A stretch of 64,000 nt of DNA from assembly GCF_003856835.1 (NCBI RefSeq), contig NZ_CP034145.1, positions 310,001 through 374,000 of the forward strand. Reading direction: 5' to 3'. Positions 1 to 64,000 of this stretch are shown here, piece by piece. Numbering within the stretch: position 1 is the stretch's first letter; every line of letters begins with the position of its first letter. The notes under the pieces were generated by a model. That model saw only the letters and a list, made by a program, of their open reading frames with translations, had not been told where the DNA came from and did not search any database. Both the position numbers and the translations under genes were made by a program. Origin of the DNA: Haloplanus aerogenes (GTDB lineage Archaea; Halobacteriota; Halobacteria; Halobacteriales; Haloferacaceae).

Positions 1-775
<775 letters not shown>

Positions 776-857
776 ATCTGATTCGCACTGTGACCTGATC
801 TGACTGATCGGGTCCAGGCGTTAACTGGATCGCACGTACATACGGTAGTTCGACCCA

Positions 858-898
858 CCGACAGTGGTCTGATGACGGTTCGATTCCGTCGGTCGGCA
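858..898 (+). other. tRNA-like mini-element before 5S rRNA
   Basis: A T-arm lookalike (gacgg 874-878, loop ttcgatt, ccgtc 886-890) is stacked on an acceptor-like stem (ccgac 858-862 with gtcgg 892-896), ending just before the 5S gene. There is no D-arm or anticodon arm, so it is not a tRNA gene. In Haloferax volcanii the 5' end of 5S rRNA is known to be made by tRNase Z acting on such a tRNA-like structure. That role here is inferred from position and shape. Confidence 0.7.
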
Positions 899-899
899 T

Positions 900-1021
900 G
901 AAGGCGGCCAGAGCGGCAGGGACACACCCGTACCCATCCCGAACACGGACGTTAAGCCTGTCTGCGTATCGGCCAGTACTGGAGTGCGCGAGCCTCTGGG
1001 AGACCCGATTCGCCGCCTCAC
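900..1021 (+). rRNA. 5S ribosomal RNA
   Basis: The sequence carries the conserved 5S core (cccgtacccatcccgaacacgg near 927-948 and ggagtgcgcgagcctctggga near 980-1001). Its terminal helix is formed by ggcggc at 903-908 and gccgcc at 1012-1017. It lies about 125 bases after the 23S gene and is followed by tRNA-Cys. Ends are estimated to within a few bases. Confidence 0.93.
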
Positions 1022-1118
1022 CATTCATACTTCATTTCATTCACTCGGCGAGCGACGGCCATCCGTCCACTCGTCGCCGTTCAGCACCCGCGAGCGACGG
1101 CGTCATCGCCGACCGCTA

Positions 1119-1130
1119 GGCTTAAGCGCC
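1119..1130 (+). promoter_or_regulatory. TATA box for tRNA-Cys
   Basis: The motif ggcttaagcg sits 25-33 bases upstream of the tRNA-Cys 5' end, the normal distance for an archaeal TATA box. It suggests tRNA-Cys can be transcribed independently of the rRNA operon. Confidence 0.55.
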
Positions 1131-1152
1131 GGACACCGATACTATCGAACGC

Positions 1153-1228
1153 GCCAAGGTGGCAGAGTTCGGCCTAACGCAGCGGCCTGCAGAGCCGCCC
1201 ATCGCCGGTTCAAATCCGGCCCTTGGCT
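1153..1228 (+). tRNA. tRNA-Cys (GCA)
   Basis: The acceptor stem is gccaagg (1153-1159) with ccttggc (1221-1227). The anticodon stem gcggc/gccgc encloses the loop ctgcaga, giving anticodon GCA for cysteine. The T-arm is cggttcaaatccg-like. No CCA is encoded. The gene is immediately downstream of 5S rRNA, a typical haloarchaeal arrangement. Confidence 0.95.
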
Positions 1229-1319
1229 CTTCTGTTCGAGCAACACGAGAACGAAGAGCCATCCGGCTGCGATTTGAAGCGGGGAACGGAGCGGAGTGGC
1301 GTGACCGAGGTTCGAATCC
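1209..1319 (+). repeat. Inverted echo of the tRNA-Cys 3' end
   Basis: Two blocks of the tRNA-Cys 3' half recur inverted just downstream: ttcaaatc (1209-1216) pairs with gatttgaa (1271-1278), and ggctctt (1225-1231) pairs with aagagcc (1254-1260). A further T-arm-like string ggttcgaatcc lies at 1309-1319. No gene is visible in 1229-1357. It resembles the partial tRNA copies next to tRNA-Gly and tRNA-Thr in this window. Confidence 0.5.
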
Positions 1320-1357
1320 AGTCCGTTGATCGATGAGCGATGTCACCGCAGGCGACC

Positions 1358-2431
1358 CTACTCCGCGTCTCCCTCGTCTGCCATCCACCGTTGCCCGTAG
1401 GAGCGGTAGCCGTCGAACTCTCCGCGAGAAATCTCGCGCTCGATCTCCTCGCGTGTCTCGTCGCTGATGCGGACGAGGTGGCAGATCGGGTGCCCGGGTA
1501 GCGCGACCGGGTTTTCGAGGACGCCGACGATGAGGCCGGTAAAGGGTGCCTCGACGACGCGTTCCTCCGTATTGAAGTGATCCGTGATCGTACAGATCGC
1601 CTCGCCGTCGTGAACGAGGGGGTTCGGTCCCCACTCCATCTCGACGAGGCCGCCGGTGTCCGCCCGGAGCCAGCGTTTCTCCTCGCCGGGACCCATCACT
1701 TTCCGCCACTCGGGCTCGATCACCGTCCCTTCAGGGTAGACGCCGTACTCCGCGAGAACGCTCTCGACGCCGGTCCGCGCCTTCTCGATCAGGCCGGGCT
1801 GGAAGCGGTGCGCTTTCCCCATCTCGACGGTGATGGTCGGAATCCCGTTCCGGGAGGCGACAGCGCGGAGCGATCCGGCGTCGCCCTCGCCCGAGAGGAT
1901 CACGTTCGTTCCGAACGCCTCCGCGAGACGCTCCGTTTCGGGGTTGCCGATGTCGGCGCGGGCGTGGTACATCGTCGTCCGGTTGCGGGTCGAGGTGTGG
2001 AAGTCGAGACCGAGGTCGCACTGGCTCACGAACCGGGTGTACACTTGGTGGGCCATCCGCTCGGCTGTGTTCGACCGCTCCTTGCCCGGGAACGAGCGGT
2101 TGAGGTCCTGATCGTAGATGGGGAGATAGCGCTGCTGCGCCTGATAGCCGGGGACGTTCACGACGTGGAGGCAGACGAGCGTCCCGTGGATATCGCTTGG
2201 CCGGTAGCGGTCCGCGACCTCCTGTAACACCTTGACCCCGTTGAGCTCGTCGCCGTGGAGTGCCGCCGTCAGGCAGACTCGGGGACCGTCCGCCTCGCCG
2301 TTGATGATCGTCACCGGGATCTCCACCGGATCGCCGAGGTACGTTTCGCTCACCTCGTACCGGAACTGTCGTTTCTCACCGGGGTCGACGTCGGCGTCGA
2401 GTCGGAACGGACGGGGCTGGTCGTCGGCCAT
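1358..2431 (-). CDS. Succinylglutamate desuccinylase/aspartoacylase-family hydrolase
   Basis: A 357-residue zinc carboxypeptidase-like (M14-related) deacylase. The expected zinc ligands are visible: His59 and Glu62 in HGDELNG, and His145 in LDFHTS. The family arginine motif appears as DQDLNRSFPG at 107-116. The C-terminal part, with a lipoyl-like beta region around GLIVGVLENPVALPG, matches AstE/AspA family proteins. Members remove acyl groups from amino-acid-like substrates; the substrate here cannot be read from sequence. The gene stands alone, transcribed toward the rRNA operon. Confidence 0.85.
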   Translation of the reverse strand: MADDQPRPFRLDADVDPGEKRQFRYEVSETYLGDPVEIPVTIINGEADGPRVCLTAALHGDELNGVKVLQEVADRYRPSDIHGTLVCLHVVNVPGYQAQQRYLPIYDQDLNRSFPGKERSNTAERMAHQVYTRFVSQCDLGLDFHTSTRNRTTMYHARADIGNPETERLAEAFGTNVILSGEGDAGSLRAVASRNGIPTITVEMGKAHRFQPGLIEKARTGVESVLAEYGVYPEGTVIEPEWRKVMGPGEEKRWLRADTGGLVEMEWGPNPLVHDGEAICTITDHFNTEERVVEAPFTGLIVGVLENPVALPGHPICHLVRISDETREEIEREISRGEFDGYRSYGQRWMADEGDAE

Positions 2432-2500
2432 GGTCGCGATTGCGCCGCCGGGCAGTTAATCTCCCCCGACGCTATGGTGACGCCCGCCGAACGGGCGCAT

Positions 2501-2821
2501 ATGTCGACGCCGACTCGACGAGTAGCTGTCCGTCCCGCCCTCGTCGGCTCGCTCCTGCTCGTCCTCCTCGGACTGGTCGTCTCGACGGTCGCCACGTCGC
2601 TCGCGCTCGACGCCGGTGAACCACCTGCAACCGTCCTTCCGGGTCGGCTGGGGCTCGGCCTCGCCGCTATCGTATTCGTTCGCATCGCGGGTGTCTGCCT
2701 GTTGTGGGGCGTGGCGACGCGCTGGCGTCCTCGTGCCCGGGTGCCGTTGCTCGCCGCTGCCGGCGTGTTCTGGGTGCTGTGGGGGCTCTGGCAGGCGTGG
2801 CTCCTGTTGGCGCGAACGTGA
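2501..2821 (+). CDS. Small three-helix membrane protein
   Basis: A 106-residue protein with three hydrophobic segments (about residues 12-32, 50-70 and 80-100) separated by short basic loops such as TRWRPRAR. I do not recognise a family. The ATG at 2501 was chosen; an in-frame ATG at 2474 would add nine residues. It diverges from the hydrolase gene on the other strand with a 69-base gap, and ends 5 bases before the convergent small gene. Confidence 0.6.
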   Translation: MSTPTRRVAVRPALVGSLLLVLLGLVVSTVATSLALDAGEPPATVLPGRLGLGLAAIVFVRIAGVCLLWGVATRWRPRARVPLLAAAGVFWVLWGLWQAWLLLART

Positions 2822-2826
2822 GCCGC

Positions 2827-3144
2827 TCAGGCGGCATTCTCCGCTGCGGCCTGCTCGATTGCCGCCGTGACGGCCTCGCCCTCGTCGGCCCCGTCGTCGA
2901 CGGCTGCCTCGAACGCTGCTGTGAAGGAGTCCATCACGTCTTTGGCCAGTTCGCGCACGTCGGTCTCGGTGGGCTGGACGTTCTCGACGCGAGTCGACTC
3001 CTCGCGTTCCTCGTCGACGATCCACACCTCGAAGTTGCCGTCCCGTTCCGGCGTGGGCTGGAACTTCACCTCGACCTCGACGCTCCGGTTTTCGTACTCG
3101 CGGCGCCCGGTTTTCAGCCAGCCGTCTGGAACTGCTCGGCTCAT
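2827..3144 (-). CDS. Conserved haloarchaeal hypothetical protein
   Basis: A 105-residue soluble acidic protein. The N-terminal two-thirds looks beta-rich (SVEVEVKFQPTPERDGNFEVWIV), and the tail is an alanine-rich helix with EGEAVTAAIEQAAAENAA. No catalytic motif is visible and I cannot assign a function. Codon use matches the neighbours. It lies downstream of the ABC exporter gene on the same strand with a 75-base gap, so shared transcription is possible but not shown. Confidence 0.7.
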   Translation of the reverse strand: MSRAVPDGWLKTGRREYENRSVEVEVKFQPTPERDGNFEVWIVDEEREESTRVENVQPTETDVRELAKDVMDSFTAAFEAAVDDGADEGEAVTAAIEQAAAENAA

Positions 3145-3219
3145 GAATCCTACTCTGTCGGTGATCGAAATAAGCGTGTTCGTCAGGCGGATCGTGGTGC
3201 CGACTCACAACGGGCCGCA

Positions 3220-5112
3220 TCAGTCGTCCACGATCCGCTGGGCGTCGGCTTGAGCGTTCCAGAGGGCGGCGTAGTCGCCGTCGTCCGCCAGCAGGTCGGC
3301 GTGCGTTCCCGACTCGACGATTTCGCCGTCCTCCAGCACGACGATGCGATCCGCGTCCCGAATCGTCGAGAGGCGGTGGGCGATGACGAAGGCGGTCCGA
3401 TCCTCGATGAGGCGGTCGAGACTCTCCTGGATCAGTTCCTCCGTCTCCGTGTCCACGTCGCTCGTCGCCTCGTCGAAGACGATGATCGCGGGGTCGTTGA
3501 GGAGGGCGCGAGCGATGGCGAGGCGCTGACGCTGGCCGCCCGAGAGTTTGACGCCGCGTTCGCCGACGAACGTGTCGTAGCCGTCGGGCAGGTCGGTGAC
3601 GAAGCCGTGGGCCTCGGCCGCGCTGGCGGCCTCGATCACGCGGTCACGCGCCGCGTCGTCGTCGCGGCGTTCGGCTGCCAGCGCGTCCCGGTCGCCGTAG
3701 GCGATGTTCTCCGCGACGGTGCCCGAGAACAGGTAGGGGTTCTGCTCGACGATGGCGATCTCCTCCCGGAGCGCGTCGAGGTCGTACTCGCGCACGTCGA
3801 CGCCGTCGATGCGGACGCTCCCCGAATCCACACCGTGAAACCGGGGTACGAGTTTCAGGAGCGTCGACTTCCCCGCGCCGGTCGCCCCAGCGAGGCCGAC
3901 GGTGGTGCCCGCGGGTACGTCGAGCGAGACGTTTCGAACCACCGGCTCCCGGTCGCCGTAGCTGAAGGTCACGTCGTCGAAGGTCACGTCGCCGTCGACG
4001 CCGTCGGGCCGATAGGGATCGTCGGGTGACGTGATCGTCGGCTCCCGACCCAGCAGACCGAACACGCGCTCGGCGCTCGATTTCGCGAGCTGATACTTGT
4101 TCGCGGACTTGCCGACGCGGCGCATCGGGGAGTAGAGTCGCCGCAGGTAGAGAAAGAAGAGCGCGAAACTGCCCGCGGTGAGCGCTCCTTCGACGCCGAG
4201 GATGTTGTCCATGCCGCCGACGTAGAGGACGAGGACGAACACGACGCCGGTGAGGAGGCGGAGCGCGGCGAAGAAGGCCCGGCGGATGCGCAGGGCGGCC
4301 ACCTTCTCGTCGTGGTAGTCCTGACTCCGCTCGGCCACCCGGTCGCGCTCGAACCCGTAGCGGTTGAACGTCTTGATCACCGCTGCCCCGCCGAGGTTGT
4401 TCTCCAGCCGGGTATTGAGGCGGGCGACGGCTTCCCGAATCGACTTGTACCGCGGTTCGATCCACGTGAGAAAGCGGCCGCTGGCGACGCCGATGATGGG
4501 GACGGGCGCGAGCGCGATGGCCGCGAGTTTCGGCGAGTACGTCCAGAGGACGACGGCGATGCCGCCAACGGTGGCGACGACCCGAATCAGTTGCCTGAAC
4601 TCGGTGTTGAGGAACTGTTCTAACCTGTTGATGTCGCTGTTCAGCACCGACATCATGCCGCCGGTCTGGTGGTCGACGAAGAAGTCCATCGAGAGATGTT
4701 GGAGGTGGTCGTAGGTGTCGTTTCGCAGGTCACGTTGGATCTTCTGCGCGGCTGACTGGAGGAGGTAGCGGGAGCCAAAGCGGGTCAGGGAGCGGACGAC
4801 GTACGCGAGCGCCGCGATAGCGACGAGGCGTTCGAGGAGGGCGGTGCGGGCCGCGGCGCCGACGATGGGTTCGGCGGGGAGGAGGCGGACTCGCGCCAGT
4901 AGGCCCGGCTCGGCCGGCCCGTTGATGATCCGGTCGATGGCCGTCGCGACGAGAATCGGGGGCACGAGACGGGCAAACCGCGTACAGAACGCGGCGGCGA
5001 CGCCCAGCGACACGCGTGGCCAGTAGGGACGGGCGTAGGCGAGCAGACTCACCATCGGATGCCCGTCCAGCGTCTCCCGTACGTCCTCGAAACCGCCGTG
5101 GTCGTCCGGCAT
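3220..5112 (-). CDS. ABC transporter, fused permease and ATPase (exporter type)
   Basis: A 630-residue half-transporter of the MsbA/MdlB exporter class. Residues about 30-330 hold a six-helix transmembrane domain. The ATPase domain has Walker A GATGAGKST (409-417), signature LSGGQ (523-527), Walker B IIVFDE (543-548) and the switch His579 in IAHR. With both domains on one chain it would act as a homodimer, exporting a lipid, peptide or drug-like substrate. The substrate is not evident and no partner half-transporter is adjacent. Confidence 0.92.
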   Translation of the reverse strand: MPDDHGGFEDVRETLDGHPMVSLLAYARPYWPRVSLGVAAAFCTRFARLVPPILVATAIDRIINGPAEPGLLARVRLLPAEPIVGAAARTALLERLVAIAALAYVVRSLTRFGSRYLLQSAAQKIQRDLRNDTYDHLQHLSMDFFVDHQTGGMMSVLNSDINRLEQFLNTEFRQLIRVVATVGGIAVVLWTYSPKLAAIALAPVPIIGVASGRFLTWIEPRYKSIREAVARLNTRLENNLGGAAVIKTFNRYGFERDRVAERSQDYHDEKVAALRIRRAFFAALRLLTGVVFVLVLYVGGMDNILGVEGALTAGSFALFFLYLRRLYSPMRRVGKSANKYQLAKSSAERVFGLLGREPTITSPDDPYRPDGVDGDVTFDDVTFSYGDREPVVRNVSLDVPAGTTVGLAGATGAGKSTLLKLVPRFHGVDSGSVRIDGVDVREYDLDALREEIAIVEQNPYLFSGTVAENIAYGDRDALAAERRDDDAARDRVIEAASAAEAHGFVTDLPDGYDTFVGERGVKLSGGQRQRLAIARALLNDPAIIVFDEATSDVDTETEELIQESLDRLIEDRTAFVIAHRLSTIRDADRIVVLEDGEIVESGTHADLLADDGDYAALWNAQADAQRIVDD

Positions 5113-5158
5113 CTGGGTCTGGACGCCCTAATCGAGGCAGGCTAAAGTAACGTGTGTT

Positions 5159-6592
5159 TCATACGGCCCGCCGTAGCTCGACACAGAAGACGGCGCCGCT
5201 CGGCTCGTTGTCTTCGATCCAGACGCGGCCGCCGTACGTCTCGACGAGGTTGTCGACGAGGTAGAGACCGAGGCCGCTCCCGGGGCTTTCCAGTCCCTTC
5301 TCCCCGCGGCCGAACACTTCGCGCTTGCGCGAGTCGGGGATGCCCGGGCCGTTGTCGGCGATGCGGACGACGGCCGTCTCCTCCCGCACCGTCACGTCCA
5401 CGTCGATCTCGATGTCCGCCTTGTCGTTGTGGAAGACGGCGTTGTCGAGGAGGTTGCCGAACACCGAGGAGAGAATGGAGGTCGCCAGCACGTCCACGTC
5501 GGGCAGGTCGTCGTCGCCGCGAATCTCGATCTCCTCGGATCGGTAATCGAAGTTGGACCGAACGCGCTCGATCTCCTTCCCGAGGATGTCGTCGAGGCCG
5601 ATGGGTTCGAGTTCGGGATCGATCGTCCCGAGGATCTTGGCGAGGTCACCAACCGCCTCGGTGAGTTCCTTCGTGTGCGTCGCGGCGGTCATGACGCGTT
5701 CGAACGCCGCCACGTCCTCCTCGGGGATGCGGTCGGTGAGTTCGCCACCCCAGCCGAGGGCGACGGCCATGTCGTTACGGATGTCGTGGCGGACGATCTG
5801 ATTGAGGAGGGCGAGGCGGTCGCGTTCGGTTTCGAGGGCTTCCTCGGCTTCCTTGCGATCGGTCACGTCCTGTTGGAAGCCGACGTAGTGGGAGGGTTCG
5901 TCATCCTCGTCGTAGATGGGGGCGATGGTCACTTGGTTCCAGAACTCCTCGCCGTTGCGCCGGTAGTTGCGGACCTCGACGGTCACCGGCTCCAAGTTGT
6001 CGACGGCGCGGCGCATCTTCGCCACCGTCTCGGGATCGGTGTCCGGCCCTTGCAGGAACCGGCAGTTCCGCCCGATGACTTGCTCGACCGGATACCCCGT
6101 GATCCGTTCGAAGGCGGCGTTGGCGTAGATAACCGGATTGTCCTCCAGATCGGGGTCGGAGATAGTGATCCCGACCGGCGCTTCGTCCATCACCCGCTCC
6201 TTGAGGCGGAGGTCCGCCGCCACCTCGGTTCGGCCGACTCGGGCGGTGTGTGTCACGACCGCGTAGCGATTTCCCTCGTGGTCGAGTGTGGTGTACCGAA
6301 CGATCAGCGCCTCGCCGTCCACGTCGGCGTGGTAGGGGTACTCGCCGCTCTCGTCGCCGTCGCCTTCCAACAGCGCCTGTAGTCGGTTCCCCACGGCGAT
6401 CGCCTGTTCGTTCGACGACTGCAACAGCGCGTCGACGTACGGGCGGTCGGCGTCCGGAACGAGCGGGTGATCGTGTTCGGCCACGAACGCGTCCCACGAC
6501 GCGTTCGATTCGACGATCCGGCCCGTCTCGTCGATCACCGCGATCCGACCCACGAGTGTATCGAGGACCGCGCCGGTTAGTCCCGGTGCCAT
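5159..6592 (-). CDS. LOV/PAS sensor histidine kinase (putative blue-light receptor)
   Basis: A 477-residue cytoplasmic kinase with no membrane segment. An N-terminal PAS-like domain (about 10-120) precedes a second PAS domain (about 135-245) with all hallmark LOV residues: the GRNCRFLQ motif with photoactive Cys177, flavin contacts Asn209 and Asn219 (NYRRNGEEFWN) and Gln240. A HisKA segment follows with His269 (IVRHDIRND), then a HATPase_c domain with N, G1 and G2 boxes (DNAVFHND, DNGPGIP, GSGLGLYLV). The family forms a flavin-cysteinyl adduct in blue light. No response regulator lies next to it. The ATG at 6592 was preferred over one eight codons upstream. Confidence 0.88.
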   Translation of the reverse strand: MAPGLTGAVLDTLVGRIAVIDETGRIVESNASWDAFVAEHDHPLVPDADRPYVDALLQSSNEQAIAVGNRLQALLEGDGDESGEYPYHADVDGEALIVRYTTLDHEGNRYAVVTHTARVGRTEVAADLRLKERVMDEAPVGITISDPDLEDNPVIYANAAFERITGYPVEQVIGRNCRFLQGPDTDPETVAKMRRAVDNLEPVTVEVRNYRRNGEEFWNQVTIAPIYDEDDEPSHYVGFQQDVTDRKEAEEALETERDRLALLNQIVRHDIRNDMAVALGWGGELTDRIPEEDVAAFERVMTAATHTKELTEAVGDLAKILGTIDPELEPIGLDDILGKEIERVRSNFDYRSEEIEIRGDDDLPDVDVLATSILSSVFGNLLDNAVFHNDKADIEIDVDVTVREETAVVRIADNGPGIPDSRKREVFGRGEKGLESPGSGLGLYLVDNLVETYGGRVWIEDNEPSGAVFCVELRRAV

Positions 6593-6723
6593 ACTAATGC
6601 CGTCACGACCCACCACTTGGGGGCCATCGTAATAGACTTGTTCGCTCCCGCGACGGCGTGCGAACTGGTGGCTCCCCCGTGAAAGCCCGGATTTTTGTCT
6701 CGCCGTCCGTTGCGCTCACACGC

Positions 6724-7743
6724 ATGACCGACACGATGCGTGCAGCCGTCGTTCCCGAAGCGGGTGCCGACTTCGAACTCGTCGAGCGACCGGTACCGGC
6801 CCCCGACCCGTCCGAGGTCAGGGTCGCGGTCGACGCCTGTGGCATCTGTCACAGCGACGTGTTCGTCGTCGAAGGGACGTTCCCCGGCGTGAGCTACCCC
6901 CGGACGCCGGGTCACGAGGTGGTCGGCCGGGTCGACGCCGTCGGCGAGGACGTAACGTCGTGGAGCGAGGGCGACCGCGTCGGCGCCGGGTGGCACGGCG
7001 GCCACTGTTTCACCTGCGACCCCTGCCGCCGTGGCGACTTCCTCCAGTGTGAGAACGCGGAGATTACGGGGCTCACGTTCGACGGCGGCTACGCCGAGTA
7101 CGCGACCGTTCCTGCCGAGGCGCTGGCGGCCGTGCCCGACGACCTCGACGCCGTCGACGCCGCGCCCCTCCTCTGTGCCGGCGTCACCACGTACAACGCC
7201 CTCCGAAACAGCGACGCCCGCCCCGGCGACGTGGTGGCCGTCGTCGGCGTCGGCGGCCTCGGCCACCTCGGCATCCAGTACGCCCACGCCGCCGGCTTCG
7301 AGACCGTCGCCATCTCGCGGAGCCCGGAGAAACGCGACCTCGCGCTCGATCTCGGCGCTGACCACTTCGTCGACGCGAGCGAGGACGACCCCGCCGAGGC
7401 GTTGCAGGACTTGGGCGGCGCGCGAGTCGTCCTCACGACGGCGCCGTCGGCGGACGCCATCGAGTCGGTTGTCGGTGGCCTCGGTACCGACGGCGAGGTG
7501 GTCGTCGTCGGCATCCCCGGCGAACCGGTTCCGGTCGACGTGCAGCATCTCGTCGGCACCCGGAGCGCCGTTTCGGGATGGGGCTCCGGCCACGCCCGCG
7601 ACTCGCAGGACACCCTCGAGTTCAGCGATCTTCGCGACATTACGCCCGTCGTCGAACGGTTCGCCCTCGACGAGGTCGACGAGGCGTACCAGCGGATGCT
7701 CGACAACGACGCCCGCTTCCGGGCCGTCCTCGACATCTCGTAG
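6724..7743 (+). CDS. Zinc-dependent alcohol dehydrogenase
   Basis: A 339-residue medium-chain dehydrogenase. Catalytic zinc ligands Cys39 (CGICHSD) and His64-Glu65 (PGHE) are present, as are the four structural zinc cysteines 95, 98, 101 and 109. The NAD(P) fold follows with GVGGLGHLG. The enzyme would interconvert an alcohol and aldehyde or ketone with NAD(P); the substrate is unknown. A TATA-like gatttttgtc about 30 bases upstream suits a nearly leaderless transcript from the ATG at 6724. It stands alone between two signalling genes. Confidence 0.9.
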   Translation: MTDTMRAAVVPEAGADFELVERPVPAPDPSEVRVAVDACGICHSDVFVVEGTFPGVSYPRTPGHEVVGRVDAVGEDVTSWSEGDRVGAGWHGGHCFTCDPCRRGDFLQCENAEITGLTFDGGYAEYATVPAEALAAVPDDLDAVDAAPLLCAGVTTYNALRNSDARPGDVVAVVGVGGLGHLGIQYAHAAGFETVAISRSPEKRDLALDLGADHFVDASEDDPAEALQDLGGARVVLTTAPSADAIESVVGGLGTDGEVVVVGIPGEPVPVDVQHLVGTRSAVSGWGSGHARDSQDTLEFSDLRDITPVVERFALDEVDEAYQRMLDNDARFRAVLDIS

Positions 7744-7853
7744 CGGTCGTCAGCGACCGATCCGTTCGGCCGATCACACGAGACCCGCTCTGTTGGCTCC
7801 TCGCCCCCCTACGGGCCCGCTCTTCCAGTATCACCCGAGATAATTCGTGCAAT

Positions 7854-7898
7854 AGATATATACGGATCAAACCGAGTCTCGGCAGTAGTTACCGAGAC
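7854..7898 (+). promoter_or_regulatory. TATA box and start-proximal hairpin of the transducer gene
   Basis: A TATA-like agatatatac at 7854-7863 is followed by a perfect 7-base inverted repeat, gtctcgg (7876-7882) and ccgagac (7892-7898), ending two bases before the ATG at 7901. The repeat overlaps the expected transcription start and could be an operator or a leader hairpin. Function is inferred from position only. Confidence 0.45.
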
Positions 7899-7900
7899 CC

Positions 7901-9364
7901 ATGACAGTATCCCAACAGTCTGGACGGCCGGCGGACGAGTTTTCTCTCTCGTTCGACCGGATCATCGGCCGTATCGGCGCCCCTATCTTCATCCTTGATG
8001 CCGATCACGAGGTGGTCCTCTGGAACGGGGGAATGGAGGCGCTGACGGGGAGCAGCGAGGCCGACGCTCGTGCAGCCGATTCCGTCGGCGAGGCGTGGTA
8101 CCAGGACGGTCGGCGGGCGAAGACGCTCGCGGACAAGGTGCTCGAAGCTCCGGAAGACGCCCACCGCGAGTTCGACGTCGACCGCATCGACGACGGTGAT
8201 CACCCCGAGTATCGTGATCGGAGTACGTTCACCGACGCACGCGGCGACACGCGGCACATCGAGTTCAGCGCGTCGCCGCTGTACGAGAACGGCGAACTCG
8301 CCGGCGTGGTCGAACTCGTCAAGGACCGCACCGAGGACGTGCGCCGCCGCCAGCGGGTCGAGGATCTGGTCGAGGAAGTCACCGCCACCATGCACGCGAT
8401 TCAGCGCGGCGAACTCGGTGCGCGCGCTAACTTCGACGCCGACGAGTACGTGGACGAGGAACTGCTGACGGTCGTCGACTCGCTGAACGAGATGGGGGCG
8501 ACGCTCGACGGCCTCGTCGCCGACGTCGACGAACAGACCCGCGAACTCCGGGAGATCACGCAGGAGGTCGCGGACAGCGCGACCAAGATGGAGGAAATCG
8601 CCGACGAACAGGCCGACCGCACCGAGGAGGTGGCGGGCGAGGTGTCGAACCTCAGTGCGACCATCGAGGAAGTCGCCTCCACGGCCGACTCCGTTGCCGA
8701 CACGAGTCGGCAGGCGCGCGACCACGCCGAGGGCGGGCGCGAAGTCAGCGCCGAGGCCCGCGACGTGATGTCGTCGGTCCGAACGTCGAGTCAGGAGGTG
8801 CGCTCCGACGTCGACGACCTCAGCGACACCGTCGACGAAATCGACGAAGTGATCGAGGTGATCAACGACATCGCGGATCAGACGAACCTGCTCGCGCTGA
8901 ACGCCAACATCGAGGCGGCGCGCGCCGACCGCGACAGCGACGGGTTCGCCGTCGTCGCCAACGAGATCAAGTCGCTGGCTCAGCAGGCCCAGGACCAGGC
9001 CGGCGAGATCGAGTCGATGATCGTCGACGTGCAACAGCGCACGGACCAGACGGTCGACAGCCTCGAGACGACCGAGGATCAGATCGACGACGGCGTCGCG
9101 GAGGTCGAAGCCGGGATGCAGAAACTCGACGAGATCGTCGAGGCCGTCGGCGAGGCCGTGGCGGGCATCCAGGAGGTGTCGACGGCGACGGACGAACAGG
9201 CCGCGAGCGCCGAGGAGATCGCTGCCATGGTCGACGACGCCCGCGACCGCGCCGACCGGGTCGCCGAGGAGGTCCGGCAGGTCGCACAGGCCGCCCAGCG
9301 CCAGACCGAGAAAGTCGAAGAGATCGAACGCAGCGTCGGCCAGCTGCGCGGTGACTCCTCCTGA
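7901..9364 (+). CDS. Soluble PAS-HAMP-like methyl-accepting taxis transducer (Htr type)
   Basis: A 487-residue chemotaxis/phototaxis signal transducer with no membrane helix. A PAS domain covers about residues 18-140, a HAMP-like linker about 150-215, and a long coiled-coil signalling domain the rest. The hairpin tip that contacts CheA/CheW is clear at about 327-345 (DQTNLLALNANIEAAR). Glu/Gln pairs along the coil are likely methylation sites. The sensor is therefore cytoplasmic and the PAS domain probably binds the cue, such as oxygen, redox state or a ligand. No che genes lie nearby. Confidence 0.9.
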   Translation: MTVSQQSGRPADEFSLSFDRIIGRIGAPIFILDADHEVVLWNGGMEALTGSSEADARAADSVGEAWYQDGRRAKTLADKVLEAPEDAHREFDVDRIDDGDHPEYRDRSTFTDARGDTRHIEFSASPLYENGELAGVVELVKDRTEDVRRRQRVEDLVEEVTATMHAIQRGELGARANFDADEYVDEELLTVVDSLNEMGATLDGLVADVDEQTRELREITQEVADSATKMEEIADEQADRTEEVAGEVSNLSATIEEVASTADSVADTSRQARDHAEGGREVSAEARDVMSSVRTSSQEVRSDVDDLSDTVDEIDEVIEVINDIADQTNLLALNANIEAARADRDSDGFAVVANEIKSLAQQAQDQAGEIESMIVDVQQRTDQTVDSLETTEDQIDDGVAEVEAGMQKLDEIVEAVGEAVAGIQEVSTATDEQAASAEEIAAMVDDARDRADRVAEEVRQVAQAAQRQTEKVEEIERSVGQLRGDSS

Positions 9365-9422
9365 ACGATCTGCCGCCTCCGAAACGAATTTACTGACGAA
9401 CGTTACTCAGATTCGACTGACC

Positions 9423-9620
9423 ATGAACCGGAGAGCAACCCTCGGTATGTCGTTCGCGGAGTTGGTGATGGTGCGGATCGGCCACGCCGTCGGCCTGCTG
9501 TGCCTCCTGTTCATCCTGCCGATCCTCCCCTTCATCGCCGTCGCAGCCGCCGTCTCGGCGCTCGTCCGACCCGACGCCGAGACGCCCGAGCCGACCTATC
9601 GCCCGGACTGGGCGGAGTAG
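9423..9620 (+). CDS. Small single-span membrane protein (hypothetical)
   Basis: A 65-residue protein with one long hydrophobic stretch (about 18-45, GHAVGLLCLLFILPILPFIAVAAAV) and a short acidic, proline-rich tail. No family is recognised. The ATG at 9423 sits 58 bases after the transducer stop, so co-transcription is possible. Its last 25 bases overlap the convergent gene on the other strand. Confidence 0.6.
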   Translation: MNRRATLGMSFAELVMVRIGHAVGLLCLLFILPILPFIAVAAAVSALVRPDAETPEPTYRPDWAE

Positions 9621-10042
9621 GGGCGCAGCGTCGACACCCGCGCGTTCTCCTTCAGGTAGAGGCCGCCGTCGCTCACCGAGAGCGGCATCCGCGGGAGCGA
9701 CGTGACAACCCGCGTCGGGTGTGACGCTCCCCGTTCCAGCACCGCCTCGCGGGTCTGGAGGAGGAGTGGCCGATCCGTCGCCAGCGATTCGTTGTAGGTG
9801 AGCAGGTACGTCCCGCTATCGAGGTGCCACCACTCGTAGTCGTCTTCGGGCCGCCGCTTGCGGGTCTCGTGGGACCGCATCCGCGCGGGTTCGAGTTCGC
9901 CGCCCCCGAAGTCGACTCGCCCCGCCTCGTCGACGACGGACACCTCGCTCACGGTGAGATCGATCCCCGTGTCGTGGACCTGCGTCTCCTCGTGCAGGAG
10001 GCCGTCGACCGCGGTCAGCAGGTCGGTACTGGCGTCGCTCAT
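9596..10042 (-). CDS. dUTPase/dCTP deaminase-like protein
   Basis: A 148-residue beta-rich protein that resembles the trimeric dUTPase/dCTP-deaminase fold, from features such as DSGTYLLTYNESL and the SLPRMPLSVSDGGLYLKENARVS tail. Members hydrolyse dUTP or deaminate dCTP. I do not see a complete set of the classical dUTPase motifs, so catalysis is uncertain and it may be a diverged family member. The gene lies 40 bases downstream of the AAA ATPase gene on the same strand and overlaps the convergent small membrane gene by 25 bases. Confidence 0.55.
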   Translation of the reverse strand: MSDASTDLLTAVDGLLHEETQVHDTGIDLTVSEVSVVDEAGRVDFGGGELEPARMRSHETRKRRPEDDYEWWHLDSGTYLLTYNESLATDRPLLLQTREAVLERGASHPTRVVTSLPRMPLSVSDGGLYLKENARVSTLRPYSAQSGR

Positions 10043-10082
10043 GGGGGGCTAGTGGGTCGCAGGTGACAAAAATCCCGGCTCG

Positions 10083-11447
10083 CTAGTGGTCGTGATCGTG
10101 GTCGGCGTGCCCGCCGTCGCCAGCCACCAGCGCGTCGGAGTCGCCGTCGATCATGTCCATGTTCTTCAGGTTGTCCCGTTCCTCGAAGTCCTCGACGGCG
10201 TCGAGGACGTCCTCCTGAGTGAGCGTCGTGCGCTCCTCGGTGAGCGCTTCCAGCACCGCCTCGCGGAGGACCATCCGGAGGTCGCTCCCAGTGAGCCCCT
10301 CGGTCCGGTCGGCCACTTCGTCCGGGTCGAACTCGGCGATGTCCATCCGTCGCGTGATGACGTGGAGGATGTCGGAGCGCATCCCCCGGTCCGGCTTGGG
10401 GAAGTTGACGATTTCGTCGAAGCGGCGCCACGCCGCGGCGTCGAGTTGATCGGGGTGGTTGGTCGCGCCGATCAGGAGCACCTCGTCCCGGATGAGGCTG
10501 ATGTCGTCGATGCTCTTGAGCAGCGTGTTGACCGCGCGCTTGAGCGCCGCGTGTTCGTCCGAGCGGCGGGTCTTGGCGACGGAGTCGAACTCGTCGATAA
10601 AGAGGATACACGGCGAGAGCCGCTTGGCCACCTCGAAGGTCTTCTCGACGTTTTTCGCCGTCTCGCCGAGGTACTGGCTGGTGATCATCGATAGCTTCAC
10701 CTCGACGAACGGCAGGCCAAGTTCGTGCGCGAGCGCGCGAGAGGCGGTCGTTTTGCCCGTCCCCGGCGGCCCGACGAAGAGGAGTTTGCCGATCTCACGA
10801 AGGCCGATCTCCGCGAGGTACTCGCGGTGTTCGATGGCCTTGACGATCTTCTGAATCTCCCCTTCCTGATCCGCGGTGAGGACGAGGTCGTCGAGCGTCA
10901 TCTCGATCTCCTCGGGGGCGCGAACCTGCACGAGATCGAGCATCTCGGCGTCGTCGTCCTCGTCGAAGTAGGCGTCGAGCAGGCTGTCGATCCAGACGCG
11001 GTCGGCGTGGATCGGGCGGGTCTGTTCGCGCGCCTCCGCGAGCGTCACGTCCACGTCGTCGCGGTCCTCGACCACCGACGCGAGCGTGGGGTTGGTCGCC
11101 AGTCGGTCGCGGTCGGCCCGTTCGACCACCCAGTCGATCGCCATGTCGGGCTGGGTGAGGGAGATGCGGCCGGAGAAGTTCTCCTTCTCGGTAAAGAGCA
11201 GGTCGGAGATCGCCTCCCAGGGGTGTTCGACGCCCGTCGCCTGTCGGGCGGTGCGCTCGGTCACGACGAGGGGGCGCTCGATCCCGCCCGCGACCTCGTC
11301 GTCCTCGGTTTCGGTTTCGTCGTCTTCGTCGGCCCAGAACACGCGCCGATAGCGTGGCGGCAGATCGTTCTCGTCGAGGCTCCGATCGTCCGTGTAGACG
11401 TGCGCAGTCAGCAGGAACTCGACGACTTCGAGAGCCGGGTCACTCAT
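10083..11447 (-). CDS. AAA family ATPase with unique N-terminal domain
   Basis: A 454-residue protein with one AAA module. Residues 1-185 form an acidic domain I do not recognise. Walker A GPPGTGKT is at 226-233, Walker B ILFIDEFD at 281-288, with sensor 1 (IGATNHP) and an arginine-finger region (RRFDEI) following. It is related to the Cdc48/proteasome-activating/FtsH branch but has a single AAA domain and no protease. The last eight residues (HADHDHDH) could bind metal. Remodelling of protein substrates is inferred from the family; the target is unknown. Confidence 0.85.
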   Translation of the reverse strand: MSDPALEVVEFLLTAHVYTDDRSLDENDLPPRYRRVFWADEDDETETEDDEVAGGIERPLVVTERTARQATGVEHPWEAISDLLFTEKENFSGRISLTQPDMAIDWVVERADRDRLATNPTLASVVEDRDDVDVTLAEAREQTRPIHADRVWIDSLLDAYFDEDDDAEMLDLVQVRAPEEIEMTLDDLVLTADQEGEIQKIVKAIEHREYLAEIGLREIGKLLFVGPPGTGKTTASRALAHELGLPFVEVKLSMITSQYLGETAKNVEKTFEVAKRLSPCILFIDEFDSVAKTRRSDEHAALKRAVNTLLKSIDDISLIRDEVLLIGATNHPDQLDAAAWRRFDEIVNFPKPDRGMRSDILHVITRRMDIAEFDPDEVADRTEGLTGSDLRMVLREAVLEALTEERTTLTQEDVLDAVEDFEERDNLKNMDMIDGDSDALVAGDGGHADHDHDH

Positions 11448-11526
11448 CCCTCCGCTATTCTCGTGGCAACCGTTTAAGACCGTCGGATTCGGGGACGACT
11501 CCGCTGTGGACGACGGCTGCCGCTCC

Positions 11527-13392
11527 TCACTCCTCGGGATGGGCGAACGACAGCGCCTCCATCACGGACTCGTTGTCGCCGATGAAGGTGATGCGATCGC
11601 CGCGTTCGAGCGTACAACTCCCGTCCGGCACGATGGTCTCGTCGTTCCGGGTGACCAGCGCGATCAGACATCGCGGCGGGAGTTTCGGACCGATCTCCGA
11701 GATGCTCTTCCCGACGAGTTCGTCGGACGTGACTTCGATCTCCTGCACTTCGCCCTCGTGACCGATCTCGCTCATCCAGTTGACGAGCGACGGCCGCTCG
11801 ATGTAGTCGTCGAAGGCCATCGCCGTCGCGTCGACGGAGGAGATGGCGCGGACGCCGAGGTCCTCGAACGCGTCGACGTTGTCGGGGTTGTTCACGCGGG
11901 CGAGGATGGTCTCGGGCGAGAACTTCGAGTCGGCGAGCTGTGCCACGAGGAGGTTCACGTCGTCGTCGCCGGTGGTCGTGGCGACGATCTTGGCGTTCTC
12001 CGCCCCCGCCGAGCGCAACACCTCCGTGTCGGTGCCGTCGCCGTGGTGGACGGTCAGCCCTGCGTTGCGGGCCTTCTCTACGATGTTCACGTCCTGCTCG
12101 ATGAGGACGACGTTCTCTCCGCGGTCTTCGAGGCGCCGGGCGAGGGTTCGACCCACGTTCCCGGAGCCGATGATGATTATACGCATGGGTATCACGTCGA
12201 GGAATTCGGCGATCTGTCTGGCGAATCCGGCTTCGAGTGCGACGGTCAGGAAGATGACGAGGAAGACGGTGCCCACGAGGACGTTCGCCACCTCGGGCAT
12301 CCCTTCGGCCCGGAACTCGACGGCGAACAGCGTCGCGACGGAGGCGGGGATGATTCCGCGCGGGCCGACGAAGCTCATGAACAGCCGTTCCTCGCGGGTG
12401 AACCGGCCGCCGTGGGTGCTGACGAACACGAGGAGCGGACGGATGACGAGGGCGACGACGGCAGCGACGATCAGGCCGCCAAGCCCCAGTCCGATCAGAT
12501 ACTCGAACTGGAGCAGTGCCGCGAGGGCGATGAAGACGAACGAGAGGACGATCAGCGTCACGTCGCCCTTGAAATCCGTAATCTCGTCCTCGTAGGGCAC
12601 GTCCGCGTTGCCGAGCAGGATGCCCGCGGTGGCGACGGCGGCGATGCCGGCCTCCGTGGCGACGGCGTCGGCAGCCCCGTAGGCGACGAGGGCGCCCCCG
12701 AGGACGAGCAACCGGGCGTTCTGGGGGGCGTTGCCCGGCGAGAGGTCGACGTAGCGGAGGGCGTAGACGACGATGGCCGCGACGGCGAGGCCGACGACGA
12801 TGCCCGTTCCCAGCCGCTGGGTGAACAGCGCGAACAGTTCGCCCGGTGCGTTGACGTCTTCGATGATGGCCTCGAAGATGACGACCGCGAGAATCGCGGC
12901 CGTCACGTCGTTGACGATCCCTTCCGTTTCGAGGGCGGTGCCGACGCGATTCCGAACCGGCACCACCTCGAGGATGGGCGTGATGACGGTCGGGCCGGTG
13001 GCGACCAGCAACGCGCCGATCAGCGCGGCGACCGCCCACCCCGTTCCGAGGGCGTAGCGGACGGCGACTGTGGTGCCGATCAGCGCGATGGCCGCCCCGA
13101 GCGTCACCAGTTTGAACGTCGCCGCCGGGGCTTCGCGCAGGCGGTCGATCCGCAGGTGGAACGCCCCCTCGAAGACGATGATCGCGACCGAGAGGCCGAC
13201 GATGGCCGAGAGCGCGTTCCCGAACGAGTCGGGACCCACGACGCCGAGCACTTCCGGGCCGAGGACGACACCCGACGCCAGTAGAAAGACGACGCTCGGG
13301 ATGCGGAAGCGATCCGAGAGAATCTGTGCGACGACGCCGACCCCGATCAGGGCGGCGACCAGCGTGATGAGATTTCCGCCGCCGGCGGCCAT
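11527..13392 (-). CDS. Na+/H+ antiporter (CPA family) with TrkA-type regulatory domain
   Basis: A 621-residue membrane transporter. Residues about 5-395 contain roughly twelve hydrophobic segments with NhaP/KefB-like motifs, including GATLTAPT-like ATGPTVITPILEVVP and the FEAIIEDVNAPGE region. A TrkA-N nucleotide-binding domain begins near residue 403 (IIIIGSGNVGRTLARRLED) and a TrkA-C domain ends the protein. The regulatory part probably senses NAD(H) or a cyclic nucleotide and gates sodium or potassium/proton exchange, central to a halophile's ion balance. The coupling ion is inferred. Confidence 0.88.
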   Translation of the reverse strand: MAAGGGNLITLVAALIGVGVVAQILSDRFRIPSVVFLLASGVVLGPEVLGVVGPDSFGNALSAIVGLSVAIIVFEGAFHLRIDRLREAPAATFKLVTLGAAIALIGTTVAVRYALGTGWAVAALIGALLVATGPTVITPILEVVPVRNRVGTALETEGIVNDVTAAILAVVIFEAIIEDVNAPGELFALFTQRLGTGIVVGLAVAAIVVYALRYVDLSPGNAPQNARLLVLGGALVAYGAADAVATEAGIAAVATAGILLGNADVPYEDEITDFKGDVTLIVLSFVFIALAALLQFEYLIGLGLGGLIVAAVVALVIRPLLVFVSTHGGRFTREERLFMSFVGPRGIIPASVATLFAVEFRAEGMPEVANVLVGTVFLVIFLTVALEAGFARQIAEFLDVIPMRIIIIGSGNVGRTLARRLEDRGENVVLIEQDVNIVEKARNAGLTVHHGDGTDTEVLRSAGAENAKIVATTTGDDDVNLLVAQLADSKFSPETILARVNNPDNVDAFEDLGVRAISSVDATAMAFDDYIERPSLVNWMSEIGHEGEVQEIEVTSDELVGKSISEIGPKLPPRCLIALVTRNDETIVPDGSCTLERGDRITFIGDNESVMEALSFAHPEE

Positions 13393-13430
13393 CAGGGCAC
13401 CTCCATACGTCCTCGACGATGAGGGCGATA

Positions 13431-13440
13431 CCGATAAAAC
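13431..13440 (-). promoter_or_regulatory. TATA-like box for the antiporter
   Basis: Read on the minus strand, gttttatcgg lies about 40 bases upstream of the antiporter ATG at 13392, consistent with a short leader. Assignment rests on motif and distance. Confidence 0.4.
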
Positions 13441-13465
13441 CAGCCGTTTCGTCCCCGGATTACGG

Positions 13466-13475
13466 ACAAAAAATA
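13466..13475 (-). terminator. Oligo-T terminator after the MBL hydrolase gene
   Basis: The minus strand reads ctattttttg about 40 bases beyond the stop of the MBL gene at 13517. A T-run is the usual archaeal termination signal. It also lies just upstream of the antiporter promoter, so it could insulate the two genes. Confidence 0.4.
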
Positions 13476-13516
13476 GCCGAAACGTCTCTTTTATCGGAGA
13501 TTAATCTGTCGAACAG

Positions 13517-14413
13517 TCAGTTCTGTTCGTCGAGGTAGCCGAGCACACCCTTGACGTTCAGCCGGTTCTCGTCCCGGGTCTTGCGCTCGCCCCACGGTTC
13601 GACGGTCTCGGCCGTCTCCGCGAAGTGTTCGATCACCGCCTCGTCGTCGTCGAGTTCGTCCCGTTTCTCGCGCACCTGCGTCACCCAGTCCGAGAGCACG
13701 CGCTCGTACTCGGACATCAGAGCGGGCGTGAAGGGCTCGTGGCCGAAGTGGCCGAAACAGATGTACTCGGGGTCGCGGTCCGCGATTGTCTCCGCGTCGG
13801 CGAGACAGCCCTCCAGATCGAAGTTGACGGGCGGCGAGGTGGGGAAGAGCTGGTCGGCGCCCGGCGGTCGGATGCCCCCGGCGTCGCCCGAGAAGAGCAG
13901 GTCGTCCTCGCGGTCGTGGAACACGACCTGATGGGGGGCGTGGCCCGGTGCGTGGATCACGTCTACCGTGCGGTCGCCGAGGTCGATCTCGTCGCCGCCT
14001 TCGAGCGCGTCGATCCGCTCCTCGGGAATCGGTTTCGGCTCGACGTAGAACTGCCACTGGGAGCCGACGGCGGCTTTCGTCCCCGCGACGAGGCGTGAGG
14101 GGTCGACCAGATGTCGGACGCCAATCTCGTGGGTGTACACCGTCGCCTCGGGAAACTCGTCGGCCAGAAAGCCCGCGCCGCCGGCGTGATCGAGGTGGAT
14201 GTGGGTCGTCAGGATGGCGTCGAGCGCGTCGATGCCAACCTCGTCGAGAGCGTCGAGGACGAGGTCGACGTTCGTCCCGAGGCCGGTGTCGACGACGGCG
14301 GGTCGATCCGCATCGAGAATGTACACCGTACCGTAGCCACGAACGTCGTACGCCCCCACGTCAACGTAGTAGAGATCGGTTCCGTCGACGGCAGTGAGAT
14401 CGCCGATAGCCAT
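13517..14413 (-). CDS. MBL-fold metallo-hydrolase
   Basis: A 298-residue metallo-beta-lactamase fold protein. The metal-binding HxHxDH motif is present as THIHLDHAGG at about 90-99, preceded by DTGLG and followed by further ligands in HAPGHAPHQ and GDAGG and in the C-terminal GHFGHE. Such enzymes act on thioesters, lactones or phosphoesters such as glyoxalase II substrates. The C-terminal 60 residues form a helical extension with EKRDELDDDEAVIEHF. The substrate cannot be assigned. Confidence 0.88.
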   Translation of the reverse strand: MAIGDLTAVDGTDLYYVDVGAYDVRGYGTVYILDADRPAVVDTGLGTNVDLVLDALDEVGIDALDAILTTHIHLDHAGGAGFLADEFPEATVYTHEIGVRHLVDPSRLVAGTKAAVGSQWQFYVEPKPIPEERIDALEGGDEIDLGDRTVDVIHAPGHAPHQVVFHDREDDLLFSGDAGGIRPPGADQLFPTSPPVNFDLEGCLADAETIADRDPEYICFGHFGHEPFTPALMSEYERVLSDWVTQVREKRDELDDDEAVIEHFAETAETVEPWGERKTRDENRLNVKGVLGYLDEQN

Positions 14414-14496
14414 GGTTCAAGGCCGGCGGCGGCGGTGAAAAGCGTTCGGTCCCTGTCCCGACACGGTTTTGTCTCGCCCCCGAGAAGGACGCACAA

Positions 14497-15882
14497 ATGC
14501 TCAGCAGGCAGTACCTCCGGGAGAACCCGGACGTGGTGCGGCGGAATCTCGAAGACCGGGGGATGGCCGACGACGTGGATCTGGACCGTCTCCTGGAGAT
14601 CGACGAGGAGTGGCGCTCGCTCAAGAGCGAGGGTGACGACCTGCGCCACGAGCGCAACCAGGTGAGCGACAAAATCGGCCGCCTCAAAGGGGAAGGAAAG
14701 GACGAGGAGGCCGAGGAAGCCATCGAGCGCTCCCAGGAACTCAAAGCACGTCTGGAGGAGGTCGAAGCCCGCGCCGACGAGTTGGAGGCCGAACTCGAAG
14801 CGGGGTTGATGGAGATTCCGAACGTCCCGCACGACGACGTGCCCGTCGGCGAGGACGAGAGCGACAACGTCGAGAAGCGTCGCCACGGCTTCGACGACCT
14901 GCGCGACCTGCCCGACGAGGTGACCCCTCACTACGACCTCGGGGAGGACCTCGACGTGATCGACGAAGCCCGCGGCGCCAAGACGACGGGTGCCGGCTTC
15001 TACTTCCTGAAGGGTGACGGCGCCCGCCTCGAACACGCCCTCATCCAGTTCATGATGGACGTGCATCGCGAACAGGGCTACGTCGACCTCTTCCCGCCCA
15101 TCCCGGTCAAGTCCACGTCGATGGAGGGGACGGGGCAGTTGCCGAAGTTCGCGGAGGACGCCTACCGCATCGGCGGCGAGGAGACCGAGGACTACGACGA
15201 CGACGACCTGTGGCTCTGCCCCACCGCCGAGGTGCCCGTTACCAACATGTACGCCGACGACATCCTCCTTCGGGAGGATCTGCCGCTGAAGCATCAGGCG
15301 TACACGCCCAACTTCCGGCGCGAGGCAGGCGAACACGGCACCGAGACTCGCGGTATCGTCCGCGTCCACCAGTTCAACAAGGTGGAACTCGTCAACTTCG
15401 TCGAACCCGAGGACAGCTACGACCGCCTCGAAGCCCTCGTCGACGAGGCCGAGGAGGTTCTCCGACGCCTCGACCTTCCCTATCGCATCCTCTCGCTGTG
15501 TACCGGCGACCTGACCTTCGCGTCCGCGAAGACCTACGACATCGAGGTGTGGGCGCCGGGTACCGAGGCCGACGACGGTCCCGAACGGGGTGGCCGGTGG
15601 CTCGAAGTCTCCAGCGCCTCGAACTTCGAGGACTTCCAGTCGCGGCGGGCGGGCCTGCGCTACCGCCCCGAGCGTCACGAGTCGGCCGAGTACCTCCACA
15701 CGCTCAACGCCTCCGGGACTGCGGTGGGGCGCGTGATGGTCGCCATTCTGGAGTACTACCAGAACGAGGACGGCACCGTCACCGTGCCCGAAGCGCTCCG
15801 GCCGTACATGGGCGGCACGGAAGTCATCGAGGGGCACGAGAAGGTGGGAGAGAGCGCCGTCGGCGCGGGCGACCGGGACTGA
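14497..15882 (+). CDS. serS: Seryl-tRNA synthetase
   Basis: A 461-residue class II synthetase that charges tRNA-Ser. The N-terminal 110 residues form the tRNA-binding coiled coil (DRLLEIDEEWRSLKSEGDD). Motif 2 is FRREAGEHGTETRGIVRVHQF and motif 3 contains LNASGTAVGR. Length is close to other haloarchaeal SerRS. The final coding bases, for VGAGDRD and the stop, are the first partial copy of the 74-base tandem repeat that continues downstream, so the C-terminus sits in an expanding repeat. Confidence 0.96.
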   Translation: MLSRQYLRENPDVVRRNLEDRGMADDVDLDRLLEIDEEWRSLKSEGDDLRHERNQVSDKIGRLKGEGKDEEAEEAIERSQELKARLEEVEARADELEAELEAGLMEIPNVPHDDVPVGEDESDNVEKRRHGFDDLRDLPDEVTPHYDLGEDLDVIDEARGAKTTGAGFYFLKGDGARLEHALIQFMMDVHREQGYVDLFPPIPVKSTSMEGTGQLPKFAEDAYRIGGEETEDYDDDDLWLCPTAEVPVTNMYADDILLREDLPLKHQAYTPNFRREAGEHGTETRGIVRVHQFNKVELVNFVEPEDSYDRLEALVDEAEEVLRRLDLPYRILSLCTGDLTFASAKTYDIEVWAPGTEADDGPERGGRWLEVSSASNFEDFQSRRAGLRYRPERHESAEYLHTLNASGTAVGRVMVAILEYYQNEDGTVTVPEALRPYMGGTEVIEGHEKVGESAVGAGDRD

Positions 15883-16179
15883 GTAGGTTCGGGCTGTCGG
15901 CGGTTTTCGAGACCGTGGCGACGGCGGTGGCCGTCGGCGCGGGCGACCGGGACTGAGTAGGTTCGGGCTGTCGGCGGTTTTCGAGGCCGTGGCGACGGCG
16001 GTGGCCGTCGGCGCGGGCGACCGGGACTGAGTAGGTTCGGGCTGTCGGCGGTTTTCGAGGCCGTGGCGACGGCGGTGGCCGTCGGCGCGGGCGACCGGGA
16101 CTGAGTAGGTTCGGGCTGTCGGCGGTTTTCGAGGCCGTGGCGACGGCGGTGGCCGTCGGCGCGGGCGACCGGGACTGAG
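15859..16179 (+). repeat. 74-base tandem repeat, about 4.3 copies, spanning the serS stop
   Basis: The string gtcggcgcgggcgaccggga recurs at 15859, 15933, 16007, 16081 and 16155, exactly 74 bases apart. The unit carries the last codons and TGA of serS, then a GC-rich stretch with one cggttttcga tract. Units are almost identical; the first differs by a single base (gagaccgtgg against gaggccgtgg). The array fills most of the 386-base gap 15883-16268, which contains no other gene. It is not a CRISPR: unit length is constant and there are no variable spacers. Confidence 0.97.
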
Positions 16180-16231
16180 TGGATCCGGGTCGTTCGTGGT
16201 GCGGTTCGAACAGTGGCTACCCAGTAACGTC

Positions 16232-16260
16232 TCTATACTTACGTCGTCGGGCCGACGACG
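16232..16260 (+). promoter_or_regulatory. Promoter with 9-base palindrome before the amphi-Trp gene
   Basis: A TATA-like tctatactt at 16232-16240 is followed by cgtcgtcgg (16242-16250) and ccgacgacg (16252-16260), a perfect inverted repeat around one base. The palindrome occupies the region between the TATA box and the ATG at 16269, where a repressor would block initiation. Confidence 0.5.
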
Positions 16261-16268
16261 GTCGACTC

Positions 16269-16562
16269 ATGCCAGAGTCTCCCACGCCCGACGACGACCG
16301 GACGACCATCTCCGATGAGGACTTCGCGGAGGAGTATCACGTCAGCGCCGCCGAGGCCGGCAAGTTCCTGACCGCCGTCGGCGAGCGTCTGCAGGCGGGC
16401 GACGACGTGACGCTCTCTGGCGACGACTGGGAACTCGACTTCGCCTACCGCGAACCGGTCGAACTCGAAGTCGAACACGTCGGCGGCGCCGATCCGGAAC
16501 TCGAAATCGAACTCGAACTGTCCGCCGCGGGCGACAGCGACTCGACTCCCAACATCGGCTAG
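16269..16562 (+). CDS. Amphi-Trp domain-containing protein
   Basis: A 97-residue acidic protein matching the small amphi-Trp family, with a helical N-terminal part (EEYHVSAAEAGKFLTAVGERL) and a beta C-terminal part built on alternating charged and hydrophobic residues (VELEVEHVGG, ELEIELELS). The family is common in haloarchaea and has no established role. The first in-frame ATG follows a good TATA box by 29 bases. Its stop overlaps the stop of the convergent gene. Confidence 0.75.
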   Translation: MPESPTPDDDRTTISDEDFAEEYHVSAAEAGKFLTAVGERLQAGDDVTLSGDDWELDFAYREPVELEVEHVGGADPELEIELELSAAGDSDSTPNIG

Positions 16563-16891
16563 TCGGTGTACGTCGCCAGCGATTCGATCCCCTCCGCACC
16601 GACGCGGTGGACATCGACGAAGCCGAACAGGGTCTCGCCGTCGCCGCCGAGGAGGCGCCCGCGAGCGAACACCGTCTTTCCGTCGCCCGAGACACCCATC
16701 GTCTCGACCACGTGTTCGGTGTCCGTTCGCGGCCGTTCGTCCCGCATGAACCGAACGAACTCGTCCCGGCCGGCGAGCGTCCGGTCCGGCCGCTCCTGTA
16801 CGAACCCGGGCGCGAGGAGGGCGTGCAGGCGGTCGTAGTCGCCGCCGTCGATGGCGTCGTAATACCCACGTACCGCGTCGCGACTCTCCAT
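16559..16891 (-). CDS. NTF2-like (SnoaL-type) protein
   Basis: A 110-residue protein of the cone-shaped NTF2 fold, seen in the opening RDAVRGYYDAIDGGDYDRLHALLAPGFVQERPD and a strand-rich remainder. Family members are small isomerases, hydrolases or ligand-binding domains; no catalytic assignment is possible here. The start MESRDAVRG at 16891 fits the family N-terminus better than an upstream ATG at 16942. It is convergent with the amphi-Trp gene (4-base overlap). Confidence 0.75.
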   Translation of the reverse strand: MESRDAVRGYYDAIDGGDYDRLHALLAPGFVQERPDRTLAGRDEFVRFMRDERPRTDTEHVVETMGVSGDGKTVFARGRLLGGDGETLFGFVDVHRVGAEGIESLATYTD

Positions 16892-16974
16892 ACGGCCCCG
16901 TCCGTCGCCGACCGCATGAACCGTTCGGCCACACCATGACAACTGTTTAGCACTTTCGACGCGTCAGAGGGTGT

Positions 16975-18078
16975 ATGACCGACGACCGGACGACGGTGGC
17001 TATCGCCTGTCAGGGCGGCGGGAGTCACACGGCGTTCACCGCGGGCGTGTTGCGACGACTCCTCGACGAACCGGACGCCGACTATGACCCCGTTGCGTTC
17101 ACCGGCACCTCCGGCGGCGCGCTCTGCGCACTCTTGGCGTGGTACGGGCTCCGGACCGACGGCCCGGCGGCGGCGCGCGCGTCGCTCGCCGACTTCTGGA
17201 CCAACATGGCGGCGCGCGGCCCCCTCGATTCGCTCGTCAACTTCGGCGTCGTGAGCGTCGCTCGCCTCCTCGACGCCGGCTTCCCGGTCGCTCAGATCAG
17301 CCCGGCCTACAACGCCGGCGCCCGGATGGCACAGCGCCGCCTCCGGAACGCCATCGAAGCCGAGGTCGATCCGGCGGTCCTCGACGACCTCGTCTCGGTG
17401 GACGATCCCCCGGCGCCGAAACTCCTCGTGAGCGCCGTCGACGCGACGGACGGCACGTTCGAGATATTCACGGATCGACCGGCGGAGGCGGCCGACGACC
17501 TCGATCCCGCGACGGCGTGGCTCGAAGAGCGCCCGAAACCCCTCTCCGTCGACGCCGTCCTCGCCTCCGCGTCGGTGCCGACCATCTTCGAGGGAATCCG
17601 GATGGCGGACGAACCCGGCGGCCCGACCCACGAGTACTGGGACGGCCTCTTCTCGCAGAATCCGCCGATTCGGAACCTGCTCGACGGGCCGGACCGCGCG
17701 GCAGGCAAACCGGACGAGATCTGGCTGGTCCGCATCAACCCGCGGGTCCAGCGCGGCGACCTCTCGACGCTGGCCGAGATCGCCGACCGGCGCAACGAAC
17801 TCGCGGGGAGCCTGTCGCTCGCGCAGGAACTCCACTTCGTCGATCAGGTCAACGACTGGATCGACGACGGCGTCCTCCCGCAGGACCGGTACAAGCCCGT
17901 CACGGTCCGCGAAATCGCTCTCGACGAGTCGCAACTCGACGGCGACCGCCCCCTCCGCACCGCGTCCAAACTCAACCGTCGATCGGGGTTCATCGAGGAC
18001 CTGATGGCTCTCGGAGCGCGGCAGGCCGACGAATTCCTCGACGATCCCGCCGCGCACCGTCTGCTGGGGCCGGCGTAG
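16975..18078 (+). CDS. Patatin-like phospholipase
   Basis: A 367-residue cytoplasmic lipase-like protein. The oxyanion loop is at residues 14-17 (GGGSH), the nucleophile is Ser46 in GTSGG (44-48), and the catalytic Asp is probably in [11 protein letters not shown]. The arrangement matches bacterial patatin family acyl hydrolases. It would cleave acyl esters; since archaeal membrane lipids are ethers, the natural substrate is unclear and may be exogenous lipid or polyester. It lies 41 bases upstream of the tsr3-type gene on the same strand. Confidence 0.88.
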
Positions 18079-18119
18079 TCGACGACAACCCCTATATTCC
18101 GCGACCGCCTGCCCCCGAC

Positions 18120-18614
18120 GTGGACTGTCACGTGCGCTACGCGGGCGACGACGACCCCGACAAGTGTACGGCCCGCAAACTCGCCCGGTTCGACCTCGTC
18201 GAGTTACACCGCTCGGACCGGGCGACGCCGTACGGGGTCGTGCTCAATCCTCACGCGGAGCAAGCGCTGTCGCCGGCCGATGCGGCGGACACGGAGACGC
18301 TCGTCGCCCTCGACTGCTCGTGGGAGTCGGCCGGCGAGGCGCGATTCTCCCTCCCGGGCAACCACCGCGCGCTCCCGTACCTCGTTGCCGCCAACCCCGT
18401 CAACTTCGGGAAGCCGTTCCGCCTGACGACGGTCGAGGCACTGGCCGCGGGGCTGGTCATCCTCGGTCACCGCCCCCATGCCGAACGCCTCCTCTCGAAG
18501 TTCACGTGGGGCGAGACGTTCCTCGACCTCAACGACGAACCCTTGCGGCGGTACGCCGCCTGCGACGATTCGGCGGACGTGGTGGCGGTGCAGGGCGAGT
18601 ATCTGGACCGCTAG
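18120..18614 (+). CDS. 16S rRNA aminocarboxypropyltransferase (Tsr3 family, DUF367)
   Basis: A 164-residue member of the Tsr3 family, which transfers the 3-amino-3-carboxypropyl group of SAM to a modified pseudouridine in small-subunit rRNA. Recognisable stretches are the [13 protein letters not shown] opening, LDCSWE, and [28 protein letters not shown]. The start is GTG at 18120, giving the family's usual N-terminus; no ATG is suitably placed. A TATA-like cctatattcc lies about 30 bases upstream. Confidence 0.9.
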
Positions 18615-18655
18615 CGGGCCAAGCGTTGATAGGACCTCGTTCCGAAGCCGTACGT

Positions 18656-19129
18656 ATGCGACCTCGACGATTGGTCCCCGTCGCGCTCGCGATTGCCGGT
18701 CTCGTGGCTATCGTGATCGGCATCCACCAGGGGCTCGTCCACGTGGCACCGGGATACGACGGAACCATCACGACCGGCTGGGGCGGCGACCTCAACCACG
18801 AGGAGCGACTGCTCGCTCGCCTCGCCCTCGTCGGCGTCGTGGGGGCGGTCGCCGCCCGCCGGTGGCGACGCCTCGCCGTCGTCCCCGCGGCGACGGGCGG
18901 TGTCGTCCTGTTCTACGCGCTCCGGGCCGCACTCCACTACGCCCTCGATCCGGGCCTCTACGTCGAGGTGTCGGCGTACGGCGGGCCGACCAGACTCGTC
19001 CTCGGCGCCGAACCGTTCCTGCTCGTCGCCGGCGGTGCGCTTCTCGTCGGCGCCGCCGTCGTCGAGTGGCGCGCTCGCCCCGACGACGCCGACGGCGGGG
19101 CGTCCGCTCCCACGCCGTCGGTGCGGTAG
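18656..19129 (+). CDS. Four-helix membrane protein (hypothetical)
   Basis: A 157-residue integral membrane protein with four hydrophobic segments (about 6-26, 56-74, 80-95 and 120-142) and an acidic, proline-rich tail. The first loop, WGGDLNHEERLLARL, is polar and probably external. No family is recognised. The ATG at 18656 begins 41 bases after the tsr3-type stop, so the two may share a transcript. Confidence 0.65.
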   Translation: MRPRRLVPVALAIAGLVAIVIGIHQGLVHVAPGYDGTITTGWGGDLNHEERLLARLALVGVVGAVAARRWRRLAVVPAATGGVVLFYALRAALHYALDPGLYVEVSAYGGPTRLVLGAEPFLLVAGGALLVGAAVVEWRARPDDADGGASAPTPSVR

Positions 19130-19193
19130 TCGACTCGGCGGTCACGGCGGCGTGTGACGGGCGCACACGCTCGCATCGGCGCGAACGGACGCC

Positions 19194-19200
19194 CTTTTAT
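19194..19200 (+). promoter_or_regulatory. TATA box of the Nog1 gene
   Basis: The motif cttttat is 24-30 bases upstream of the ATG at 19224, the spacing expected for a leaderless haloarchaeal transcript starting at the ATG. Confidence 0.55.
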
Positions 19201-19223
19201 CTGCGCGTGTCGAAGCGCCGACA

Positions 19224-20228
19224 ATGATTTTCGAAGGCCTGCCGACCACGCCATGGTCGGAGGAACTCATCGACAAGGCGTTCTCGCGGGCCGCGCGCTC
19301 CGGCCGTGCGAAGTCGGGGGTGGAAGCCCAGCAGTCTATGCTGCAGACGGCGGGAAACATCCTCTCGGACAATCTGGAGAACGTGGTGACGGAGTGGCCG
19401 GATTTCGGCGTCGTCGACCCGTTCTATCGCGAACTCGCGGACGCGGTGTTGCGGCGGGAGATGGGAACCAGAATCGCCGACGACGGCTCCGAACAGGTGG
19501 GCATCGACGCCCTCCGCGCCAGCCTCTCGGAGGTGACGTGGGCGAGCCGGCAGGTCGAGGAGATTCAGCGCGAGTACAACCGGAAACTCCGAAAGACCGA
19601 CGCCGAGACGGCCCGAAAGCATCGCAAGCAGGCGTTCGCGCGGATGGCGGACGTGGTCGAGGAAGTTGCCGACGACCTCCGGCGGATCGGGGAGGCACGC
19701 GACGCCCTTCGTGACCTGCCCGACATCCGCCCGGACGAACCGACCATCGTCGTCGCGGGTTACCCCAACGTCGGCAAGTCGTCGTTCGTGAACGCGGTCA
19801 CCCGCGCCGACAACGAGATCGCGCGCTACCCGTTCACCACCCGCGGCATCCAGATCGGTCACTTCGAGCGCGACCACATCCGCTACCAGATCATCGACAC
19901 GCCGGGCCTGCTGGACCGCCCCGAGGCGGAACGCAACGACATCGAGAGTCAGGCAGTGAGCGCGCTGGCCCACCTCGCGGACGCCGTCCTCTTCGTCGTC
20001 GACGCCAGCGAGTCGTGTGGCTACCCCCTAGAGGCGCAACTCGACCTGCGCGACGCGGTCGTCGACCGTTTCGACGCGCCCGTCCTCACGGTCTGTAACA
20101 AGAGCGACCGCTCCCGGGATGTCGAGGCCGACGCGTACATGAGCATCAGCGAGGGTGAGAACGTCGACGACGTGCTGGATCTGGCGGTCGAGACGGTCGA
20201 CTGGGAACCCGACCTCCCGTCGCGCTAG
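19224..20228 (+). CDS. Nog1-family GTPase
   Basis: A 334-residue GTP-binding protein. The N-terminal 165 residues form the helical Nog1 domain. The G domain begins near residue 173 with IVVAGYPNVGKSSFVN (G1), followed by G2 FTTRGIQIGHF, G3 DTPGLLDRP and G4 NKSD. Nog1 proteins take part in large-subunit ribosome assembly in eukaryotes, and the archaeal homologues are assumed to do the same. Its last four bases overlap the convergent SIMPL gene. Confidence 0.92.
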   Translation: MIFEGLPTTPWSEELIDKAFSRAARSGRAKSGVEAQQSMLQTAGNILSDNLENVVTEWPDFGVVDPFYRELADAVLRREMGTRIADDGSEQVGIDALRASLSEVTWASRQVEEIQREYNRKLRKTDAETARKHRKQAFARMADVVEEVADDLRRIGEARDALRDLPDIRPDEPTIVVAGYPNVGKSSFVNAVTRADNEIARYPFTTRGIQIGHFERDHIRYQIIDTPGLLDRPEAERNDIESQAVSALAHLADAVLFVVDASESCGYPLEAQLDLRDAVVDRFDAPVLTVCNKSDRSRDVEADAYMSISEGENVDDVLDLAVETVDWEPDLPSR

Positions 20229-20926
20229 CGGGCCGAATACGTCACGTCGACGGTAGTGGTCACCGAGACGGGCGCGGGTTGGAGGACCGTCCCGCCCGCG
20301 GCGTCCTCGAACCGGGTGGCGGGGTAGGGCGTGAAGTCGGCGCCGGTGGTGACGTGCTGGACGCCGACCACCGAGAGGTCGGCGGCGGCCGCGAGGCCGT
20401 CCGCGTCGGTGCGGGCCGAGGCCATTGCGCGGTCGAGCGCCGTCGCTCGGAGGTCCGCCCGGCGTTCGTCGCTCAGCGTGAAGTGGACGCCGTCGATGCG
20501 CGTCGCTCCCGCGCCGACGGCGAGGTCGATGATTTCGCCGGCGCGGGCGGGCGTCGCCTCGACGGCCAGCGAGTGGACCGCACGGTAGCCGACGACGCGG
20601 CGGTCGCCGTCGGTGAAGTCGTACTCCGGTGCGATACCGAACCCGGTCGTGGTCACGTTCGCGTCGGGGATGTTCGCGTTCGCGAGCGCCGTTCGGACGC
20701 TCTCGACGTCACGGGCTACCTGCGCGCGGGCGCCGTCCGCGCTGTCGGCCGTCGTCTCGACGGCAACGCTCACGACCGCGCGGTCGGGATCCGCCGTTGC
20801 CGACCCGGTGGCCGACACCGAGATGGTCGAACTACTATCGGCGTCGCTCGCGCCGGTCTGGAGCGGGGCGGTACAGCCGGCGAGGAGGACGACGGCAACG
20901 AGTGTCAGGACAATCACACGTTTCAT
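20225..20926 (-). CDS. SIMPL domain lipoprotein (DUF541)
   Basis: A 233-residue exported protein. The signal peptide ends in a lipobox, LLAGC, so it is probably a lipid-anchored surface protein. The rest matches the SIMPL/DUF541 family (ISVSATGSATADPDRAVVSVAVET and the conserved YRAVHSLAVEA and LSDERRADLRATALDRAM stretches), whose function is poorly defined. The start at 20926 is set by the signal peptide. Upstream, 21001-21101 carries unusual interleaved inverted repeats that could form a structured leader. Confidence 0.85.
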   Translation of the reverse strand: MKRVIVLTLVAVVLLAGCTAPLQTGASDADSSSTISVSATGSATADPDRAVVSVAVETTADSADGARAQVARDVESVRTALANANIPDANVTTTGFGIAPEYDFTDGDRRVVGYRAVHSLAVEATPARAGEIIDLAVGAGATRIDGVHFTLSDERRADLRATALDRAMASARTDADGLAAAADLSVVGVQHVTTGADFTPYPATRFEDAAGGTVLQPAPVSVTTTVDVTYSAR

Positions 20927-21007
20927 AGGTGAGAGAGGGCGGCGAGCGATATGAACTAGTACGTCTGCCGGGCGATAGCAGGGTACGAGGCATCTATTCT
21001 CGCTCCT

Positions 21008-21101
21008 GCCCGTGCCGTCGCCGCGGGATCGACTGGCGTTTGCCCGCGGGGACCATGACCTGTACGAGTCGCACGGGCGGATACCCATCCGCGCGGGCAA
21101 A
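21008..21101 (-). promoter_or_regulatory. Interleaved inverted repeats, pseudoknot-capable element
   Basis: Four perfect pairings share this short intergenic stretch. Helix B joins gcccgtgc (21008-21015) and gcacgggc (21071-21078); helix A joins tttgcccgcg (21039-21048) and cgcgggcaaa (21092-21101). A and B interleave, so together they make a pseudoknot. A small hairpin, cggat/atccg, lies at 21078-21091. A competing hairpin, ccgcggg (21021-21027) with cccgcgg (21043-21049), excludes helix A. It lies after the folate gene stop and before the SIMPL gene on the minus strand. Confidence 0.45.
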
Positions 21102-21111
21102 TAGCCTGCCC

Positions 21112-21816
21112 TCACACCTCCCGCAGTCGCACCAGAATCGGCATCGCCTCGATTCGCTCGTCGTCGAGGGCGTTCCAGTCGATACCCGAGGGCTTGGATC
21201 CGCCGACGCTCCGGACCACCCGCTCCGGCGTCACGACCAGATCCATCGGCACGTCGTGCGCCGCGGGCGACGGCACGTCCGCCACGACCTGTCGCTCGTG
21301 GACGGTCGTCGCCGTCGTCGTTCCATCGTCCACGAGGTCGAATCCGCGGAGGACCGCGAACTCCAGATCGCTGTACCCCTCACCCTTGCCGACGCGAGCG
21401 CCGACCTCGTTCACGGCGACGCTCCCGCTGACGATCAGGTCGATCCGCGCCATCTCCTCGGGGTCGACAGGCGTGCCGTACTCGTCGATGCCGCTGACCG
21501 TCGTCGCGGCGTCATAGTCGTCGATTGCGTCGGGGTCGAGCCGACGGAACGGGTGTTCGTCGCGCAGACGTGGCACGGCCACGTACACCGTCTTGCCCGC
21601 CCGGAGTGCGGCGCGCCGCACCGGGAGTTGCGGCGCGTCGGGGTTCGATTTGACCGTGTCCGCGGCCTGCCACTCCGCCGTCGCTGTGAGGCGGCCGGCC
21701 GCCTCGCTCGCCCCCGCGAAGTTCGGGATACGGCCGTGGGGTGGGAAGGGAAAGCGTGCCTCGCCGCTCTCCTCCAGATCGTCCCACACCCGCTCCCGGA
21801 GCGCCTGTTTGTCCAT
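21112..21816 (-). CDS. 5-formyltetrahydrofolate cyclo-ligase family protein
   Basis: A 234-residue enzyme of the MTHFS family, which converts 5-formyl- to 5,10-methenyl-tetrahydrofolate using ATP. Family features are the N-terminal MDKQALRERVWDDLEESG, the RRAALRAGKTVYVAVPRL segment and the glycine-rich nucleotide loop GARVGKGEGYSDLEFAVL near 165-182. Haloarchaea use folates as well as methanopterin-type cofactors, so the reaction fits. It diverges from engB with a 79-base gap. Confidence 0.88.
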   Translation of the reverse strand: MDKQALRERVWDDLEESGEARFPFPPHGRIPNFAGASEAAGRLTATAEWQAADTVKSNPDAPQLPVRRAALRAGKTVYVAVPRLRDEHPFRRLDPDAIDDYDAATTVSGIDEYGTPVDPEEMARIDLIVSGSVAVNEVGARVGKGEGYSDLEFAVLRGFDLVDDGTTTATTVHERQVVADVPSPAAHDVPMDLVVTPERVVRSVGGSKPSGIDWNALDDERIEAMPILVRLREV

Positions 21817-21895
21817 GGAGTCAGTCGCGGCCGGCGGCACATATACCTCGGTCCCGACACGCCGAGTTTAAACGACGCAGCCGTCTATCACACCT

Positions 21896-22510
21896 ATGTT
21901 CGAGGATCGCCCGGACCGCGACGAAGTCGTCCTCGTCGGCCGGTCGAACGTGGGCAAGTCGACGCTGATGCGGGAGTTGACGGGCTACTCGGTCTCCACC
22001 GGCCGCAAGCCAGGCGTGACCCGCCAGCCCAACCACTTCGACTGGGTGTCGGAGAACTTCATGTTCACCGACCTCCCCGGCTTCGGGTTCATGTCCGGCG
22101 TCCCCGAGGAGCAACGCGAGCAGATCAAGACGGACGTGGTGCGGTACATCGAGGCCAACGCCGACGACATCCTCGCCGGCGTCCTCGTCGTCGACGGCAA
22201 GAGCGTCATCGACATCATCGACCGCCACAGCGGCGAGGACGAGATTCCACACGACGTGGAACTGTTTCACTTCCTTCGGGAACTGGAGATTCCGACCGTC
22301 GTCGCCGTCAACAAGATGGACAAGGTGGACGACCGGGACGAACGGTTGGACGACCTGTGTGATCGGTTGGGAATCCTCCCGCCGTGGCAACAGTGGCAGG
22401 ACACCATCGCCCCCATCTGTGCCAAGCGCGGCGACATCGACGCCCTCTCCGACGCGCTGGCGACACATTTCCACGAGCAGAAGCGGGACGACCTGCTGAA
22501 GTTCCTCTGA
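21896..22510 (+). CDS. engB: GTP-binding protein EngB
   Basis: A 204-residue TrmE-Era-EngA-EngB superfamily GTPase. The G1 motif is GRSNVGKST (about 15-23), G2 includes [10 protein letters not shown]3 is DLPGFGFM and G4 NKMDK. Bacterial EngB (YsxC) assists large-subunit ribosome assembly, and the archaeal members are presumed similar. Its length is typical. It ends 18 bases before the convergent dehydrogenase gene. Confidence 0.92.
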
Positions 22511-22528
22511 TCGCCCGCTGGCGATGCA

Positions 22529-23464
22529 CTACACGACGCGATTCGTCAGCGACTCCCCCTCCCGCTGTCGCCGCAGGTTCTCGCGGACGATGGTCGCCAC
22601 TCGCTCGTAATACTCCTCGTTGAACCCCGCGGCGTGGGGCGTCAGGATCACTTCGTCGCGGTCCCAGAGCGTCGAGTCGGCGGGGAGGGGTTCGGTCTCG
22701 AACACGTCGAGGCCGGCACCCGAGATTTCGCTGGCATCGAGGGCGTCGACGAGGGCCGACTGGTCCACGACGGGGCCGCGAGCGACGTTGATCACGTAGG
22801 CGTCGTCGCGCATGGCCTCGAACTCCGGGGTAGACATCATCTTCTCGGTGTCGTCGGTCAGCGGCACCGCGAGGGCGACGAACCGAGCGTCCGCGATGGC
22901 GTCGTGGAGGTCCTCGGGCGGGTACACCTCGTCGACGCCGTCGACGGGCGTGGGGGTGCGCTTGACGCCGGTCACGTCCATCCCGAGCGCCGAGGCGCGG
23001 GTGGCGATACCGCGGCCGAGCGTCCCGAGGCCGACGACGCAGGCCGACTCCCGGCGCAGGGGGAAGGCGTCGTCCCACGCGGGTTTGACCCACTCGCCGC
23101 GCTCCTGATTCGACCGGTGGGCGTGCAGGCGGCGGGCAAAGGAGAGCATGAGACCGACCGCCGTCTCACCGACCACGTCGCCGTGGATGCCGGTGCTGTT
23201 GGTGAGGGCGATACCGCGCTCCTGCAGGGCGTCGAAGGGGAAGCGGTCGACGCCCGCCTGAATCGAGTGAATCCAGTCGAGGCCGGCGTCGAGGAAGTAC
23301 TCCTCGTACTCGAACGTGACGAGGGCGTCGAGGGCGGTGAGGTCGTCGTCCGAATCGACGATTTCGACCGACGGGCCGGCGTCCGCGAGGGCGTCGCGGA
23401 AGACGGCCGCGGGAAACACCTCGTCGACCGACTCGTGGACGCCGAGTGTCGAAATGTGGGGCAT
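22529..23464 (-). CDS. D-2-hydroxyacid dehydrogenase
   Basis: A 311-residue NAD-linked dehydrogenase. The Rossmann loop is VVGLGTLGRGIATRASALG (about 140-158), followed by the family motifs NVARGPVVDQSALVDAL and TPHAAGFN with the catalytic His. The Arg and Glu catalytic residues of the family fall at conserved spacings. It reduces a 2-keto acid to the D-hydroxy acid or the reverse, with substrate unknown. The start MPHISTLG at 23464 was preferred to an ATG nine codons upstream. Confidence 0.88.
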   Translation of the reverse strand: MPHISTLGVHESVDEVFPAAVFRDALADAGPSVEIVDSDDDLTALDALVTFEYEEYFLDAGLDWIHSIQAGVDRFPFDALQERGIALTNSTGIHGDVVGETAVGLMLSFARRLHAHRSNQERGEWVKPAWDDAFPLRRESACVVGLGTLGRGIATRASALGMDVTGVKRTPTPVDGVDEVYPPEDLHDAIADARFVALAVPLTDDTEKMMSTPEFEAMRDDAYVINVARGPVVDQSALVDALDASEISGAGLDVFETEPLPADSTLWDRDEVILTPHAAGFNEEYYERVATIVRENLRRQREGESLTNRVV

Positions 23465-23568
23465 GACGGCGGATTCAGAGCCGTTGCTCAAAAGCCTGTC
23501 TGCGAACCGAAGACGGTGGCTCGGGGAAATCCCTCGTCACAAGGGGCTCGGAGGGGGTAACCTTCGTC

Positions 23569-23586
23569 ACGGCCACCGGTGGCCGT
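23569..23586. promoter_or_regulatory. 18-base perfect palindrome
   Basis: acggccacc and ggtggccgt abut without a spacer. The site lies between two minus-strand genes, about 105 bases upstream of the hydroxyacid dehydrogenase start and 39 bases beyond the flavin reductase stop. It could be an operator for a dimeric regulator or part of a terminator; no T-run follows. Confidence 0.4.
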
Positions 23587-23624
23587 TGGTCGCGCGGCGT
23601 CAAGAATCCCGCGTCTCGGCCCGA

Positions 23625-24212
23625 TCAGTCCCCCGCTTCCGCCGGCGTTTCGGCCGTCACCGCCACGTCGGCGGCACACGAGGCGACGCCCGCGTAGGCG
23701 ACGAGGTCCTCGCCCAGCCGTTCGACCCGTTCACGGAGGTCTGAATCGGTCAACTCCCCGTCCGCGAACTGTGCGTGCGAGTCGGGGACTGCGGCCTGGT
23801 GCGGGAGCACCCACGCGTCGAGTGCCCGCGCGACGGTCCGCAGGTGATCCAGCGCGGCCGTCGGGAACGCGCCGCCGGCGACGGCAAGCAGGCCGACCGT
23901 CGTCTCCTCGAACTCGTCGAACCCGCAGTAGTCGAGCGCCGTCTTCAGCGGCGATGCGACGGAGCCGTGGTACATCGGCGTGGCGAGCAACACGGCGTCG
24001 GCCGCCCGCACGCGCCGGCGGAGCATCTCCGCGTCCCCCGCGTCGGGCCGGTCGGGGTCGAAAAGCGGCAGGTCGAGACTCGCGAGGTCGACGTGATCCG
24101 TCTCCGCACCCGCCCGCCGTGCCTGCGCCAGTGCGATGTCGACGGCCGTCGCCGTGTGGCTGCCGTCACGCTGACTCCCTGTGATTGCCACAACGTTCGG
24201 CTTCTCTATCAT
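23625..24212 (-). CDS. NADPH-dependent FMN reductase family protein
   Basis: A 195-residue flavodoxin-like protein. The FMN phosphate loop is GSQRDGSHT (about 12-20), and the isoalloxazine-contacting loop is ATPMYHGSVASPLKTALDY (about 77-95). Members reduce FMN, quinones or azo compounds at the expense of NAD(P)H. The C-terminus (AETPAEAGD) is a short disordered tail. The gene is alone on its transcript as far as can be judged. Confidence 0.85.
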   Translation of the reverse strand: MIEKPNVVAITGSQRDGSHTATAVDIALAQARRAGAETDHVDLASLDLPLFDPDRPDAGDAEMLRRRVRAADAVLLATPMYHGSVASPLKTALDYCGFDEFEETTVGLLAVAGGAFPTAALDHLRTVARALDAWVLPHQAAVPDSHAQFADGELTDSDLRERVERLGEDLVAYAGVASCAADVAVTAETPAEAGD

Positions 24213-24288
24213 TTTCGATCTATTCGAAACCGAGGGCAGGGAGTCAGTTAAGCGATTCGTGGATTCGGTTCCAGTAAGGAATCCGATA

Positions 24289-25209
24289 TTACGTTTCGAC
24301 CGTGACCGCGAGATCCGTGTCGACGAGCGCGGTCAGGGGGTCGCCGTCCGGCGGGTGCGCGGTGACCGCGACGGTGAGCGGGTGCGCCTCGCGAACCGAC
24401 ACCGCGTCGGCGTCGATTAGGAATCCCAGTTCCCACAGCGGCGTCTCGCGCACGTCGAGGCCGCGCTCCCACAGCCGTCCCGTCACGTGCGGGCGATGCA
24501 GGAGGACGACGCCCACGGGAACGAAACTGTAGAAGCTACAGCGTCGGCAGTCGAGCGAGACGACGGCGGGATGGTCGCGAGCGAAGAACTCGTCGTAACG
24601 GTCGAGATCCTCCAGCACACCGATACAGAGGCCGGATTCGGTCGTTTCCTCCGCGATCTCCCGTTCGACACGCCCGGCGCAGAAGGGGCAGACGCCGTCG
24701 AGTGCGCACCCCCAGACGAGGCGGGTGCGGCGGTCGAACGCCGCGGCCACCTCCCGGGGCGTCCGGTCGGCGACGCTGCCGGGGTCGAACGGCCACTCCA
24801 GCACCCGCTCGTCGCAGGCCTCACAGCCGACGCGGCCGATGTAGTCGGTGTCGTACTCGAACGTGAGCGACGCCTCACACTCCAGACAGTCTCCGTCGAG
24901 TTCGACGGGACCGACCGTCCCCTGCTGGTGGAAGACCCCGCTCTGGATGGCGTCGAGTACCCGGTGGCCCGGATACTGGAGTTCGTAGCCCGACTCGGTT
25001 TCTCCGACGAAGTGCCCGACGAGTTCCGAGAGATGGTACGTGAACGTCCCCGAGTCGCGCTCGTCGACCGCCTTCCGCAACTCCGCGAAGGAGAGCGAAA
25101 AACCGGGCGCCTCCCACAGCGCCAGCAGGATTTCGAGGCGGAGGTCGTTGCTCAGCGTCAGGAACGCGTCCTCCGGATCCGTCGGAGCGTCGACGCTGCG
25201 TTCGTCCAT
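24289..25209 (-). CDS. Winged-helix regulator with zinc-ribbon sensor domain (ArsR-like)
   Basis: A 306-residue protein. Residues about 15-95 form a winged helix (LSNDLRLEILLALWE and SGTFTYHLSELVGHFV) typical of haloarchaeal ArsR-like regulators. The long C-terminal part contains cysteine pairs CLEC and CEAC, then CPFC and CRRC, which look like two zinc-binding knuckles. It probably represses or activates genes in response to a ligand or redox state. It diverges from the secreted-protein gene across 250 bases rich in repeats, a plausible target for autoregulation. Confidence 0.85.
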   Translation of the reverse strand: MDERSVDAPTDPEDAFLTLSNDLRLEILLALWEAPGFSLSFAELRKAVDERDSGTFTYHLSELVGHFVGETESGYELQYPGHRVLDAIQSGVFHQQGTVGPVELDGDCLECEASLTFEYDTDYIGRVGCEACDERVLEWPFDPGSVADRTPREVAAAFDRRTRLVWGCALDGVCPFCAGRVEREIAEETTESGLCIGVLEDLDRYDEFFARDHPAVVSLDCRRCSFYSFVPVGVVLLHRPHVTGRLWERGLDVRETPLWELGFLIDADAVSVREAHPLTVAVTAHPPDGDPLTALVDTDLAVTVET

Positions 25210-25300
25210 GCTTCTCGGATCGGGACCGCGGCGCATAAAAGCCGGCGTGGGTCGTCGTCGTCGCGCCGATTCCCGGATCACGCGCCGTTCCTGACATCCC

Positions 25301-25400
25301 ACCGGCCTCGACGGAAGGCCGGTCGATACCCGAGTTCACCCGCGTTGACTCCATTTTATCGACGTTAAAATCGGTTTAAATCCGGTTCAAACCGCCGAAA
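25301..25400. promoter_or_regulatory. Divergent regulatory region with inverted repeats
   Basis: Between the regulator (minus) and the secreted-protein gene (plus) lies a perfect 8-base inverted repeat, accggcct (25301-25308) and aggccggt (25316-25323). About 30 bases on is an AT-rich patch with tttatcgacgttaaaa and a string of cggtttaaatccgg and cggttcaaaccg half-sites (25353-25396). These are candidate TATA elements and operators. Assignment is by composition and symmetry only. Confidence 0.45.
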
Positions 25401-25459
25401 ATCCGGATTGACGGGAATCGGGGTTCAATACCCCCCAGCCACACGCACCGAGCGCAACG

Positions 25460-25891
25460 ATGATCCGAACGAAACTCGTCGCGGTCGTGTTCGTGGCGCT
25501 GCTGGTGACCGCCGGTACGGTCGCCGCGGCGCCCGGGAACGCGCCCGTCGATGTCGGTGCGGACGACCAGTACGACGACCACGCGGAGCAGGCCGACGAG
25601 AACGCGGACGACGACGCCGAGAACGCCGAAGACGGCGCGGACAACCGTGACGACGCCGCTGACGCCGGCGCCGACAACGCGGCTGACGAGGCGGACGCCG
25701 GCGCGTCGAACGCCGAGAACGCCGACCGCCGCGGCCCGCCTGCGGACCTGCCCGCGCAGGTGCCCGATCACGTCGCCCAGATTCACGACCTCATCCGGTC
25801 GTTCCTCGGCAGTGATGGCGACGGCTCGCTCGGCGAGTCGGTGAGCGACGCGACGCCGGACGAGGATAACGCCGACGCGAACGCCGCGTAA
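25460..25891 (+). CDS. Secreted Asp/Ala/Asn-rich protein
   Basis: A 143-residue protein with a Sec-type signal peptide (MIRTKLVAVVFVALLVTAGTVAAA). Residues about 35-90 are a low-complexity acidic segment built of DNA, ENA and ADD runs. A more ordered part follows, PADLPAQVPDHVAQIHDLIRSF, ending LGESVSDATPDE. I recall similar unassigned surface proteins in other haloarchaea. The acidic linker suggests a flexible extracellular spacer. The next small gene starts 3 bases after its stop, implying an operon. Confidence 0.7.
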   Translation: MIRTKLVAVVFVALLVTAGTVAAAPGNAPVDVGADDQYDDHAEQADENADDDAENAEDGADNRDDAADAGADNAADEADAGASNAENADRRGPPADLPAQVPDHVAQIHDLIRSFLGSDGDGSLGESVSDATPDEDNADANAA

Positions 25892-25894
25892 CGC

Positions 25895-26062
25895 ATGCCC
25901 CCGATCACCGCACTCGCGCTCGAGGATCGGCTCCTGACGTTCGTCGGGAGCGTCCTGATCGGCGGCGTGGCCATCCACGCTGGCGCCCTGATCGCCTCGG
26001 ACGCGGAGAGTTATCGTAGTCGGGTGTGCCGTGACCAAACGTTACTCACGATCCCCGACTGA
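25895..26062 (+). CDS. Short membrane protein, probably truncated
   Basis: A 55-residue reading frame whose first 35 residues (MPPITALALEDRLLTFVGSV and IGGVAIHAGALIASDAESY) look like the first transmembrane hairpin of a larger haloarchaeal membrane protein. After DAESY the sequence becomes polar (RSRVCRDQTLLTIPD) and stops. The stop overlaps the 3' end of the convergent NUDIX-IF2B gene by 21 bases. I infer that a deletion removed most of the original protein. Translation is plausible, since it follows the secreted-protein gene by 3 bases. Confidence 0.5.
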   Translation: MPPITALALEDRLLTFVGSVLIGGVAIHAGALIASDAESYRSRVCRDQTLLTIPD

Positions 26063-27292
26063 CGCTCCATTCCCCCCGTTCCACGTCGCATTTTCTCGGT
26101 GTTCCGCCGCCACGTCCCGAATACCGTCGGCGTCGAGGACGCCGCGCTCGGTGAGCACGCCGTCCACCAGATCCGCGGGTGTCCGCTCGAAGATGGGATT
26201 CGCGACGGTGACGGGTGCGTCACCGTCGTAGAGAGCGGTCGCGTCGCCCGTCTCACCGTACATCTCCTCGTCCGCCCGCACCTTGTCCACGGCGGCGACG
26301 ACGTACACCGGCACGTCTTCGCTGGCGGCCGCGAGCGCGAGGCTCCGGGTGCCAACCTTGTTGACGACGCTCCCGTCCGCGAGGACGGCGTCGGCGCCGA
26401 CGAGGATGCTGTCCACGTCCCGGTCGGCGAGTTCGCTCGCCAGGGCCGCGTCCGTCGTCAGCGTCACGTCTAGCCCCTCGTCGGCCAGCGCTGCCGCCAC
26501 GTCCGTCCCCTCGCAGGCAGGGCGGGATTCCCCGATCAGGACCGTCGGCTCGGCCTCGCGGAGGGCGGCGAGGACGGTCCCCGATCGCGAGAGCGTGGCG
26601 ACCGACTCGCCGCACCGCTCGGCCGCGAGCGCCGCGGCGTCGGCGTCGGCGTCGAGCGCCGCTTCGGCCGCCTCGTCGGCCCGTTTCGCCACCGCCTGCG
26701 GCGCCCGTTCGCCCGTCGCCATCACCCGGTTCACGCGGTTGGCCAGGGCGGCCATGCTCGGCCGGGCGTCCCGCAACTCGCGGGCGACCGCTTCGACGGC
26801 GTCGGTCGAGTCGGTCACGGCCGCCCGATCCCGCAGGATGTCGAGCGCGCGCACCGAGATCCACGCCGAGCCGTGCGTCTCGTCGCTTGCCACCGTCTCG
26901 ACGGTCGGCGCGACGGCGGCGTAGGCGTCCCAGAGACCGGGGACCGTGGGCCGGTTCAGGATCGCCGGCGGCGACACCCACTCGTGGGCAGCGATTTCCT
27001 CGTTCGGCTCGACCGTGCGATCCTCAACGTCGAACAGGAACGGGTGGACCGTCCACGTCCGCTCCCCGTCCACCACGTCGACGGGGTCGCCGGTGCGGAC
27101 GAGCGTCGCGTCCGTCCGTCCCGTCTCCTCGCGAATCTCTCGGCGGGCGTCCCGTTCGGCGTCGGCGGGGTCGCCCTCGACGTAGCCCGAGACGCCCGCC
27201 CAGCGACCGGTGTACGTGCCGACGGCGTCGCTCCGGCGGCCGAGCAGGATCGCCGTCCGGTGGCGGAGGAAACAGGTGACGACGTGGGTCAT
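26042..27292 (-). CDS. NUDIX hydrolase fused to eIF2B/ribose-bisphosphate isomerase-like domain
   Basis: A 416-residue two-domain protein. Residues 1-135 form a NUDIX domain, with the box around GYVEGDPADAERDARREIREETG and its REIREETG core. Residues about 155-400 match the IF-2B alpha/MtnA/R15P isomerase family: GESRPACEG, GADAVLADGSVVNKVGT and an ANPIFERTP-like end. The isomerase family opens and isomerises ribose phosphates, and NUDIX domains cleave nucleoside diphosphates, so linked turnover of a nucleotide sugar or NMP ribose is conceivable but unproven. The start at 27292 gives the family N-terminus. Confidence 0.85.
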   Translation of the reverse strand: MTHVVTCFLRHRTAILLGRRSDAVGTYTGRWAGVSGYVEGDPADAERDARREIREETGRTDATLVRTGDPVDVVDGERTWTVHPFLFDVEDRTVEPNEEIAAHEWVSPPAILNRPTVPGLWDAYAAVAPTVETVASDETHGSAWISVRALDILRDRAAVTDSTDAVEAVARELRDARPSMAALANRVNRVMATGERAPQAVAKRADEAAEAALDADADAAALAAERCGESVATLSRSGTVLAALREAEPTVLIGESRPACEGTDVAAALADEGLDVTLTTDAALASELADRDVDSILVGADAVLADGSVVNKVGTRSLALAAASEDVPVYVVAAVDKVRADEEMYGETGDATALYDGDAPVTVANPIFERTPADLVDGVLTERGVLDADGIRDVAAEHRENATWNGGNGASVGDRE

Positions 27293-27449
27293 AGCCGCCG
27301 TTCGGGGGCCAGCGACACTAAGAATTGTCGTCCGTGCCGGTCGTCGTCGATTCCGGGGACGGCGACGACCGATACACAGCGACTCCAGCCCGTAACGACG
27401 CTCGTGACGATTGGGACAACGATTTCCCGTCTCACGACAACGGACGAGT

Positions 27450-27953
27450 ATGGAGCTGGCGATCATCAGCGACACGCACGTTCCCGGGCGGGCGAGCGGC
27501 CTCCCCGACTGGGTGCGCGAGCGGGTCGAAGCGGCCGATTACGTCGTCCACGCCGGCGACTTCGAGACGCCTTCGGTCGTCGATCAGGTCCGGTCGCTCG
27601 CCGGCGGCTCGTTCACCGGCGTTCGGGGCAACATCGACGGTACGGACATCGACCTCCCCGAAGTCGCCACCGTCGAGTGCGACGGCGTCGAGTTCGTCGT
27701 CACCCACGGCACGGGCGACCGTATCGGCTACGAGGACCGTGTCGCGGCCGCGGTGAAAGAGCACGGTCGCCCCGACGCGGTCGGTATCGCCGGCCACACG
27801 CACGAAGCGATGGACGAGGTTCACGACGGCGTCCGCCTCCTGAATCCGGGATCGGCCACGGGTGCCGATCCGGCGACGGAGACGACCATGATGACCGCCA
27901 CTATCGCCGACGGCGACATCGACGTGACGCTCCACCGCGAGGACGGCTGGTGA
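27450..27953 (+). CDS. YfcE-type metallophosphoesterase
   Basis: A 167-residue calcineurin-like phosphodiesterase. Metal ligands are visible in SDTHV (about 8-12), HAGDFE (about 34-39), GNID, THGTGD and GHTHEA (about 115-120). This is the compact YfcE/MJ0936 type, active on phosphodiesters in vitro; the biological substrate is unknown. The ATG at 27450 gives the family's MELAIISDTH start. The cofE gene begins 8 bases after its stop, so the two are probably co-transcribed. Confidence 0.9.
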   Translation: MELAIISDTHVPGRASGLPDWVRERVEAADYVVHAGDFETPSVVDQVRSLAGGSFTGVRGNIDGTDIDLPEVATVECDGVEFVVTHGTGDRIGYEDRVAAAVKEHGRPDAVGIAGHTHEAMDEVHDGVRLLNPGSATGADPATETTMMTATIADGDIDVTLHREDGW

Positions 27954-27961
27954 CGCCGACG

Positions 27962-28714
27962 ATGGAGGTCTTCGCCGTTCCCGACCTCCCGGAGTTCCGG
28001 CCGGGCGACTCCATTCCCGACCTGATCGAGGCACGCGCCGACCTCCGCCCCGACGACGTGGTCTGCGTGGCGAGTACGGTCGTCTCGAAGGTCGAAGACC
28101 GGGTTGCGGACCTCTCGGACTTCCCGGCGGGGCCGCGCGCCCGCGAAATCGCCGCCCGCCTCGAACGTGCCACGGGCGACGAGAAGGACCCGCGATTCGC
28201 GCAGGCGGTGCTGGAGGAGAGCACCGACCTCCTGATGGAGGCGCCCTTTCTCCTCACCGAGACGCGATTCGGTCACGTGACGGTCAACGCGGGCATCGAC
28301 CGCTCGAACGTGCCCGGTGGCGACCTGTTGCTCTTGCCGCGGCGGCCGAGCGAGAGCGCCGCGCGGATCGAGACGGGACTCACCGCCGACCGCGTGATCG
28401 TCACCGATACCTGCGGCCGCCCCTTCCGCCACGGACAGCGCGGCGTCGCTATCGGGTGGGCCGGCACGCCCGCCGCCCGCGACTGGCGGGGCGAGACGGA
28501 CCGCGAGGGGCGCGAACTCGGCGTGACCGTGCAAGCGGTGGTCGACGAACTCGCCGCCGCGGCCAACCTCGTCGCGGGCGAGGGTGCCGGGGGCACGCCG
28601 GTCGTCGTCGTCCGCGACTTCGACTTCGGGGACCACGACGGGAGCGACGCCCTCTTTCGGGACGTGGAGGGTGACTTCGTGCGGCAGGCGCTCCGTGGCT
28701 GGTCGTACGAGTAG
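27962..28714 (+). CDS. cofE: Coenzyme F420-0:L-glutamate ligase
   Basis: A 250-residue enzyme that adds glutamates to coenzyme F420 using GTP. Recognised by LRPDDVVCVASTVVSKVEDRV, RFGHVTVNAGIDRSNVPGGDLLLLP, VTDTCGRPFRHGQRGVAIGWAG and the VRDFDFGD end. F420 is the deazaflavin used by haloarchaea in redox enzymes such as the Mer-type reductase encoded 107 bases downstream. The ATG at 27962 is preferred. Length is typical of archaeal CofE. Confidence 0.95.
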   Translation: MEVFAVPDLPEFRPGDSIPDLIEARADLRPDDVVCVASTVVSKVEDRVADLSDFPAGPRAREIAARLERATGDEKDPRFAQAVLEESTDLLMEAPFLLTETRFGHVTVNAGIDRSNVPGGDLLLLPRRPSESAARIETGLTADRVIVTDTCGRPFRHGQRGVAIGWAGTPAARDWRGETDREGRELGVTVQAVVDELAAAANLVAGEGAGGTPVVVVRDFDFGDHDGSDALFRDVEGDFVRQALRGWSYE

Positions 28715-28821
28715 ACACCGGCAGGTACCGCGTACGACGAACGGCTTTTCCCCGTTCGCCCCAACCGACGCACGATGATTCCGACGCGTTCGCCCACTGG
28801 CCGGAGGTGCCACCGCCGCTG

Positions 28822-29802
28822 ATGCTCGGCATCGAACTCACGCCCGAGCATCCGCTCGACCGACTGGTCGACCTCGGGACGACCGCCGAGACCGCCGGCT
28901 ACGACACGATTTTCGTCTCCAGTCACTACAACAACCGCTCGCCCTTCGCCGCGCTCTCGCGTCTCGCCGCGGCGACGGATTCGGTACGACTCGGCCCCGG
29001 CGTCGTCAACCCGCTGGAGCGCCACCCCGTCACGCTCGCGGGCGAGGTGGCGACCGTCGCGGAAGCCAGCGACGGCCGCGCGGTGTTCGGCATCGGTCCC
29101 GGCGACCCCTCCACACTCGGGAATCTCGGTCTCGCCGACGACCGCGGCCTCCGCCCCGTCCTGGAGGCGTTCAAGGTCGCTCAGCGACTCTGGGACGGCG
29201 AACGCGTCACCCACGACGGGACCTTCGAGGCCGAGGACGCCGGCCTCAACTTCGACGTGCCCACCCCCATCCCGACCTACGTCGGCGGCGAGGGGCCGCA
29301 CATGTGCAAGATGGCCGCGAAACACGCCGACGGCCTGCTCTACAACGGTGCCCACCCCGCGGATCTCCGCTGGGCGCGCGAGCAGGTCGACAAGGGCCTG
29401 ACGGATCGCCTCGACGGCCTCGGCGACTTCGACCTCGCGGCCTACGCGAGCGTCAGCGTCGCCGCCGACCGTGAGGCCGCCCGCGAGGCCGCCCGGCCCC
29501 CGGTCGCGTTCATCGCCGCCGGGTCGCCGCCGCCCGTCCTCGCCCGGCACGATCTCGACCCGGACCGCGCCGACGAGATCGGTGACCGGATCGGCACCGG
29601 CGACTTCTCCGAGGCGTTCGACCTCGTGACGCCCGCGATGATCGACGCCTTCTGTGCCGCGGGGACGGTCGACGAGGTGGCCGACCGGCTAGGGAACGTG
29701 CTGGAGTACGCCGACAGCGTCGTCGTCGGATCGCCGCTCGGGCCGGACCTCGATGCCGCCATCGACCTCGCGGCGACGGCCCACGAGCGCTCGACCGAAT
29801 AG
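28822..29802 (+). CDS. mer: Mer-type F420-dependent methylenetetrahydromethanopterin reductase
   Basis: A 326-residue TIM-barrel protein of the luciferase-like F420-dependent family. The N-terminus GIELTPEHPLDRLVDL, the SSHYNNRSPFAALSRLAA segment and VGGEGPHMCKMAAKHADGLL are typical of the Mer subgroup. In methanogens Mer reduces methylene-H4MPT; in haloarchaea it is thought to act in folate-type one-carbon metabolism. The neighbouring cofE supports F420 use. The ATG at 28822 was chosen; a GTG at 28807 would add five residues. Confidence 0.85.
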   Translation: MLGIELTPEHPLDRLVDLGTTAETAGYDTIFVSSHYNNRSPFAALSRLAAATDSVRLGPGVVNPLERHPVTLAGEVATVAEASDGRAVFGIGPGDPSTLGNLGLADDRGLRPVLEAFKVAQRLWDGERVTHDGTFEAEDAGLNFDVPTPIPTYVGGEGPHMCKMAAKHADGLLYNGAHPADLRWAREQVDKGLTDRLDGLGDFDLAAYASVSVAADREAAREAARPPVAFIAAGSPPPVLARHDLDPDRADEIGDRIGTGDFSEAFDLVTPAMIDAFCAAGTVDEVADRLGNVLEYADSVVVGSPLGPDLDAAIDLAATAHERSTE

Positions 29803-29831
29803 CTAAATCCGACGCGTCCGTGGGTGGGGGC

Positions 29832-30056
29832 GTGTCCGACCGCTCGCTCGACGAGTTCGCGAACGCGAACGCCAACGGGGACGACGAGGACGATGCCGAA
29901 CCGACGGCCCGACCCCCGGAGCCGTCACCCACACCCGCCACGCCCACGATGCGGTGGTCGACCGACCCCGTCGCCTGCGACGACTGCGGCGCGGCCGTCG
30001 CCCGTCGCTGGCGAGATGGTGACTCCTACGTCTGTGCCGACTGCAAGGAGTGGTAA
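29832..30056 (+). CDS. Small zinc-ribbon protein (DUF7573-like)
   Basis: A 74-residue haloarchaeal protein with conserved ends and a disordered acidic middle. It opens SDRSLDEFANANA and closes with a treble-clef-like zinc site, CDDCGAAVARRW and CADCKEW. Such short proteins may bind nucleic acid or a protein partner, but the role is unknown. The start is taken as GTG at 29832; a GTG four codons upstream is possible. It ends 14 bases before the convergent mutL. Confidence 0.75.
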   Translation: MSDRSLDEFANANANGDDEDDAEPTARPPEPSPTPATPTMRWSTDPVACDDCGAAVARRWRDGDSYVCADCKEW

Positions 30057-30070
30057 TCTGGCGGCCGTAA

Positions 30071-31720
30071 CTACCGCCGATTCGGGTGCCGCTCGAACCC
30101 GCGGGCGAGGTGCGCCTCGTCGATGGCCAGTACCGTCGGTCGCCCGTGCGGGCAGGCGAACGGCTGTTCGCACGCCCCCAGCCGTTCGATCAGCGCCGTG
30201 GCCTCGTCGTCGTCGAGTTCGTCGCCCGCCTTCAGCGACGGGTGACAGGCCAGATCCGCGAGCAACTCGTCCCGACGCTCCGCCGTCTCGCCGTCCCGCA
30301 GGGCGGCGAGCGTCGATTCGAGCGTGTCGGGGTCGGCGACGCGTCCGAGCGGCGCCGGGACAGCCCGCACGCGGACGGTCCCGCCGCCGAACGGTTCGCA
30401 GTCGAAGCCGAGGCGGGCGAGGGCGTCGGCGTGGGCCTCGACGGCGGCCACCTCGCCCGGCGAGAGCGAGAGCGTCGCCGGCGGGTCGAGCGTGGCCGAC
30501 GGAACGCCCTCCGACTCCATCGCTGCCCGCAGGCGCTCGTAGTTGATCCGCTCGTGGGCGGCGTGCTGATCGATCACCAGCAACTCGCCGTCGGCCTCAC
30601 AGAGCAGGTAGAGGTCACGGAAGCGGCCGACGAACGTGGCATCACCGAGCAGCGACGGTTCGGACTCGACCGGGTCGAGCGCCGCCTCCAGATCCATCGC
30701 CACGTCCGCCGACCGCCGGAGGTCGGCCGTCGCGAGCGCGTCCGAAACCGCCGTCTCGACGGCGTCCGCCACGGTGTCGGCCGCCCGGAGCGCGACCGTC
30801 TCCTTCGTCGGGTGGACGTTCTGATCGACCACCCACGGCGGGAGCGAGACGAGGAGGGTGGTGACGGGGTGGCGGTCGCCCGGGAGGAGCGACCCGTACC
30901 CGCGTTCGACCGCGCGCCGCAGGACCGGCACCGACACCGGCCGGCCGTTGACCGCGATCCGGGTGTGTTCCGTTCCGGCCCGGGTGACCGAGGGGTAGGC
31001 GAGCAGACCCCGGACCGACACCGGGGCCGTCCGGTCGCCCACCTCGACACTCGCCTCGGCGTCGAGGGTCGTGCTCTCGCGGGCCACCTCGCGGCCGTAC
31101 ACCGAGAGCGCGGCGTCCACGAACGCGCCGGAACCGGGCGTGGCGAACACCCGCCGGCCGTCGTGGTCGAGGGCGATAGCCACTCCGGGGCGGAGGAGCG
31201 CGTAGGTGGCGACGCGGTCGCTTATCCGCTCGAACTCCGTCGCCGGCGCCGCCAGCGACTCCTTCCGCGCCGGGCGGTTGTGGAACAGATCGGTCACCTC
31301 GACGGTCGTCCCGCGCCCCCGGCCGGCGGAGTCGACGGTCGCCTCACCGTCCTCGGTTACCTGCACCTGCGTCCCCCGCGCCCCGCCGTCGTTGGTCGTC
31401 AGTGTCACGTTGGCCACGTCTGCGATGCTCGCCAGCGCCTCGCCACGGAAGCCGAGCGTGTCGACGGTCGACAGGTTCCCGTCAGGGAGTTTGCTGGTCG
31501 TGTGGCGCTCGACCGCCAGTGCCGCCTCCTCGGCGCTCATCCCCTCGCCGTCGTCGACGACACGAATCCGATCGGTGCCGTCCCCGACCACCTCGATTTC
31601 GATTCGGTCGGCGCCCGCGTCCAGCGCGTTCTCGACGAGTTCGACGACGACCCGCGCCGGCCGGGTCACGACTTCGCCCGCCGCGATGCGGTCGACCGTC
31701 TCGCGGTCCAGTCGTCTCAT
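30071..31720 (-). CDS. mutL: DNA mismatch repair protein MutL
   Basis: A 549-residue GHKL ATPase. ATP-binding motifs are ELVENALDAGA (about 28-38), DDGEGM and the HTTSKL and GFRGEAL lid segments. The C-terminal domain keeps the endonuclease motif DQHAAHERINYE and the zinc-linked CPHGRP, so this MutL probably nicks DNA itself, as in organisms lacking MutH. It lies 79 bases downstream of mutS on the same strand, forming the usual mutS-mutL pair. Confidence 0.95.
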   Translation of the reverse strand: MRRLDRETVDRIAAGEVVTRPARVVVELVENALDAGADRIEIEVVGDGTDRIRVVDDGEGMSAEEAALAVERHTTSKLPDGNLSTVDTLGFRGEALASIADVANVTLTTNDGGARGTQVQVTEDGEATVDSAGRGRGTTVEVTDLFHNRPARKESLAAPATEFERISDRVATYALLRPGVAIALDHDGRRVFATPGSGAFVDAALSVYGREVARESTTLDAEASVEVGDRTAPVSVRGLLAYPSVTRAGTEHTRIAVNGRPVSVPVLRRAVERGYGSLLPGDRHPVTTLLVSLPPWVVDQNVHPTKETVALRAADTVADAVETAVSDALATADLRRSADVAMDLEAALDPVESEPSLLGDATFVGRFRDLYLLCEADGELLVIDQHAAHERINYERLRAAMESEGVPSATLDPPATLSLSPGEVAAVEAHADALARLGFDCEPFGGGTVRVRAVPAPLGRVADPDTLESTLAALRDGETAERRDELLADLACHPSLKAGDELDDDEATALIERLGACEQPFACPHGRPTVLAIDEAHLARGFERHPNRR

Positions 31721-31799
31721 ACGGATCGTTGTAACTGGTTACCGGTGGTTCGCCACGGCGGTCCGGCGAACCTCCGGTACTGACTTACAACTGTTCGTA

Positions 31800-34508
31800 T
31801 CATTCTTCGACTCGGTCTTTCAGGTCCGCGAGCAGGTTCAGCGCCTCGATGGGCGTCGTCCGTGCGATATCGGTCTCGCGGAGGCGGGCGGCGAGGTCGG
31901 CCTCGGTCGCGTCGTCGCCTGCCGCGGCGTCCTCGGCGTCCGCGTCGACGCCGTCCGCTCCCACCCCGTCCAGCGTCACCTGCACGCCCTCCTCGTGACC
32001 GTTCGTCTCGGGGTCGCTCCCGTCGACCAGCGCCCCCGCTCGTTCGACCACGGGGTCGGGCACGCCGGCCATCCGCGCCACCTCGACGCCGTACGAGGAG
32101 GAGGCTGGACCCTCCGCGACGTGGTGGAGGAAGGTCACGTCTACGTCGGCCGTAGGCCGACTCTCCGAGGAGCGTGGCTCCTCGCCCGCCCGCTCCGCTG
32201 CGAAATGCAGGTTGCGCACCCGGTCGTACTCGTCGGCCAGTCCCGTCAGGTCGTGGTAGTGGGTGGCAAACAGTGTCGCCGCCCCCACCTCGTCGTGGAG
32301 GAACTCGGCGGTGGCGCGGGCGATGGCGCGGCCGTCGGCGGTGCTCGTGCCGCGCCCTACCTCGTCCAGTAACACGAGAGAGTCCGGCGTCGCCTCGTGG
32401 AGGATCGACGTGAGTTCGGCCATCTCGCGCATGAACGTGGACTGGCCGCCCGCGATGTCGTCGCTCGCGCCGACGCGGGTGAAGACCCGGTCGACGACCG
32501 GCAGGGTCGCGGCGTCTGCGGGCACGAAACTCCCCACCTGTGCAAGCACGACGATCAGCGCCACCTGCCGCATGTACGTCGACTTCCCGCTCATGTTGGG
32601 GCCGGTGACGAGCGTCACGCTCCCCGGCGGAAGGGTGGCGTCGTTCGGGACGAACCGGTCCTGCGTCACCTCGACGACTGGGTGGCGGCCGGCCTCGATA
32701 TCTACGCTGCCGTCGTGGAACGCCGGCCGCGCGTAGTCGCGGTCGATGGCGACGGCCGCGAGCGTCGCCAACGCGTCCAGTTCCGCGAGCGCGTCCGCGA
32801 GGTCCTGCACCCGGTCCGTCTCGGCGGCGACCGACTCGCGCACCTCGCGGAACAGTTCGTACTCCAGTTTGTCCGCCCGCTCGGCCGCGCCGATGATCTC
32901 GTCCTCCCGACGCTTGAGTTCCGGCGTGTAGAACCGCTCGGCGTTTTTCAGCGTCTGCCGGCGCGTGTAGTCGTCGGGAACCCGGTCGAGGTTGGCGTCG
33001 GTCACCTCGATGTAGTAGCCGTGGACCTGATTGTGGCCGACCGAGAGGGAGTCGATACCCGTCCGTTCCCGCTCGCGGGCTTCGAGGTCGGCCACCCACT
33101 CCCGACCCTCGCGTTCGGTCTCCCGAAGTCGGTCGAGTTCGTCGTCGAACCCCTCGCGGATCACGCCGCCCTCGGTGATTTCGACCGGAGGATCGGGCTG
33201 AATCGCACGGTCGATCAGATCGCGAACCTCGTCCAGCGGATCGATGCGGTCACCGAGGGCGTCGAGGCGGTCGGCCGCGGCGTCCACGTCGTCGAGACCC
33301 GACAGCACCGCGGGCACGGCGTCGAGCGTCGCCTTCAGCGACCGCAGGTCACGGGCGTTCGCCCGTCCCCGCGACACCCGCCCGGCGAGGCGTTCGAGGT
33401 CGTACACCTCGCGGAGCGCCTCGCGGACGGTTTCGCGGGCTAGCACGTGTTCGGTCAGCGCCTCGACGGCGTCGAGGCGCGCCTCGATGCGCTCCCGGTC
33501 CACGAGTGGTCGACGGAGCCAGCCGTCGAGTTTCCGGCGGCCGAGCGCACAGGCCGTGTCGTCGAGGATGTCGAACAGCGTCTCGCTCGACCCCGCGCCC
33601 CGGTTCTCGAAGAGTTCGAGGCTGCGGATGGCCGTCGTGTCGAGGCCGAGCGCCTCCCGCGGGTCGTAGCGCCGGACGCGGGTGACGTATTCGAGGGGGC
33701 CGTCGTCGCCCTGCGTCCACTCCGCGTAGGCGAGGACGGCGCCGCAGGCCCGGCGTTCGGCGTCGCTCTCGACCACTGCGTCGGGGGTGGAGACGTACGC
33801 CGAGAGCGTCTCCCGTGCTCGCTCGGCGTCCATCTCGGCCGCTTCGTGCTCCGTCACCATCGGTGCGACCGACAGCGACTCGCGGTCGACCGTGGCGTCC
33901 GGGCCGACGAGCAGTTCCGCGGGCGCGAGGCGATCGAGTTCCGCCAGCAGGCCGGCCTCGTCGTCGACGCTCGTCACCAGACACGCGCCGGTCGCGGCGT
34001 CGACGGCGGCGACGGCGCGGGTCGTTCCTTCCCGTGTCACCGCCGCGACGTAGTTTTTCGTGCCCGAACCCAGCAACTCGTCGTCGACGACCGTGCCCGG
34101 TGTGACGACCTGCGTGACCGCGCGGTCGACGAGCCCCGACGCTTCCTCGGGCCGTTCGACCTGTTCCGCGACGGCGACCCGGTAGCCCGCGTCGAGTAGT
34201 CGCTCGACGTACGTGGCGGCGTTGTCGACGGGGATACCCGCCATCGGGTAGGTGCCCGTGCTGTCCTCGCGGCGGGTGAGGGTGAGTTCGCACACCCGCG
34301 CCACCTCCTCGGCGGCGTCGCAGTAGGTCTGGTAGAAGTCGCCGTTCTGGAAGAGGAGGAGGGCGTCCTCGTACTCGGTACACAGGCCGAAGTACTGACT
34401 CAGCATCGGCGTCAGTTCGTCGCGAGCGTCGACCATGCCGTCCGGGGGGCCGGTGACGGCGTCGGCGTCTGTGTCGACGCTCGTGCCCGTGTCCGAATCC
34501 GCGTCCAT
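31800..34508 (-). CDS. mutS: DNA mismatch repair protein MutS
   Basis: A 902-residue MutS1-type protein with mismatch-recognition, connector, lever/clamp and ATPase domains. The ATPase has GPNMSGKST (Walker A) and [17 protein letters not shown] (Walker B and signature). The mismatch-reading motif, normally Phe-x-Glu, reads F58-Y59-Q60 (NGDFYQTY), so the conserved glutamate is a glutamine. A long acidic insertion (about 830-880) precedes the C-terminal helix. It would recognise mispairs and recruit MutL, encoded immediately downstream. Confidence 0.95.
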
Positions 34509-34546
34509 ACCCGCTACGGGGCGGTCGAGGGATAAAAACCGTCAGG

Positions 34547-36775
34547 TTAGCCGAACAGCCGTTCGAGCAGGCCGCGATCCCGTTTCCGCTCGGCCAGCAG
34601 GACCGAACACTCCACGTCGTTCACCACGTCGAGGACGAGCGTCCCGCGCACCAGCCGTTCGATCAGGCCGCGTTCGGTCGCGCCGATGATGAGCATCGTC
34701 GCGTCGGCGGCCTCCTCTTCGATGATCGCCTCCACGTCGCCCGAGCGGACGACGAGTTCGGCGTCGGAGAGGTCGTTTTCGGCCGCCCACTCTTTGAGGA
34801 ACGCCTCGCCTTCAGCCACGTCGTCGGCGACGTGGAGGACGCGCACTTCGGCGTCGTTGGTGAGGCGGAGGAGCGCCGACACCTCCGCGGCGAGTTCGGA
34901 GTCCGGACCGCCGGCCGTGGGGACGACGATTCGCGACGGGTCGAAGCCCCGATCTCTCAACACCAGCATGTCGCAGGGCAGGGTGTGGACGAGTTCGTCC
35001 ACCGTGCCCTCGACGCGTCCGGGGGCGCCGTGGGCGCCGGGACTCCAGCCCATCACCACGAGGTCGGCGTCGTGGGTGCGCGCCGCGTCGAAGATCTCCT
35101 CGTAGGAGCGGTGCGAGAGGATGGTGTGGGTCTCGATGTCGACGCCGAACGTCTCGGCGTCCTCGCGTGCCCGGTCGAGCAGGAACTTCGACGTCTCGTC
35201 GATCTCGTCGGCGCGGTCCCTGGCGCGTTCGAGCGCCGTCTGATCCGGCACGGTGATGATGTGGGTCGCGACGACCGTTCCCCCGTGCTCCTTGGCGATG
35301 GTGCTGGCGAGTTCGATCAGGTCCCGTTCGTGTTCGGGGTTGGCCAGCGGCACCATCACCCGATACTCGCCGCCGTCTGGCTGGACGCTCGCGGCGGCGT
35401 CGACGGCGGCGTCCGGCATCGTCTCGGCGCGGTCGAGGATGTACTCCGAGAGGATGCCCTGTTTCGTGGCACGGGTCCGGGCGTAGCCGAAGTACCAGAC
35501 GATAGCCCCGGCGACGAGGACGGCGCTGAGCGCGATCACCAGCGGCGCGATGAAGACGATGAGGCCGAGGGCGGTGAGCGCGCCGAGGATCGGGACGACC
35601 GGGTAGAGTGGAATCGTGTAGTCCGGGTCGTACTCCGGCGGCTCCGCCTCCCGCATCACGATCAGCGCGACGTTGAGGAGGGCGTAGATGACCAAATGGA
35701 GGACGCTCCCCATCGCGGCCAGCGTCTCGACGGTGCCGGCGGCGATGAACACCAGAATGAGCGCTCCGGTGACCGCGATGGAGCGATACGGCGTCGCGAA
35801 GCGCGGATGAATCTCGTTGAGCGACTCGCTCACGATACCGTCTCGCCCCATCGCGAAGTTGATCCGGGAGGAGGCGAGGATGGAGGCGTTGGCGCTGGAA
35901 GCCGTCGCCAACAGGCCGCCGAGCAGCATCGCGATGGCGCCGACGGGGCCGAGGAGGAGTCGCGCCACCTCGACGACAGCGATCTGTTCGGTTGGCAGCG
36001 AGTTGATGAACCCCTGTTCCACCGCCGCGGCCATCGTCACGAGGACGAGCGCGTAGATGACGGTCACTAGCAGGACGCTCCCGATGACCGCCCGCGGGAG
36101 GTTGACGCCGGGATTCTTGATCTCCTCGGCGACGCTCGTGATCTGGACGAAGCCGAGGTAGGAGACGAAGATGATGCCGGTCACGGCCATCGTGTCGCTG
36201 AACCCGGCGGCCGGCGGCAGGTTCGCGGGGTCGGCTCGGAGCGCCCCGTACGCCGTGAAGACGGCGAGAATCCCGACCAGTACGATCACGATGACGTTCT
36301 GGAGGCGTCCCGTTTCCTTGGCGCCCACGTAGTTGACGCCGACGAAGAACGCCCCGCCGGCGAGGGCGATGAGCTTCACCGGGTCGAGCCCGACCGGGCC
36401 GAGACCGACCGTCCCCGTGATCCCGAATATCTGCTGGATGTACTGGCCGAAGCCGACCATGTAGAACGCGGAGGCGAAGGCGAGGCCGAGCCAGTTGGCC
36501 CACCCCGCGACCGACCCGAACAGCGGGCCGAGCGCGTGGTTGACGTAGTAGTACGCGCCGCCCGATTTGGGCATCGCCGTCCCGAGTTCGCTCGCGGAGA
36601 ACGCCGTCAGCAGGGCGATGCCGCCTCCGAGGAGGAAGGCGACGACGGCGAAGGAGCCGGCCTGACTGATCGCCGTTCGCGGGAGGACGAAGATGCCCGC
36701 GCCGATCATCGTCCCCACGCCGATGGTGAGGGCAGCGAGCGGACCGAGGTCTTTGGCGAGTTCCTCGTCGCTCAC
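34547..36775 (-). CDS. APC-family amino acid permease with C-terminal universal stress domains
   Basis: A 742-residue protein. Residues about 10-430 contain twelve hydrophobic segments of the amino acid-polyamine-organocation family, including the [12 protein letters not shown] motif in helix 1. Residues about 465-735 contain two UspA-like domains; the second retains a [16 protein letters not shown]-type nucleotide loop. The cytoplasmic stress domains probably tune transport. It starts with GTG at 36775, overlapping the stop of the upstream uspA gene by 4 bases, so the pair is translationally coupled. Confidence 0.9.
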
Positions 36776-37233
36776 CGGCCGCCCTCCGTGTCTGCGTCCG
36801 GCAGGACGACTACCGGCCGGTCGCTCTCCGTCACGAGAGCGTCACGTACGTCTCCCGTCAGGAGGTCGAGCAACCACGACCCGCCGCGAGGGCGGAAGAC
36901 GATGGCGCTTGCGTCGATGTCGTCGGCCGCCTCGATGATCGTCCCGGCCACGTCGCGACCGTAGCTGATCTTCGTCTCGACATCGAGGCCGTGGTCGGCG
37001 GCGCAGTCGCGCACGGCGTCGAACGCCGCCTCGGCCACCGTCTCGCGCTGTTCGACCGACGCTTTGTCGGGCGCGCCGCCCGCCTTCTCGATGATGTGGA
37101 CGACCACCGGTCGGCCGCCGACAGCGGCGATGCGCGGGAAGGCCGCCCGACAGGTGTCGACCGCGTCCTCCTCGCTCGCGACGGGGACGAGCGGTCGTGA
37201 GAGCAGGTCCGGTGGGTCGGCCGCGTCACTCAT
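36772..37233 (-). CDS. Universal stress protein (UspA family)
   Basis: A 153-residue UspA-like protein, with strand-helix repeats ([32 protein letters not shown]) and the final [32 protein letters not shown] segment, which replaces the usual G-2x-G-9x-G(S/T) nucleotide loop with a weaker version. It probably partners the USP domains of the permease encoded next, with which it overlaps by 4 bases. The start MSDAADPPD at 37233 was preferred over an ATG 13 codons upstream. Confidence 0.85.
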
Positions 37234-37317
37234 GGTCCGCCCGCCTCCTCGCTCGTTATCCGGGGCACCCATCCGTTCATACCCGCTTACGGGGACGCGA
37301 CGACCATTATGCTTCCC

Positions 37318-37734
37318 CTATATTTGTGTCACCCACGCCCGGTAGTCGTCGTCGAGGCCGTAGGTGACCTGCAGGGCGCGGTCCGCGAACTGCCCGAGTC
37401 GATTCGCGTCCGAGCGGGCGGTGATGCGGACGTTCGTCCCCTCTGCCTCCTCGGGGCGTTCGATCTGGTCGATGCGGCACTCGGGAAACTCCGAGAGCAG
37501 ATCCTTCAGGCGGTCGAGTTCCGCCTCGTCGCAGTCGAGGTTGAACGTCTTCTCCGCGAACTGTATCCACGGGACGGCTACTGGCTCGTCCTCGTCGTCC
37601 GCGTCGACGCCCGGCACGTCCGCCGGATCGACTTCGATGGTGAGAAACTGGCTCCCGCGGTTGCGGTGGGCGAGCACCGCCTCCGCGAACAGTTTGCGGC
37701 GTTCGGCGGTGTCGGCCGCGTCGAATCGGGTCAT
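37318..37734 (-). CDS. Conserved haloarchaeal hypothetical protein
   Basis: A 138-residue soluble protein with mixed alpha/beta character (ERRKLFAEAVLAHRNRGSQFLTIEVDP, then FNLDCDEAELDRLKDLLSEFPECRIDQIERPEEAEGTNVRI). No catalytic motif is seen. I recall similar proteins in many haloarchaea but no function. It lies between a UspA gene on the same strand (84-base gap) and the divergent DJ-1 gene. Confidence 0.7.
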   Translation of the reverse strand: MTRFDAADTAERRKLFAEAVLAHRNRGSQFLTIEVDPADVPGVDADDEDEPVAVPWIQFAEKTFNLDCDEAELDRLKDLLSEFPECRIDQIERPEEAEGTNVRITARSDANRLGQFADRALQVTYGLDDDYRAWVTQI

Positions 37735-37843
37735 GTGTTGAGCTTGGCGTCCAGCGGCAAAAAGCCGCGCGGGTCGTCGCCAGCGCCGGCCGTCACCGCC
37801 GCATCACGAACCCCTTTACCGCTCTCCGCCCAACACCCCACAC

Positions 37844-38536
37844 ATGCCATCCGCACTGTTCGTCGTCAGCGAGGAAGGGTACTGGGGGGAGGAGTGTATC
37901 GAGCCGCTGACCACGCTCGACGCGGCCGGAGTCGACGTAACCGTCGCCACGCCGACGGGCAACCCACCCGTCGTCGACGAGCGGTCGGTCGACCCGGCCA
38001 ACGTCGGCGAGGAGACGGCCGACCACGTCCGCGAGGTCCACGAGTCCGACGAGCGACTGAACGACCCCGAACAGCTCACCGAAGTCGACGCCGCCGACTT
38101 CGACGCCGTCGTCTTCCCCGGCGGCCACGGCACCGAGTGGGACATCAATCAGGACCGCCACGCTCGCGCTCTCCTCCGGGACGCCGTTGAGGGCGAGGGC
38201 AAGGCGCTCGTCGTCTGCCACGCCGTCGGCATCCTCGCCTTTACCCGCGACTCCGCCGGCGACTTCCTCGCCGCCGGCCGGAACGTGACCGGCTTCCCGA
38301 ACGCGTGGGAGGAAGGCATCGTCGACGACCGCGACCTGATGCCCGACGGCCGAAAACTGCCGTACTGGGTCGAGGACGAAGTGAAAGCGGTGGGGGCGAA
38401 CTGGGACGCCGAACTCGACTCGGACACCTCCGTCACGGTGGACGGTGACCTCGTGACCGCTCGCGGTCCCGGTTCCTCCGCCGAGGCCGCGCGGACGTTG
38501 CTGGCGGAACTGGGTATCGAGGCGCCCGGGGCGTAG
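37844..38536 (+). CDS. DJ-1/PfpI family protein (type 1 glutamine amidotransferase-like)
   Basis: A 230-residue protein of the DJ-1/Hsp31 group. The nucleophile elbow is VVCHAVG (Cys near 124) and the preceding PGGHGTEWDIN carries the conserved acidic and glycine residues. Relatives are glyoxalases, chaperones or proteases acting on damaged proteins or methylglyoxal. A TATA-like cctttacc about 30 bases upstream fits leaderless transcription at 37844. Confidence 0.88.
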   Translation: MPSALFVVSEEGYWGEECIEPLTTLDAAGVDVTVATPTGNPPVVDERSVDPANVGEETADHVREVHESDERLNDPEQLTEVDAADFDAVVFPGGHGTEWDINQDRHARALLRDAVEGEGKALVVCHAVGILAFTRDSAGDFLAAGRNVTGFPNAWEEGIVDDRDLMPDGRKLPYWVEDEVKAVGANWDAELDSDTSVTVDGDLVTARGPGSSAEAARTLLAELGIEAPGA

Positions 38537-38637
38537 CATCCCACGGCCATCCCCCGGCGACGACACGGATCCAGCCGACGGCGTAGATTCCGACCGTATC
38601 CGAACGCCTTTTGCCGTCGCGGCCTTCGCTCGGATAG

Positions 38638-40419
38638 ATGAACACGCTGCTGTGGGTGCTCGTCGGCGTCCTCGTCTACTCCCTCGTCGCGAAGGCGCTC
38701 CAGATCCGGGGCTATCTCCCGGACGCTATCCGCTTGCAGGGTCCCATCGCGACGATTCACACCCGTCGTGGACGCGCCCTCCTCACGCGTCTCGCGCGAC
38801 CGAAGCGCTTCTGGCGGGCGTACAGCAACGTCGGCGTCGGCGTCGCCTTGGTCATCATGGCCGGGATGTTCGTCCTCCTGCTCTTTCAGGCCCTGACGAT
38901 CCTGCAGAATCCGCCGGCGCCGTCGGCGGTCAACCAGCCACAGAACTTCCTCGTCGTCCCCGGCGTCAACGACTTCCTCCCCCTCGCCGTCGCGCCCGAA
39001 ATCCTCTTCGGCCTGCTCATCGGCCTCGTCGTCCACGAGGGCGGCCACGGCCTGCTCTGTCGGGTCGAAAATATCGACATCGAGTCGATGGGCGTCGTCT
39101 TCCTGGCGTTCATCCCCATCGGCGCCTTCGTCGAACCCGACGAAGAGAGCCAGTCGGACGCGAACCGCGGCGCCCGAACCCGGATGTTCGCGGCCGGCGT
39201 GACCAACAATTTCGTCCTCACCGCCGTCGCCTTCGCGCTCCTCTTTGGCCCCGTTATCGGCGCGGTGGGTGTCGCCCCCGGCGTCGCCGTCGACGGCGCC
39301 TACCCGGGATCGCCTGCAGCGACGGCCGGCGTCGACCACGGCGACCGCATCACGGCCGTCGCGGGGACTGAGGTAACGTCCGAGGGCGACCTCGACGACG
39401 CGCTCCTCGCCGCCGAGAACCGAACCGTCGCGGTCGAGATCGACGGCGAGCGGACGATCCGCGTCGAGCGCTCGCTGACGGTCGTCGGGAGCGTCGGCAG
39501 CAACCCCGCGAACCTGACCGTTGAGGACGACCCCATTCGGGTGCAGGCGGTCAACGGCACGGCGGTCCACACCCGCGGCGAGTTCCGGGACGCGGTGGCC
39601 GACAGCACCTTCGCCCGCATCGAGACGACGGCCGGCGAGCGCACCATCCCCGTCGGGGCGTACGTCACGCGCGTCGCTCAGGACGGCCCCCTCGCCAACG
39701 CCAGCGCGCCCACGAACGCCTCACTCATCATCACCAGCATCGGCGGTGAGCGCGTCACGTCCTCGACCGATCTGGCTCGCGTGCTCGACGGCTACGACCC
39801 GGGCGACCGGGTGCCCGTCCGCACCTATCAGGACGGCGCGTTCGAGACGTACACCGTCACGCTCGGCGAGAACCCGCGGGACGGTAACGGCTTCATCGGC
39901 GTCGACATCTTCCCCGGCACGAGCGGCCTGCTGATCACCGACTTCGGCGTCAGCACCTACCCCGCCGGCACCTACCTCGAACTGCTCGGTGGCTCCGACG
40001 GCACCGACGGCGGCGCCTTCTCCGGGCTAGTCGACTCGCCGTTCGCGCTGGTCTACGTCGCGCTCGTCCTGCCGCTCGCCTCCGTCGTCCTCGGCATCCC
40101 CAACTTCCCCGGATTCACGCCTGCAGTGACCAACTTCTACGTCGTCGAGGGACCGCTCGCCCCGCTGGGCGACGGCGTGTACATCATCGCCAACACCCTC
40201 TTCTGGGCGGCGTGGGTCAACCTCCAGCTCGGCCTGTTCAACTGCATCCCCGGCTACCCGCTCGACGGCGGCCGCATCCTGCGGACGTGTACCGAGGCGG
40301 TGGTGTCGCGGCTCCCAGTCACCGACTCCGCACGCATCGTGCGCACCATCACGACCAGCATCGGCCTGACGATGCTCGCGTCGCTCATCCTGATGATCTT
40401 CGGACCGCAGTTGCTCTAA
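38638..40419 (+). CDS. Site-2 protease family (M50) intramembrane metalloprotease with PDZ domains
   Basis: A 593-residue membrane protease. The zinc motif HEGGH is at residues 133-137, and the second metal site is NCIPGYPLDGG near the C-terminus, both in hydrophobic segments. Between them lie two PDZ-like domains (PGSPAATAGVDHGDRITAVAG and a second around SLIITSIGGERVTSSTDL). Such enzymes cut membrane-bound substrates, often anti-sigma-like regulators; the archaeal targets are unknown. Length and layout match haloarchaeal M50 proteins. Confidence 0.92.
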   Translation: MNTLLWVLVGVLVYSLVAKALQIRGYLPDAIRLQGPIATIHTRRGRALLTRLARPKRFWRAYSNVGVGVALVIMAGMFVLLLFQALTILQNPPAPSAVNQPQNFLVVPGVNDFLPLAVAPEILFGLLIGLVVHEGGHGLLCRVENIDIESMGVVFLAFIPIGAFVEPDEESQSDANRGARTRMFAAGVTNNFVLTAVAFALLFGPVIGAVGVAPGVAVDGAYPGSPAATAGVDHGDRITAVAGTEVTSEGDLDDALLAAENRTVAVEIDGERTIRVERSLTVVGSVGSNPANLTVEDDPIRVQAVNGTAVHTRGEFRDAVADSTFARIETTAGERTIPVGAYVTRVAQDGPLANASAPTNASLIITSIGGERVTSSTDLARVLDGYDPGDRVPVRTYQDGAFETYTVTLGENPRDGNGFIGVDIFPGTSGLLITDFGVSTYPAGTYLELLGGSDGTDGGAFSGLVDSPFALVYVALVLPLASVVLGIPNFPGFTPAVTNFYVVEGPLAPLGDGVYIIANTLFWAAWVNLQLGLFNCIPGYPLDGGRILRTCTEAVVSRLPVTDSARIVRTITTSIGLTMLASLILMIFGPQLL

Positions 40420-40489
40420 CGGCCCGACCGTTCACCAGCCGACCTTTTACTGCGTTCGCTCGCGGTCGACGACGTTCACCGCAACCGCC

Positions 40490-40732
40490 TCACTCCGCTC
40501 CGCCGTCCAACGGTTCCCCGCAGTACTCGCAGACTTCCTCGTCGACGGCGGTCCGCGCGCCACACGACGGGCAGTTGACGCGACGCTCGTCCGACGCGTC
40601 GCCGCCGTACAGCGCCCGAACCTTGGCGAACTGGAGGGCGATGGCCGCGAGGGCGAGGGCGCAGAACGCCAGCAGGAACGCCACGCGGCCGCCGGCGCCG
40701 CCAAGTTGCAGTGCGGCGCTCTGGTGTGGCAT
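40490..40732 (-). CDS. Zinc-ribbon membrane protein
   Basis: An 80-residue protein with one hydrophobic segment (about 16-37, RVAFLLAFCALALAAIALQF) and a C-terminal zinc ribbon, CPSCGARTAVDEEVCEYCG (54-72). The ribbon would lie in the cytoplasm. Function unknown. It is convergent with the protease gene (70-base gap) and divergent from the PitA-type gene (97-base gap). Confidence 0.7.
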   Translation of the reverse strand: MPHQSAALQLGGAGGRVAFLLAFCALALAAIALQFAKVRALYGGDASDERRVNCPSCGARTAVDEEVCEYCGEPLDGGAE

Positions 40733-40829
40733 CAACTCACACGTTCGCCACGGGAACGGATAAATCGCCGTCCCTCCCGACGACACGGAACACGCAACTC
40801 CCATACTCCCCCGGTTCCAACGGTCGCCT

Positions 40830-42302
40830 ATGCGCGAGCCACCGCAGACGGACGAGGGCTGGTACGTACTGCACGACTTCCGTCGGATCGACTGGGCGGC
40901 GTGGCGTGACGCCCCCAAACGGGAGCGCGACCGGGCCGTCGAGGAGGGCGTGGAGTACCTCGAAACCCACGAGGCAGTCGCGGACGCCGACGACGGCGCC
41001 TCCGCCGTCTTCGCCATGGTCGGGCACAAGGCCGACCTGCTGATCGTCCACCTGCGTCCGACGCTCGACGCCCTCTCGACGGCCGAGCGCCGGTTCGACC
41101 GGACGGCTCTCGGCGCCTTCACCGAGCAGTCCACCTCCTACGTCTCCGTCACCGAAGTCAGCGGCTACGTCTCCGACGCGTACTTCGCGGAGGACGAGGA
41201 GGAGGTCGATCAGGGGCTGAAGCGGTACATCGAGGGGAAACTCGAACCCGACATTCCGGCGGACCAGTACATCAGCTTCTACCCGATGAGTCGCAAGCGG
41301 GGCGAGCAGGACAACTGGTACGACCTGCCCTTCGAGCGCCGCCGCGAGATGATGAAAGAACACGGCGAACACGGCCGTGAGTTCGGCGGTCGGGTGAAAC
41401 AGATCGTCGCCTCCTCCGTCGGCCTCGACGACTGGGAGTGGGGCGTGACGCTCTTCTCCGAGGACCCCACGGACCTCAAGGATATCGTCTACGAGATGCG
41501 CTACGACGAGGCGAGCGCCCGCTACAGCGAGTTCGGCCCCTTCTACGTGGGTCGGCGGTTTCCGCCGAGCGACCTGCCCGCGTTCCTCGCGGGAGAGACG
41601 GTGCCGACCGGCGAGGACGATGGCGAGGGGCACGCCCACGCACACGGTGAGGGCGGCCATCACGGCGAGGGTGACGGCCACGACCACGGTGACGCCCACG
41701 GCGACGACGACACCGACGAGGACGGCATCCGCGGCAAACTCGAGGATCTGAACATCTACGCCGGCAAGCCCCACGGCGAGGACGTGTACGCGACGGTGCT
41801 CTACTCGGAGGCCGACGCCGACGACCTGTTCGAGGAAGTCGACGGTCTCCGGTCGAACTTCGACCACTACGACACGCACGTCAAGACCGCGGTGTACGAC
41901 GCCCTCGAACGCGACCGGCGGGCGGTCGTGAGCATCTGGGACACCGCGAGCGCCGCCGACACCGCCGCGGGCTTCCTGTCGGAACTCCCCGGTATCGTCA
42001 GTCGGGCCGGCGAGGAGTCCGGCTTCGGCACGATGGGCATGTTCTACACGGTCAAGCCGGAACACCGCGACGACTTCGTCGAGAAGTTCGAGACGGTCGG
42101 CGGTCTGCTTGCGGACATGGAGGGTCACGGCGAGACGGACCTGATGATCAACCGCGAAGACGAGAACGACATGTTCATCGCCAGCCAGTGGCGCTCCCGC
42201 GAGGACGCCATGAACTTCTTCCGCTCCGACGAGTTCTCGGACACCGTCTCGTGGGGGCGTGACGTACTCGCGGACCGGCCGCGACACGTTTTCCTCGCGT
42301 AG
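40830..42302 (+). CDS. pitA: PitA-type heme protein: chlorite dismutase-like domain fused to Abm domain
   Basis: A 490-residue fusion known in haloarchaea. Residues about 1-245 are a chlorite dismutase/HemQ-like domain, with a probable proximal heme His in REMMKEHGEHGREF. Residues about 262-300 are a His/Asp-rich linker (HAHAHGEGGHHGEGDGHDHG), and about 305-490 an antibiotic-biosynthesis-monooxygenase-like domain. HemQ relatives make heme by decarboxylating coproheme, and the haloarchaeal protein is assumed heme-linked. The linker resembles metal-chelating tracts. It is transcribed alone. Confidence 0.9.
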   Translation: MREPPQTDEGWYVLHDFRRIDWAAWRDAPKRERDRAVEEGVEYLETHEAVADADDGASAVFAMVGHKADLLIVHLRPTLDALSTAERRFDRTALGAFTEQSTSYVSVTEVSGYVSDAYFAEDEEEVDQGLKRYIEGKLEPDIPADQYISFYPMSRKRGEQDNWYDLPFERRREMMKEHGEHGREFGGRVKQIVASSVGLDDWEWGVTLFSEDPTDLKDIVYEMRYDEASARYSEFGPFYVGRRFPPSDLPAFLAGETVPTGEDDGEGHAHAHGEGGHHGEGDGHDHGDAHGDDDTDEDGIRGKLEDLNIYAGKPHGEDVYATVLYSEADADDLFEEVDGLRSNFDHYDTHVKTAVYDALERDRRAVVSIWDTASAADTAAGFLSELPGIVSRAGEESGFGTMGMFYTVKPEHRDDFVEKFETVGGLLADMEGHGETDLMINREDENDMFIASQWRSREDAMNFFRSDEFSDTVSWGRDVLADRPRHVFLA

Positions 42303-42328
42303 GTGCGTCTCCCTCGCGTCGAGTGGTA

Positions 42329-42347
42329 GTGCGCGCGCTGCGCGCAC
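42329..42347 (+). terminator. GC-rich hairpin after the pitA gene
   Basis: gtgcgcgc (42329-42336) and gcgcgcac (42340-42347) form a perfect 8-base stem with a 3-base loop, 27 bases after the pitA stop and 42 bases before the next ATG. No strong T-run follows, so a role as terminator or in mRNA processing is only a guess. Confidence 0.35.
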
Positions 42348-42388
42348 ACCCGAATCCCTTTGGCTACCCCCGACTTACGACGCCTGCA

Positions 42389-43288
42389 ATGACCAAGCGA
42401 CACGTCTCGCTCCCCGTCGAGGCCGACGCGGGCGTCGGGGAGTTCGTCGACTACGTGGACGAGCGACTCTCCTCCGACGAGGACACGTGCGAGGTGGTAC
42501 AGGACGTGCTGATCGACCTGTTCGGTGACCGCGAGGCGTACGAGCGCTGGCAGAACGGCGGCGACGTGTCGCCCACCGAGCGCGTTCGTCTGCAGGGGTA
42601 CGACCCCTGTAACGCCACGCTCGAGAGCGAGTATTACGCGGAGAAAGACGAGGACCGCTTCCAGCGGTCGAAACACCTCCAGTGGCTCTGGCGGCAGTTC
42701 GACGCCACGCCCATGGCCGACAACGTCGAGTTCGCGCTTCGCTTCCGGCAGATGCTCGCCGACCACCTCTTCGCCGAGTGTGGCGACAACTGCCGATTTT
42801 TCAAGGGTATCTCCTTCACCTACGGCCACAACATCTCCGTCGGCGACAATGTCGTCATCCACGACGACGTCCACCTCGACGACCGGGGGCAACTGACCAT
42901 CGGCGACCGCGTCTCCATCTCCGACGGCGTCCACGTCTACAGCCACGACCACGACATCGTCGACCAGACCGAGGTGCGCAACTACCACACCGTCGTCGGC
43001 GACGACGCCCGCGTCACCTACGATGCGATGGTGAGCGCGGGGTGCCGTGTGGGCGAGAACGCCGTCGTGGGCGCCCGAGCGGTGGTGCAAGTCGACGTGC
43101 CCGACCACCACATCGCCGTCGGCATGCCGGCCAAGAGCGTCCGCGTCAAGCCCGGGTGGGACGAGGTGGCCGCGCCGCTCGACGCCGGCGGCGAGAACCG
43201 GAAGGAGGAGCGCCGCATCCACTACGACCTCCCCGACGACCTCGACGTGTTCGACGAGTTCCAGCGCGATCTGACCCCCCCGAAGTAG
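42389..43288 (+). CDS. Left-handed beta-helix acyltransferase
   Basis: A 299-residue protein. Hexapeptide repeats (ISVGDNVVIHDDVHLDD, LTIGDRVSISDGVHVYS, VSAGCRVGENAVVGARAVVQVDV and VAVGMPAKSVRVKPGW) mark a trimeric left-handed beta-helix acetyltransferase of the maltose/galactoside O-acetyltransferase type, with His as catalytic base. The first 130 residues are a helical extension not seen in short members. It probably acetylates a sugar or nucleotide-sugar, perhaps for surface glycans. Function beyond the fold is inferred. Confidence 0.85.
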   Translation: MTKRHVSLPVEADAGVGEFVDYVDERLSSDEDTCEVVQDVLIDLFGDREAYERWQNGGDVSPTERVRLQGYDPCNATLESEYYAEKDEDRFQRSKHLQWLWRQFDATPMADNVEFALRFRQMLADHLFAECGDNCRFFKGISFTYGHNISVGDNVVIHDDVHLDDRGQLTIGDRVSISDGVHVYSHDHDIVDQTEVRNYHTVVGDDARVTYDAMVSAGCRVGENAVVGARAVVQVDVPDHHIAVGMPAKSVRVKPGWDEVAAPLDAGGENRKEERRIHYDLPDDLDVFDEFQRDLTPPK

Positions 43289-43318
43289 GCTTTTCCCGCT
43301 CCAGTCCTACCCCCCGAT

Positions 43319-44404
43319 ATGGACCGCCGACGCTACCTCGTGACCCTCGGGGCCGCCGCCGTACTCGGCGGCTGTGCCGGGCGGTCGGGTTCCGACGGGG
43401 ACGATACTGCCGCCACCACCACCGACAGCGGCGTCGCCGTCGAGACGCTCGCCACCGACCTCGAGGTTCCGTGGGGGGCTGCCTACCGCGACGGCACGCT
43501 CTACCTGACCGAGCGTCCGGGGCGGATCGTCCGTCTCGTCGACGGCGAGGTCGACCCAGTCGTCGATGCCGTCTCCGGTGTCGAACACGTCGGCGAAGGT
43601 GGCCTGCTCGGCCTCGCCTTCCACCCTTCGGAGCCGTACGCCTACACCCACCAGACCTACGAGACGGCCGACGGTCTGGCCAACCGCCTCGTCCGTCACG
43701 ACCTGACCGACGACTGGGCGGGCGACCCGCTCCTCACGGATATTCCCGGCGCCCCGATTCACGACGGCGGTCGCCTCCTCGTCCACGACGACGCTCTCTA
43801 TATGACCTGCGGCGACGCCTCCGTCGGCTCGAACGCCCAGCAGCGCGACGTACTCGCGGGCTCGGTCCTCCGCGTGACGCTCGACGGCGACCCCCACCCC
43901 GACAACCCGTTCGACTCCCCCGTGTTCAGCTACGGCCACCGCAACCCGCAGGGTCTCGTCGTCCGTGACGGGATGCTCTACAGCACCGAACACGGGCCGC
44001 GGGTCGCGGACGAGATAAACGTCCTGCGGCCGGGGCGGAACTACGGTTGGCCCGAGGTGCGCGGACAGAGCGACGACGACCGCTTCACCGATCCGATCAC
44101 CAGTTACTCGCCCACCATCGCGCCCGCGAGCGCGGCGTTCTACGACGGGCCTATCGAGGCGTGGCAGGGCGACTTCTTCTTCGGGACGCTCAAGGCCGAA
44201 CACGTCCGCCGGATGCGGTTCGAGGGGACGGGCGACGCGGCCACCGTCGTCGAAGGGGAGCGACTGGTCGAGGGCGAGTACGGCCGGATTCGGACGGTGT
44301 TCACCGGGCCCGAGGGCCACCTCCACGCCGTGACGAGCAACCGCGACGGCCGGGGGTCGCCCGTCGCGTCCGACGACCGCCTTATTCGGTTCGTGCCCGC
44401 ATGA
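43319..44404 (+). CDS. PQQ-dependent sugar dehydrogenase-like lipoprotein
   Basis: A 361-residue beta-propeller of the soluble glucose/sorbosone dehydrogenase type. The N-terminus DRRRYLVTLGAAAVLGGC combines a twin-arginine signal and a lipobox, so it is exported folded and lipid-anchored. Family stretches include EVPWGAAYRDGTLYLTERPGRI, GEGGLLGLAFHP, FSYGHRNPQGLVV, EHGPRVADEINVLRPGRNYGWP. It would oxidise aldoses outside the cell if PQQ is available. Its stop overlaps the start of the next gene (ATGA). Confidence 0.9.
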   Translation: MDRRRYLVTLGAAAVLGGCAGRSGSDGDDTAATTTDSGVAVETLATDLEVPWGAAYRDGTLYLTERPGRIVRLVDGEVDPVVDAVSGVEHVGEGGLLGLAFHPSEPYAYTHQTYETADGLANRLVRHDLTDDWAGDPLLTDIPGAPIHDGGRLLVHDDALYMTCGDASVGSNAQQRDVLAGSVLRVTLDGDPHPDNPFDSPVFSYGHRNPQGLVVRDGMLYSTEHGPRVADEINVLRPGRNYGWPEVRGQSDDDRFTDPITSYSPTIAPASAAFYDGPIEAWQGDFFFGTLKAEHVRRMRFEGTGDAATVVEGERLVEGEYGRIRTVFTGPEGHLHAVTSNRDGRGSPVASDDRLIRFVPA

Positions 44405-45123
44405 GCCCGCAGGGCCGCCCCCGAGCCATCGCCATCAACGTCGGCGCCAACACCACGCTCCCCGGCTTCCGCGGTCCCGTCCGCCCTGACGGCCGGTTCG
44501 CGTACGTTCCCATTCCCGAACGCGAACCGACGGCCGAATCGGTGCCGACGTACGGCGACCTCTCCTTTCCGCTCGACGTAGACGTGAGCGAGGTGGCCGA
44601 CCGGCGAATCCACCTCGACCCCGAGTTCGCGGGTGTCCACGGGTCGACGACCTACACCTACGGCGACGAACACGGCGTGAAGGCCGGGCCGCTGTCGACG
44701 CTCGACTCCGGCGACTCCCTCTTTTTCTACGCGACGCTCTCGCTTCGGGGCGACCCCGCCGATGCGCCCGACTTCCCGCCCGAGTGGGGCGCCTACCTGA
44801 TCGGCGAGTTTCGGGTCGAACGAGCGATCACGGGCGAAACGTACCGGGGCCTCGTCCCTGCGGACCGCGACCGATTTGCGAGCAACGCCCACGTCAAGCG
44901 CGAGGATTTCGACGCGAAGGTGCTGGTGGCTGGGAGCGACGAATCCCGACTTCTGGATCGGGCAGTGCCGCTGAGCGCACCCGAGGCGGGTGCGACAGCC
45001 GGGACGCTGGTGACCGAGCTATCGAGCGATTCGGGGAAGGGGCCGTGGTGGCGTCGGGTGTTGCGGTACGACGCGGAGGCGACGGAACGGTTGCGGGGCG
45101 TGATCGACGAGCGGCAGCCGTAG
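44401..45123 (+). CDS. Nucleotide modification associated domain 3 (Nmad3)-like protein
   Basis: A 240-residue protein. The opening AINVGANTTLPGFRGPVRPD with FAYVPIPE, then HLDPEF, TYTYGDEHGVKAGPLSTLD and GDSLFFYATL resemble the Nmad3 domain described from DNA base-modification gene clusters. No catalytic set is confirmed here. Such domains are thought to act in making or reading modified bases, but no modification genes are close by. It is translationally coupled to the sugar dehydrogenase gene by a 4-base overlap, though the functions seem unrelated. Assignment is from memory of the family. Confidence 0.5.
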   Translation: MSPQGRPRAIAINVGANTTLPGFRGPVRPDGRFAYVPIPEREPTAESVPTYGDLSFPLDVDVSEVADRRIHLDPEFAGVHGSTTYTYGDEHGVKAGPLSTLDSGDSLFFYATLSLRGDPADAPDFPPEWGAYLIGEFRVERAITGETYRGLVPADRDRFASNAHVKREDFDAKVLVAGSDESRLLDRAVPLSAPEAGATAGTLVTELSSDSGKGPWWRRVLRYDAEATERLRGVIDERQP

Positions 45124-45233
45124 CGCCAGTGCGTACTTCCCCGACGATGTCCCGCTCGGCACATCGAACGGCGACGAATCTGCTGGCTACTGATGCTGTC
45201 GTGTCGCGCCGGGCCGAATCCGTAGAGCCGATA

Positions 45234-45240
45234 GTTAAAT
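45234..45240 (+). promoter_or_regulatory. TATA box of the receiver-PAS gene
   Basis: gttaaat lies 25-31 bases upstream of the ATG at 45265, within an AT-rich patch unlike the surrounding DNA. The spacing fits a leaderless transcript. Confidence 0.5.
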
Positions 45241-45264
45241 GACATCATAATATGAATTATTAAC

Positions 45265-46035
45265 ATGGGTATTCGAGCACGTCCTTCCAACCAGTCTACT
45301 GGGTGGCACATTATCGTCGTCGACGACGATCAAGATCTCGTCGATACGACCGCCCTGATGCTCGAACAGCGCGGCCTGGAAGTGACGACTGAAACCGACC
45401 CGCAGGCCGTCATCGACGCTCTCGACGATGGGCTGTCGTGTGTGGTCAGCGACTACCAGATGCCCCAGATGGACGGGCTGGAGTTACTCGCGGCAGTTCG
45501 AGCCGAGGATCCCGACCTGCCGTTTATCCTGTTCACCGGCCGGGGATCCGAGGAGATTGCGAGCGAGGCCATCGAAGCCGGCGTCACCGACTACCTCCAG
45601 AAGGGAGGACAGGAGCAGTACGACCGATTAGCCAACTGTGTCGCATCGGCTATCGAGAACTACCACAATAAACGGGTAGCTAGGAAGCGTCGACGCCAGT
45701 TCGAAGCCATCTTCGAGAACGCCTTCGACGGCATCTTTATCCTCGATGTCGCCGACGCCGTGATCGTCGATGCGAATCCTCGGGCCTGTGATCTCCTCGA
45801 ATATTCCTACGAGGAACTCGTCGGAACCGATATCGCCGAGATTCATCCCGAGGATTACGAGCTGTATCTCGACATCGGCCGCACCTTGATCGATACCGAC
45901 AGCTGTCGGCGCATCCAGTCGATCTGCTACACCCGTAACGGCGACGCCATCCCCTCCGATATCACGGCAGCCCCGATGGAGTACGACGACGAGACGTTCC
46001 TGCTGACCATCATGCGGCCACAATCCCCGCGATAG
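45265..46035 (+). CDS. Response regulator with receiver and PAS domains
   Basis: A 256-residue protein. The receiver domain (about 15-135) has the acidic pocket DDD near 20-22, phosphoacceptor Asp near 65 in VVSDYQMPQMDG, the conserved Thr/Ser in FTGRG and Lys in YLQKGG. A PAS domain fills about 150-250 (FEAIFENAFDGIFILDVADAVIVDANPRACDL). There is no output helix-turn-helix or kinase, so it likely works through protein contacts, typical of haloarchaeal bacterio-opsin-activator-like signalling proteins. No cognate kinase is adjacent. Confidence 0.88.
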   Translation: MGIRARPSNQSTGWHIIVVDDDQDLVDTTALMLEQRGLEVTTETDPQAVIDALDDGLSCVVSDYQMPQMDGLELLAAVRAEDPDLPFILFTGRGSEEIASEAIEAGVTDYLQKGGQEQYDRLANCVASAIENYHNKRVARKRRRQFEAIFENAFDGIFILDVADAVIVDANPRACDLLEYSYEELVGTDIAEIHPEDYELYLDIGRTLIDTDSCRRIQSICYTRNGDAIPSDITAAPMEYDDETFLLTIMRPQSPR

Positions 46036-46088
46036 GGGGCTCTCGTCGGTCGATTTTCTTCCAGCGATTTTCTCGCGTCGCTCGAAAA

Positions 46089-46325
46089 TGCGCCGTCCGG
46101 GATTCCCGCGAGTGGAGCGAGCGGGAAGTCGGACGGCAAACGACCGTAGGGAGTGCGCCGTCCGGGAATTGAACCAGAATCAGACGTGCTCGCTCACTCC
46201 GTTCGCTGCGCGCGACTGATAGGGTTCAATTCCCGAGTCACGTACTCCTTCCTCACGGCTCGCTCGTCGCTGACGCTCCTCACTCGCAGTGGTCGGAAGG
46301 AGATGCGCCGTCCGGGAATTGAACC
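46089..46325 (-). repeat. Partial copies of the tRNA-Gly 3' end
   Basis: The 22-base string at 46304-46325 (the tRNA-Gly 3' part, seen inverted on plus) is repeated exactly at 46154-46175, 150 bases away. A 14-base part, tgcgccgtccggga, occurs a third time at 46089, and the inverted form ggttcaattcccgag at about 46223-46237. The intervening 130 bases contain no gene. These look like the partial tRNA copies left by integration at a tRNA gene, or like local tRNA-derived duplication. Confidence 0.75.
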
Positions 46326-46374
46326 CGGGCTAGTGGCTTGGGAAGCCACTGTCCTACCACTGGACCAACGGCGC
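46304..46374 (-). tRNA. tRNA-Gly (CCC)
   Basis: On the minus strand the acceptor stem is gcgccgt (46374-46368) with acggcgc (46311-46305) and an A discriminator. The anticodon stem gtggc/gccac encloses ttcccaa, giving CCC for glycine. The T-arm is cccgggttcaattcccgg. No CCA is encoded. Confidence 0.93.
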
Positions 46375-46406
46375 GCGTCGACGTGCGAACAAAGGCCCAT
46401 GAATCG

Positions 46407-46414
46407 TATAAATA
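46407..46414. promoter_or_regulatory. Shared TATA element between tRNA-Gly and the transglutaminase-like gene
   Basis: tataaata lies 33-40 bases from the tRNA-Gly 5' end (minus strand) and 28-35 bases before the ATG at 46442 (plus strand). Both distances suit an archaeal promoter, and no second TATA is visible in the 67-base gap, so one AT patch may serve both directions. Confidence 0.45.
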
Positions 46415-46441
46415 CATCGGATGCGGGACTGCCGGTGCCCC

Positions 46442-46906
46442 ATGCCCGATGACGCTATCTCCGTTGACACGTTATCGTACCACATGAACCTTCGACGGTG
46501 GACGCCGCTCACCTTCCTCGCCCCGGATCGCTACGTCGACCGCGACGACTGGTGGCGGACCTTCGATTTCGACGCGTGGTCGCGGTCCGTGTACGAGTGG
46601 ACGGCGGACGCCTGGAACGGATTCCGGGATTTCGCCCAACAGCCACGCGCGTGTGTCGAGACGGGCCGCGGCGACTGCGAGGATTACGCCCTCGTCGCCC
46701 TCGCGTCGGCCGTCGCTCGGGAGCGTCCCGCCGTCGGCATCGCGTTCTGCTGGGAACTTCCGTACCCGTGGCCGACCCACGTCATCGCGTTCGACGACGA
46801 CTTTGTGTACTCGTCCGGCGATATCGTCGAGACGAGCGTCGACGAGTGGGTGCGCGCGTCCCGGTACTCGTTCGCGGTTCGGCGACGGCTACGGTCCGCG
46901 GTCTGA
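46442..46906 (+). CDS. Transglutaminase-like cysteine peptidase-fold protein
   Basis: A 154-residue protein. It carries the transglutaminase-superfamily nucleophile motif as GRGDCEDYALVALA (Cys near 81), a downstream His in PTHVIAFDDD and an acidic partner. This is the small BTLCP-like form lacking accessory domains. Family members cleave or crosslink peptides; the role here is unknown. Start choice: ATG at 46442, a TATA box away; a later ATG at 46484 (MNLRRW) is possible. Confidence 0.75.
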   Translation: MPDDAISVDTLSYHMNLRRWTPLTFLAPDRYVDRDDWWRTFDFDAWSRSVYEWTADAWNGFRDFAQQPRACVETGRGDCEDYALVALASAVARERPAVGIAFCWELPYPWPTHVIAFDDDFVYSSGDIVETSVDEWVRASRYSFAVRRRLRSAV

Positions 46907-46956
46907 CCCCCGCGGCGAACGAATTATATCGCCGCCCATCGTAGCTCGAAACTGAC

Positions 46957-47265
46957 ATGACGGCCCAACAATCGTTCGCGGTGTATCTGACCGAGGAGGC
47001 GAGCATCGACGACGGCGACCACCTGCAGGCCGACACCATCGACTTCTACGACTCCGGCGTCTGGGTGTCACACGCCGGCGGACGGGACTTCTTCCCGTAC
47101 GAACGCGTCCTCCGTATCCGGGACGGTGCCGCCGACGCCGACGCTGGCGCCGACACCGCGCCCGATGTCGAATCTGTCGAGGACGACCAGCCGACCGGGG
47201 AGCGGCGGGACGCGTCCAGCGGAACGGCCGGTACGGTCGACGACACCCAACTCGACGTGGAGTGA
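46957..47265 (+). CDS. Conserved haloarchaeal hypothetical protein
   Basis: A 102-residue protein. The first 55 residues are ordered and strand-rich (QQSFAVYLTEEASIDDGDHL, IDFYDSGVWVSHAGGRDFFPYERVLRIRD), and the rest is a disordered acidic tail. The pattern recalls haloarchaeal small proteins of unknown role that may bind metals or partners. It begins 50 bases after the transglutaminase-like gene on the same strand. Confidence 0.65.
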   Translation: MTAQQSFAVYLTEEASIDDGDHLQADTIDFYDSGVWVSHAGGRDFFPYERVLRIRDGAADADAGADTAPDVESVEDDQPTGERRDASSGTAGTVDDTQLDVE

Positions 47266-47370
47266 GGTGAACTGTCGGTCCGGTCGGTTTGCTATCTTCT
47301 GCGCGAACGCGCGTCCATCGGATTCCCCGAACGCGAGAGTATTTCAAAGCGGCAGCCGTATTAGTGCTCG

Positions 47371-48228
47371 ATGAGCGACGAATCCGTCATTGTGGCAGAG
47401 TCGGCACCGCTCGATCTGCGCCTCTCAGAGGACGAACTGGCGGCGACGCGGGAGCACATCACGGCGTTCATCGAGGACGTGGTCGACCGCGCCAGCGCCG
47501 AGGGGGCGGTCCTCGGCCTCTCGGGTGGGATCGACAGCACGCTGACGGCACACCTCGCGGTCGAGGCGCTCGGCACCGACCGCGTCCACGGCCTCGTGAT
47601 GCCGAGCGACGTGAACGCGGCGGACAACATGAGCGACGCCGAACGCGTCGCTCGTGATCTCGACATCGAGTACGACGTGATCGACATCGGCCCGATCTTC
47701 GACGCCTTCGTCGACGCCTTCCCCGGCGAGACGACCGACGAACGGGTCGAGACCGACCCGCTCCGGACGGCCGCCGGGAACGTCCGGGTGCGGATTCGGG
47801 CCGTCCTCGACTACTTCGTCGCCAACGCGGAGAACCGGGTCGTCCTCGGGACGGGCAACCGGAGCGAGGCGCTCACCGGCTACTTCACGAAGTACGGCGA
47901 CGGCGCGGTCGACTGCCACCCCATCGGCAACCTCTACAAACAGCAGGTGCGACAGCTCGCCGCCCACCTCGGCGTTGACGACGACCTCGTGCACAAGACG
48001 CCCTCCGCGGAGATGTGGCTGGGCCAGACCGACGAGGCCGAGATGGGCGTCGGCTACGACACGCTCGACGCTATCCTCGCGCTCCACGTCGACGGTCCGC
48101 TCTCGCTCTCGGCCACGGTCCGCCACCTCGACGTGACCGCCGAGCAGGTCGAACGCGTCGTCGACCTCTACGAGCGGAGCGCACACAAACGCGAGATGCC
48201 GCCCGCGCCCGATCCGCTGTACCTGTAA
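47371..48228 (+). CDS. nadE: NAD+ synthase
   Basis: A 285-residue enzyme that makes NAD+ from nicotinic acid adenine dinucleotide, ATP and ammonia. The ATP pyrophosphatase loop is VLGLSGGIDSTLTA (about 47-60). GTGNRSEALTGYFTKYGDGAVDCHPIGNLYK and KTPSAEMWLGQTDEAEMG are diagnostic. There is no amidase domain, so ammonia is supplied directly or by a partner. It is transcribed alone. Confidence 0.95.
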   Translation: MSDESVIVAESAPLDLRLSEDELAATREHITAFIEDVVDRASAEGAVLGLSGGIDSTLTAHLAVEALGTDRVHGLVMPSDVNAADNMSDAERVARDLDIEYDVIDIGPIFDAFVDAFPGETTDERVETDPLRTAAGNVRVRIRAVLDYFVANAENRVVLGTGNRSEALTGYFTKYGDGAVDCHPIGNLYKQQVRQLAAHLGVDDDLVHKTPSAEMWLGQTDEAEMGVGYDTLDAILALHVDGPLSLSATVRHLDVTAEQVERVVDLYERSAHKREMPPAPDPLYL

Positions 48229-48336
48229 ATCGGTGCGTTCGGTGGCGCCCTGTCACCCACACACTCTGCCCCGCTGGCCGACGCGCTGGCCTGCGTTTCC
48301 AAAGGTCTTTGGCTCTCCCACCGCTACCAATCGGTA

Positions 48337-48996
48337 ATGGACAACGCCGTACGGGCCCGGCGTGCCGCCTGCGACGCGCTCGCCGACATCGAACCCGAAC
48401 GGCTCCGCGAGGTGCTTCGCGACCGGCTCGCGGACGCCTCGATGACGCCCAGTGTCCTGACGTTGCTGAGCGCCCACACGCTCGATCCGAGCGTCGACGC
48501 CGCCCCCCTCGCCGAACGGGCGGCAGGCGTCCAGCTCATCTACGAAGGCCTCCGGCTCACTCGCACGCTGGCCCACGACGAACCCTGGGCTGACGGCGAG
48601 AACGACGCCGCGCGGCAGGCCGACCTCGACATCCTCGCCGCCGACGTGCTCGTCTCCCGGGGGTTCTACCTCCTCGCCCGGACCGAGACGGCCGACCGCG
48701 CCGTCGAGGTCGTCCGGGCGTTCGGCCGGAACCAGACGCGTCGTCGCCAGGCCGACACCGACCACGAGACGCTCGACCGCAACCTCGAAGCCGACGTGTT
48801 CGCCCTCGCCGTCGCCGCTGGCACGACCGCCGTCGGCGTCGCTCCGGGTGACGAACTCCTCGACTACGCCGATGGCCTCGCTCGCGAGTTCGAGGGCGAC
48901 CTGCCGCCGCCCGAATCGGCCCTCCCCGACTCGACGGCCGACCGTATCCTCGCGCTCGCCGGTGGCGACCCTGCCCCCTCCGCCGCCGACCCGTAA
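48337..48996 (+). CDS. Conserved all-helical haloarchaeal protein (DUF7114-like)
   Basis: A 219-residue, mostly helical protein (AVRARRAACDALADIEPERLREVL, LDILAADVLVSRGFYLLA, ETLDRNLEADVFALAVAAG). The ILAADVLVSRGFYLLA helix is reminiscent of polyprenyl-synthase-like folds, but the DDxxD metal motifs are absent. I recall the family as DUF7114 and know no function. It ends 43 bases before tRNA-Thr. Confidence 0.65.
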   Translation: MDNAVRARRAACDALADIEPERLREVLRDRLADASMTPSVLTLLSAHTLDPSVDAAPLAERAAGVQLIYEGLRLTRTLAHDEPWADGENDAARQADLDILAADVLVSRGFYLLARTETADRAVEVVRAFGRNQTRRRQADTDHETLDRNLEADVFALAVAAGTTAVGVAPGDELLDYADGLAREFEGDLPPPESALPDSTADRILALAGGDPAPSAADP

Positions 48997-49006
48997 ATCG
49001 AAACCA

Positions 49007-49015
49007 ATAAAGACG
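49007..49015 (+). promoter_or_regulatory. TATA box of tRNA-Thr
   Basis: caataaaga lies 25-33 bases upstream of the tRNA-Thr 5' end, the normal archaeal distance. Confidence 0.5.
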
Positions 49016-49039
49016 GCTCCGGCCAAGCGGTGTACGCGT

Positions 49040-49111
49040 GCCTGGGTAGCTTAGCGGTAAAGCGCGTCCTTGGTAAGGACGAGAGCCCGGGTTCAAATCC
49101 CGGCCTAGGCT
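49040..49111 (+). tRNA. tRNA-Thr (GGT)
   Basis: The acceptor stem gcctggg (49040-49046) pairs with cctaggc (49104-49110), with one G-T wobble. The anticodon stem cgtcc/ggacg encloses ttggtaa, giving GGT for threonine. The T-arm is cccgggttcaaatcccggc. No CCA is encoded. Confidence 0.93.
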
Positions 49112-49245
49112 TTCTGTGAACTCGAACCCCGAGCGACAGCGAGGGTTCCGAGTGAACGAAAGCCGCCCGTGGATTTGAGTCAGTCAGTCGCAGCGCGACC
49201 GCAGGGAGCGACCGTCTGACGCTGTTCAAATCCCGGTCTAGGCTT
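49091..49245 (+). repeat. Direct repeat of the tRNA-Thr 3' end
   Basis: The tRNA 3' segment gttcaaatcccggcctaggc with the next two bases (49091-49112) recurs with one mismatch (c to t) at 49224-49245. The 111 bases between hold no gene. This is the size and placement of attachment-site core repeats used by tRNA-targeting integrases, though no integrase is present. Confidence 0.7.
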
Positions 49246-49273
49246 GCGCCTGCGGCGCAGACTGCACACGCTC

Positions 49274-49785
49274 CTACGATTCCTCGTCCAGTAACTCGTT
49301 CACGCTTTCGACCGGCGCGTAGTACCCTCGGCGTTCCCGCCACGTATCGAGCCAGTCGTCAGCAGTTTCGCTGGAACCGTCCCGCATTCGACACCTAGCA
49401 CGAGCAGTCCAATCGATCCCGTGACGGGAATCTCCCTGTTCTCGGCGACTCGGCGGGCGGCCAGGTCGTCCGTCGCTACCGTTCCACCGTGGGCGAGCAC
49501 TCCCGGTATCGATTCTGCTTCATCGGCGCCGAGCCGGTCACGGATATCCGAGTCGTCGGCTTCGGACGGTACCTCTCGAACGGGTAGCGACTCGCTGAGG
49601 GCATCGACTGCTACGCCGAGATACTCGTATTCGGACCGCGCTCCGCCTTCGATCTCCTTCCGAACGGCTGGTACGACGACCGACGATTCGAGTACTGTCG
49701 TGAGAAATCCAATTCCGTCCGTGCTGGCAAAGTTGCTGACGACGGTCGCGTCGAGAAATACCGGACCCGGATACCGTCCAGCCAT
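49274..49785 (-). pseudogene. Frameshifted PIN-domain toxin (DUF3368/VapC-like)
   Basis: The first 130 residues are PIN-like: FLDATVVSNFA (acidic site 1), an acidic middle (ADEAESIPGVLAHGG) and ATDDLAARRVAENREIPVTGS with the central Asp pair. After GTVPA the reading frame breaks near 49370. The other frame then continues sensibly (ETADDWLDTW, then RRGYYAPVESVNELLDEES) to a TAG at 49274, as in intact relatives. Restoring one lost G in ccagc(g)gaaac rejoins them. It directly follows the antitoxin gene (stop TAG then ATG). The toxin is therefore probably inactive. Confidence 0.75.
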
Positions 49786-49974
49786 CTACTCGCCAAGGTT
49801 CCGGGCGGTGTCGAGTTCCTCTTCCAGCTGGTCGTCCGTCCGCGGCCCGTACAGCGCGTCGAATCCGGCGTCCCGAAGCACTTCCTCGAACTCCCAGCGG
49901 GACATCCCTGCCGCTTCGGCGGCCTTCCCGAGAGAAATCTCGCCGAGGACGTACTGGCCAACAGCAGTCGCCAA
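49786..49974 (-). pseudogene. N-terminally truncated UPF0175-like antitoxin
   Basis: A 62-residue frame with the family's helix-turn-helix-like core, VLGEISLGKAAEAAGMSRWEF, and C-terminal toxin-contacting tail. The only in-frame start is TTG at 49974, in the middle of the DELATAVGQY helix. Upstream, RTIPADE is in the same frame but a TGA precedes it and no ATG or GTG exists. UPF0175 proteins normally have this N-terminal part, so the start has been lost. It pairs with the frameshifted PIN gene (zero-base gap). Confidence 0.6.
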
Positions 49975-50083
49975 CTCGTCGGCCGGGATGGTCCGTCAGA
50001 CCGACCCACCCAGACGTAGTGTCCGTCTTCTGTGAACACTGTGCTGGGTAAAGTTTGAAACCGGGTGCGGAAAATGAGCACGT

Positions 50084-51166
50084 ATGCCGGAGGGGACACA
50101 GAATCGGTTCCGTGACCGCCTTCTCACCGAAGCAATCGCTGAGTGGCTTCAGTTCGATGTGCTTGCACGCCGCCTCCCCGGCCCGGACCTTTACCCACCG
50201 TACCTTCTCGTCGCAGTCGGCATCGGGATCGAATACGGGATTTTTGATCTCTACAATTACTTTATCTCCGGAAAGAACTCGTTTCTGGTCGAGCCCAATT
50301 CGCTGGCAGTCCCAGCGATGGTCATTCTCGCAGTCGTTGGAGGGCGGTATATTCACGATAGCTATGCCAGTGCGATTGCTGCACTCCGAATCGAAGACAG
50401 AGACTCGGATATCGACGCCACACCATTCGAGTCGTTGGTCCCCTTTCGGCTCCGTGTCGGTGTCCTGCTGGTGGTTGTGATCGTGAACAACGCGTTCGGG
50501 TTCTTCGTCTTAGGCTGGGGGAATTTGATTGCGATCGACGGGATCGGACTGTTCCTCTTCGGAACCCTCGTGACGTTCCCGTTGATTTATTTACCCGCTA
50601 TCGTTGATTTCGGCCTCTCGTATTTTGCCGTCCACGTGTCGGTCCCGCGGCGATTGCAGCGGGCCGATCTCGGCCTGTTCTTCTATGATCCGCGGAAGAT
50701 GGGCGGCTTTGGCCCGATCGGTGAGTTGCTCAAACGCTCGTACTACGTCTACACCGGGGCACTGCTGCTGTATTTCGTCCAGACGTACGCACCGGTGCTA
50801 CTCTCGGAGTTCACGACAACACCCTACGGAACCCCCGGCCCAGTCATTCAACTCACGCTGTCTGTTGCCTGGATTGTGGGTATTCTAACAATTGGGTATT
50901 CGATGTCCCGGGTGCACTCGATAATGAAAGCCGAGAAAGACCGGCGAATCCGGGAATTGGAAGATGACCTTCGGAACACGATGGACAAGCCCTTCGACAT
51001 CCACGAGGCCGAAATCGCCGACGAATCCGAATACGAACGGATCACGACCCGGCTACAGCACGTTCGAGACACGAAGACCTACCCGACGACGTTCACGATG
51101 TGGTCGCAAATTTTCATCAGCGTACTGCTGCCACAGGCACTCAATCTTGCGGTCGGCGTTATCTAA
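50084..51166 (+). CDS. Multi-pass membrane protein with cytoplasmic coiled coil (hypothetical)
   Basis: A 360-residue protein with about seven hydrophobic segments (about 43-60, 83-100, 125-150, 155-185, 220-240, 260-280, 335-358) and a coiled region (SRVHSIMKAEKDRRIRELEDDLRNTMDKPF) before the last span. No family is recognised. Its codon use and lower GC, with many att, ttt and aat codons, differ from the chromosome around it, suggesting acquisition. It sits between the decayed toxin-antitoxin pair and another decayed gene. Confidence 0.65.
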   Translation: MPEGTQNRFRDRLLTEAIAEWLQFDVLARRLPGPDLYPPYLLVAVGIGIEYGIFDLYNYFISGKNSFLVEPNSLAVPAMVILAVVGGRYIHDSYASAIAALRIEDRDSDIDATPFESLVPFRLRVGVLLVVVIVNNAFGFFVLGWGNLIAIDGIGLFLFGTLVTFPLIYLPAIVDFGLSYFAVHVSVPRRLQRADLGLFFYDPRKMGGFGPIGELLKRSYYVYTGALLLYFVQTYAPVLLSEFTTTPYGTPGPVIQLTLSVAWIVGILTIGYSMSRVHSIMKAEKDRRIRELEDDLRNTMDKPFDIHEAEIADESEYERITTRLQHVRDTKTYPTTFTMWSQIFISVLLPQALNLAVGVI

Positions 51167-51169
51167 CCG

Positions 51170-51385
51170 CTGTTGATTGGCTCGCTGGCCGATGCCCATG
51201 GAGTACGTGACGTAGCTGTTGAAACCGACCGGCATTCAGGCCTTCGCGGAACAACTCCGCCAGATCAGCGCAGAGGATTCCGTGCTGAATCACCACGCCG
51301 TAGCCGCGTTCGGTCGTCTTCCAATCTTCGAAATCGTGCTTTTCTGCGCCTCGTGGAGGCGCTCGCCCCCGCGTCAGGCATCCAG
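51170..51385 (-). pseudogene. Frameshifted gene remnant of unknown family
   Basis: On the minus strand three frames together give a plausible protein: GERLHEAQK, then (shift near 51340) KHDFEDWKTTERGYGVVIQH and GILCADLAELFREGLNA, then (shift near 51228) VGFNSYVTYSMGIGQRANQQR. No single frame is open throughout. I cannot identify the family. With the motifs it would account for most of the 321-base gap 51167-51487, the rest of which holds only the promoter of the next gene. Confidence 0.45.
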
Positions 51386-51440
51386 CGTCGGTCCTTTCCC
51401 GAACCCCTGAACGACGGTGTCCCCGCCGCCGACTCCTCGA

Positions 51441-51484
51441 TACTATAGTTTCAAGTCGCCGCCACCGGAACGCTTCGGCGTTCC
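51441..51484 (+). promoter_or_regulatory. TATA box and TTCG hairpin before the 51488 gene
   Basis: tactatagtt at 51441-51450 is a good TATA candidate. A perfect 7-base stem with a ttcg tetraloop (ggaacgc 51467-51473, gcgttcc 51478-51484) begins where transcription should start and ends 4 bases before the GTG at 51488. It could be a leader hairpin limiting ribosome access or an operator. Confidence 0.5.
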
Positions 51485-51487
51485 GTC

Positions 51488-52087
51488 GTGTTGCCGGTAA
51501 TCGAGTGGTTCGGGGGTGGGGTGTGGATGTCAGGAGCCGCGGGCTTTCTCGCCGTCGAGCGCGCGTGGCTGGCGTTCGCGCTCAACGCCGTCGGCTTCGT
51601 CGCCTGCGGGGCGTTCGTCCGGGTGTGCGGTCGTCGCGTCGTCCGGCGCGAGTTCGGCCGTGCCCACCCGGTACCGGCGAACGTCGTCGACCGGGGCCTC
51701 CGGCTAGCCGCCCGACTGATTCTCCCACCGTTGCTCGTCGGGACGTGGATCCTCGCGTTCACGGCAGGGATCCTCGTCCTCGCGCCGACGTTCGACGTGG
51801 TCGCCACGGCGCTGGCGTCGCTCGGGATCGCCGTGACCGTCAGAGCGGCGGCCCAGTACAGCGAGGGGTTCGCCGAGACGCTCGCGACGATGCTCCCGTT
51901 CGCCCTGCTCGGCCTCGCCGTCCTCGACGGCGTCGTGACGCGCTCGCTGTCGACCGTCGTCGACGTGCTCGACCGCCTCCTCGCCCACTGGCCAATCGCC
52001 GTCTACGGATTGGTGGCGCTGGTGCTCGTCGACCTGGCCTTTCGCGCCGTTGGCCTCGCGGTCCGAACGGTTCGTGACGCTGGATAA
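51488..52087 (+). CDS. Multi-pass membrane protein (hypothetical)
   Basis: A 199-residue protein with about five hydrophobic segments (about 12-32, 70-95, 98-115, 130-150, 165-190). The loop between the first two (RVCGRRVVRREFGRAHPVPANVVDRGLRLAARLI) is strongly basic and likely cytoplasmic. It resembles the N-terminal membrane part of mechanosensitive-channel-like proteins only loosely, and I assign no function. Start GTG at 51488 is favoured by the promoter; ATG at 51527 is the alternative. Confidence 0.6.
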   Translation: MLPVIEWFGGGVWMSGAAGFLAVERAWLAFALNAVGFVACGAFVRVCGRRVVRREFGRAHPVPANVVDRGLRLAARLILPPLLVGTWILAFTAGILVLAPTFDVVATALASLGIAVTVRAAAQYSEGFAETLATMLPFALLGLAVLDGVVTRSLSTVVDVLDRLLAHWPIAVYGLVALVLVDLAFRAVGLAVRTVRDAG

Positions 52088-52129
52088 TGGATTCGCACCC
52101 CGTCTCGGTACCCGGCCCCGTGAGCGTGT

Positions 52130-52280
52130 GAACGGAGCTTCGGCTACCCGTCGCCGAAGGCGGCGCCGTGGGGGAACGGCGCCGAGCACCGAGGTGCCAG
52201 TGGGGTGTGCCGGGCGCGCGGGTGGGGAGGATGGGAACTGAAGCCGGTGGTGCGCGCCCGGTCGTACACTTGCCAGCCCC
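52130..52280 (+). ncRNA. Candidate structured RNA: array of perfect hairpins
   Basis: Four perfect stems lie in about 125 bases of a 280-base intergenic gap: cttcggc/gccgaag (52138-52144, 52153-52159), cggcgccgt/acggcgccg (52161-52169, 52176-52184), gcac/gtgc with a cgag loop (52186-52197), and ccgggcgcgc/gcgcgcccgg (52210-52219, 52252-52261), extended by gtgt/acac (52205-52208, 52266-52269). The apical loop of the last contains aggatgggaactgaag, faintly like a kink-turn, and a four-run G-quadruplex motif spans 52212-52235. It ends just before a TATA box. No known RNA family is recognised. Confidence 0.4.
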
Positions 52281-52283
52281 CGA

Positions 52284-52291
52284 CTTAAATA
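52284..52291 (+). promoter_or_regulatory. TATA box upstream of the PIN-like pair
   Basis: cttaaata is the best TATA candidate upstream of the 39-residue gene. Transcription would begin near 52312-52318, giving about a 50-base leader to the GTG at 52368. Confidence 0.45.
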
Positions 52292-52367
52292 TGCGTCAGA
52301 CATGCGGATGCCGTCACGCGATACGCGCCGGGGAAGGCTCTTTGTGGGGGCCCACCGACGCTCACGT

Positions 52368-52487
52368 GTGACTTGGGCCGACCTCTTCGAACGCGCCGAG
52401 CGCTACGATCCGACCGAGTCGGACGTGACCGATACGCTTCGCCGGCACCGCGCGGACGACGCCGACGGCGAGGTTGCCGGCCGATGA
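52368..52487 (+). CDS. 39-residue helical protein (partner of PIN-like protein)
   Basis: A tiny protein reading (M)TWADLFERAERYDPTESDVT and then DTLRRHRADDADGEVAGR, two helices with a charged tail. Short haloarchaeal proteins of this shape recur next to PIN-like genes, as far as I recall. It starts with GTG at 52368 and its TGA overlaps the next ATG by 4 bases (ATGA), so translation of the two is coupled. Function is unknown; an antitoxin or adaptor role is only a possibility. Confidence 0.65.
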   Translation: MTWADLFERAERYDPTESDVTDTLRRHRADDADGEVAGR

Positions 52488-52954
52488 TCGAGCCGTCGCC
52501 CGCCCGCGTCACCGCCGACGCGGACGTACTCGCCGCCGACGTACTCGTCGGCGGGCCGTCGCGGGCGGCGCTCGATCACGTCCGCGAGCACTCGTGGCTG
52601 ACGCTCGTCGCCAGCGACCACTTGCTCGACGACGCCGAGGCCGTGATCCGCGAACTCGGCGACGCCGCCCTGGCCCGGGACTGGCGCACCCGCATCGAGC
52701 GGGAGTGCGAGTTCGTCTCCCACCCCGCCGAGGATCACCCGGCGCTCGCCACGGCCTACCGCGGCGGCGCGATGCACCTCCTGACGCTCGACGACTCGCT
52801 GCGATCCGCATCTGCCGGCGCCGCCCTCCGCGGCCGCGTCGAGACCAGTCCCCGTCATCCCCGCGCCTTCGACACGCTGTTCGACGCCGAGAGCCTCTAC
52901 CGCGAAGTCGTGGGCGGCGAGTACCCGGGGCCGGATCGGGACCCGCGGGCGTGA
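52484..52954 (+). CDS. PIN-like domain protein
   Basis: A 156-residue protein with PIN-like features: an N-terminal strand with acidic residue (RVTADADVLAADVLVGG), a middle helix run (SWLTLVASDHLLDDAEAVIRELGD), and MHLLTLDDSLRSASAG, similar to the lvTnD motif of PIN nucleases. The full acidic quartet is not certain, so nuclease activity is an inference. It overlaps the 39-residue gene by 4 bases. I do not know a named family with certainty. Confidence 0.6.
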   Translation: MIEPSPARVTADADVLAADVLVGGPSRAALDHVREHSWLTLVASDHLLDDAEAVIRELGDAALARDWRTRIERECEFVSHPAEDHPALATAYRGGAMHLLTLDDSLRSASAGAALRGRVETSPRHPRAFDTLFDAESLYREVVGGEYPGPDRDPRA

Positions 52955-52975
52955 TGCGGGCGAGGCGCCCCGTCG

Positions 52976-53566
52976 CTACAGCCCACCCAGTCGCCCCCCG
53001 AACCGCCAGTACGTCACCGCCGGCGACAGCGCGAGCAGGACACCGAGCCCCGTCGTCGTCGCCGTCGTCCGCCAGTCGAGCGTCACGCCGAGCGTCCGGT
53101 ACCGCCACAACTGGAGGGTGACGAACGCCCCGCCGGTCAGCAGGCCGCCGACGACGGCGCCGGCCGGCACCACGACCCCACGCGGGAGCGGCAGGCCGGC
53201 CAGTTCCGCACCGACGAGGACGCTTCCCACGCACGCGGACGCGACGACGTACCCGAAGCCGACGACGACGTGCCGGACAGCCACCGCGGCCGTGGACGGA
53301 TTTCCGGTCACCGCCTCCGGCGAGGCGTAGCCCGCGCTCCCGGTCCACACCAGCGGGAACGTCCCGACGGCGACGACCGCCGCGTACGGGGCGCCGTTGA
53401 GGACCGCGAGGATCAGGATCGCGACCGTGATGAGGTACGCTTCGACGAGCGACAGGGGTCCCGCCGCCACGGCCGGAACGACGAGCAGAATCGCTGCCGC
53501 GAGGCCGACCACGAGGACGGGGACCGAACAGGGAACCGACCGCTCGGAGAGCTGGTGGAGGGCCAT
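52976..53566 (-). CDS. Six-helix membrane protein (hypothetical)
   Basis: A 196-residue integral membrane protein with about six hydrophobic segments and few polar loops. No transport or catalytic motif is recognisable. The start MALHQLSERSVP at 53566 fits the haloarchaeal pattern; an ATG nine codons upstream is possible. It lies 40 bases downstream of the ITPase gene on the same strand. Confidence 0.6.
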   Translation of the reverse strand: MALHQLSERSVPCSVPVLVVGLAAAILLVVPAVAAGPLSLVEAYLITVAILILAVLNGAPYAAVVAVGTFPLVWTGSAGYASPEAVTGNPSTAAVAVRHVVVGFGYVVASACVGSVLVGAELAGLPLPRGVVVPAGAVVGGLLTGGAFVTLQLWRYRTLGVTLDWRTTATTTGLGVLLALSPAVTYWRFGGRLGGL

Positions 53567-53606
53567 ACGGACCCGTTGTCCCAGCGGGACCAAGTGCGTT
53601 CGGCCG

Positions 53607-54281
53607 CTATCGCGTCGCGTACCACTCCGAGAACTTCCCGAGCGCCCGGCCGCGGTGCGAGACGGCGTTCTTTTCGGCGGCCGTCATCTCCGCGAACGTC
53701 TGTCCCTCGTGTTCGAAGATGGGATCGTAGCCGAAGCCGCCGTCGCCGCGCGGTTCGACGATGCGCCCGCGGACGACGCCCTCGAACAGCTTGACGGGGA
53801 GGGTAGTCGCGTCGTCTTCGTCGTCCGCGCTCGCGGCCGCGGCGGCCGCCCGATCCCCGCGGTCGATGGGGTCGGGACTGGCGTCGAAGGGGTCGCCGTC
53901 GCAGTAGGCGAGGACACAGCGGAAGGCGGCGCGTGCGGGGTCGGCCGCCTCGTCGGACTGCGTCCGACTGCCCGACACGTCTCCACGAGACGTGTCGCGT
54001 GCGAGCTCACCCACGCGTTCGATGCCCAGCGTCTCCTCGGCGTACGAGGAGTAGGGGCCGGGGAAGCCGTCGAGGGCGTCGATAAAGAGACCGGCGTCGT
54101 CGACGAGGACGGGTTCGCCGGCGTGGCGGTACGCCTCGCGGGCGCCGCGAGCGGCGATGGGTTCGAGTTCGGGTGACTGGATCTCGGTGTAGTCGAAGTC
54201 GAGTTGCGAGACCGATCCGTCCGAGAGGTAGTCGCGGGCTTCGCGGACTTTCCCCGCGTTGGTCGTGACGTACCGGAGCAT
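53607..54281 (-). CDS. Non-canonical purine NTP pyrophosphatase (RdgB/HAM1 family)
   Basis: A 224-residue enzyme that removes ITP, XTP and similar damaged nucleotides. It has the start [10 protein letters not shown] (about 6-15), [38 protein letters not shown] and [19 protein letters not shown]. An acidic insertion (about 95-160, [20 protein letters not shown] and [11 protein letters not shown]) is longer than in other archaeal members and may be a halophilic addition. It diverges from the aIF2-gamma gene with a 103-base gap. Confidence 0.93.
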
Positions 54282-54339
54282 AGCGGTCGTGGGGTCGGTC
54301 GAGGCAAAGAGGCGTCGATACCGGCGTCGGCAAACAGCA

Positions 54340-54347
54340 AGTTTATC
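54340..54347 (+). promoter_or_regulatory. TATA box of the aIF2-gamma cluster
   Basis: agtttatc lies about 38-45 bases before the ATG at 54385, so the transcript has a short leader of about 10-15 bases. It is the only good candidate in the gap and would drive the whole conserved cluster. Confidence 0.5.
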
Positions 54348-54384
54348 ACCGCCAGGGGGCGAAAATCCTCCAAGATTACTCTCA

Positions 54385-55617
54385 ATGGCGACGGAAACAC
54401 ACCAGCAACCGGAGGTGAACATCGGCCTCGTCGGCCACGTCGATCACGGCAAGACGACGCTGGTCCAGGCTCTCAGCGGGTCGTGGACCGACCAGCACTC
54501 CGAGGAGATGAAACGCGGTATCTCCATTCGGCTCGGGTACGCGGACGCGACGTTCCGCAAGTGTCCCGGGGTCGACGAACCGGAGGCGTTCACCGTCGAC
54601 GAGACCTGTCCAGACGGCTCGGAGAGCGACGTGCTCCGGACGGTGTCCTTCGTCGACGCCCCCGGTCACGAGACGCTGATGGCGACGATGCTCTCGGGCG
54701 CGGCGCTCATGGACGGGGCGGTGCTGGTCGTGAGCGCGACCGACCCGGTCCCGCAGGCCCAGACTGAAGAACACCTGATGGCGCTCGACATCATCGGCGT
54801 CGAGAACATCGTCATCGCCCAGAACAAGATCGACCTCGTCGACCGCGAGCAGGCGGTCCGCAACTACGAGGAGATCGAAGAGTTCGTCGAGGGCACCGTC
54901 GCCGAGGACGCCCCCATCGTCCCCATCAGCGCCCAGCAGGAGGTGAACATGGACCTCCTCATCGGCGCCATCGAGGAGGAGATTCCGACGCCGGACCGCG
55001 ACGAGAGCAATCCGGCGCGGATGTTCGCCGCCCGCAGTTTCGACATCAACCGCCCGGGGACGACGTGGGAAGATCTCAGCGGCGGTGTCGTTGGCGGCAG
55101 TCTGGTCGACGGCACGCTCGAAGTCGGCGACGAACTCGAACTCCGCCCTGGCCGCGAAGTCGAGGAGGGGGGTCAGACCGAGTGGCGGCCCATCACGACC
55201 GAGGTGCGGTCGCTCCAGGCCGGCGGGCAGTCGGTCGAGGTGGCGCGCCCCGGCGGCCTCCTCGGCGTCGGTACCGGCCTCGATCCGTCGCTCACGAAGG
55301 GTGACGCGCTCGCGGGCCAGGTCGCCGGCGAACCCGGGACGCTCCCCCAGACCTACGAGTCCTTCGAGATGGACGTGGAACTCCTCGACCGCGTCGTCGG
55401 CGAGGAAGGGGAGGAGATCGAGGAGATCTCGACGGGTGAGCCGCTGATGCTCACCGTCGGCACCGCGACGACGGTCGGCGCCGTGACCAGCGCCCGGTCC
55501 GGCGAGTGCGAGGTATCGCTCAAACGGCCCGTCTGTGCGGAGGCCGGCGACCAGATCGCCATCAACCGCCGTGTCGGCGCGCGCTGGCGACTCATCGGCA
55601 TCGGCACGCTCAAGTGA
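54385..55617 (+). CDS. Translation initiation factor aIF2 subunit gamma
   Basis: A 410-residue GTPase that carries initiator Met-tRNA to the small ribosomal subunit. G1 is GHVDHGKTT (17-25), G3 DAPGHE, G4 NKID, followed by the two beta-barrel domains to [13 protein letters not shown]. The zinc knuckle between G1 and G3 is degenerate: only two cysteines remain ([18 protein letters not shown]), where most archaea have four. It heads a cluster in which the next gene overlaps it by four bases. Confidence 0.96.
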
Positions 55618-56000
55618 CAGGACCACCCGTCGCCATGGACACCAGCGCGCTCATGATGCCGGTCGAATGCGACGTGCGGCTGTTCGACGAACTCGAACGC
55701 CTGCTCGGCGAGGCCGAGTTCATCACGCCGCCCGCGGTGATCGCGGAACTCGACCGGCTGGCGACGGGTGCGAGCGAGGAAGCCACCGCCGCCAGCGTCG
55801 GTCGCGATCTGGCCGAGCGGTGCCGCGTGGTGGAGACGGATGCATCGTACGCCGACGACGCGCTCGTCGAACTCGCCGACTGCGGCGAGTGCGAGTACGT
55901 CGTGACGAACGACCAACCCCTCCGGGACCGCCTGCTCGAACGCGGCGTTCGGGTAATCGGTTTAAGGGGTCGGAACACACTGAACATAACACAACCTTAG
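55614..56000 (+). CDS. PIN domain ribonuclease-like protein (Fcf1/Utp24 group)
   Basis: A 128-residue PIN protein. Acidic residues are placed as expected: MDTSALMMP (Asp, site 1), [32 protein letters not shown] and [12 protein letters not shown]. The position next to aIF2-gamma and rpoE is conserved in archaea, where the protein is linked to pre-rRNA processing. The GTG at 55614 overlaps the aIF2-gamma stop; an ATG at 55635 is the alternative start. Confidence 0.85.
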
Positions 56001-56001
56001 C

Positions 56002-56574
56002 ATGTACAAACGGGTACGACTCAAGGACACGGTCGAGGTGCCCCCGCGGCACCTCGCCGACGTGACGCCCGAGCGGGTGAAGCGCCTGCTCCAGGACAAG
56101 CTCGAAGGACGGATGGACGAGGAGGTGGGGAGCGTCGTGAGCGTCATCAACGTCCACGACATCGGCGACGGCGCCGTGTTACCCAACCGCCCCGGTGTCT
56201 ACTACGAGGCCGAGTTCGACGCCATCACCTTCGACCCACAGATGCAGGAGGTCGTCGACGGGACGGTCGTCGAAGTCGTGGAGTTCGGGGCCTTCGTCGG
56301 GATCGGTCCCGTCGACGGTCTGCTCCACGTCTCCCAGATCTCCGACGAATATCTCGCCTACGACGGCGAGAACCAGCAACTCGCCTCGACGCAGACGAAC
56401 CGGACCCTCGGTGTCGGCGACGAGATTCGGGTACGCATCGTCACCAAGAGCGTCGACGAGCGCAACCCCCGCGACAGCAAGATCGGACTGACGGCGAAAC
56501 AGCCGGGCCTCGGCAAACACGGCTGGCTCGAAGAGGAGCGACAGGAGCGCGAGGCCCAGATGGAGGGTAACTGA
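56002..56574 (+). CDS. DNA-directed RNA polymerase subunit E' (Rpo7)
   Basis: A 190-residue polymerase stalk subunit. The N-terminal domain (MYKRVRLKDTVEVPPRHLAD through VLPNRPGVYYEAEFDAITF) and an S1-type RNA-binding domain (VVDGTVVEVVEFGAFVGIGPVDGLLHVSQI) are clear. It stabilises open complexes and guides nascent RNA. Its stop overlaps the spt4 start (TGATG), so the two stalk-associated genes are coupled. Confidence 0.95.
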   Translation: MYKRVRLKDTVEVPPRHLADVTPERVKRLLQDKLEGRMDEEVGSVVSVINVHDIGDGAVLPNRPGVYYEAEFDAITFDPQMQEVVDGTVVEVVEFGAFVGIGPVDGLLHVSQISDEYLAYDGENQQLASTQTNRTLGVGDEIRVRIVTKSVDERNPRDSKIGLTAKQPGLGKHGWLEEERQEREAQMEGN

Positions 56575-56771
56575 TGGCCGAGGACCGCCTCGCCTGCCGT
56601 GAGTGTCACTTCATCAACGACCCCGACACGCAGACCTGCGCGAACTGCGGGTCGTCGAGCCTCACGGAGGACTGGGCGGGCTACGTCATCGTCACCCATC
56701 CCGAGCGCTCCGAGGTTGCCGACGAGATGAACGTCTCCAACCCCGGCGGCTACGCGCTCAAGGTCCGCTAA
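56574..56771 (+). CDS. spt4: Transcription elongation factor Spt4 (subunit E'')
   Basis: A 65-residue zinc protein with CRECHF and CANCGSS knuckles and the Spt4 tail WAGYVIVTHPERSEVADEMNV. It partners Spt5 (NusG-like) to hold RNA polymerase in processive elongation. It overlaps the rpoE1 stop by one base (TGATG) and is followed after 2 bases by the dephospho-CoA kinase gene, as in other archaea. Confidence 0.95.
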   Translation: MAEDRLACRECHFINDPDTQTCANCGSSSLTEDWAGYVIVTHPERSEVADEMNVSNPGGYALKVR

Positions 56772-56773
56772 CC

Positions 56774-57304
56774 GTGCTCGAACTCCCCGACGACCTCCGG
56801 GGAGCGTTCAAGGACCCGCTGGGTTCCGTCTTCACCGACCCGAACGACCTCCTCGCGGCCGACGGCGCCGGCCGACCCCTCGTCGCCGTCGGCGACGTGG
56901 TCACGGTCCACCTCCTCGACGCCGGCCACTCCCCCGACGTGGCCCTCGTCGACGGCAAGACCGAACGCGAACGCGTCGACGAGTCGATCAGCCGGCGCCT
57001 GCCAGACGCCGACATCGAGGTGGCGAACCCCCCGGCCACCCTCTCGCGGGCGCTCCTCGACGCACTCCTCGACGCGCTCGACCGCGACGAACCCACCGTC
57101 ATCGAAGTCGACGGCGAGGAGGATCTGGCCGCGCTTCCGGCCATCCTCGCCACGCCCGAGGGCGGCTGTGTCGTCTACGGCCAGCCCGGCGAGGGGATGG
57201 TCCTCGTCCCCGTCACCGACGAGACGCGGTCGCTCGCCCGCGACCTCCTCACCCGAATGGACGGCGACGTGGACGCCGCGCTCGCGCTCCTCGACGCTCG
57301 TTGA
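56774..57304 (+). CDS. GTP-dependent dephospho-CoA kinase (DUF359 family)
   Basis: A 176-residue member of the DUF359 family, shown in Thermococcus to phosphorylate dephospho-CoA with GTP, the last step of CoA synthesis. Recognised by GRPLVAVGDVVTVHLL, PDVALVDGKTERERV, VEVANPPATLS-like DIEVANPPATLS, IEVDGEEDLAALPAI and VYGQPGEGMVLV. The start is GTG at 56774, two bases after the spt4 stop; no ATG is in place. Confidence 0.9.
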   Translation: MLELPDDLRGAFKDPLGSVFTDPNDLLAADGAGRPLVAVGDVVTVHLLDAGHSPDVALVDGKTERERVDESISRRLPDADIEVANPPATLSRALLDALLDALDRDEPTVIEVDGEEDLAALPAILATPEGGCVVYGQPGEGMVLVPVTDETRSLARDLLTRMDGDVDAALALLDAR

Positions 57305-57377
57305 GCCCGCCGCGACGCCTGTCGCACGCTTCGTAATCCTTTTGTCCAGTTCGAGACCACGTATGAGTAACTGAACG

Positions 57378-57704
57378 ATGGATATCGACATCATCGAGGA
57401 AGACGAGAACCCCATGTTGCATCGGACGGACGTTCGATTCCAGATCACGCACGACGAAGCGACGCCCTCGCGGCTCTCCGTTCGTGACAGTCTCGCGGCC
57501 AAACTGAACAAGGACTCCGCCGAAGTCGTCGTCCACAAACTCGACACGAAGTTCGGGATGCGGAAGACGGTCGGCTACGCCAAGGTGTACGAGAGTCCGG
57601 ATCACGCTCGCGACGTGGAACAGGATCACATGCTCGACCGAAACAAGATCAGCGCCGACGGCGAGGACGCCGACGAGGCCGACGCGGAAGCCGAAGAGGC
57701 CTGA
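57378..57704 (+). CDS. 30S ribosomal protein S24e
   Basis: A 108-residue ribosomal protein with the family core NPMLHRTDVRFQITHDEATPSR, KLNKDSAEVVVHKLDTKFGM and RKTVGYAKVYESPDHA, and an acidic haloarchaeal tail. In many archaeal genomes rps27ae follows directly. Here only 14 bases separate the stop from the kae1 start, so that gene is absent from this position. Confidence 0.95.
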   Translation: MDIDIIEEDENPMLHRTDVRFQITHDEATPSRLSVRDSLAAKLNKDSAEVVVHKLDTKFGMRKTVGYAKVYESPDHARDVEQDHMLDRNKISADGEDADEADAEAEEA

Positions 57705-57718
57705 TCGGGCCACACGCA

Positions 57719-59353
57719 ATGCGCATCCTCGGCATCGAGGGGACGGCCTGGGCGGCCAGCGCCGCGGTCTTCGAGTACGATCCCGACGACCCCGCGCCCC
57801 TCGACGCCGACCAACCCTTCATCGAAACCGACGCCTACCAGCCGGAGAGCGGCGGCATTCACCCGCGCGAGGCCGCCGAACACATGGGCGAGGCCATCCC
57901 GGCGGTCGTCGAGTCGGCCCTCGACGCCGCCGACGGCCCCATCGACGCCGTCGCCTTCTCCCGCGGCCCGGGGCTCGGCCCCTGCCTCCGCATCGTCGGT
58001 ACCGCCGCCCGCGCCCTCGCTGGCACACTGGACGTGCCGCTCGTCGGCGTGAATCACATGGTCGCCCACCTCGAAATCGGACGGTACGGCTCCGGATTCG
58101 ACTCCCCCGTCTGTCTGAACGCCAGCGGCGCCAACGCCCACTTGCTCGGCTACCACGACGGTCGGTATCGCGTCCTCGGGGAGACGATGGATACTGGCGT
58201 CGGCAACGCCATCGACAAGTTCACCCGTCACGTCGGCTGGTCACACCCCGGCGGACCGAAGGTCGAAGAAGCGGCGAAAGACGGCGAGTATGTCGACCTC
58301 CCGTACGTCGTCAAGGGGATGGATTTCTCCTTCTCCGGCCTCATGAGCGCCGCCAAGGCCGAGTACGACGAGGGGACGCCCGTCGAGGACGTGTGTTTCT
58401 CGCTGCAGGAGACCATCTTCGCCATGCTGACCGAGGTGGCCGAACGCGCCCTCTCACTGACAGGGTCGGACGAACTCGTCCTCGGTGGTGGCGTCGGCCA
58501 GAACGAGCGCCTGCGTGAGATGCTCTCGACGATGTGTGCCGACCGCGGTGCCGAGTTCTACGCGCCCGACCCGCGCTACCTCCGCGACAACGCGGGCATG
58601 ATTGCCGTCCTCGGCGCCAAGATGCTCGCCGCCGGCGACAGCCTGACTATCGAGGAGTCGGCGGTCGATCCCAACTTCCGGCCGGACGAAGTTGACGTGA
58701 CGTGGCGAGCGGACGAAGCGTCGGTGGCGTTCGAACCCATGGAGACGGCCGAGCGGCAGGGGGCGGAGGCCATCGTCACCGTCGAGAGCGTGGAGCCACG
58801 CTCCACGGAGGCCCGGACGCAATCCGGCGCCCGCGTGATCAAGCGCCGCCTGCCGAAGGCGTACCGCCACCCGGCTCTCGACGAACGCCTTCGCCGCGAG
58901 CGGACGGTCGCGGAGGCCCGTCTCACCAGTGACGCCCGTCGGCAGGGTGTACCGACGCCGGTCGTCCGCGACGTGGACGTGGCCGAGGCGACGATCACGT
59001 TCGACCGCGTCGGCGACCGCGACCTCGGTGCTGCGCTCACGCCCGACCGCGCCCGGATGGTCGGGGCCCACCTCGCACGGCTCCACCGCGCGGGAATCGT
59101 CCACGGCGACCCGACCGTTCGGAACGTTCGGGTCGACGACCGATGCTACCTCATCGACTTCGGCCTCGGCTACCACAGCGGGCACGTCGAGGATCACGCC
59201 ATGGACTGTCACGTCTTCGGCGGGAGCGTCCGCGGGACGGCGGGCGACACGGACGCCGTGCTCTCGGCGTTCGAAGCCGGTTACGCCGAGGCCGGCGACG
59301 AGGCCGTCCTCGACCGTCTGCGCGAGGTCGAGGGGCGGGGTCGGTACACCTAA
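57719..59353 (+). CDS. Bifunctional Kae1-Bud32 (KEOPS tRNA t6A synthesis and kinase)
   Basis: A 544-residue fusion. Residues 1-330 are Kae1, with the metal motif HMVAHLEIG and NASGANAHLL; it transfers threonylcarbamoyl to A37 of ANN-decoding tRNAs. Residues about 345-544 are the Bud32 kinase, with VIKRRLPKAYRHPALDE (Lys, Glu), HGDPTVRN (catalytic Asp) and IDFGLGYHS. The fusion occurs in several archaea. The enzyme needs the Pcc1 and Cgi121 subunits, not encoded nearby. Confidence 0.95.
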   Translation: MRILGIEGTAWAASAAVFEYDPDDPAPLDADQPFIETDAYQPESGGIHPREAAEHMGEAIPAVVESALDAADGPIDAVAFSRGPGLGPCLRIVGTAARALAGTLDVPLVGVNHMVAHLEIGRYGSGFDSPVCLNASGANAHLLGYHDGRYRVLGETMDTGVGNAIDKFTRHVGWSHPGGPKVEEAAKDGEYVDLPYVVKGMDFSFSGLMSAAKAEYDEGTPVEDVCFSLQETIFAMLTEVAERALSLTGSDELVLGGGVGQNERLREMLSTMCADRGAEFYAPDPRYLRDNAGMIAVLGAKMLAAGDSLTIEESAVDPNFRPDEVDVTWRADEASVAFEPMETAERQGAEAIVTVESVEPRSTEARTQSGARVIKRRLPKAYRHPALDERLRRERTVAEARLTSDARRQGVPTPVVRDVDVAEATITFDRVGDRDLGAALTPDRARMVGAHLARLHRAGIVHGDPTVRNVRVDDRCYLIDFGLGYHSGHVEDHAMDCHVFGGSVRGTAGDTDAVLSAFEAGYAEAGDEAVLDRLREVEGRGRYT

Positions 59354-59667
59354 CAGTCGCTCTCGGCGGCGGTCGGGCCGTCGGTGAACAGTGTCGTCAA
59401 CTCCGACCAGTAGCGACTCCAGGCGTCGACACACAACCGGACCGTCGTCGGATCGTCGGCCCCCTCTGCGTCGAGGGGGGTCACGAGGCGGCGGTCGTCG
59501 ACGACGCTCAGACACTCGGGACAGCGCGTGCGCTGGTGGTTACCGACCGTCCGAACGCGCCAGTCACCGTCGACGGGACTGGCGTGGCCGCAGTCCTGAC
59601 AGAACAGGACCGTCTTGCGGCCGCGTGCATCGTCGGCCGACGGCGCCGGCAAAGGGGAGGGACTCAT
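59350..59667 (-). CDS. Zinc-ribbon hypothetical protein
   Basis: A 105-residue protein with two cysteine pairs, CQDCGHASPVDGDW and CPECLSVV, forming a probable zinc ribbon, then a helical tail with WSRYWSELTTLF. Its role is unknown. The stop is convergent with, and overlaps by 4 bases, the kae1-bud32 stop. The start is taken at ATG 59667; a GTG directly upstream is possible. Confidence 0.65.
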   Translation of the reverse strand: MSPSPLPAPSADDARGRKTVLFCQDCGHASPVDGDWRVRTVGNHQRTRCPECLSVVDDRRLVTPLDAEGADDPTTVRLCVDAWSRYWSELTTLFTDGPTAAESDC

Positions 59668-59728
59668 CACTCACGATAGGTGCTCGAGCAGGATAATTCT
59701 GGCGCTAGACAGTCTAATTCGGTTGATA

Positions 59729-60763
59729 ATGAATGATACGGTGTCGGCGTCAGAGCTTTGTGCGAACGCCTCCTGCCCGACAGTCGTGACCGATTCGATG
59801 GGAATCGACGCGGCGACGGACGCGTGTCGTGACATCGTCGACCGCGTCGGCGAGGCCGTCATCGCCGACCGGACGTTCTTGGAGACGGTGGTGACCGGAA
59901 TGCTCGCCCGCGGCCACGTCCTCGTCGAGGACGTTCCCGGCACGGGCAAGACGTTGACCGCCATCGCGCTCGCGGATGCACTCGGCTTGGAGTTCAACCG
60001 CATCCAGTTCACGCCCGACCTCCTGCCCAGCGACATCACGGGCACGCACGTCTACGACGAACACGAGGGCACCTTCCGCTTCCAGCGCGGCCCCGTCTTC
60101 GCCAACGTCGTCCTCGCCGACGAGATCAACCGCGCGCCGCCGAAGACCCAATCCGCACTGCTGGAGGCGATGGACGAGGGACAGGTGAGCGCCGACGGCG
60201 AGACGTTCGACCTCCCCGAACCTTTCTTCGTCATCGCGACGCAGAATCCCGTCGAACAGGAGGGGACCTTCCGCCTCCCCGAGGCCCAGCGTGACCGCTT
60301 CATCGTCAAGGTCTCGATGGGCTATCCCGACCGTTCGGGCGAACTCGAACTCATCGACCGCCGAAGCAACCGGACGACGACGAAACCCCGGGTCGACAGC
60401 GTCGTCGACGCGGCGCAGGTGACTGCCCTCCGGCAGGTGCCCGAAACCGTGACCGTCGAGCGCGAGGTGCGTGAGTACCTCGTCGACCTGGCGCGGGCCA
60501 CCCGCGAAGATGGACGGGTCGAGATCGGCGTCTCACCCCGCGGCATCCAGCGATTCTACGAGGCGGCGCGCGCACACGCCGTCGTCGCCGGGCGATCCTA
60601 CGTCGCGCCCGACGACGTGAAAGCCGTCGCGCCCGCGGTGCTGACCCACCGCCTCGTGTTGACCTCGGAGGCGTCCATCCGCGACGTGGACCCCGCGAGC
60701 GTCGTCGAATCCGTCCTCGACACCGTCGAGGTGCCGGCGGCGACGGCGGAGACGGACGACTAA
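59729..60763 (+). CDS. MoxR-type AAA ATPase
   Basis: A 344-residue ATPase. Walker A is EDVPGTGKT (about 67-75), Walker B VVLADEINRAPPKTQSALLEAM, sensor 1 IATQNP and the C-terminal helical lid follows. MoxR ATPases act as chaperones for metal loading or complex assembly, typically with DUF58 and membrane proteins encoded nearby, which is the case here on the other strand. The start at 59729 is likely; an ATG at 59798 (MGIDAATDAC) is also possible. Confidence 0.92.
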   Translation: MNDTVSASELCANASCPTVVTDSMGIDAATDACRDIVDRVGEAVIADRTFLETVVTGMLARGHVLVEDVPGTGKTLTAIALADALGLEFNRIQFTPDLLPSDITGTHVYDEHEGTFRFQRGPVFANVVLADEINRAPPKTQSALLEAMDEGQVSADGETFDLPEPFFVIATQNPVEQEGTFRLPEAQRDRFIVKVSMGYPDRSGELELIDRRSNRTTTKPRVDSVVDAAQVTALRQVPETVTVEREVREYLVDLARATREDGRVEIGVSPRGIQRFYEAARAHAVVAGRSYVAPDDVKAVAPAVLTHRLVLTSEASIRDVDPASVVESVLDTVEVPAATAETDD

Positions 60764-62292
60764 CCCCGCAGGACGCCCAGCAGAATCACCGCTCCTGCGA
60801 CGGCGGCCACCGCGCCCACGAGGACGCCGTCGGCCATCCCCACCGTGCCGACGACACCGAGCGCTAGCCACGCGATGCCGACGCCGACAGTCGCCACCGC
60901 GACGCTCCCGACGGCGCGGACGGCCTCGATCCGTCCCGCTGACTGCGGGCCGAGATCCGCGCGCGCCGCCACCCCCTGATCGCTCGCGTCCCACGCGACG
61001 ACGCCGAGGCCGACGAGGGCGAACGTCGCGAGCGCCGGCGCCGATCCGACGCCCAGCACCACGCCACACAGCGTCAGGCCCGCGCCGGCCAGCGCCCCAC
61101 TACTCCCTCGCGTCGGCACGAGACCGACGCCCGCGCAGACGACCAGCGCCAGCAGGGTCGCCGTCAGGCAGCCGAGCGCGACGGTCACCGCCCCGAGCAC
61201 CACGCCCGCTGGCGAGAGCGTCGCGAGCAATTCGGTCGCGACGAGTCGGGCCGCGGGCGGGAGGCTCTCCACGAGCCCGCGAAGCGCCCCGCCGGCGCCG
61301 AACGCCACCAGGAGCACCAGGACGCCGCCGGTCGTCGCCGGGAGCAGCCGACCCAGCACCGGCGCCACCGATCCCGTGACGGCCTGCAGGAGACGACCGA
61401 CGAGGGCCAGCGTCGCGGCGACGGCGCCGACGAGGAGAAGTAGGACCCGCGGCCCCGTCGGCGCCACCAGCGCCCCGAGACCGACGACCGGCAACGTCTC
61501 GCGGACGACCGGAAACACCGTCAGGAGGCTCGCACTCGCCGCGATCACGCCGTACTTCACCGCCACACGCAAGTCCGCGTCGAGGCGCTCGACCGCCCGT
61601 CCGACCGCCTCGCGGCGCTCCCGCGGCGCCAGTTCCGTGATCGGGAGCGTCGATAGCGCCGCTCGACCGGCCAGCGCCGTGGCGACGAAGAGGACGAAAA
61701 CGGAGAGTAGCGACACCGTCGGCCCGCCGGGCGACAGCACCGGATCGAGGAGTGCCCCGAGGTCGACGGCCGGCGCCGGGAGCGCGCCGAGCGCGTCGAA
61801 TCGCGCGAGGAGGATCGCGCCGAACGCCGTCCCGACGATGGTCGCCGTCGCCAGCGCGGAGCGGTGGACCCGCCGGACCGCCCCCTCCCCGATGCCGTCA
61901 CCGAGCGTTCCGGTCGCGCCGAACGCCGCTAGTCCGCCGCCGCCGGCGAGGGCGACGGCGGGGAGTACGGCGCCCACGTCGCCGCCCGCGGCCGCCCCGA
62001 GGACGCCACGCCCGGCCGCGACGAGGGCGATGCCCGCGACGGCGCCGAGGGCGATCAGTGGCGTCAGCGCGGCTCCCACGGCCGCCCACGCCGGCCCCTC
62101 GCGGGCGCGACAGAGCGTCGCGGCACCGAGCGCGACGCCCGTCGCCGCCATCAGCGCCACGCCGGCGGTGGCCCGCCCCGTTGCGGCCGCGACGAGCAAT
62201 CCCGCGCCGACCGTCAGCGCCACGACCAGACTCGCGGGGCGCGAGGCGCCGGCGCCGAACGGCGTCCGTTCCTCCTGCTCCGCCGCTGTCAT
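60760..62292 (-). CDS. Large multi-pass membrane protein of the MoxR/DUF58 cluster (DUF7519-like)
   Basis: A 510-residue integral membrane protein, rich in Ala, Gly, Val and Leu, with about 13 hydrophobic segments and few charged loops. I recall its kind as DUF7519, found in haloarchaeal MoxR-DUF58 clusters. It has no recognisable active site. Its ATG overlaps the stop of the tiny upstream frame (ATGA), and its end overlaps the convergent moxR gene by 4 bases. Confidence 0.75.
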   Translation of the reverse strand: MTAAEQEERTPFGAGASRPASLVVALTVGAGLLVAAATGRATAGVALMAATGVALGAATLCRAREGPAWAAVGAALTPLIALGAVAGIALVAAGRGVLGAAAGGDVGAVLPAVALAGGGGLAAFGATGTLGDGIGEGAVRRVHRSALATATIVGTAFGAILLARFDALGALPAPAVDLGALLDPVLSPGGPTVSLLSVFVLFVATALAGRAALSTLPITELAPRERREAVGRAVERLDADLRVAVKYGVIAASASLLTVFPVVRETLPVVGLGALVAPTGPRVLLLLVGAVAATLALVGRLLQAVTGSVAPVLGRLLPATTGGVLVLLVAFGAGGALRGLVESLPPAARLVATELLATLSPAGVVLGAVTVALGCLTATLLALVVCAGVGLVPTRGSSGALAGAGLTLCGVVLGVGSAPALATFALVGLGVVAWDASDQGVAARADLGPQSAGRIEAVRAVGSVAVATVGVGIAWLALGVVGTVGMADGVLVGAVAAVAGAVILLGVLRG

Positions 62293-62408
62293 CGCACCGC
62301 ACCTCCCGCCTGCAACGTCCGGGCCAGCGCCACCGGCAACCGCTCCTCCCGATCCCAGTCGACGACGGTCGCCCCGACCGGGGCGCCCGTCGACTCGCCC
62401 ACCGTCAT
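62289..62408 (-). CDS. 39-residue duplicate of the DUF58 C-terminus
   Basis: The frame MTVGESTGAPVGATVVDWDR and EERLPVALARTLQAGGAVR repeats the last 26 residues of the DUF58 protein (GATVVDWDREERLPVALART and QAGG). It arose by a 113-base tandem duplication, leaving an ATG that overlaps the DUF58 TGA at one end and a TGA that overlaps the next ATG at the other. Translational coupling along the operon is thus preserved. Whether the peptide accumulates is unknown. Confidence 0.55.
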   Translation of the reverse strand: MTVGESTGAPVGATVVDWDREERLPVALARTLQAGGAVR

Positions 62409-62492
62409 CGCGTCCCTCCCGCCTGCAACGTCCGGGCCAGCGCCACCGGCAACCGCTCCTCCCGATCCCAGTCGACGACGGTCGCCCCGACC
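62302..62492 (-). repeat. 78-base direct repeat, period 113
   Basis: Bases 62302-62379 and 62415-62492 are the same 78-base sequence (cctcccgcctgcaacgtccg at each start) with no difference that I see. The second copy is the 3' end of the DUF58 gene; the first forms the 39-residue frame. Confidence 0.9.
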
Positions 62493-63727
62493 TCTCGCAT
62501 CCGGTCGAGTCGAATCCCTCGCTCCAGCGCGAGCGTCCGGCCGCCGACCGACTCCGGCGTCACCGCCGGCGAGAGGACGGTCGTTTCGTGGCCGTGGGTG
62601 CGGATCGTCTCGACCATCGACGCCACCGCGTCGTCGAGTGCCGGCGTGCAGAGAATCACCTGCGCCGTCGCGGGGAGATGGCCGAGGAAGCGGACGAGGG
62701 CGGCGTCGCGTCCGCCGTCGGTCGTCGCTCGCGTCGTCGCCGCCGGCGTCGTCCGCGCGGTCACGGCCTCCTCCGCTCCCGTCGCGGCGGCGTTGCAGAC
62801 GGCGGCCGCGTGGGCCGCGAAGCCGTCGGCGTCGGGCGGCACCCACGCCGGTCGGCGGCCGGTGATCGGATCGGCCGGCCCGAGCGCCCCGACGCCGACG
62901 TGGTGCCCCTCGTCGCGGAGGACGCGCACGGCGAGCGTCCCGGCGTACGCACACAGCGTCGCGCCGGTGGGGAGCGACGCCCCGGCGGCGACGTGGTTCG
63001 GGTCGCGCCCGTCGATCAACACCGCCACCCTCGCCGCGCGCTGTTCGCGGTACTCGACCGTCGAGAGCTCGCCCGTCTTGGCGTAGCGCCGCCAGTTGAT
63101 CCGGCTGACCGGGTCGCCGGCGCGGTAGTCGCGGGTGGCGTGGAACTCGACGCCGACGCCGCCGGTGTCGGTCGCCAGCGACCCCGAGAAGGCGGTGGTC
63201 CGGCGCCGAAGCGGCACGTCCTCGGCGTCGATCCGACATTCGAACGCGCCGGGGCCGTCGGCCTCACGGGTCGTCTCCGCGACGACCGTCCCGCTCACGC
63301 TCGACGCCCGCAACCGGACCGGCTGGAAGGCGTAGCGACCGCGGTTCGCGGTCAGCGTGTACTCGGCGGTCACCGACTCGCCGGGCCGGAGCGCCGCGCC
63401 CGCGCTCGCCGCTCCCTCGCGGATCGCGAGTTCCTCGGGTACGCCGTCCCGCACCCGCAGATCCGGCAGGATCGACGCCCCGACGTTCGTCACCGTCAGC
63501 GTCACCTCGACCGGCTGTCCCGGGAGCGGCGTCTCCGGTCGAACCTCGCGCTCGACCCGCACCTGTTCGTCGAGTGGCTGGAGCGTGGACAGCGCCCCCT
63601 GCACGACGAACGCGAGCGGCACGATACCCGCGAGCAGGAGCGTCGGCGTGCCCGTGCCGACGCCGACGGAGACGAGCAGGACTGCCGCGGCAACCAGTCC
63701 CTGATACCGGCGGACGCGACGGATCAC
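62405..63727 (-). CDS. DUF58 domain protein
   Basis: A 440-residue membrane-anchored protein. Two hydrophobic segments (about 8-24 and 28-44) precede an extracytoplasmic-type beta region (VEREVRPETPLPGQPVEVTLTV) and the DUF58 core YRAGDPVSRINWRRYAKTGELSTVEYREQR with a von-Willebrand-like AVLIDGRDPN start. Members work with MoxR ATPases in envelope or complex maturation. It begins with GTG at 63727, overlapping the upstream gene's TGA by 4 bases. Its C-terminus is duplicated downstream. Confidence 0.88.
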   Translation of the reverse strand: MIRRVRRYQGLVAAAVLLVSVGVGTGTPTLLLAGIVPLAFVVQGALSTLQPLDEQVRVEREVRPETPLPGQPVEVTLTVTNVGASILPDLRVRDGVPEELAIREGAASAGAALRPGESVTAEYTLTANRGRYAFQPVRLRASSVSGTVVAETTREADGPGAFECRIDAEDVPLRRRTTAFSGSLATDTGGVGVEFHATRDYRAGDPVSRINWRRYAKTGELSTVEYREQRAARVAVLIDGRDPNHVAAGASLPTGATLCAYAGTLAVRVLRDEGHHVGVGALGPADPITGRRPAWVPPDADGFAAHAAAVCNAAATGAEEAVTARTTPAATTRATTDGGRDAALVRFLGHLPATAQVILCTPALDDAVASMVETIRTHGHETTVLSPAVTPESVGGRTLALERGIRLDRMREVGATVVDWDREERLPVALARTLQAGGTR

Positions 63728-64000
63728 GACGACCCCTCCAGTGCCCGGCGGAGCGCCCGGAGCCGACCACCCCGCGACGACGGCGGCGCCTCGTATCCCG
63801 ATAGCCGCTCGGCACACGCCTCCTCGACGGCCGCGAGCGTCCGTTCGACCCGCCGCTCGTAGGCGCGGCCGGGATAGAGCCACGCGTACAGGCGGTGGTA
63901 CCACGGGTAGTCGACGGCAGTGGTAGTGGTGAGGAAGGCGGCCGCGTACCGGTCGTCGGTCCACTCTCCTCGGTCGACGTACGCTTCCGCCGCGTCGTGG
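63724..64000 (-). CDS. DUF7269-like protein, C-terminal part
   Basis: The last 91 residues of a gene whose start lies beyond the window edge. The visible part reads HDAAEAYVDRGEWTDDRYAA, then a Tyr/Trp-rich patch (DYPWYHRLYAWLYPGRAYE), and a basic helix ending in LEGSS. I recall such a family (DUF7269) upstream of DUF58 genes in haloarchaeal MoxR clusters. It overlaps the DUF58 start by 4 bases (GTGA), so the genes form one operon. Confidence 0.65.
   Translation of the reverse strand, partial: HDAAEAYVDRGEWTDDRYAAAFLTTTTAVDYPWYHRLYAWLYPGRAYERRVERTLAAVEEACAERLSGYEAPPSSRGGRLRALRRALEGSS

Follow-up and report, generated by a model that had tools for sequence, protein, structure and literature searches.

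At the 3′ end of the seryl-tRNA synthetase gene serS, the last codons of the gene and its stop codon are repeated again and again into the DNA beyond. How did the end of an essential gene come to be copied outward, what keeps the copies alike, and are the repeated 3′ ends of any use to the cell? Comparison with related genomes points to an older duplication that has undergone concerted evolution and has been expanded in this genome. We consider it probable that the array is a stop-spanning minisatellite which descends from an ancestral duplication, has been homogenised by recombination and is for the most part near neutral.

The array behind serS

An initial annotation of this DNA had described 74-base units, each with the last eight codons of serS, its TGA and a T-tract. 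Tandem Repeats Finder (TRF), run over the whole 64-kb stretch analysed (the window), and a count base by base confirm that the array is real, and it is the top-scoring TRF array by a wide margin. The extent first given for it, 15859-16179 with about 4.3 copies, was a few bases short (Table 1). Copy 1 (15856-15929) agrees with the unit at 73 of 74 positions, the one-base divergence already noticed being A for G at 15912, and copies 2 to 4 (15930-16003, 16004-16077 and 16078-16151) are identical. After 16151 a further 29 bases match the unit, and exact likeness ends at 16180. Shifted by 74 positions, the sequence matches itself exactly over as much as 194 nt, whereas none of 20 mononucleotide shuffles gave a match above 10 nt. 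The unit starts with GCC GTC GGC GCG GGC GAC CGG GAC TGA, the final eight codons and stop of serS, so the gene's own end is what was copied, as had been proposed. Neighbouring tails are separated by 47 nt.

Table 1. Positions of serS, its tail copies and neighbouring or comparable features (window coordinates unless a locus is named)
Feature	Position	Strand	Details
serS, seryl-tRNA synthetase	14497..15882	+	ORF; Pfam PF00587 (tRNA-synt_2b), PF02403 (Seryl_tRNA_N)
serS tandem array	15856..16180	+	74-bp period, 4.4 copies, 99%; TRF, base-by-base count
Tail copy 1	15856..15882	+	within serS (its last 27 nt); 8 codons + TGA, stop ends at 15882
TTTTC, terminator-like T-stretch + C	15904..15908	+	also 15978, 16052, 16126
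Inverted arm (14 nt from the start of the tail)	15912..15925	+	11/14 pairs; GGTG loop 15926-15929
Tail copy 2	15930..15956	+	beyond the gene; stop ends at 15956
Tail copy 3	16004..16030	+	stop ends at 16030
Tail copy 4	16078..16104	+	stop ends at 16104
Tail copy 5	16152..16178	+	stop ends at 16178
Amphi-Trp domain gene, downstream	16269..16562	+	co-oriented with serS; Pfam PF20068
SnoaL-like gene	16559..16942	-	convergent; Pfam PF12680
tRNA-Gly	46304-46374	-	last 22 nt repeated at 46154-46175, inverted T-arm copy between
scpA tail arrays	L143:3993-5000 and orthologues L178-L189		period mostly 74-79 bp

Minisatellites have units of about 10-100 bp, and the serS copies stand head to tail at a period of 74. 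Since this period is not a multiple of three, the copies are not coding repeats; every plus-strand frame is closed. A dispersed or MIRU-like family was also rejected, as full unit copies are confined to the serS locus in its own genome, where other matches are partial (E 0.003 or worse). The spacers are identical except for one base, which is not a CRISPR array. At the curated threshold Rfam gave no match in the array, and the single sub-threshold match lies inside serS.

What we take to be a TATA-box-like motif, TATACTTA, was seen by eye upstream of the Amphi-Trp domain gene. In a close relative with a single tail (G003, locus L007), the Amphi-Trp gene behind serS seems to have decayed to a short relic.

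serS tails in related species

The serS gene was found in all 12 genomes of the genus. A tail was scored as copied if its last 21 nt recurred within 180 nt at 15 or more of 21 positions. This is so in five genomes: the present one (G000, 74 bp), G002 (73), G006 (77), G008 (73) and G007 (21). Seven have no copy, which excludes the uniform copy number across relatives that the initial annotation had set against a recent expansion. Outside the genus, one of 18 loci, the best-scoring 18 of 46 matching outgroup genomes, has a tail copy (G017, 16/21; Fisher p 0.026 against the genus). Extra tails thus number from 0 to 4 among the 12 species, a copy-number difference among relatives as in minisatellites, and the slippage or unequal recombination first suggested fits it. 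Among the genomes examined, the rise to four extra tails is special to this one.

The copy in G017, which belongs to another genus, lies at offset 52 behind serS (L021) and is diverged; read by eye, tail and copy both encode GAGERE, with synonymous differences only and TAG versus TGA. Two further matches outside the genus are not serS. L130 appears coding, judged from the matched letters alone, and L131 is presumably a repeat of 27 bp that follows an ATPase-like gene, from the ORF list and by eye.

In a six-gene phylogeny tandem tails occur in G000, in the sister species G002 and G006, and in G008. These species are found on either side of a clade of nine, to which the single-tailed G001, G003, G010 and G011 belong as well. 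The tandem label needs three changes on this tree, so loss after one origin and multiple gains are both possible. One origin is the more likely because the 73-77-bp arrays of all four species share their period and the same junction; against this, the tree topology would also allow separate origins.

The four arrays have a further element in common. In each unit an inverted copy of the first 14 nt of the tail stands before the direct tail copy, with a 4-nt loop (GGTG or GGTC) between them; in G000 it recurs at 15986-15999, 16060-16073 and 16134-16147. Pairing of this arm, out of 14, is 11 in G000, 13 in G002, 12 in G006 and 13 in G008, levels reached by 18, 0, 27 and 0 of 1000 shuffles, respectively. 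Across species the arm has a mean identity of 0.80, versus 0.56 for the remaining spacer.

Concerted evolution and the origin of the array

Copies are closer within species than between them. Spacer identity is 0.97-1.00 inside an array and 0.51-0.68 across G000, G002, G006 and G008, and for the last 39 nt the identity across species is 0.85-0.95. Each array matches the serS tail of its own species, and species-specific changes of the tail are present in every copy: GACCGGGAC in 5/5 G000 tails, GAGCGGGAG in 3/3 G002 tails and GAGCGAGAG in 2/2 G006 tails. The tails of G008 differ at one base. Because the congeners' arrays combine a like period and the same junction with uniformity inside each species, the near identity of the units reflects homogenisation. 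Since the last serS codons lie within the uniform repeat, coding sequence here evolves jointly with non-coding DNA, and an essential gene has its end kept equal to non-coding copies.

Haloarchaea convert alleles very efficiently, and excerpts of PMC8223754 describe very efficient intermolecular gene conversion in Haloferax volcanii; such conversion would be able to keep the units equal. The likeness is one of mechanism. Conversion in polyploid haloarchaea as described there acts between chromosome copies, whereas the serS case lies within a tandem array.

We propose that in an ancestor a single duplication took in the gene end and its 3′ flank, and that an inverted tail copy was formed at the junction. 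An inverted copy in this position is the trace that would be expected from fold-back, strand-switch or hairpin-driven template switching during replication, and template switching is a known source of amplification in yeast (PMC11790251, in part). The array may later have grown, shrunk or been lost through slippage and unequal recombination, while homologous recombination and gene conversion would keep every copy in step with the coding tail; in G000 the array would have been enlarged to four extra tails. A duplication across a stop codon keeps the gene whole and so survives, and the array would have been tolerated because the first copy keeps gene and stop intact. Most likely the array is close to neutral, at most supplying spare 3′ end signals.

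The new part, compared with known minisatellites, is a stop-spanning unit in concerted evolution with the gene end. Prokaryotic minisatellites and VNTR loci likewise have head-to-tail, near-identical units of tens of bp whose number varies among relatives, but the serS unit takes in the coding end of a gene together with its stop and stays equal to the gene across species. The MIRU of Mycobacterium tuberculosis, which the sections of PMC2734929 used here give as units of 40-100 bp present at 41 sites, are alike in unit size and gene-boundary position; they form one family at many sites, whereas the serS unit has full copies at one. Archaeal Borg tandem repeats, as excerpted from PMC9879509, share perfect units and intergenic periods often indivisible by three. 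They are A-rich, recently formed and independent, whereas the serS array is rich in GC and congeners have homologues of it.

A possible role in transcription termination

The main alternative is that selection maintains the units as a tandem terminator, or as a structure in the 3′ UTR, which would halt serS read-through into the next gene repeatedly. Haloferax ends transcripts at T stretches that have a C behind them and also at certain hairpins, and in assays reported in the available part of PMC7237163 T stretch plus C terminated 95% and one hairpin 59%. Each G000 unit has a TTTTC after the stop that fits this motif. In 662 G000 genes TTTTC occurs at 0.69/kb in the first 50 nt past called stops, versus 0.14-0.20/kb in the last 300 nt of genes. 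Judged by motif, the multiplied termination that the initial annotation had raised is possible in G000, but the array spacers of G002, G006 and G008 have no TTTTC or T4 tract. The absence of a conserved T-tract and the existence of single-copy relatives (7/12 congeners do without copies) count against a general need for repeated 3′ ends.

Bacterial terminators are often clusters of hairpins (PMC8355165, in part). No bacterial-type terminator was found. RNA folding of the post-stop region is weak, with z-scores of -0.6 and -1.7 in G000, -0.3 and 0.2 in G002, -1.6 and -0.8 in G006, and -3.1 and -2.5 in G008, the only one clearly below shuffles.

More favourable to a structural role are the inverted arm conserved across species and a second gene, scpA (Pfam SMC_ScpA). 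Its tail is copied in 8/12 congeners at offsets of 25-79 bp, and in 0/27 outgroup loci (27 of 57 outgroup loci; p 8e-6). A hairpin directly follows the stop in the scpA arrays, with 82% of cells paired and 6/11 pairs changed on both sides. These figures come from nine hairpins of five species that we chose ourselves; degenerate ones were omitted (for example in G003, G008 and G001, and also the third unit of G000 and the first of G007), so the covariation result leans towards structure. The layout of inverted plus direct copy is clear in 3/6 scpA arrays tested, where the arm lies at the tail copy and at most 6/500 shuffles reach it; it is weak in one and of a different kind in two. Both the conservation of the arm and the covariation in the scpA hairpin hint at selection, something that a near-neutral array can do without. 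Given the missing T-tracts and a folding that is ordinary except in G008, selection for repeated termination seems rather unlikely, if the most serious competitor to a near-neutral minisatellite.

Alternatives: recent expansion, integration and assembly

The near identity of the units had been read as a sign of recent expansion, and three identical units with one substitution are what a single such event in this lineage would leave. Three other species have arrays of the same period and junction, however, and since species-specific codons occur in all copies, near identity is no evidence of recent birth. The claim is largely refuted for the duplication itself and stands just for the rise to five tails, which makes a single recent expansion improbable as an account of the whole array.

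Still less probable is a remnant of site-specific integration that rebuilt the 3′ end of the gene. The 3′ ends of protein and tRNA genes are indeed found directly repeated, and according to the portion of PMC3119063 drawn on here partial tRNA copies mark haloarchaeal prophages, where, as here, a gene 3′ end is directly repeated downstream. Those element-linked duplications lie kilobases apart, often with integrase genes. The serS tails are 47 nt apart with nothing more between them, no recombinase-bearing element among them and no integrase in the unit, so an attachment repeat was rejected; and no single integrative element fits, because each unit carries the tail of its own host gene. Short near-identical repeats are prone to mis-assembly, but separate assemblies of four species show homologous yet differing arrays, and an artefact is hardly credible.

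Copies at other gene ends

In G000 the survey covered 864 kb, made up of the window and 40 further stretches of 20 kb; from G002, G008 and G007 it took in 400 kb apiece. Gene ends were called by our own codon-bias script. A tail copy of at least 20/21 was found at 4/1526 gene ends, two of them in G000 (serS and scpA), one in G008 and one, scpA, in G007. The best copy of a start codon region reached 16/21. A census of arrays with a period of at least 20 and identity of at least 85% returned 57 in the sampled stretches. Forty lie within called genes, and in 39 of these the period is a multiple of three, as would be expected if arrays persist where they are tolerated. The other 17 lie outside called genes, eight of them with a period of at least 35. 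One of the eight is the serS array and one (L241, 39-bp period) was judged on reading to be coding on the minus strand, though it is still counted among the 17. All six others are at or close behind 3′ ends, of four protein genes (scpA twice, an amidohydrolase gene and a Usp-family gene) and two tRNA genes, and no array is found at a 5′ end only. The 3′ versus 5′ sign test is modest (6:0, p 0.031; p 0.0625 with scpA counted once). Among the nine non-genic arrays of shorter period, a single one reaches a 3′ end, and the other eight reach neither a 3′ nor a 5′ end.

Eight of 27 sampled tRNA genes have their own 3′ end (20-24 nt; threshold at least 18 nt) repeated within 320 nt downstream, and 0/27 have an upstream repeat of their 5′ end; the same test on protein genes gave 4/1446 and 0/1446. 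An inverted piece of the T-arm (9-14 nt) lies downstream in all eight copy-bearing tRNA genes versus 3/19 others (p 7e-5). The succession T-arm, inverted T-arm, T-arm occurs in 217/293 genomes of the order, from 77/87 genera, in a pattern that demands T-arm words only and not the whole tail; its reversed control had no match in the 293 genomes. The open-access text we consulted on haloarchaeal tRNA duplications treats prophage-sized insertions, and this short-range form was not found in it.

What merits pursuit is the link between the serS array and the similar copies seen behind scpA and tRNA genes. Tentatively, and with less confidence than we attach to the minisatellite itself, we suggest a recurrent haloarchaeal 3′-end module, consisting of gene end and flank, an inverted part-copy, a short loop and a direct copy. 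One process would then act at the transcription termini of serS, scpA and tRNA genes, with the coding tail as master copy of a satellite that evolves in concert, and it might arise by hairpin-driven template switching or by selection for doubled termini. If 3′ ends are a general copy hotspot in haloarchaea, they would offer a small, naturally occurring model in which to study how duplication, template switching and gene conversion work in polyploid archaea, and raise the question of whether tandem 3′ ends are used.

Several single loci deserve mention. Besides the tRNA-Gly gene of Table 1, seven more tRNA genes of the four sampled genomes with a downstream 3′-end copy and an inverted T-arm piece are at L206, L214, L190, L194, L246 and L169. 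A 94-bp array lies behind the tRNA gene of L206; in L214 the array is 196 nt from the tRNA gene, with tail copies in between. At L227:14910-15117 a 69-bp array of three units begins at the stop of the amidohydrolase gene; most of its units end with a TAG, and each contains a long hairpin. Finally, a 113-bp tandem duplication (78 nt exact) at 62302-62492 of the window copies the tail of a minus-strand ORF, 62405..63964, that has weak DUF58/DUF11 similarity, and lies between its stop and the start of the next minus-strand ORF. As we read it, the duplication leaves a small ORF that overlaps one stop with its own start and, at its other end, the following start with its own stop, an arrangement that we take to recall that of MIRU.

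Follow-up and report, generated by a model that had tools for sequence, protein, structure and literature searches.

The window, a stretch of 64,000 nucleotides from Haloplanus aerogenes, almost certainly carries a small non-coding RNA gene on its minus strand, whose predicted transcript begins with a GC-rich hairpin that displays a long C-rich loop. The whole explanation that we favor, a minus-strand sRNA gene whose C-rich seed loops would regulate G-rich mRNAs by pairing, has in our judgment a slightly better than even chance of being right. The element has its own promoter, no coding potential, and a conserved structure, which are the marks of an intergenic small RNA gene.

Alignment of the homologues on the promoter strand gave a single architecture, consisting of a box, a TATA box, and the hairpin on the minus strand. 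In the window, the palindromic box GTCTGACG (52294 to 52301, minus strand), the core of CGTCWGACG, lies 12 nt upstream of the TTTA of the TATA box TTTAAG (52284 to 52289, minus strand). The box was present in all 78 homologues fetched, whose fetching partly selected for it, and the distance from box to hairpin, measured across many genera, was 42 nt in 62 of these homologues, 43 nt in 14, and 41 nt in 2. TTTA starts exactly 12 nt from the start of the box in the aligned homologues, and the TATA box lies exactly 30 nt before the first G of the hairpin (GGGCGCG) in 24 of the 26 homologues aligned first. The sequence of the spacer between the TATA box and the hairpin is free to vary but its length is not, as expected of a promoter and a start site. 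Other units behind the same promoter are mostly leaderless genes with the ATG 41 to 45 nt from the box, and because these ATGs sit at the same distance from the box as the first G of the RNA, transcription is predicted to start at about position 52259, the first G of GGGCGCGC, which keeps a fixed spacing to both promoter elements. This assignment of +1 is very likely correct to within 2 nt.

The original prediction had read the element on the plus strand, with an A/T-rich box adjoining it and a transcript of its own. The box is there (52284 to 52291), and the notion of a discrete, structured non-coding RNA gene that has a promoter to itself holds, but the strand was wrong, since the TATA box next to the element would drive transcription into it on the minus strand. 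The plus strand was rejected as the transcript; no promoter leads into the element on that side, and the folding of the whole stretch equals that of shuffled sequences.

The predicted 5'-terminal hairpin has 48 nt (52212 to 52259, minus strand), with the stem GGGCGCGC/GCGCGCCC enclosing a C-rich loop of 32 nt, ACCACCGGCUUCAGUUCCCAUCCUCCCCACCC (52220 to 52251, minus strand). Within this loop lies the core CCCAUCCUCCC (52225 to 52235, minus strand), the putative seed. Both covariation and folding support the hairpin. Compensatory changes were found in five of the nine stem pairs, with a score that none of 500 shuffles reached and far above that of slid controls, and thus the pairing proved to be conserved in relatives, a check that the original prediction had proposed. 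The closing stem is part of the minimum free energy (MFE) structure of all 78 homologues, in which the GC stem has 8 to 10 bp and the whole hairpin spans 38 to 57 nt. In the DNA, two further C-G pairs are present (52210-52211 with 52260-52261). The claimed 10-bp stem (52210-52219/52252-52261) is indeed present, and its four extra pairs correspond to GTGT at 52205-52208 with ACAC at 52266-52269.

Comparison with shuffled sequences, also proposed originally, gave a split answer. On the plus strand, the 171 nt from 52120 to 52290 fold no better than dinucleotide shuffles (MFE of −79 versus −79.6 ± 4.3; z of 0.14), and the claim of an unusual density of stems, in its original form, fails, whereas the 63-nt core of the window on the minus strand has a folding z of −3.6. 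Over the 78 homologous cores, the mean folding z was −2.9 for one strand and −2.8 for its complement; with values this close, folding speaks for the hairpin and leaves the choice of strand undecided, and it is the promoter spacing that decides for the minus strand as the predicted one.

The 78 homologous loops are 22 to 41 nt long (median, 31 nt) and contain 51% C and 12% G. CCCAUCC (CCCATCC in the DNA) occurs in 74 of them, and the longer loop core, CCCAUCCUCCC or CCCATCCTCCC, in 57. The predicted +1 bears no start codon, and loop length changes by numbers that are not multiples of three; both are features of a non-coding element. A small open reading frame on the minus strand (e.g., 51704-52303) was rejected, since indels among relatives break the frame.

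The remaining stems of the original prediction, of 4 bp (52186-52189/52194-52197), 9 bp (52161-52169/52176-52184), and 7 bp (52138-52144/52153-52159), were likewise confirmed in the letters. On the minus strand, the 9-bp stem closes a second hairpin, whose loop is UUCCCCC (52161 to 52184); it is conserved among congeners and, in this genus, probably belongs to a longer transcript. The small 4-bp hairpin (52186 to 52197, minus strand), whose conservation is confined to the genus, separates the two C-rich hairpins. The 7-bp hairpin CUUCGGC...GCCGAAG (52138 to 52159, minus strand) varies among congeners and may be a 3' tail or lie outside the transcript. Within 90 nt downstream of the core hairpin, runs of five C occur in 38 of the 78 homologues versus runs of five G in 1 of 78, and further C-rich hairpins follow the core in other lineages, including the genus of the window and Haloferax. 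In several genera, CTTTTC follows directly behind the hairpin and, together with a neighboring trkA gene that ends 51 to 75 nt from +1, suggests a minimal RNA of about 50 to 60 nt. We therefore infer an RNA of about 50 to 60 nt where the oligo-T stands directly behind the hairpin and of about 100 nt or more in the genus of the window.

The element is widespread in Halobacteria. A blastn search with a 221-nt stretch against 60 relatives matched 11 of 11 congeners and gave good scores in other genera and families. A covariance model (R1) found matches in 288 of 391 Halobacteria genomes, and a second model (R2), built from 65 homologues, found them in 307 of 391 genomes, which represent 72 of 84 genera; a genome usually has one copy. 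Several of the weak matches (E of about 1e-3 and above) were only the shared promoters of other genes, encoding ParA or DUF7518. By a hand count, the tally of 307 includes about 35 weak matches, and roughly 270 have an E value of 1e-5 or better. When 148 genomes from the phylum were searched, the 17 matches all fell in the order of the window, with none outside it and none outside Halobacteria. The gene is found in 15 of 15 genomes of Haloferax (genus g48, including H. profundi). Comparison shows single-copy orthology across Halobacteria.

Two genera depart from the common form. In genus g14 (loci L189 to L193, box at about 1503, on the RNA strand), the box, the TATA box, and the GGCGCG start of the hairpin are kept and the loop differs; UUCCCCC and then oligo-T are seen at this locus, which we regard as a putative diverged or remodelled orthologue. 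In genus g5 (locus L194, box at locus position 1503, plus strand), next to trkA, the box, the TATA box, and GGGCGCG are kept and the C-rich loop seems lost, a possible decay of the RNA.

The promoter is not restricted to the RNA gene. Each genome has a few leaderless genes behind GTCTGACG-N4/5-TTTA, encoding ParA-like ATPases, DUF7518 coiled-coil proteins, and small putative ribbon-helix-helix proteins (loci L134, L137, L138, L170, L174, L179, L182, L185, and L187, about 1.5 kb into most of them). The ParA-like and DUF7518 products were assigned by Pfam; the ribbon-helix-helix assignment was made by eye, with no Pfam match. The combination of box and TATA occurs six times in the genome of the window, and CGTCTGACG-N4-TTTA occurs 19 times in 9 other genomes, in which the reversed control gave 0 occurrences. 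The genes sharing this promoter look like a small regulon of a putative factor that would bind CGTCWGACG.

How might the RNA act? Seed-loop sRNAs are built in just this way, with a rigid GC stem that holds out an unchanging, C-rich single strand. With the precedent of mycobacterial B11 (6C), in which mutation showed the C-rich loops to be the seeds for pairing with target mRNAs (PMC12395582), base-pairing is favored. In our model, RNA polymerase would start at about 52259 on the minus strand, and the GC stem would present the loop (consensus, CAGUUCCCAUCCUCCCACCC) as a single-stranded seed, accompanied in the genus of the window by UUCCCCC. Several mRNAs may be bound by these seeds at G-rich sites, either GGAGG resembling a Shine-Dalgarno motif or other G-runs, so that the translation or stability of the targets is altered; transcription would probably be under the control of a factor that recognizes the palindrome GTCTGACG. 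Trans-acting base-pairing through the C-rich loop, suggested by the analogy to B11, is a proposition that we believe and doubt in equal measure.

The search for targets narrowed the model. A single dedicated perfect target was rejected: in three congeneric genomes, the complement of the 11-nt core, GGGAGGATGGG, has 0 to 2 further copies per genome, in non-orthologous places, and in genome G010 the sole perfect complement of the loop core is the RNA gene itself. CCUCC, which pairing with Shine-Dalgarno motifs would need in every loop, is present in 60 of 78, and the target class may therefore comprise wider G-runs. Most transcripts of H. volcanii are leaderless and without Shine-Dalgarno motifs (PMC6560208), which, together with the non-universal CCUCC, argues against a simple Shine-Dalgarno blocker. 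An enrichment of 16-nt complements over the reversed control was discounted, since the codon string GAG GAT GGG AAC is common in haloarchaea. The rRNA operon was also rejected as a target; GGATGGG occurs in it twice (5' leader and 16S-23S spacer), about as often as expected by chance. Separately, positions 1 to 1228 of the window lie inside an archaeal rRNA operon (3' part of 23S, 5S, and a tRNA).

The main rival of base-pairing is a protein that binds the loop. The RNA would then serve as a sponge or carrier, with a single-strand RNA-binding protein of the cold-shock, Lsm, or KH type being titrated or carried by the loop. The stable, 5'-blunt hairpin is compatible with such a role, no perfect conserved complement was found, and the loop core, kept in 74 of 78 homologues, is more rigid than a seed with multiple targets needs. 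On the other hand, the extra C-runs, whose arrangement varies by genus, resemble seeds rather than one fixed site, and we consider this explanation rather unlikely, though worth keeping in mind.

A role tied to the neighboring gene is less probable still. Outside the genus of the window, a convergent trkA gene adjoins the RNA gene in 59 of 71 loci, with its stop codon 51 to 330 nt from the +1 of the RNA (TrkA_N and TrkA_C domains were confirmed on one of these neighbors), and the RNA could be a cis-antisense regulator of trkA that controls potassium uptake. An antisense RNA reported for a trkA gene in a halite metatranscriptome (PMC7002113) is a candidate for the RNA described here. In the genus of the window, however, trkA is missing from this place and the RNA is kept, even elaborated and longer; the place that trkA takes in most other genera is occupied by a convergent gene for a membrane protein without a Pfam match (51488 to 52087, plus strand). 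The persistence of the RNA without trkA speaks against an element that serves purely as antisense or 3' UTR of that gene. Moreover, the distance to trkA is highly variable, and conservation falls on the hairpin loop and not on the overlap with trkA, which makes cis-antisense regulation improbable.

That the element lies 3' of trkA in most genera and that its core folds equally well on both strands would also fit a conserved 3'-UTR or terminator element of the trkA gene on the opposite strand, with no separate RNA gene. This explanation is very improbable, given that the distance from box and TATA to the hairpin is invariant on the minus strand, the distance to trkA is variable, and the element persists in the genus of the window without trkA.

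On the upstream side of the RNA, the locus is marked by a DUF7384 gene (52484 to 52954, plus strand; PF24109, E of 5.1e-75), which is found on the same side in other genera; elsewhere, dapA-like or other genes take this position. Two observations were made in passing. A conserved-looking leaderless open reading frame of 39 amino acids (VTWADLFERAERYDPTESDVTDTLRRHR...) at 52368-52487 on the plus strand shares its last four bases with the start of the DUF7384 gene, and adjacent PIN-like and short UPF0175-like reading frames at 49300-49974 on the minus strand resemble, by eye, a toxin-antitoxin pair.

The original prediction had also pointed to a kink-turn-like segment and a G-quadruplex in the large loop. 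The letters are present, including the claimed G-runs (GGGTGGGGAGGATGGG, 52220-52235), but they are the complement of the conserved loop and lie outside the predicted transcript. A DNA-level element, with a quadruplex on the G strand and an i-motif on the other, might have a part in chromosome biology or in transcription. As the complement of the loop core, GGGTGGGAGGATGGG is conserved, and the same palindrome precedes ParA-like genes. The compensatory stem changes and the exact spacing to +1 fit an RNA instead, the third G-run has only two G in most homologues, and we give a DNA element as little credence as a trkA terminator. An H/ACA pseudouridylation guide, the reading offered originally and suggested by a hairpin that is sometimes followed by ACA (within 8 nt in 39 of 78 homologues), has a negligible probability, as the hairpin of 38 to 57 nt is too short, conserves only its closing stem, has no guide pocket or upper stem with a k-turn above it, lacks the ACA in half of the homologues, and has no match in Rfam.

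The original statement that the element belongs to no known RNA family stands: Rfam 15 gave no match at the element, whether the window was searched at the gathering score, a 601-nt stretch up to an E value of 5, or 19 homologous loci. The same search, which had been suggested for H/ACA, SRP, and RNase P RNAs, matched none of these, and SRP and RNase P are ruled out by Rfam and by anatomy. The closest likeness is to 6C/B11 of Actinobacteria, which also consists of small GC-rich hairpins displaying C-rich loops and has a promoter and seed conserved over a broad clade. The two share no sequence homology (no Rfam match to the stretch of the window even at an E value of 5), and the haloarchaeal RNA differs in its archaeal TATA promoter, in a hairpin that begins at the predicted +1, in a long loop with CCCAUCCUCCC in place of a C6 run, and in its clade, the Halobacteria. 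Among haloarchaeal RNAs, sRNA132 of Haloferax volcanii is likewise intergenic, has a BRE/TATA promoter of its own, and contains a single-stranded stretch rich in pyrimidines (PMC6560208). Identity with it is excluded, since sRNA132 (138 nt) is found only in Haloferax according to its authors' BLAST search (PMC6560208) and is structurally different, whereas the RNA gene described here is class-wide.

The loop sequence was not found in the literature searched, which also seems to hold no description of the family, of its promoter, or of its conservation across the class. It is quite possible that the transcript was sighted earlier under another name. Haloferax mediterranei HM16_M is a 57-nt intergenic sRNA with predicted targets that include trkA (PMC5852579, Table 4); its size would fit the RNA gene described here, a lead taken from the published description, and HM16_M or the conserved H. 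volcanii sRNAs H225.2R, hts10, and htsf359 could be the same gene.

Published surveys emphasize how poorly haloarchaeal sRNAs are conserved; of 27 that were studied, 22 occurred in H. volcanii alone (PMC3956466). An RNA that most genera of Halobacteria keep in single copy, with promoter, stem, and loop all constant, is thus an exception and should have a core function. It is imaginable that it has been a core sRNA of the whole archaeal class since early Halobacteria, acting as a global post-transcriptional regulator that is wired by GTCTGACG to ParA-like and putative ribbon-helix-helix genes and thereby to replicon maintenance or the cell cycle, but this scenario is tentative and, as a whole, unlikely; we are similarly doubtful that the promoter box, taken by itself, connects the RNA to ParA or to replicon maintenance. 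The RNA gene would represent a new RNA family, an archaeal counterpart to the C-loop sRNAs of Actinobacteria, and is open to direct deletion and assay in Haloferax.
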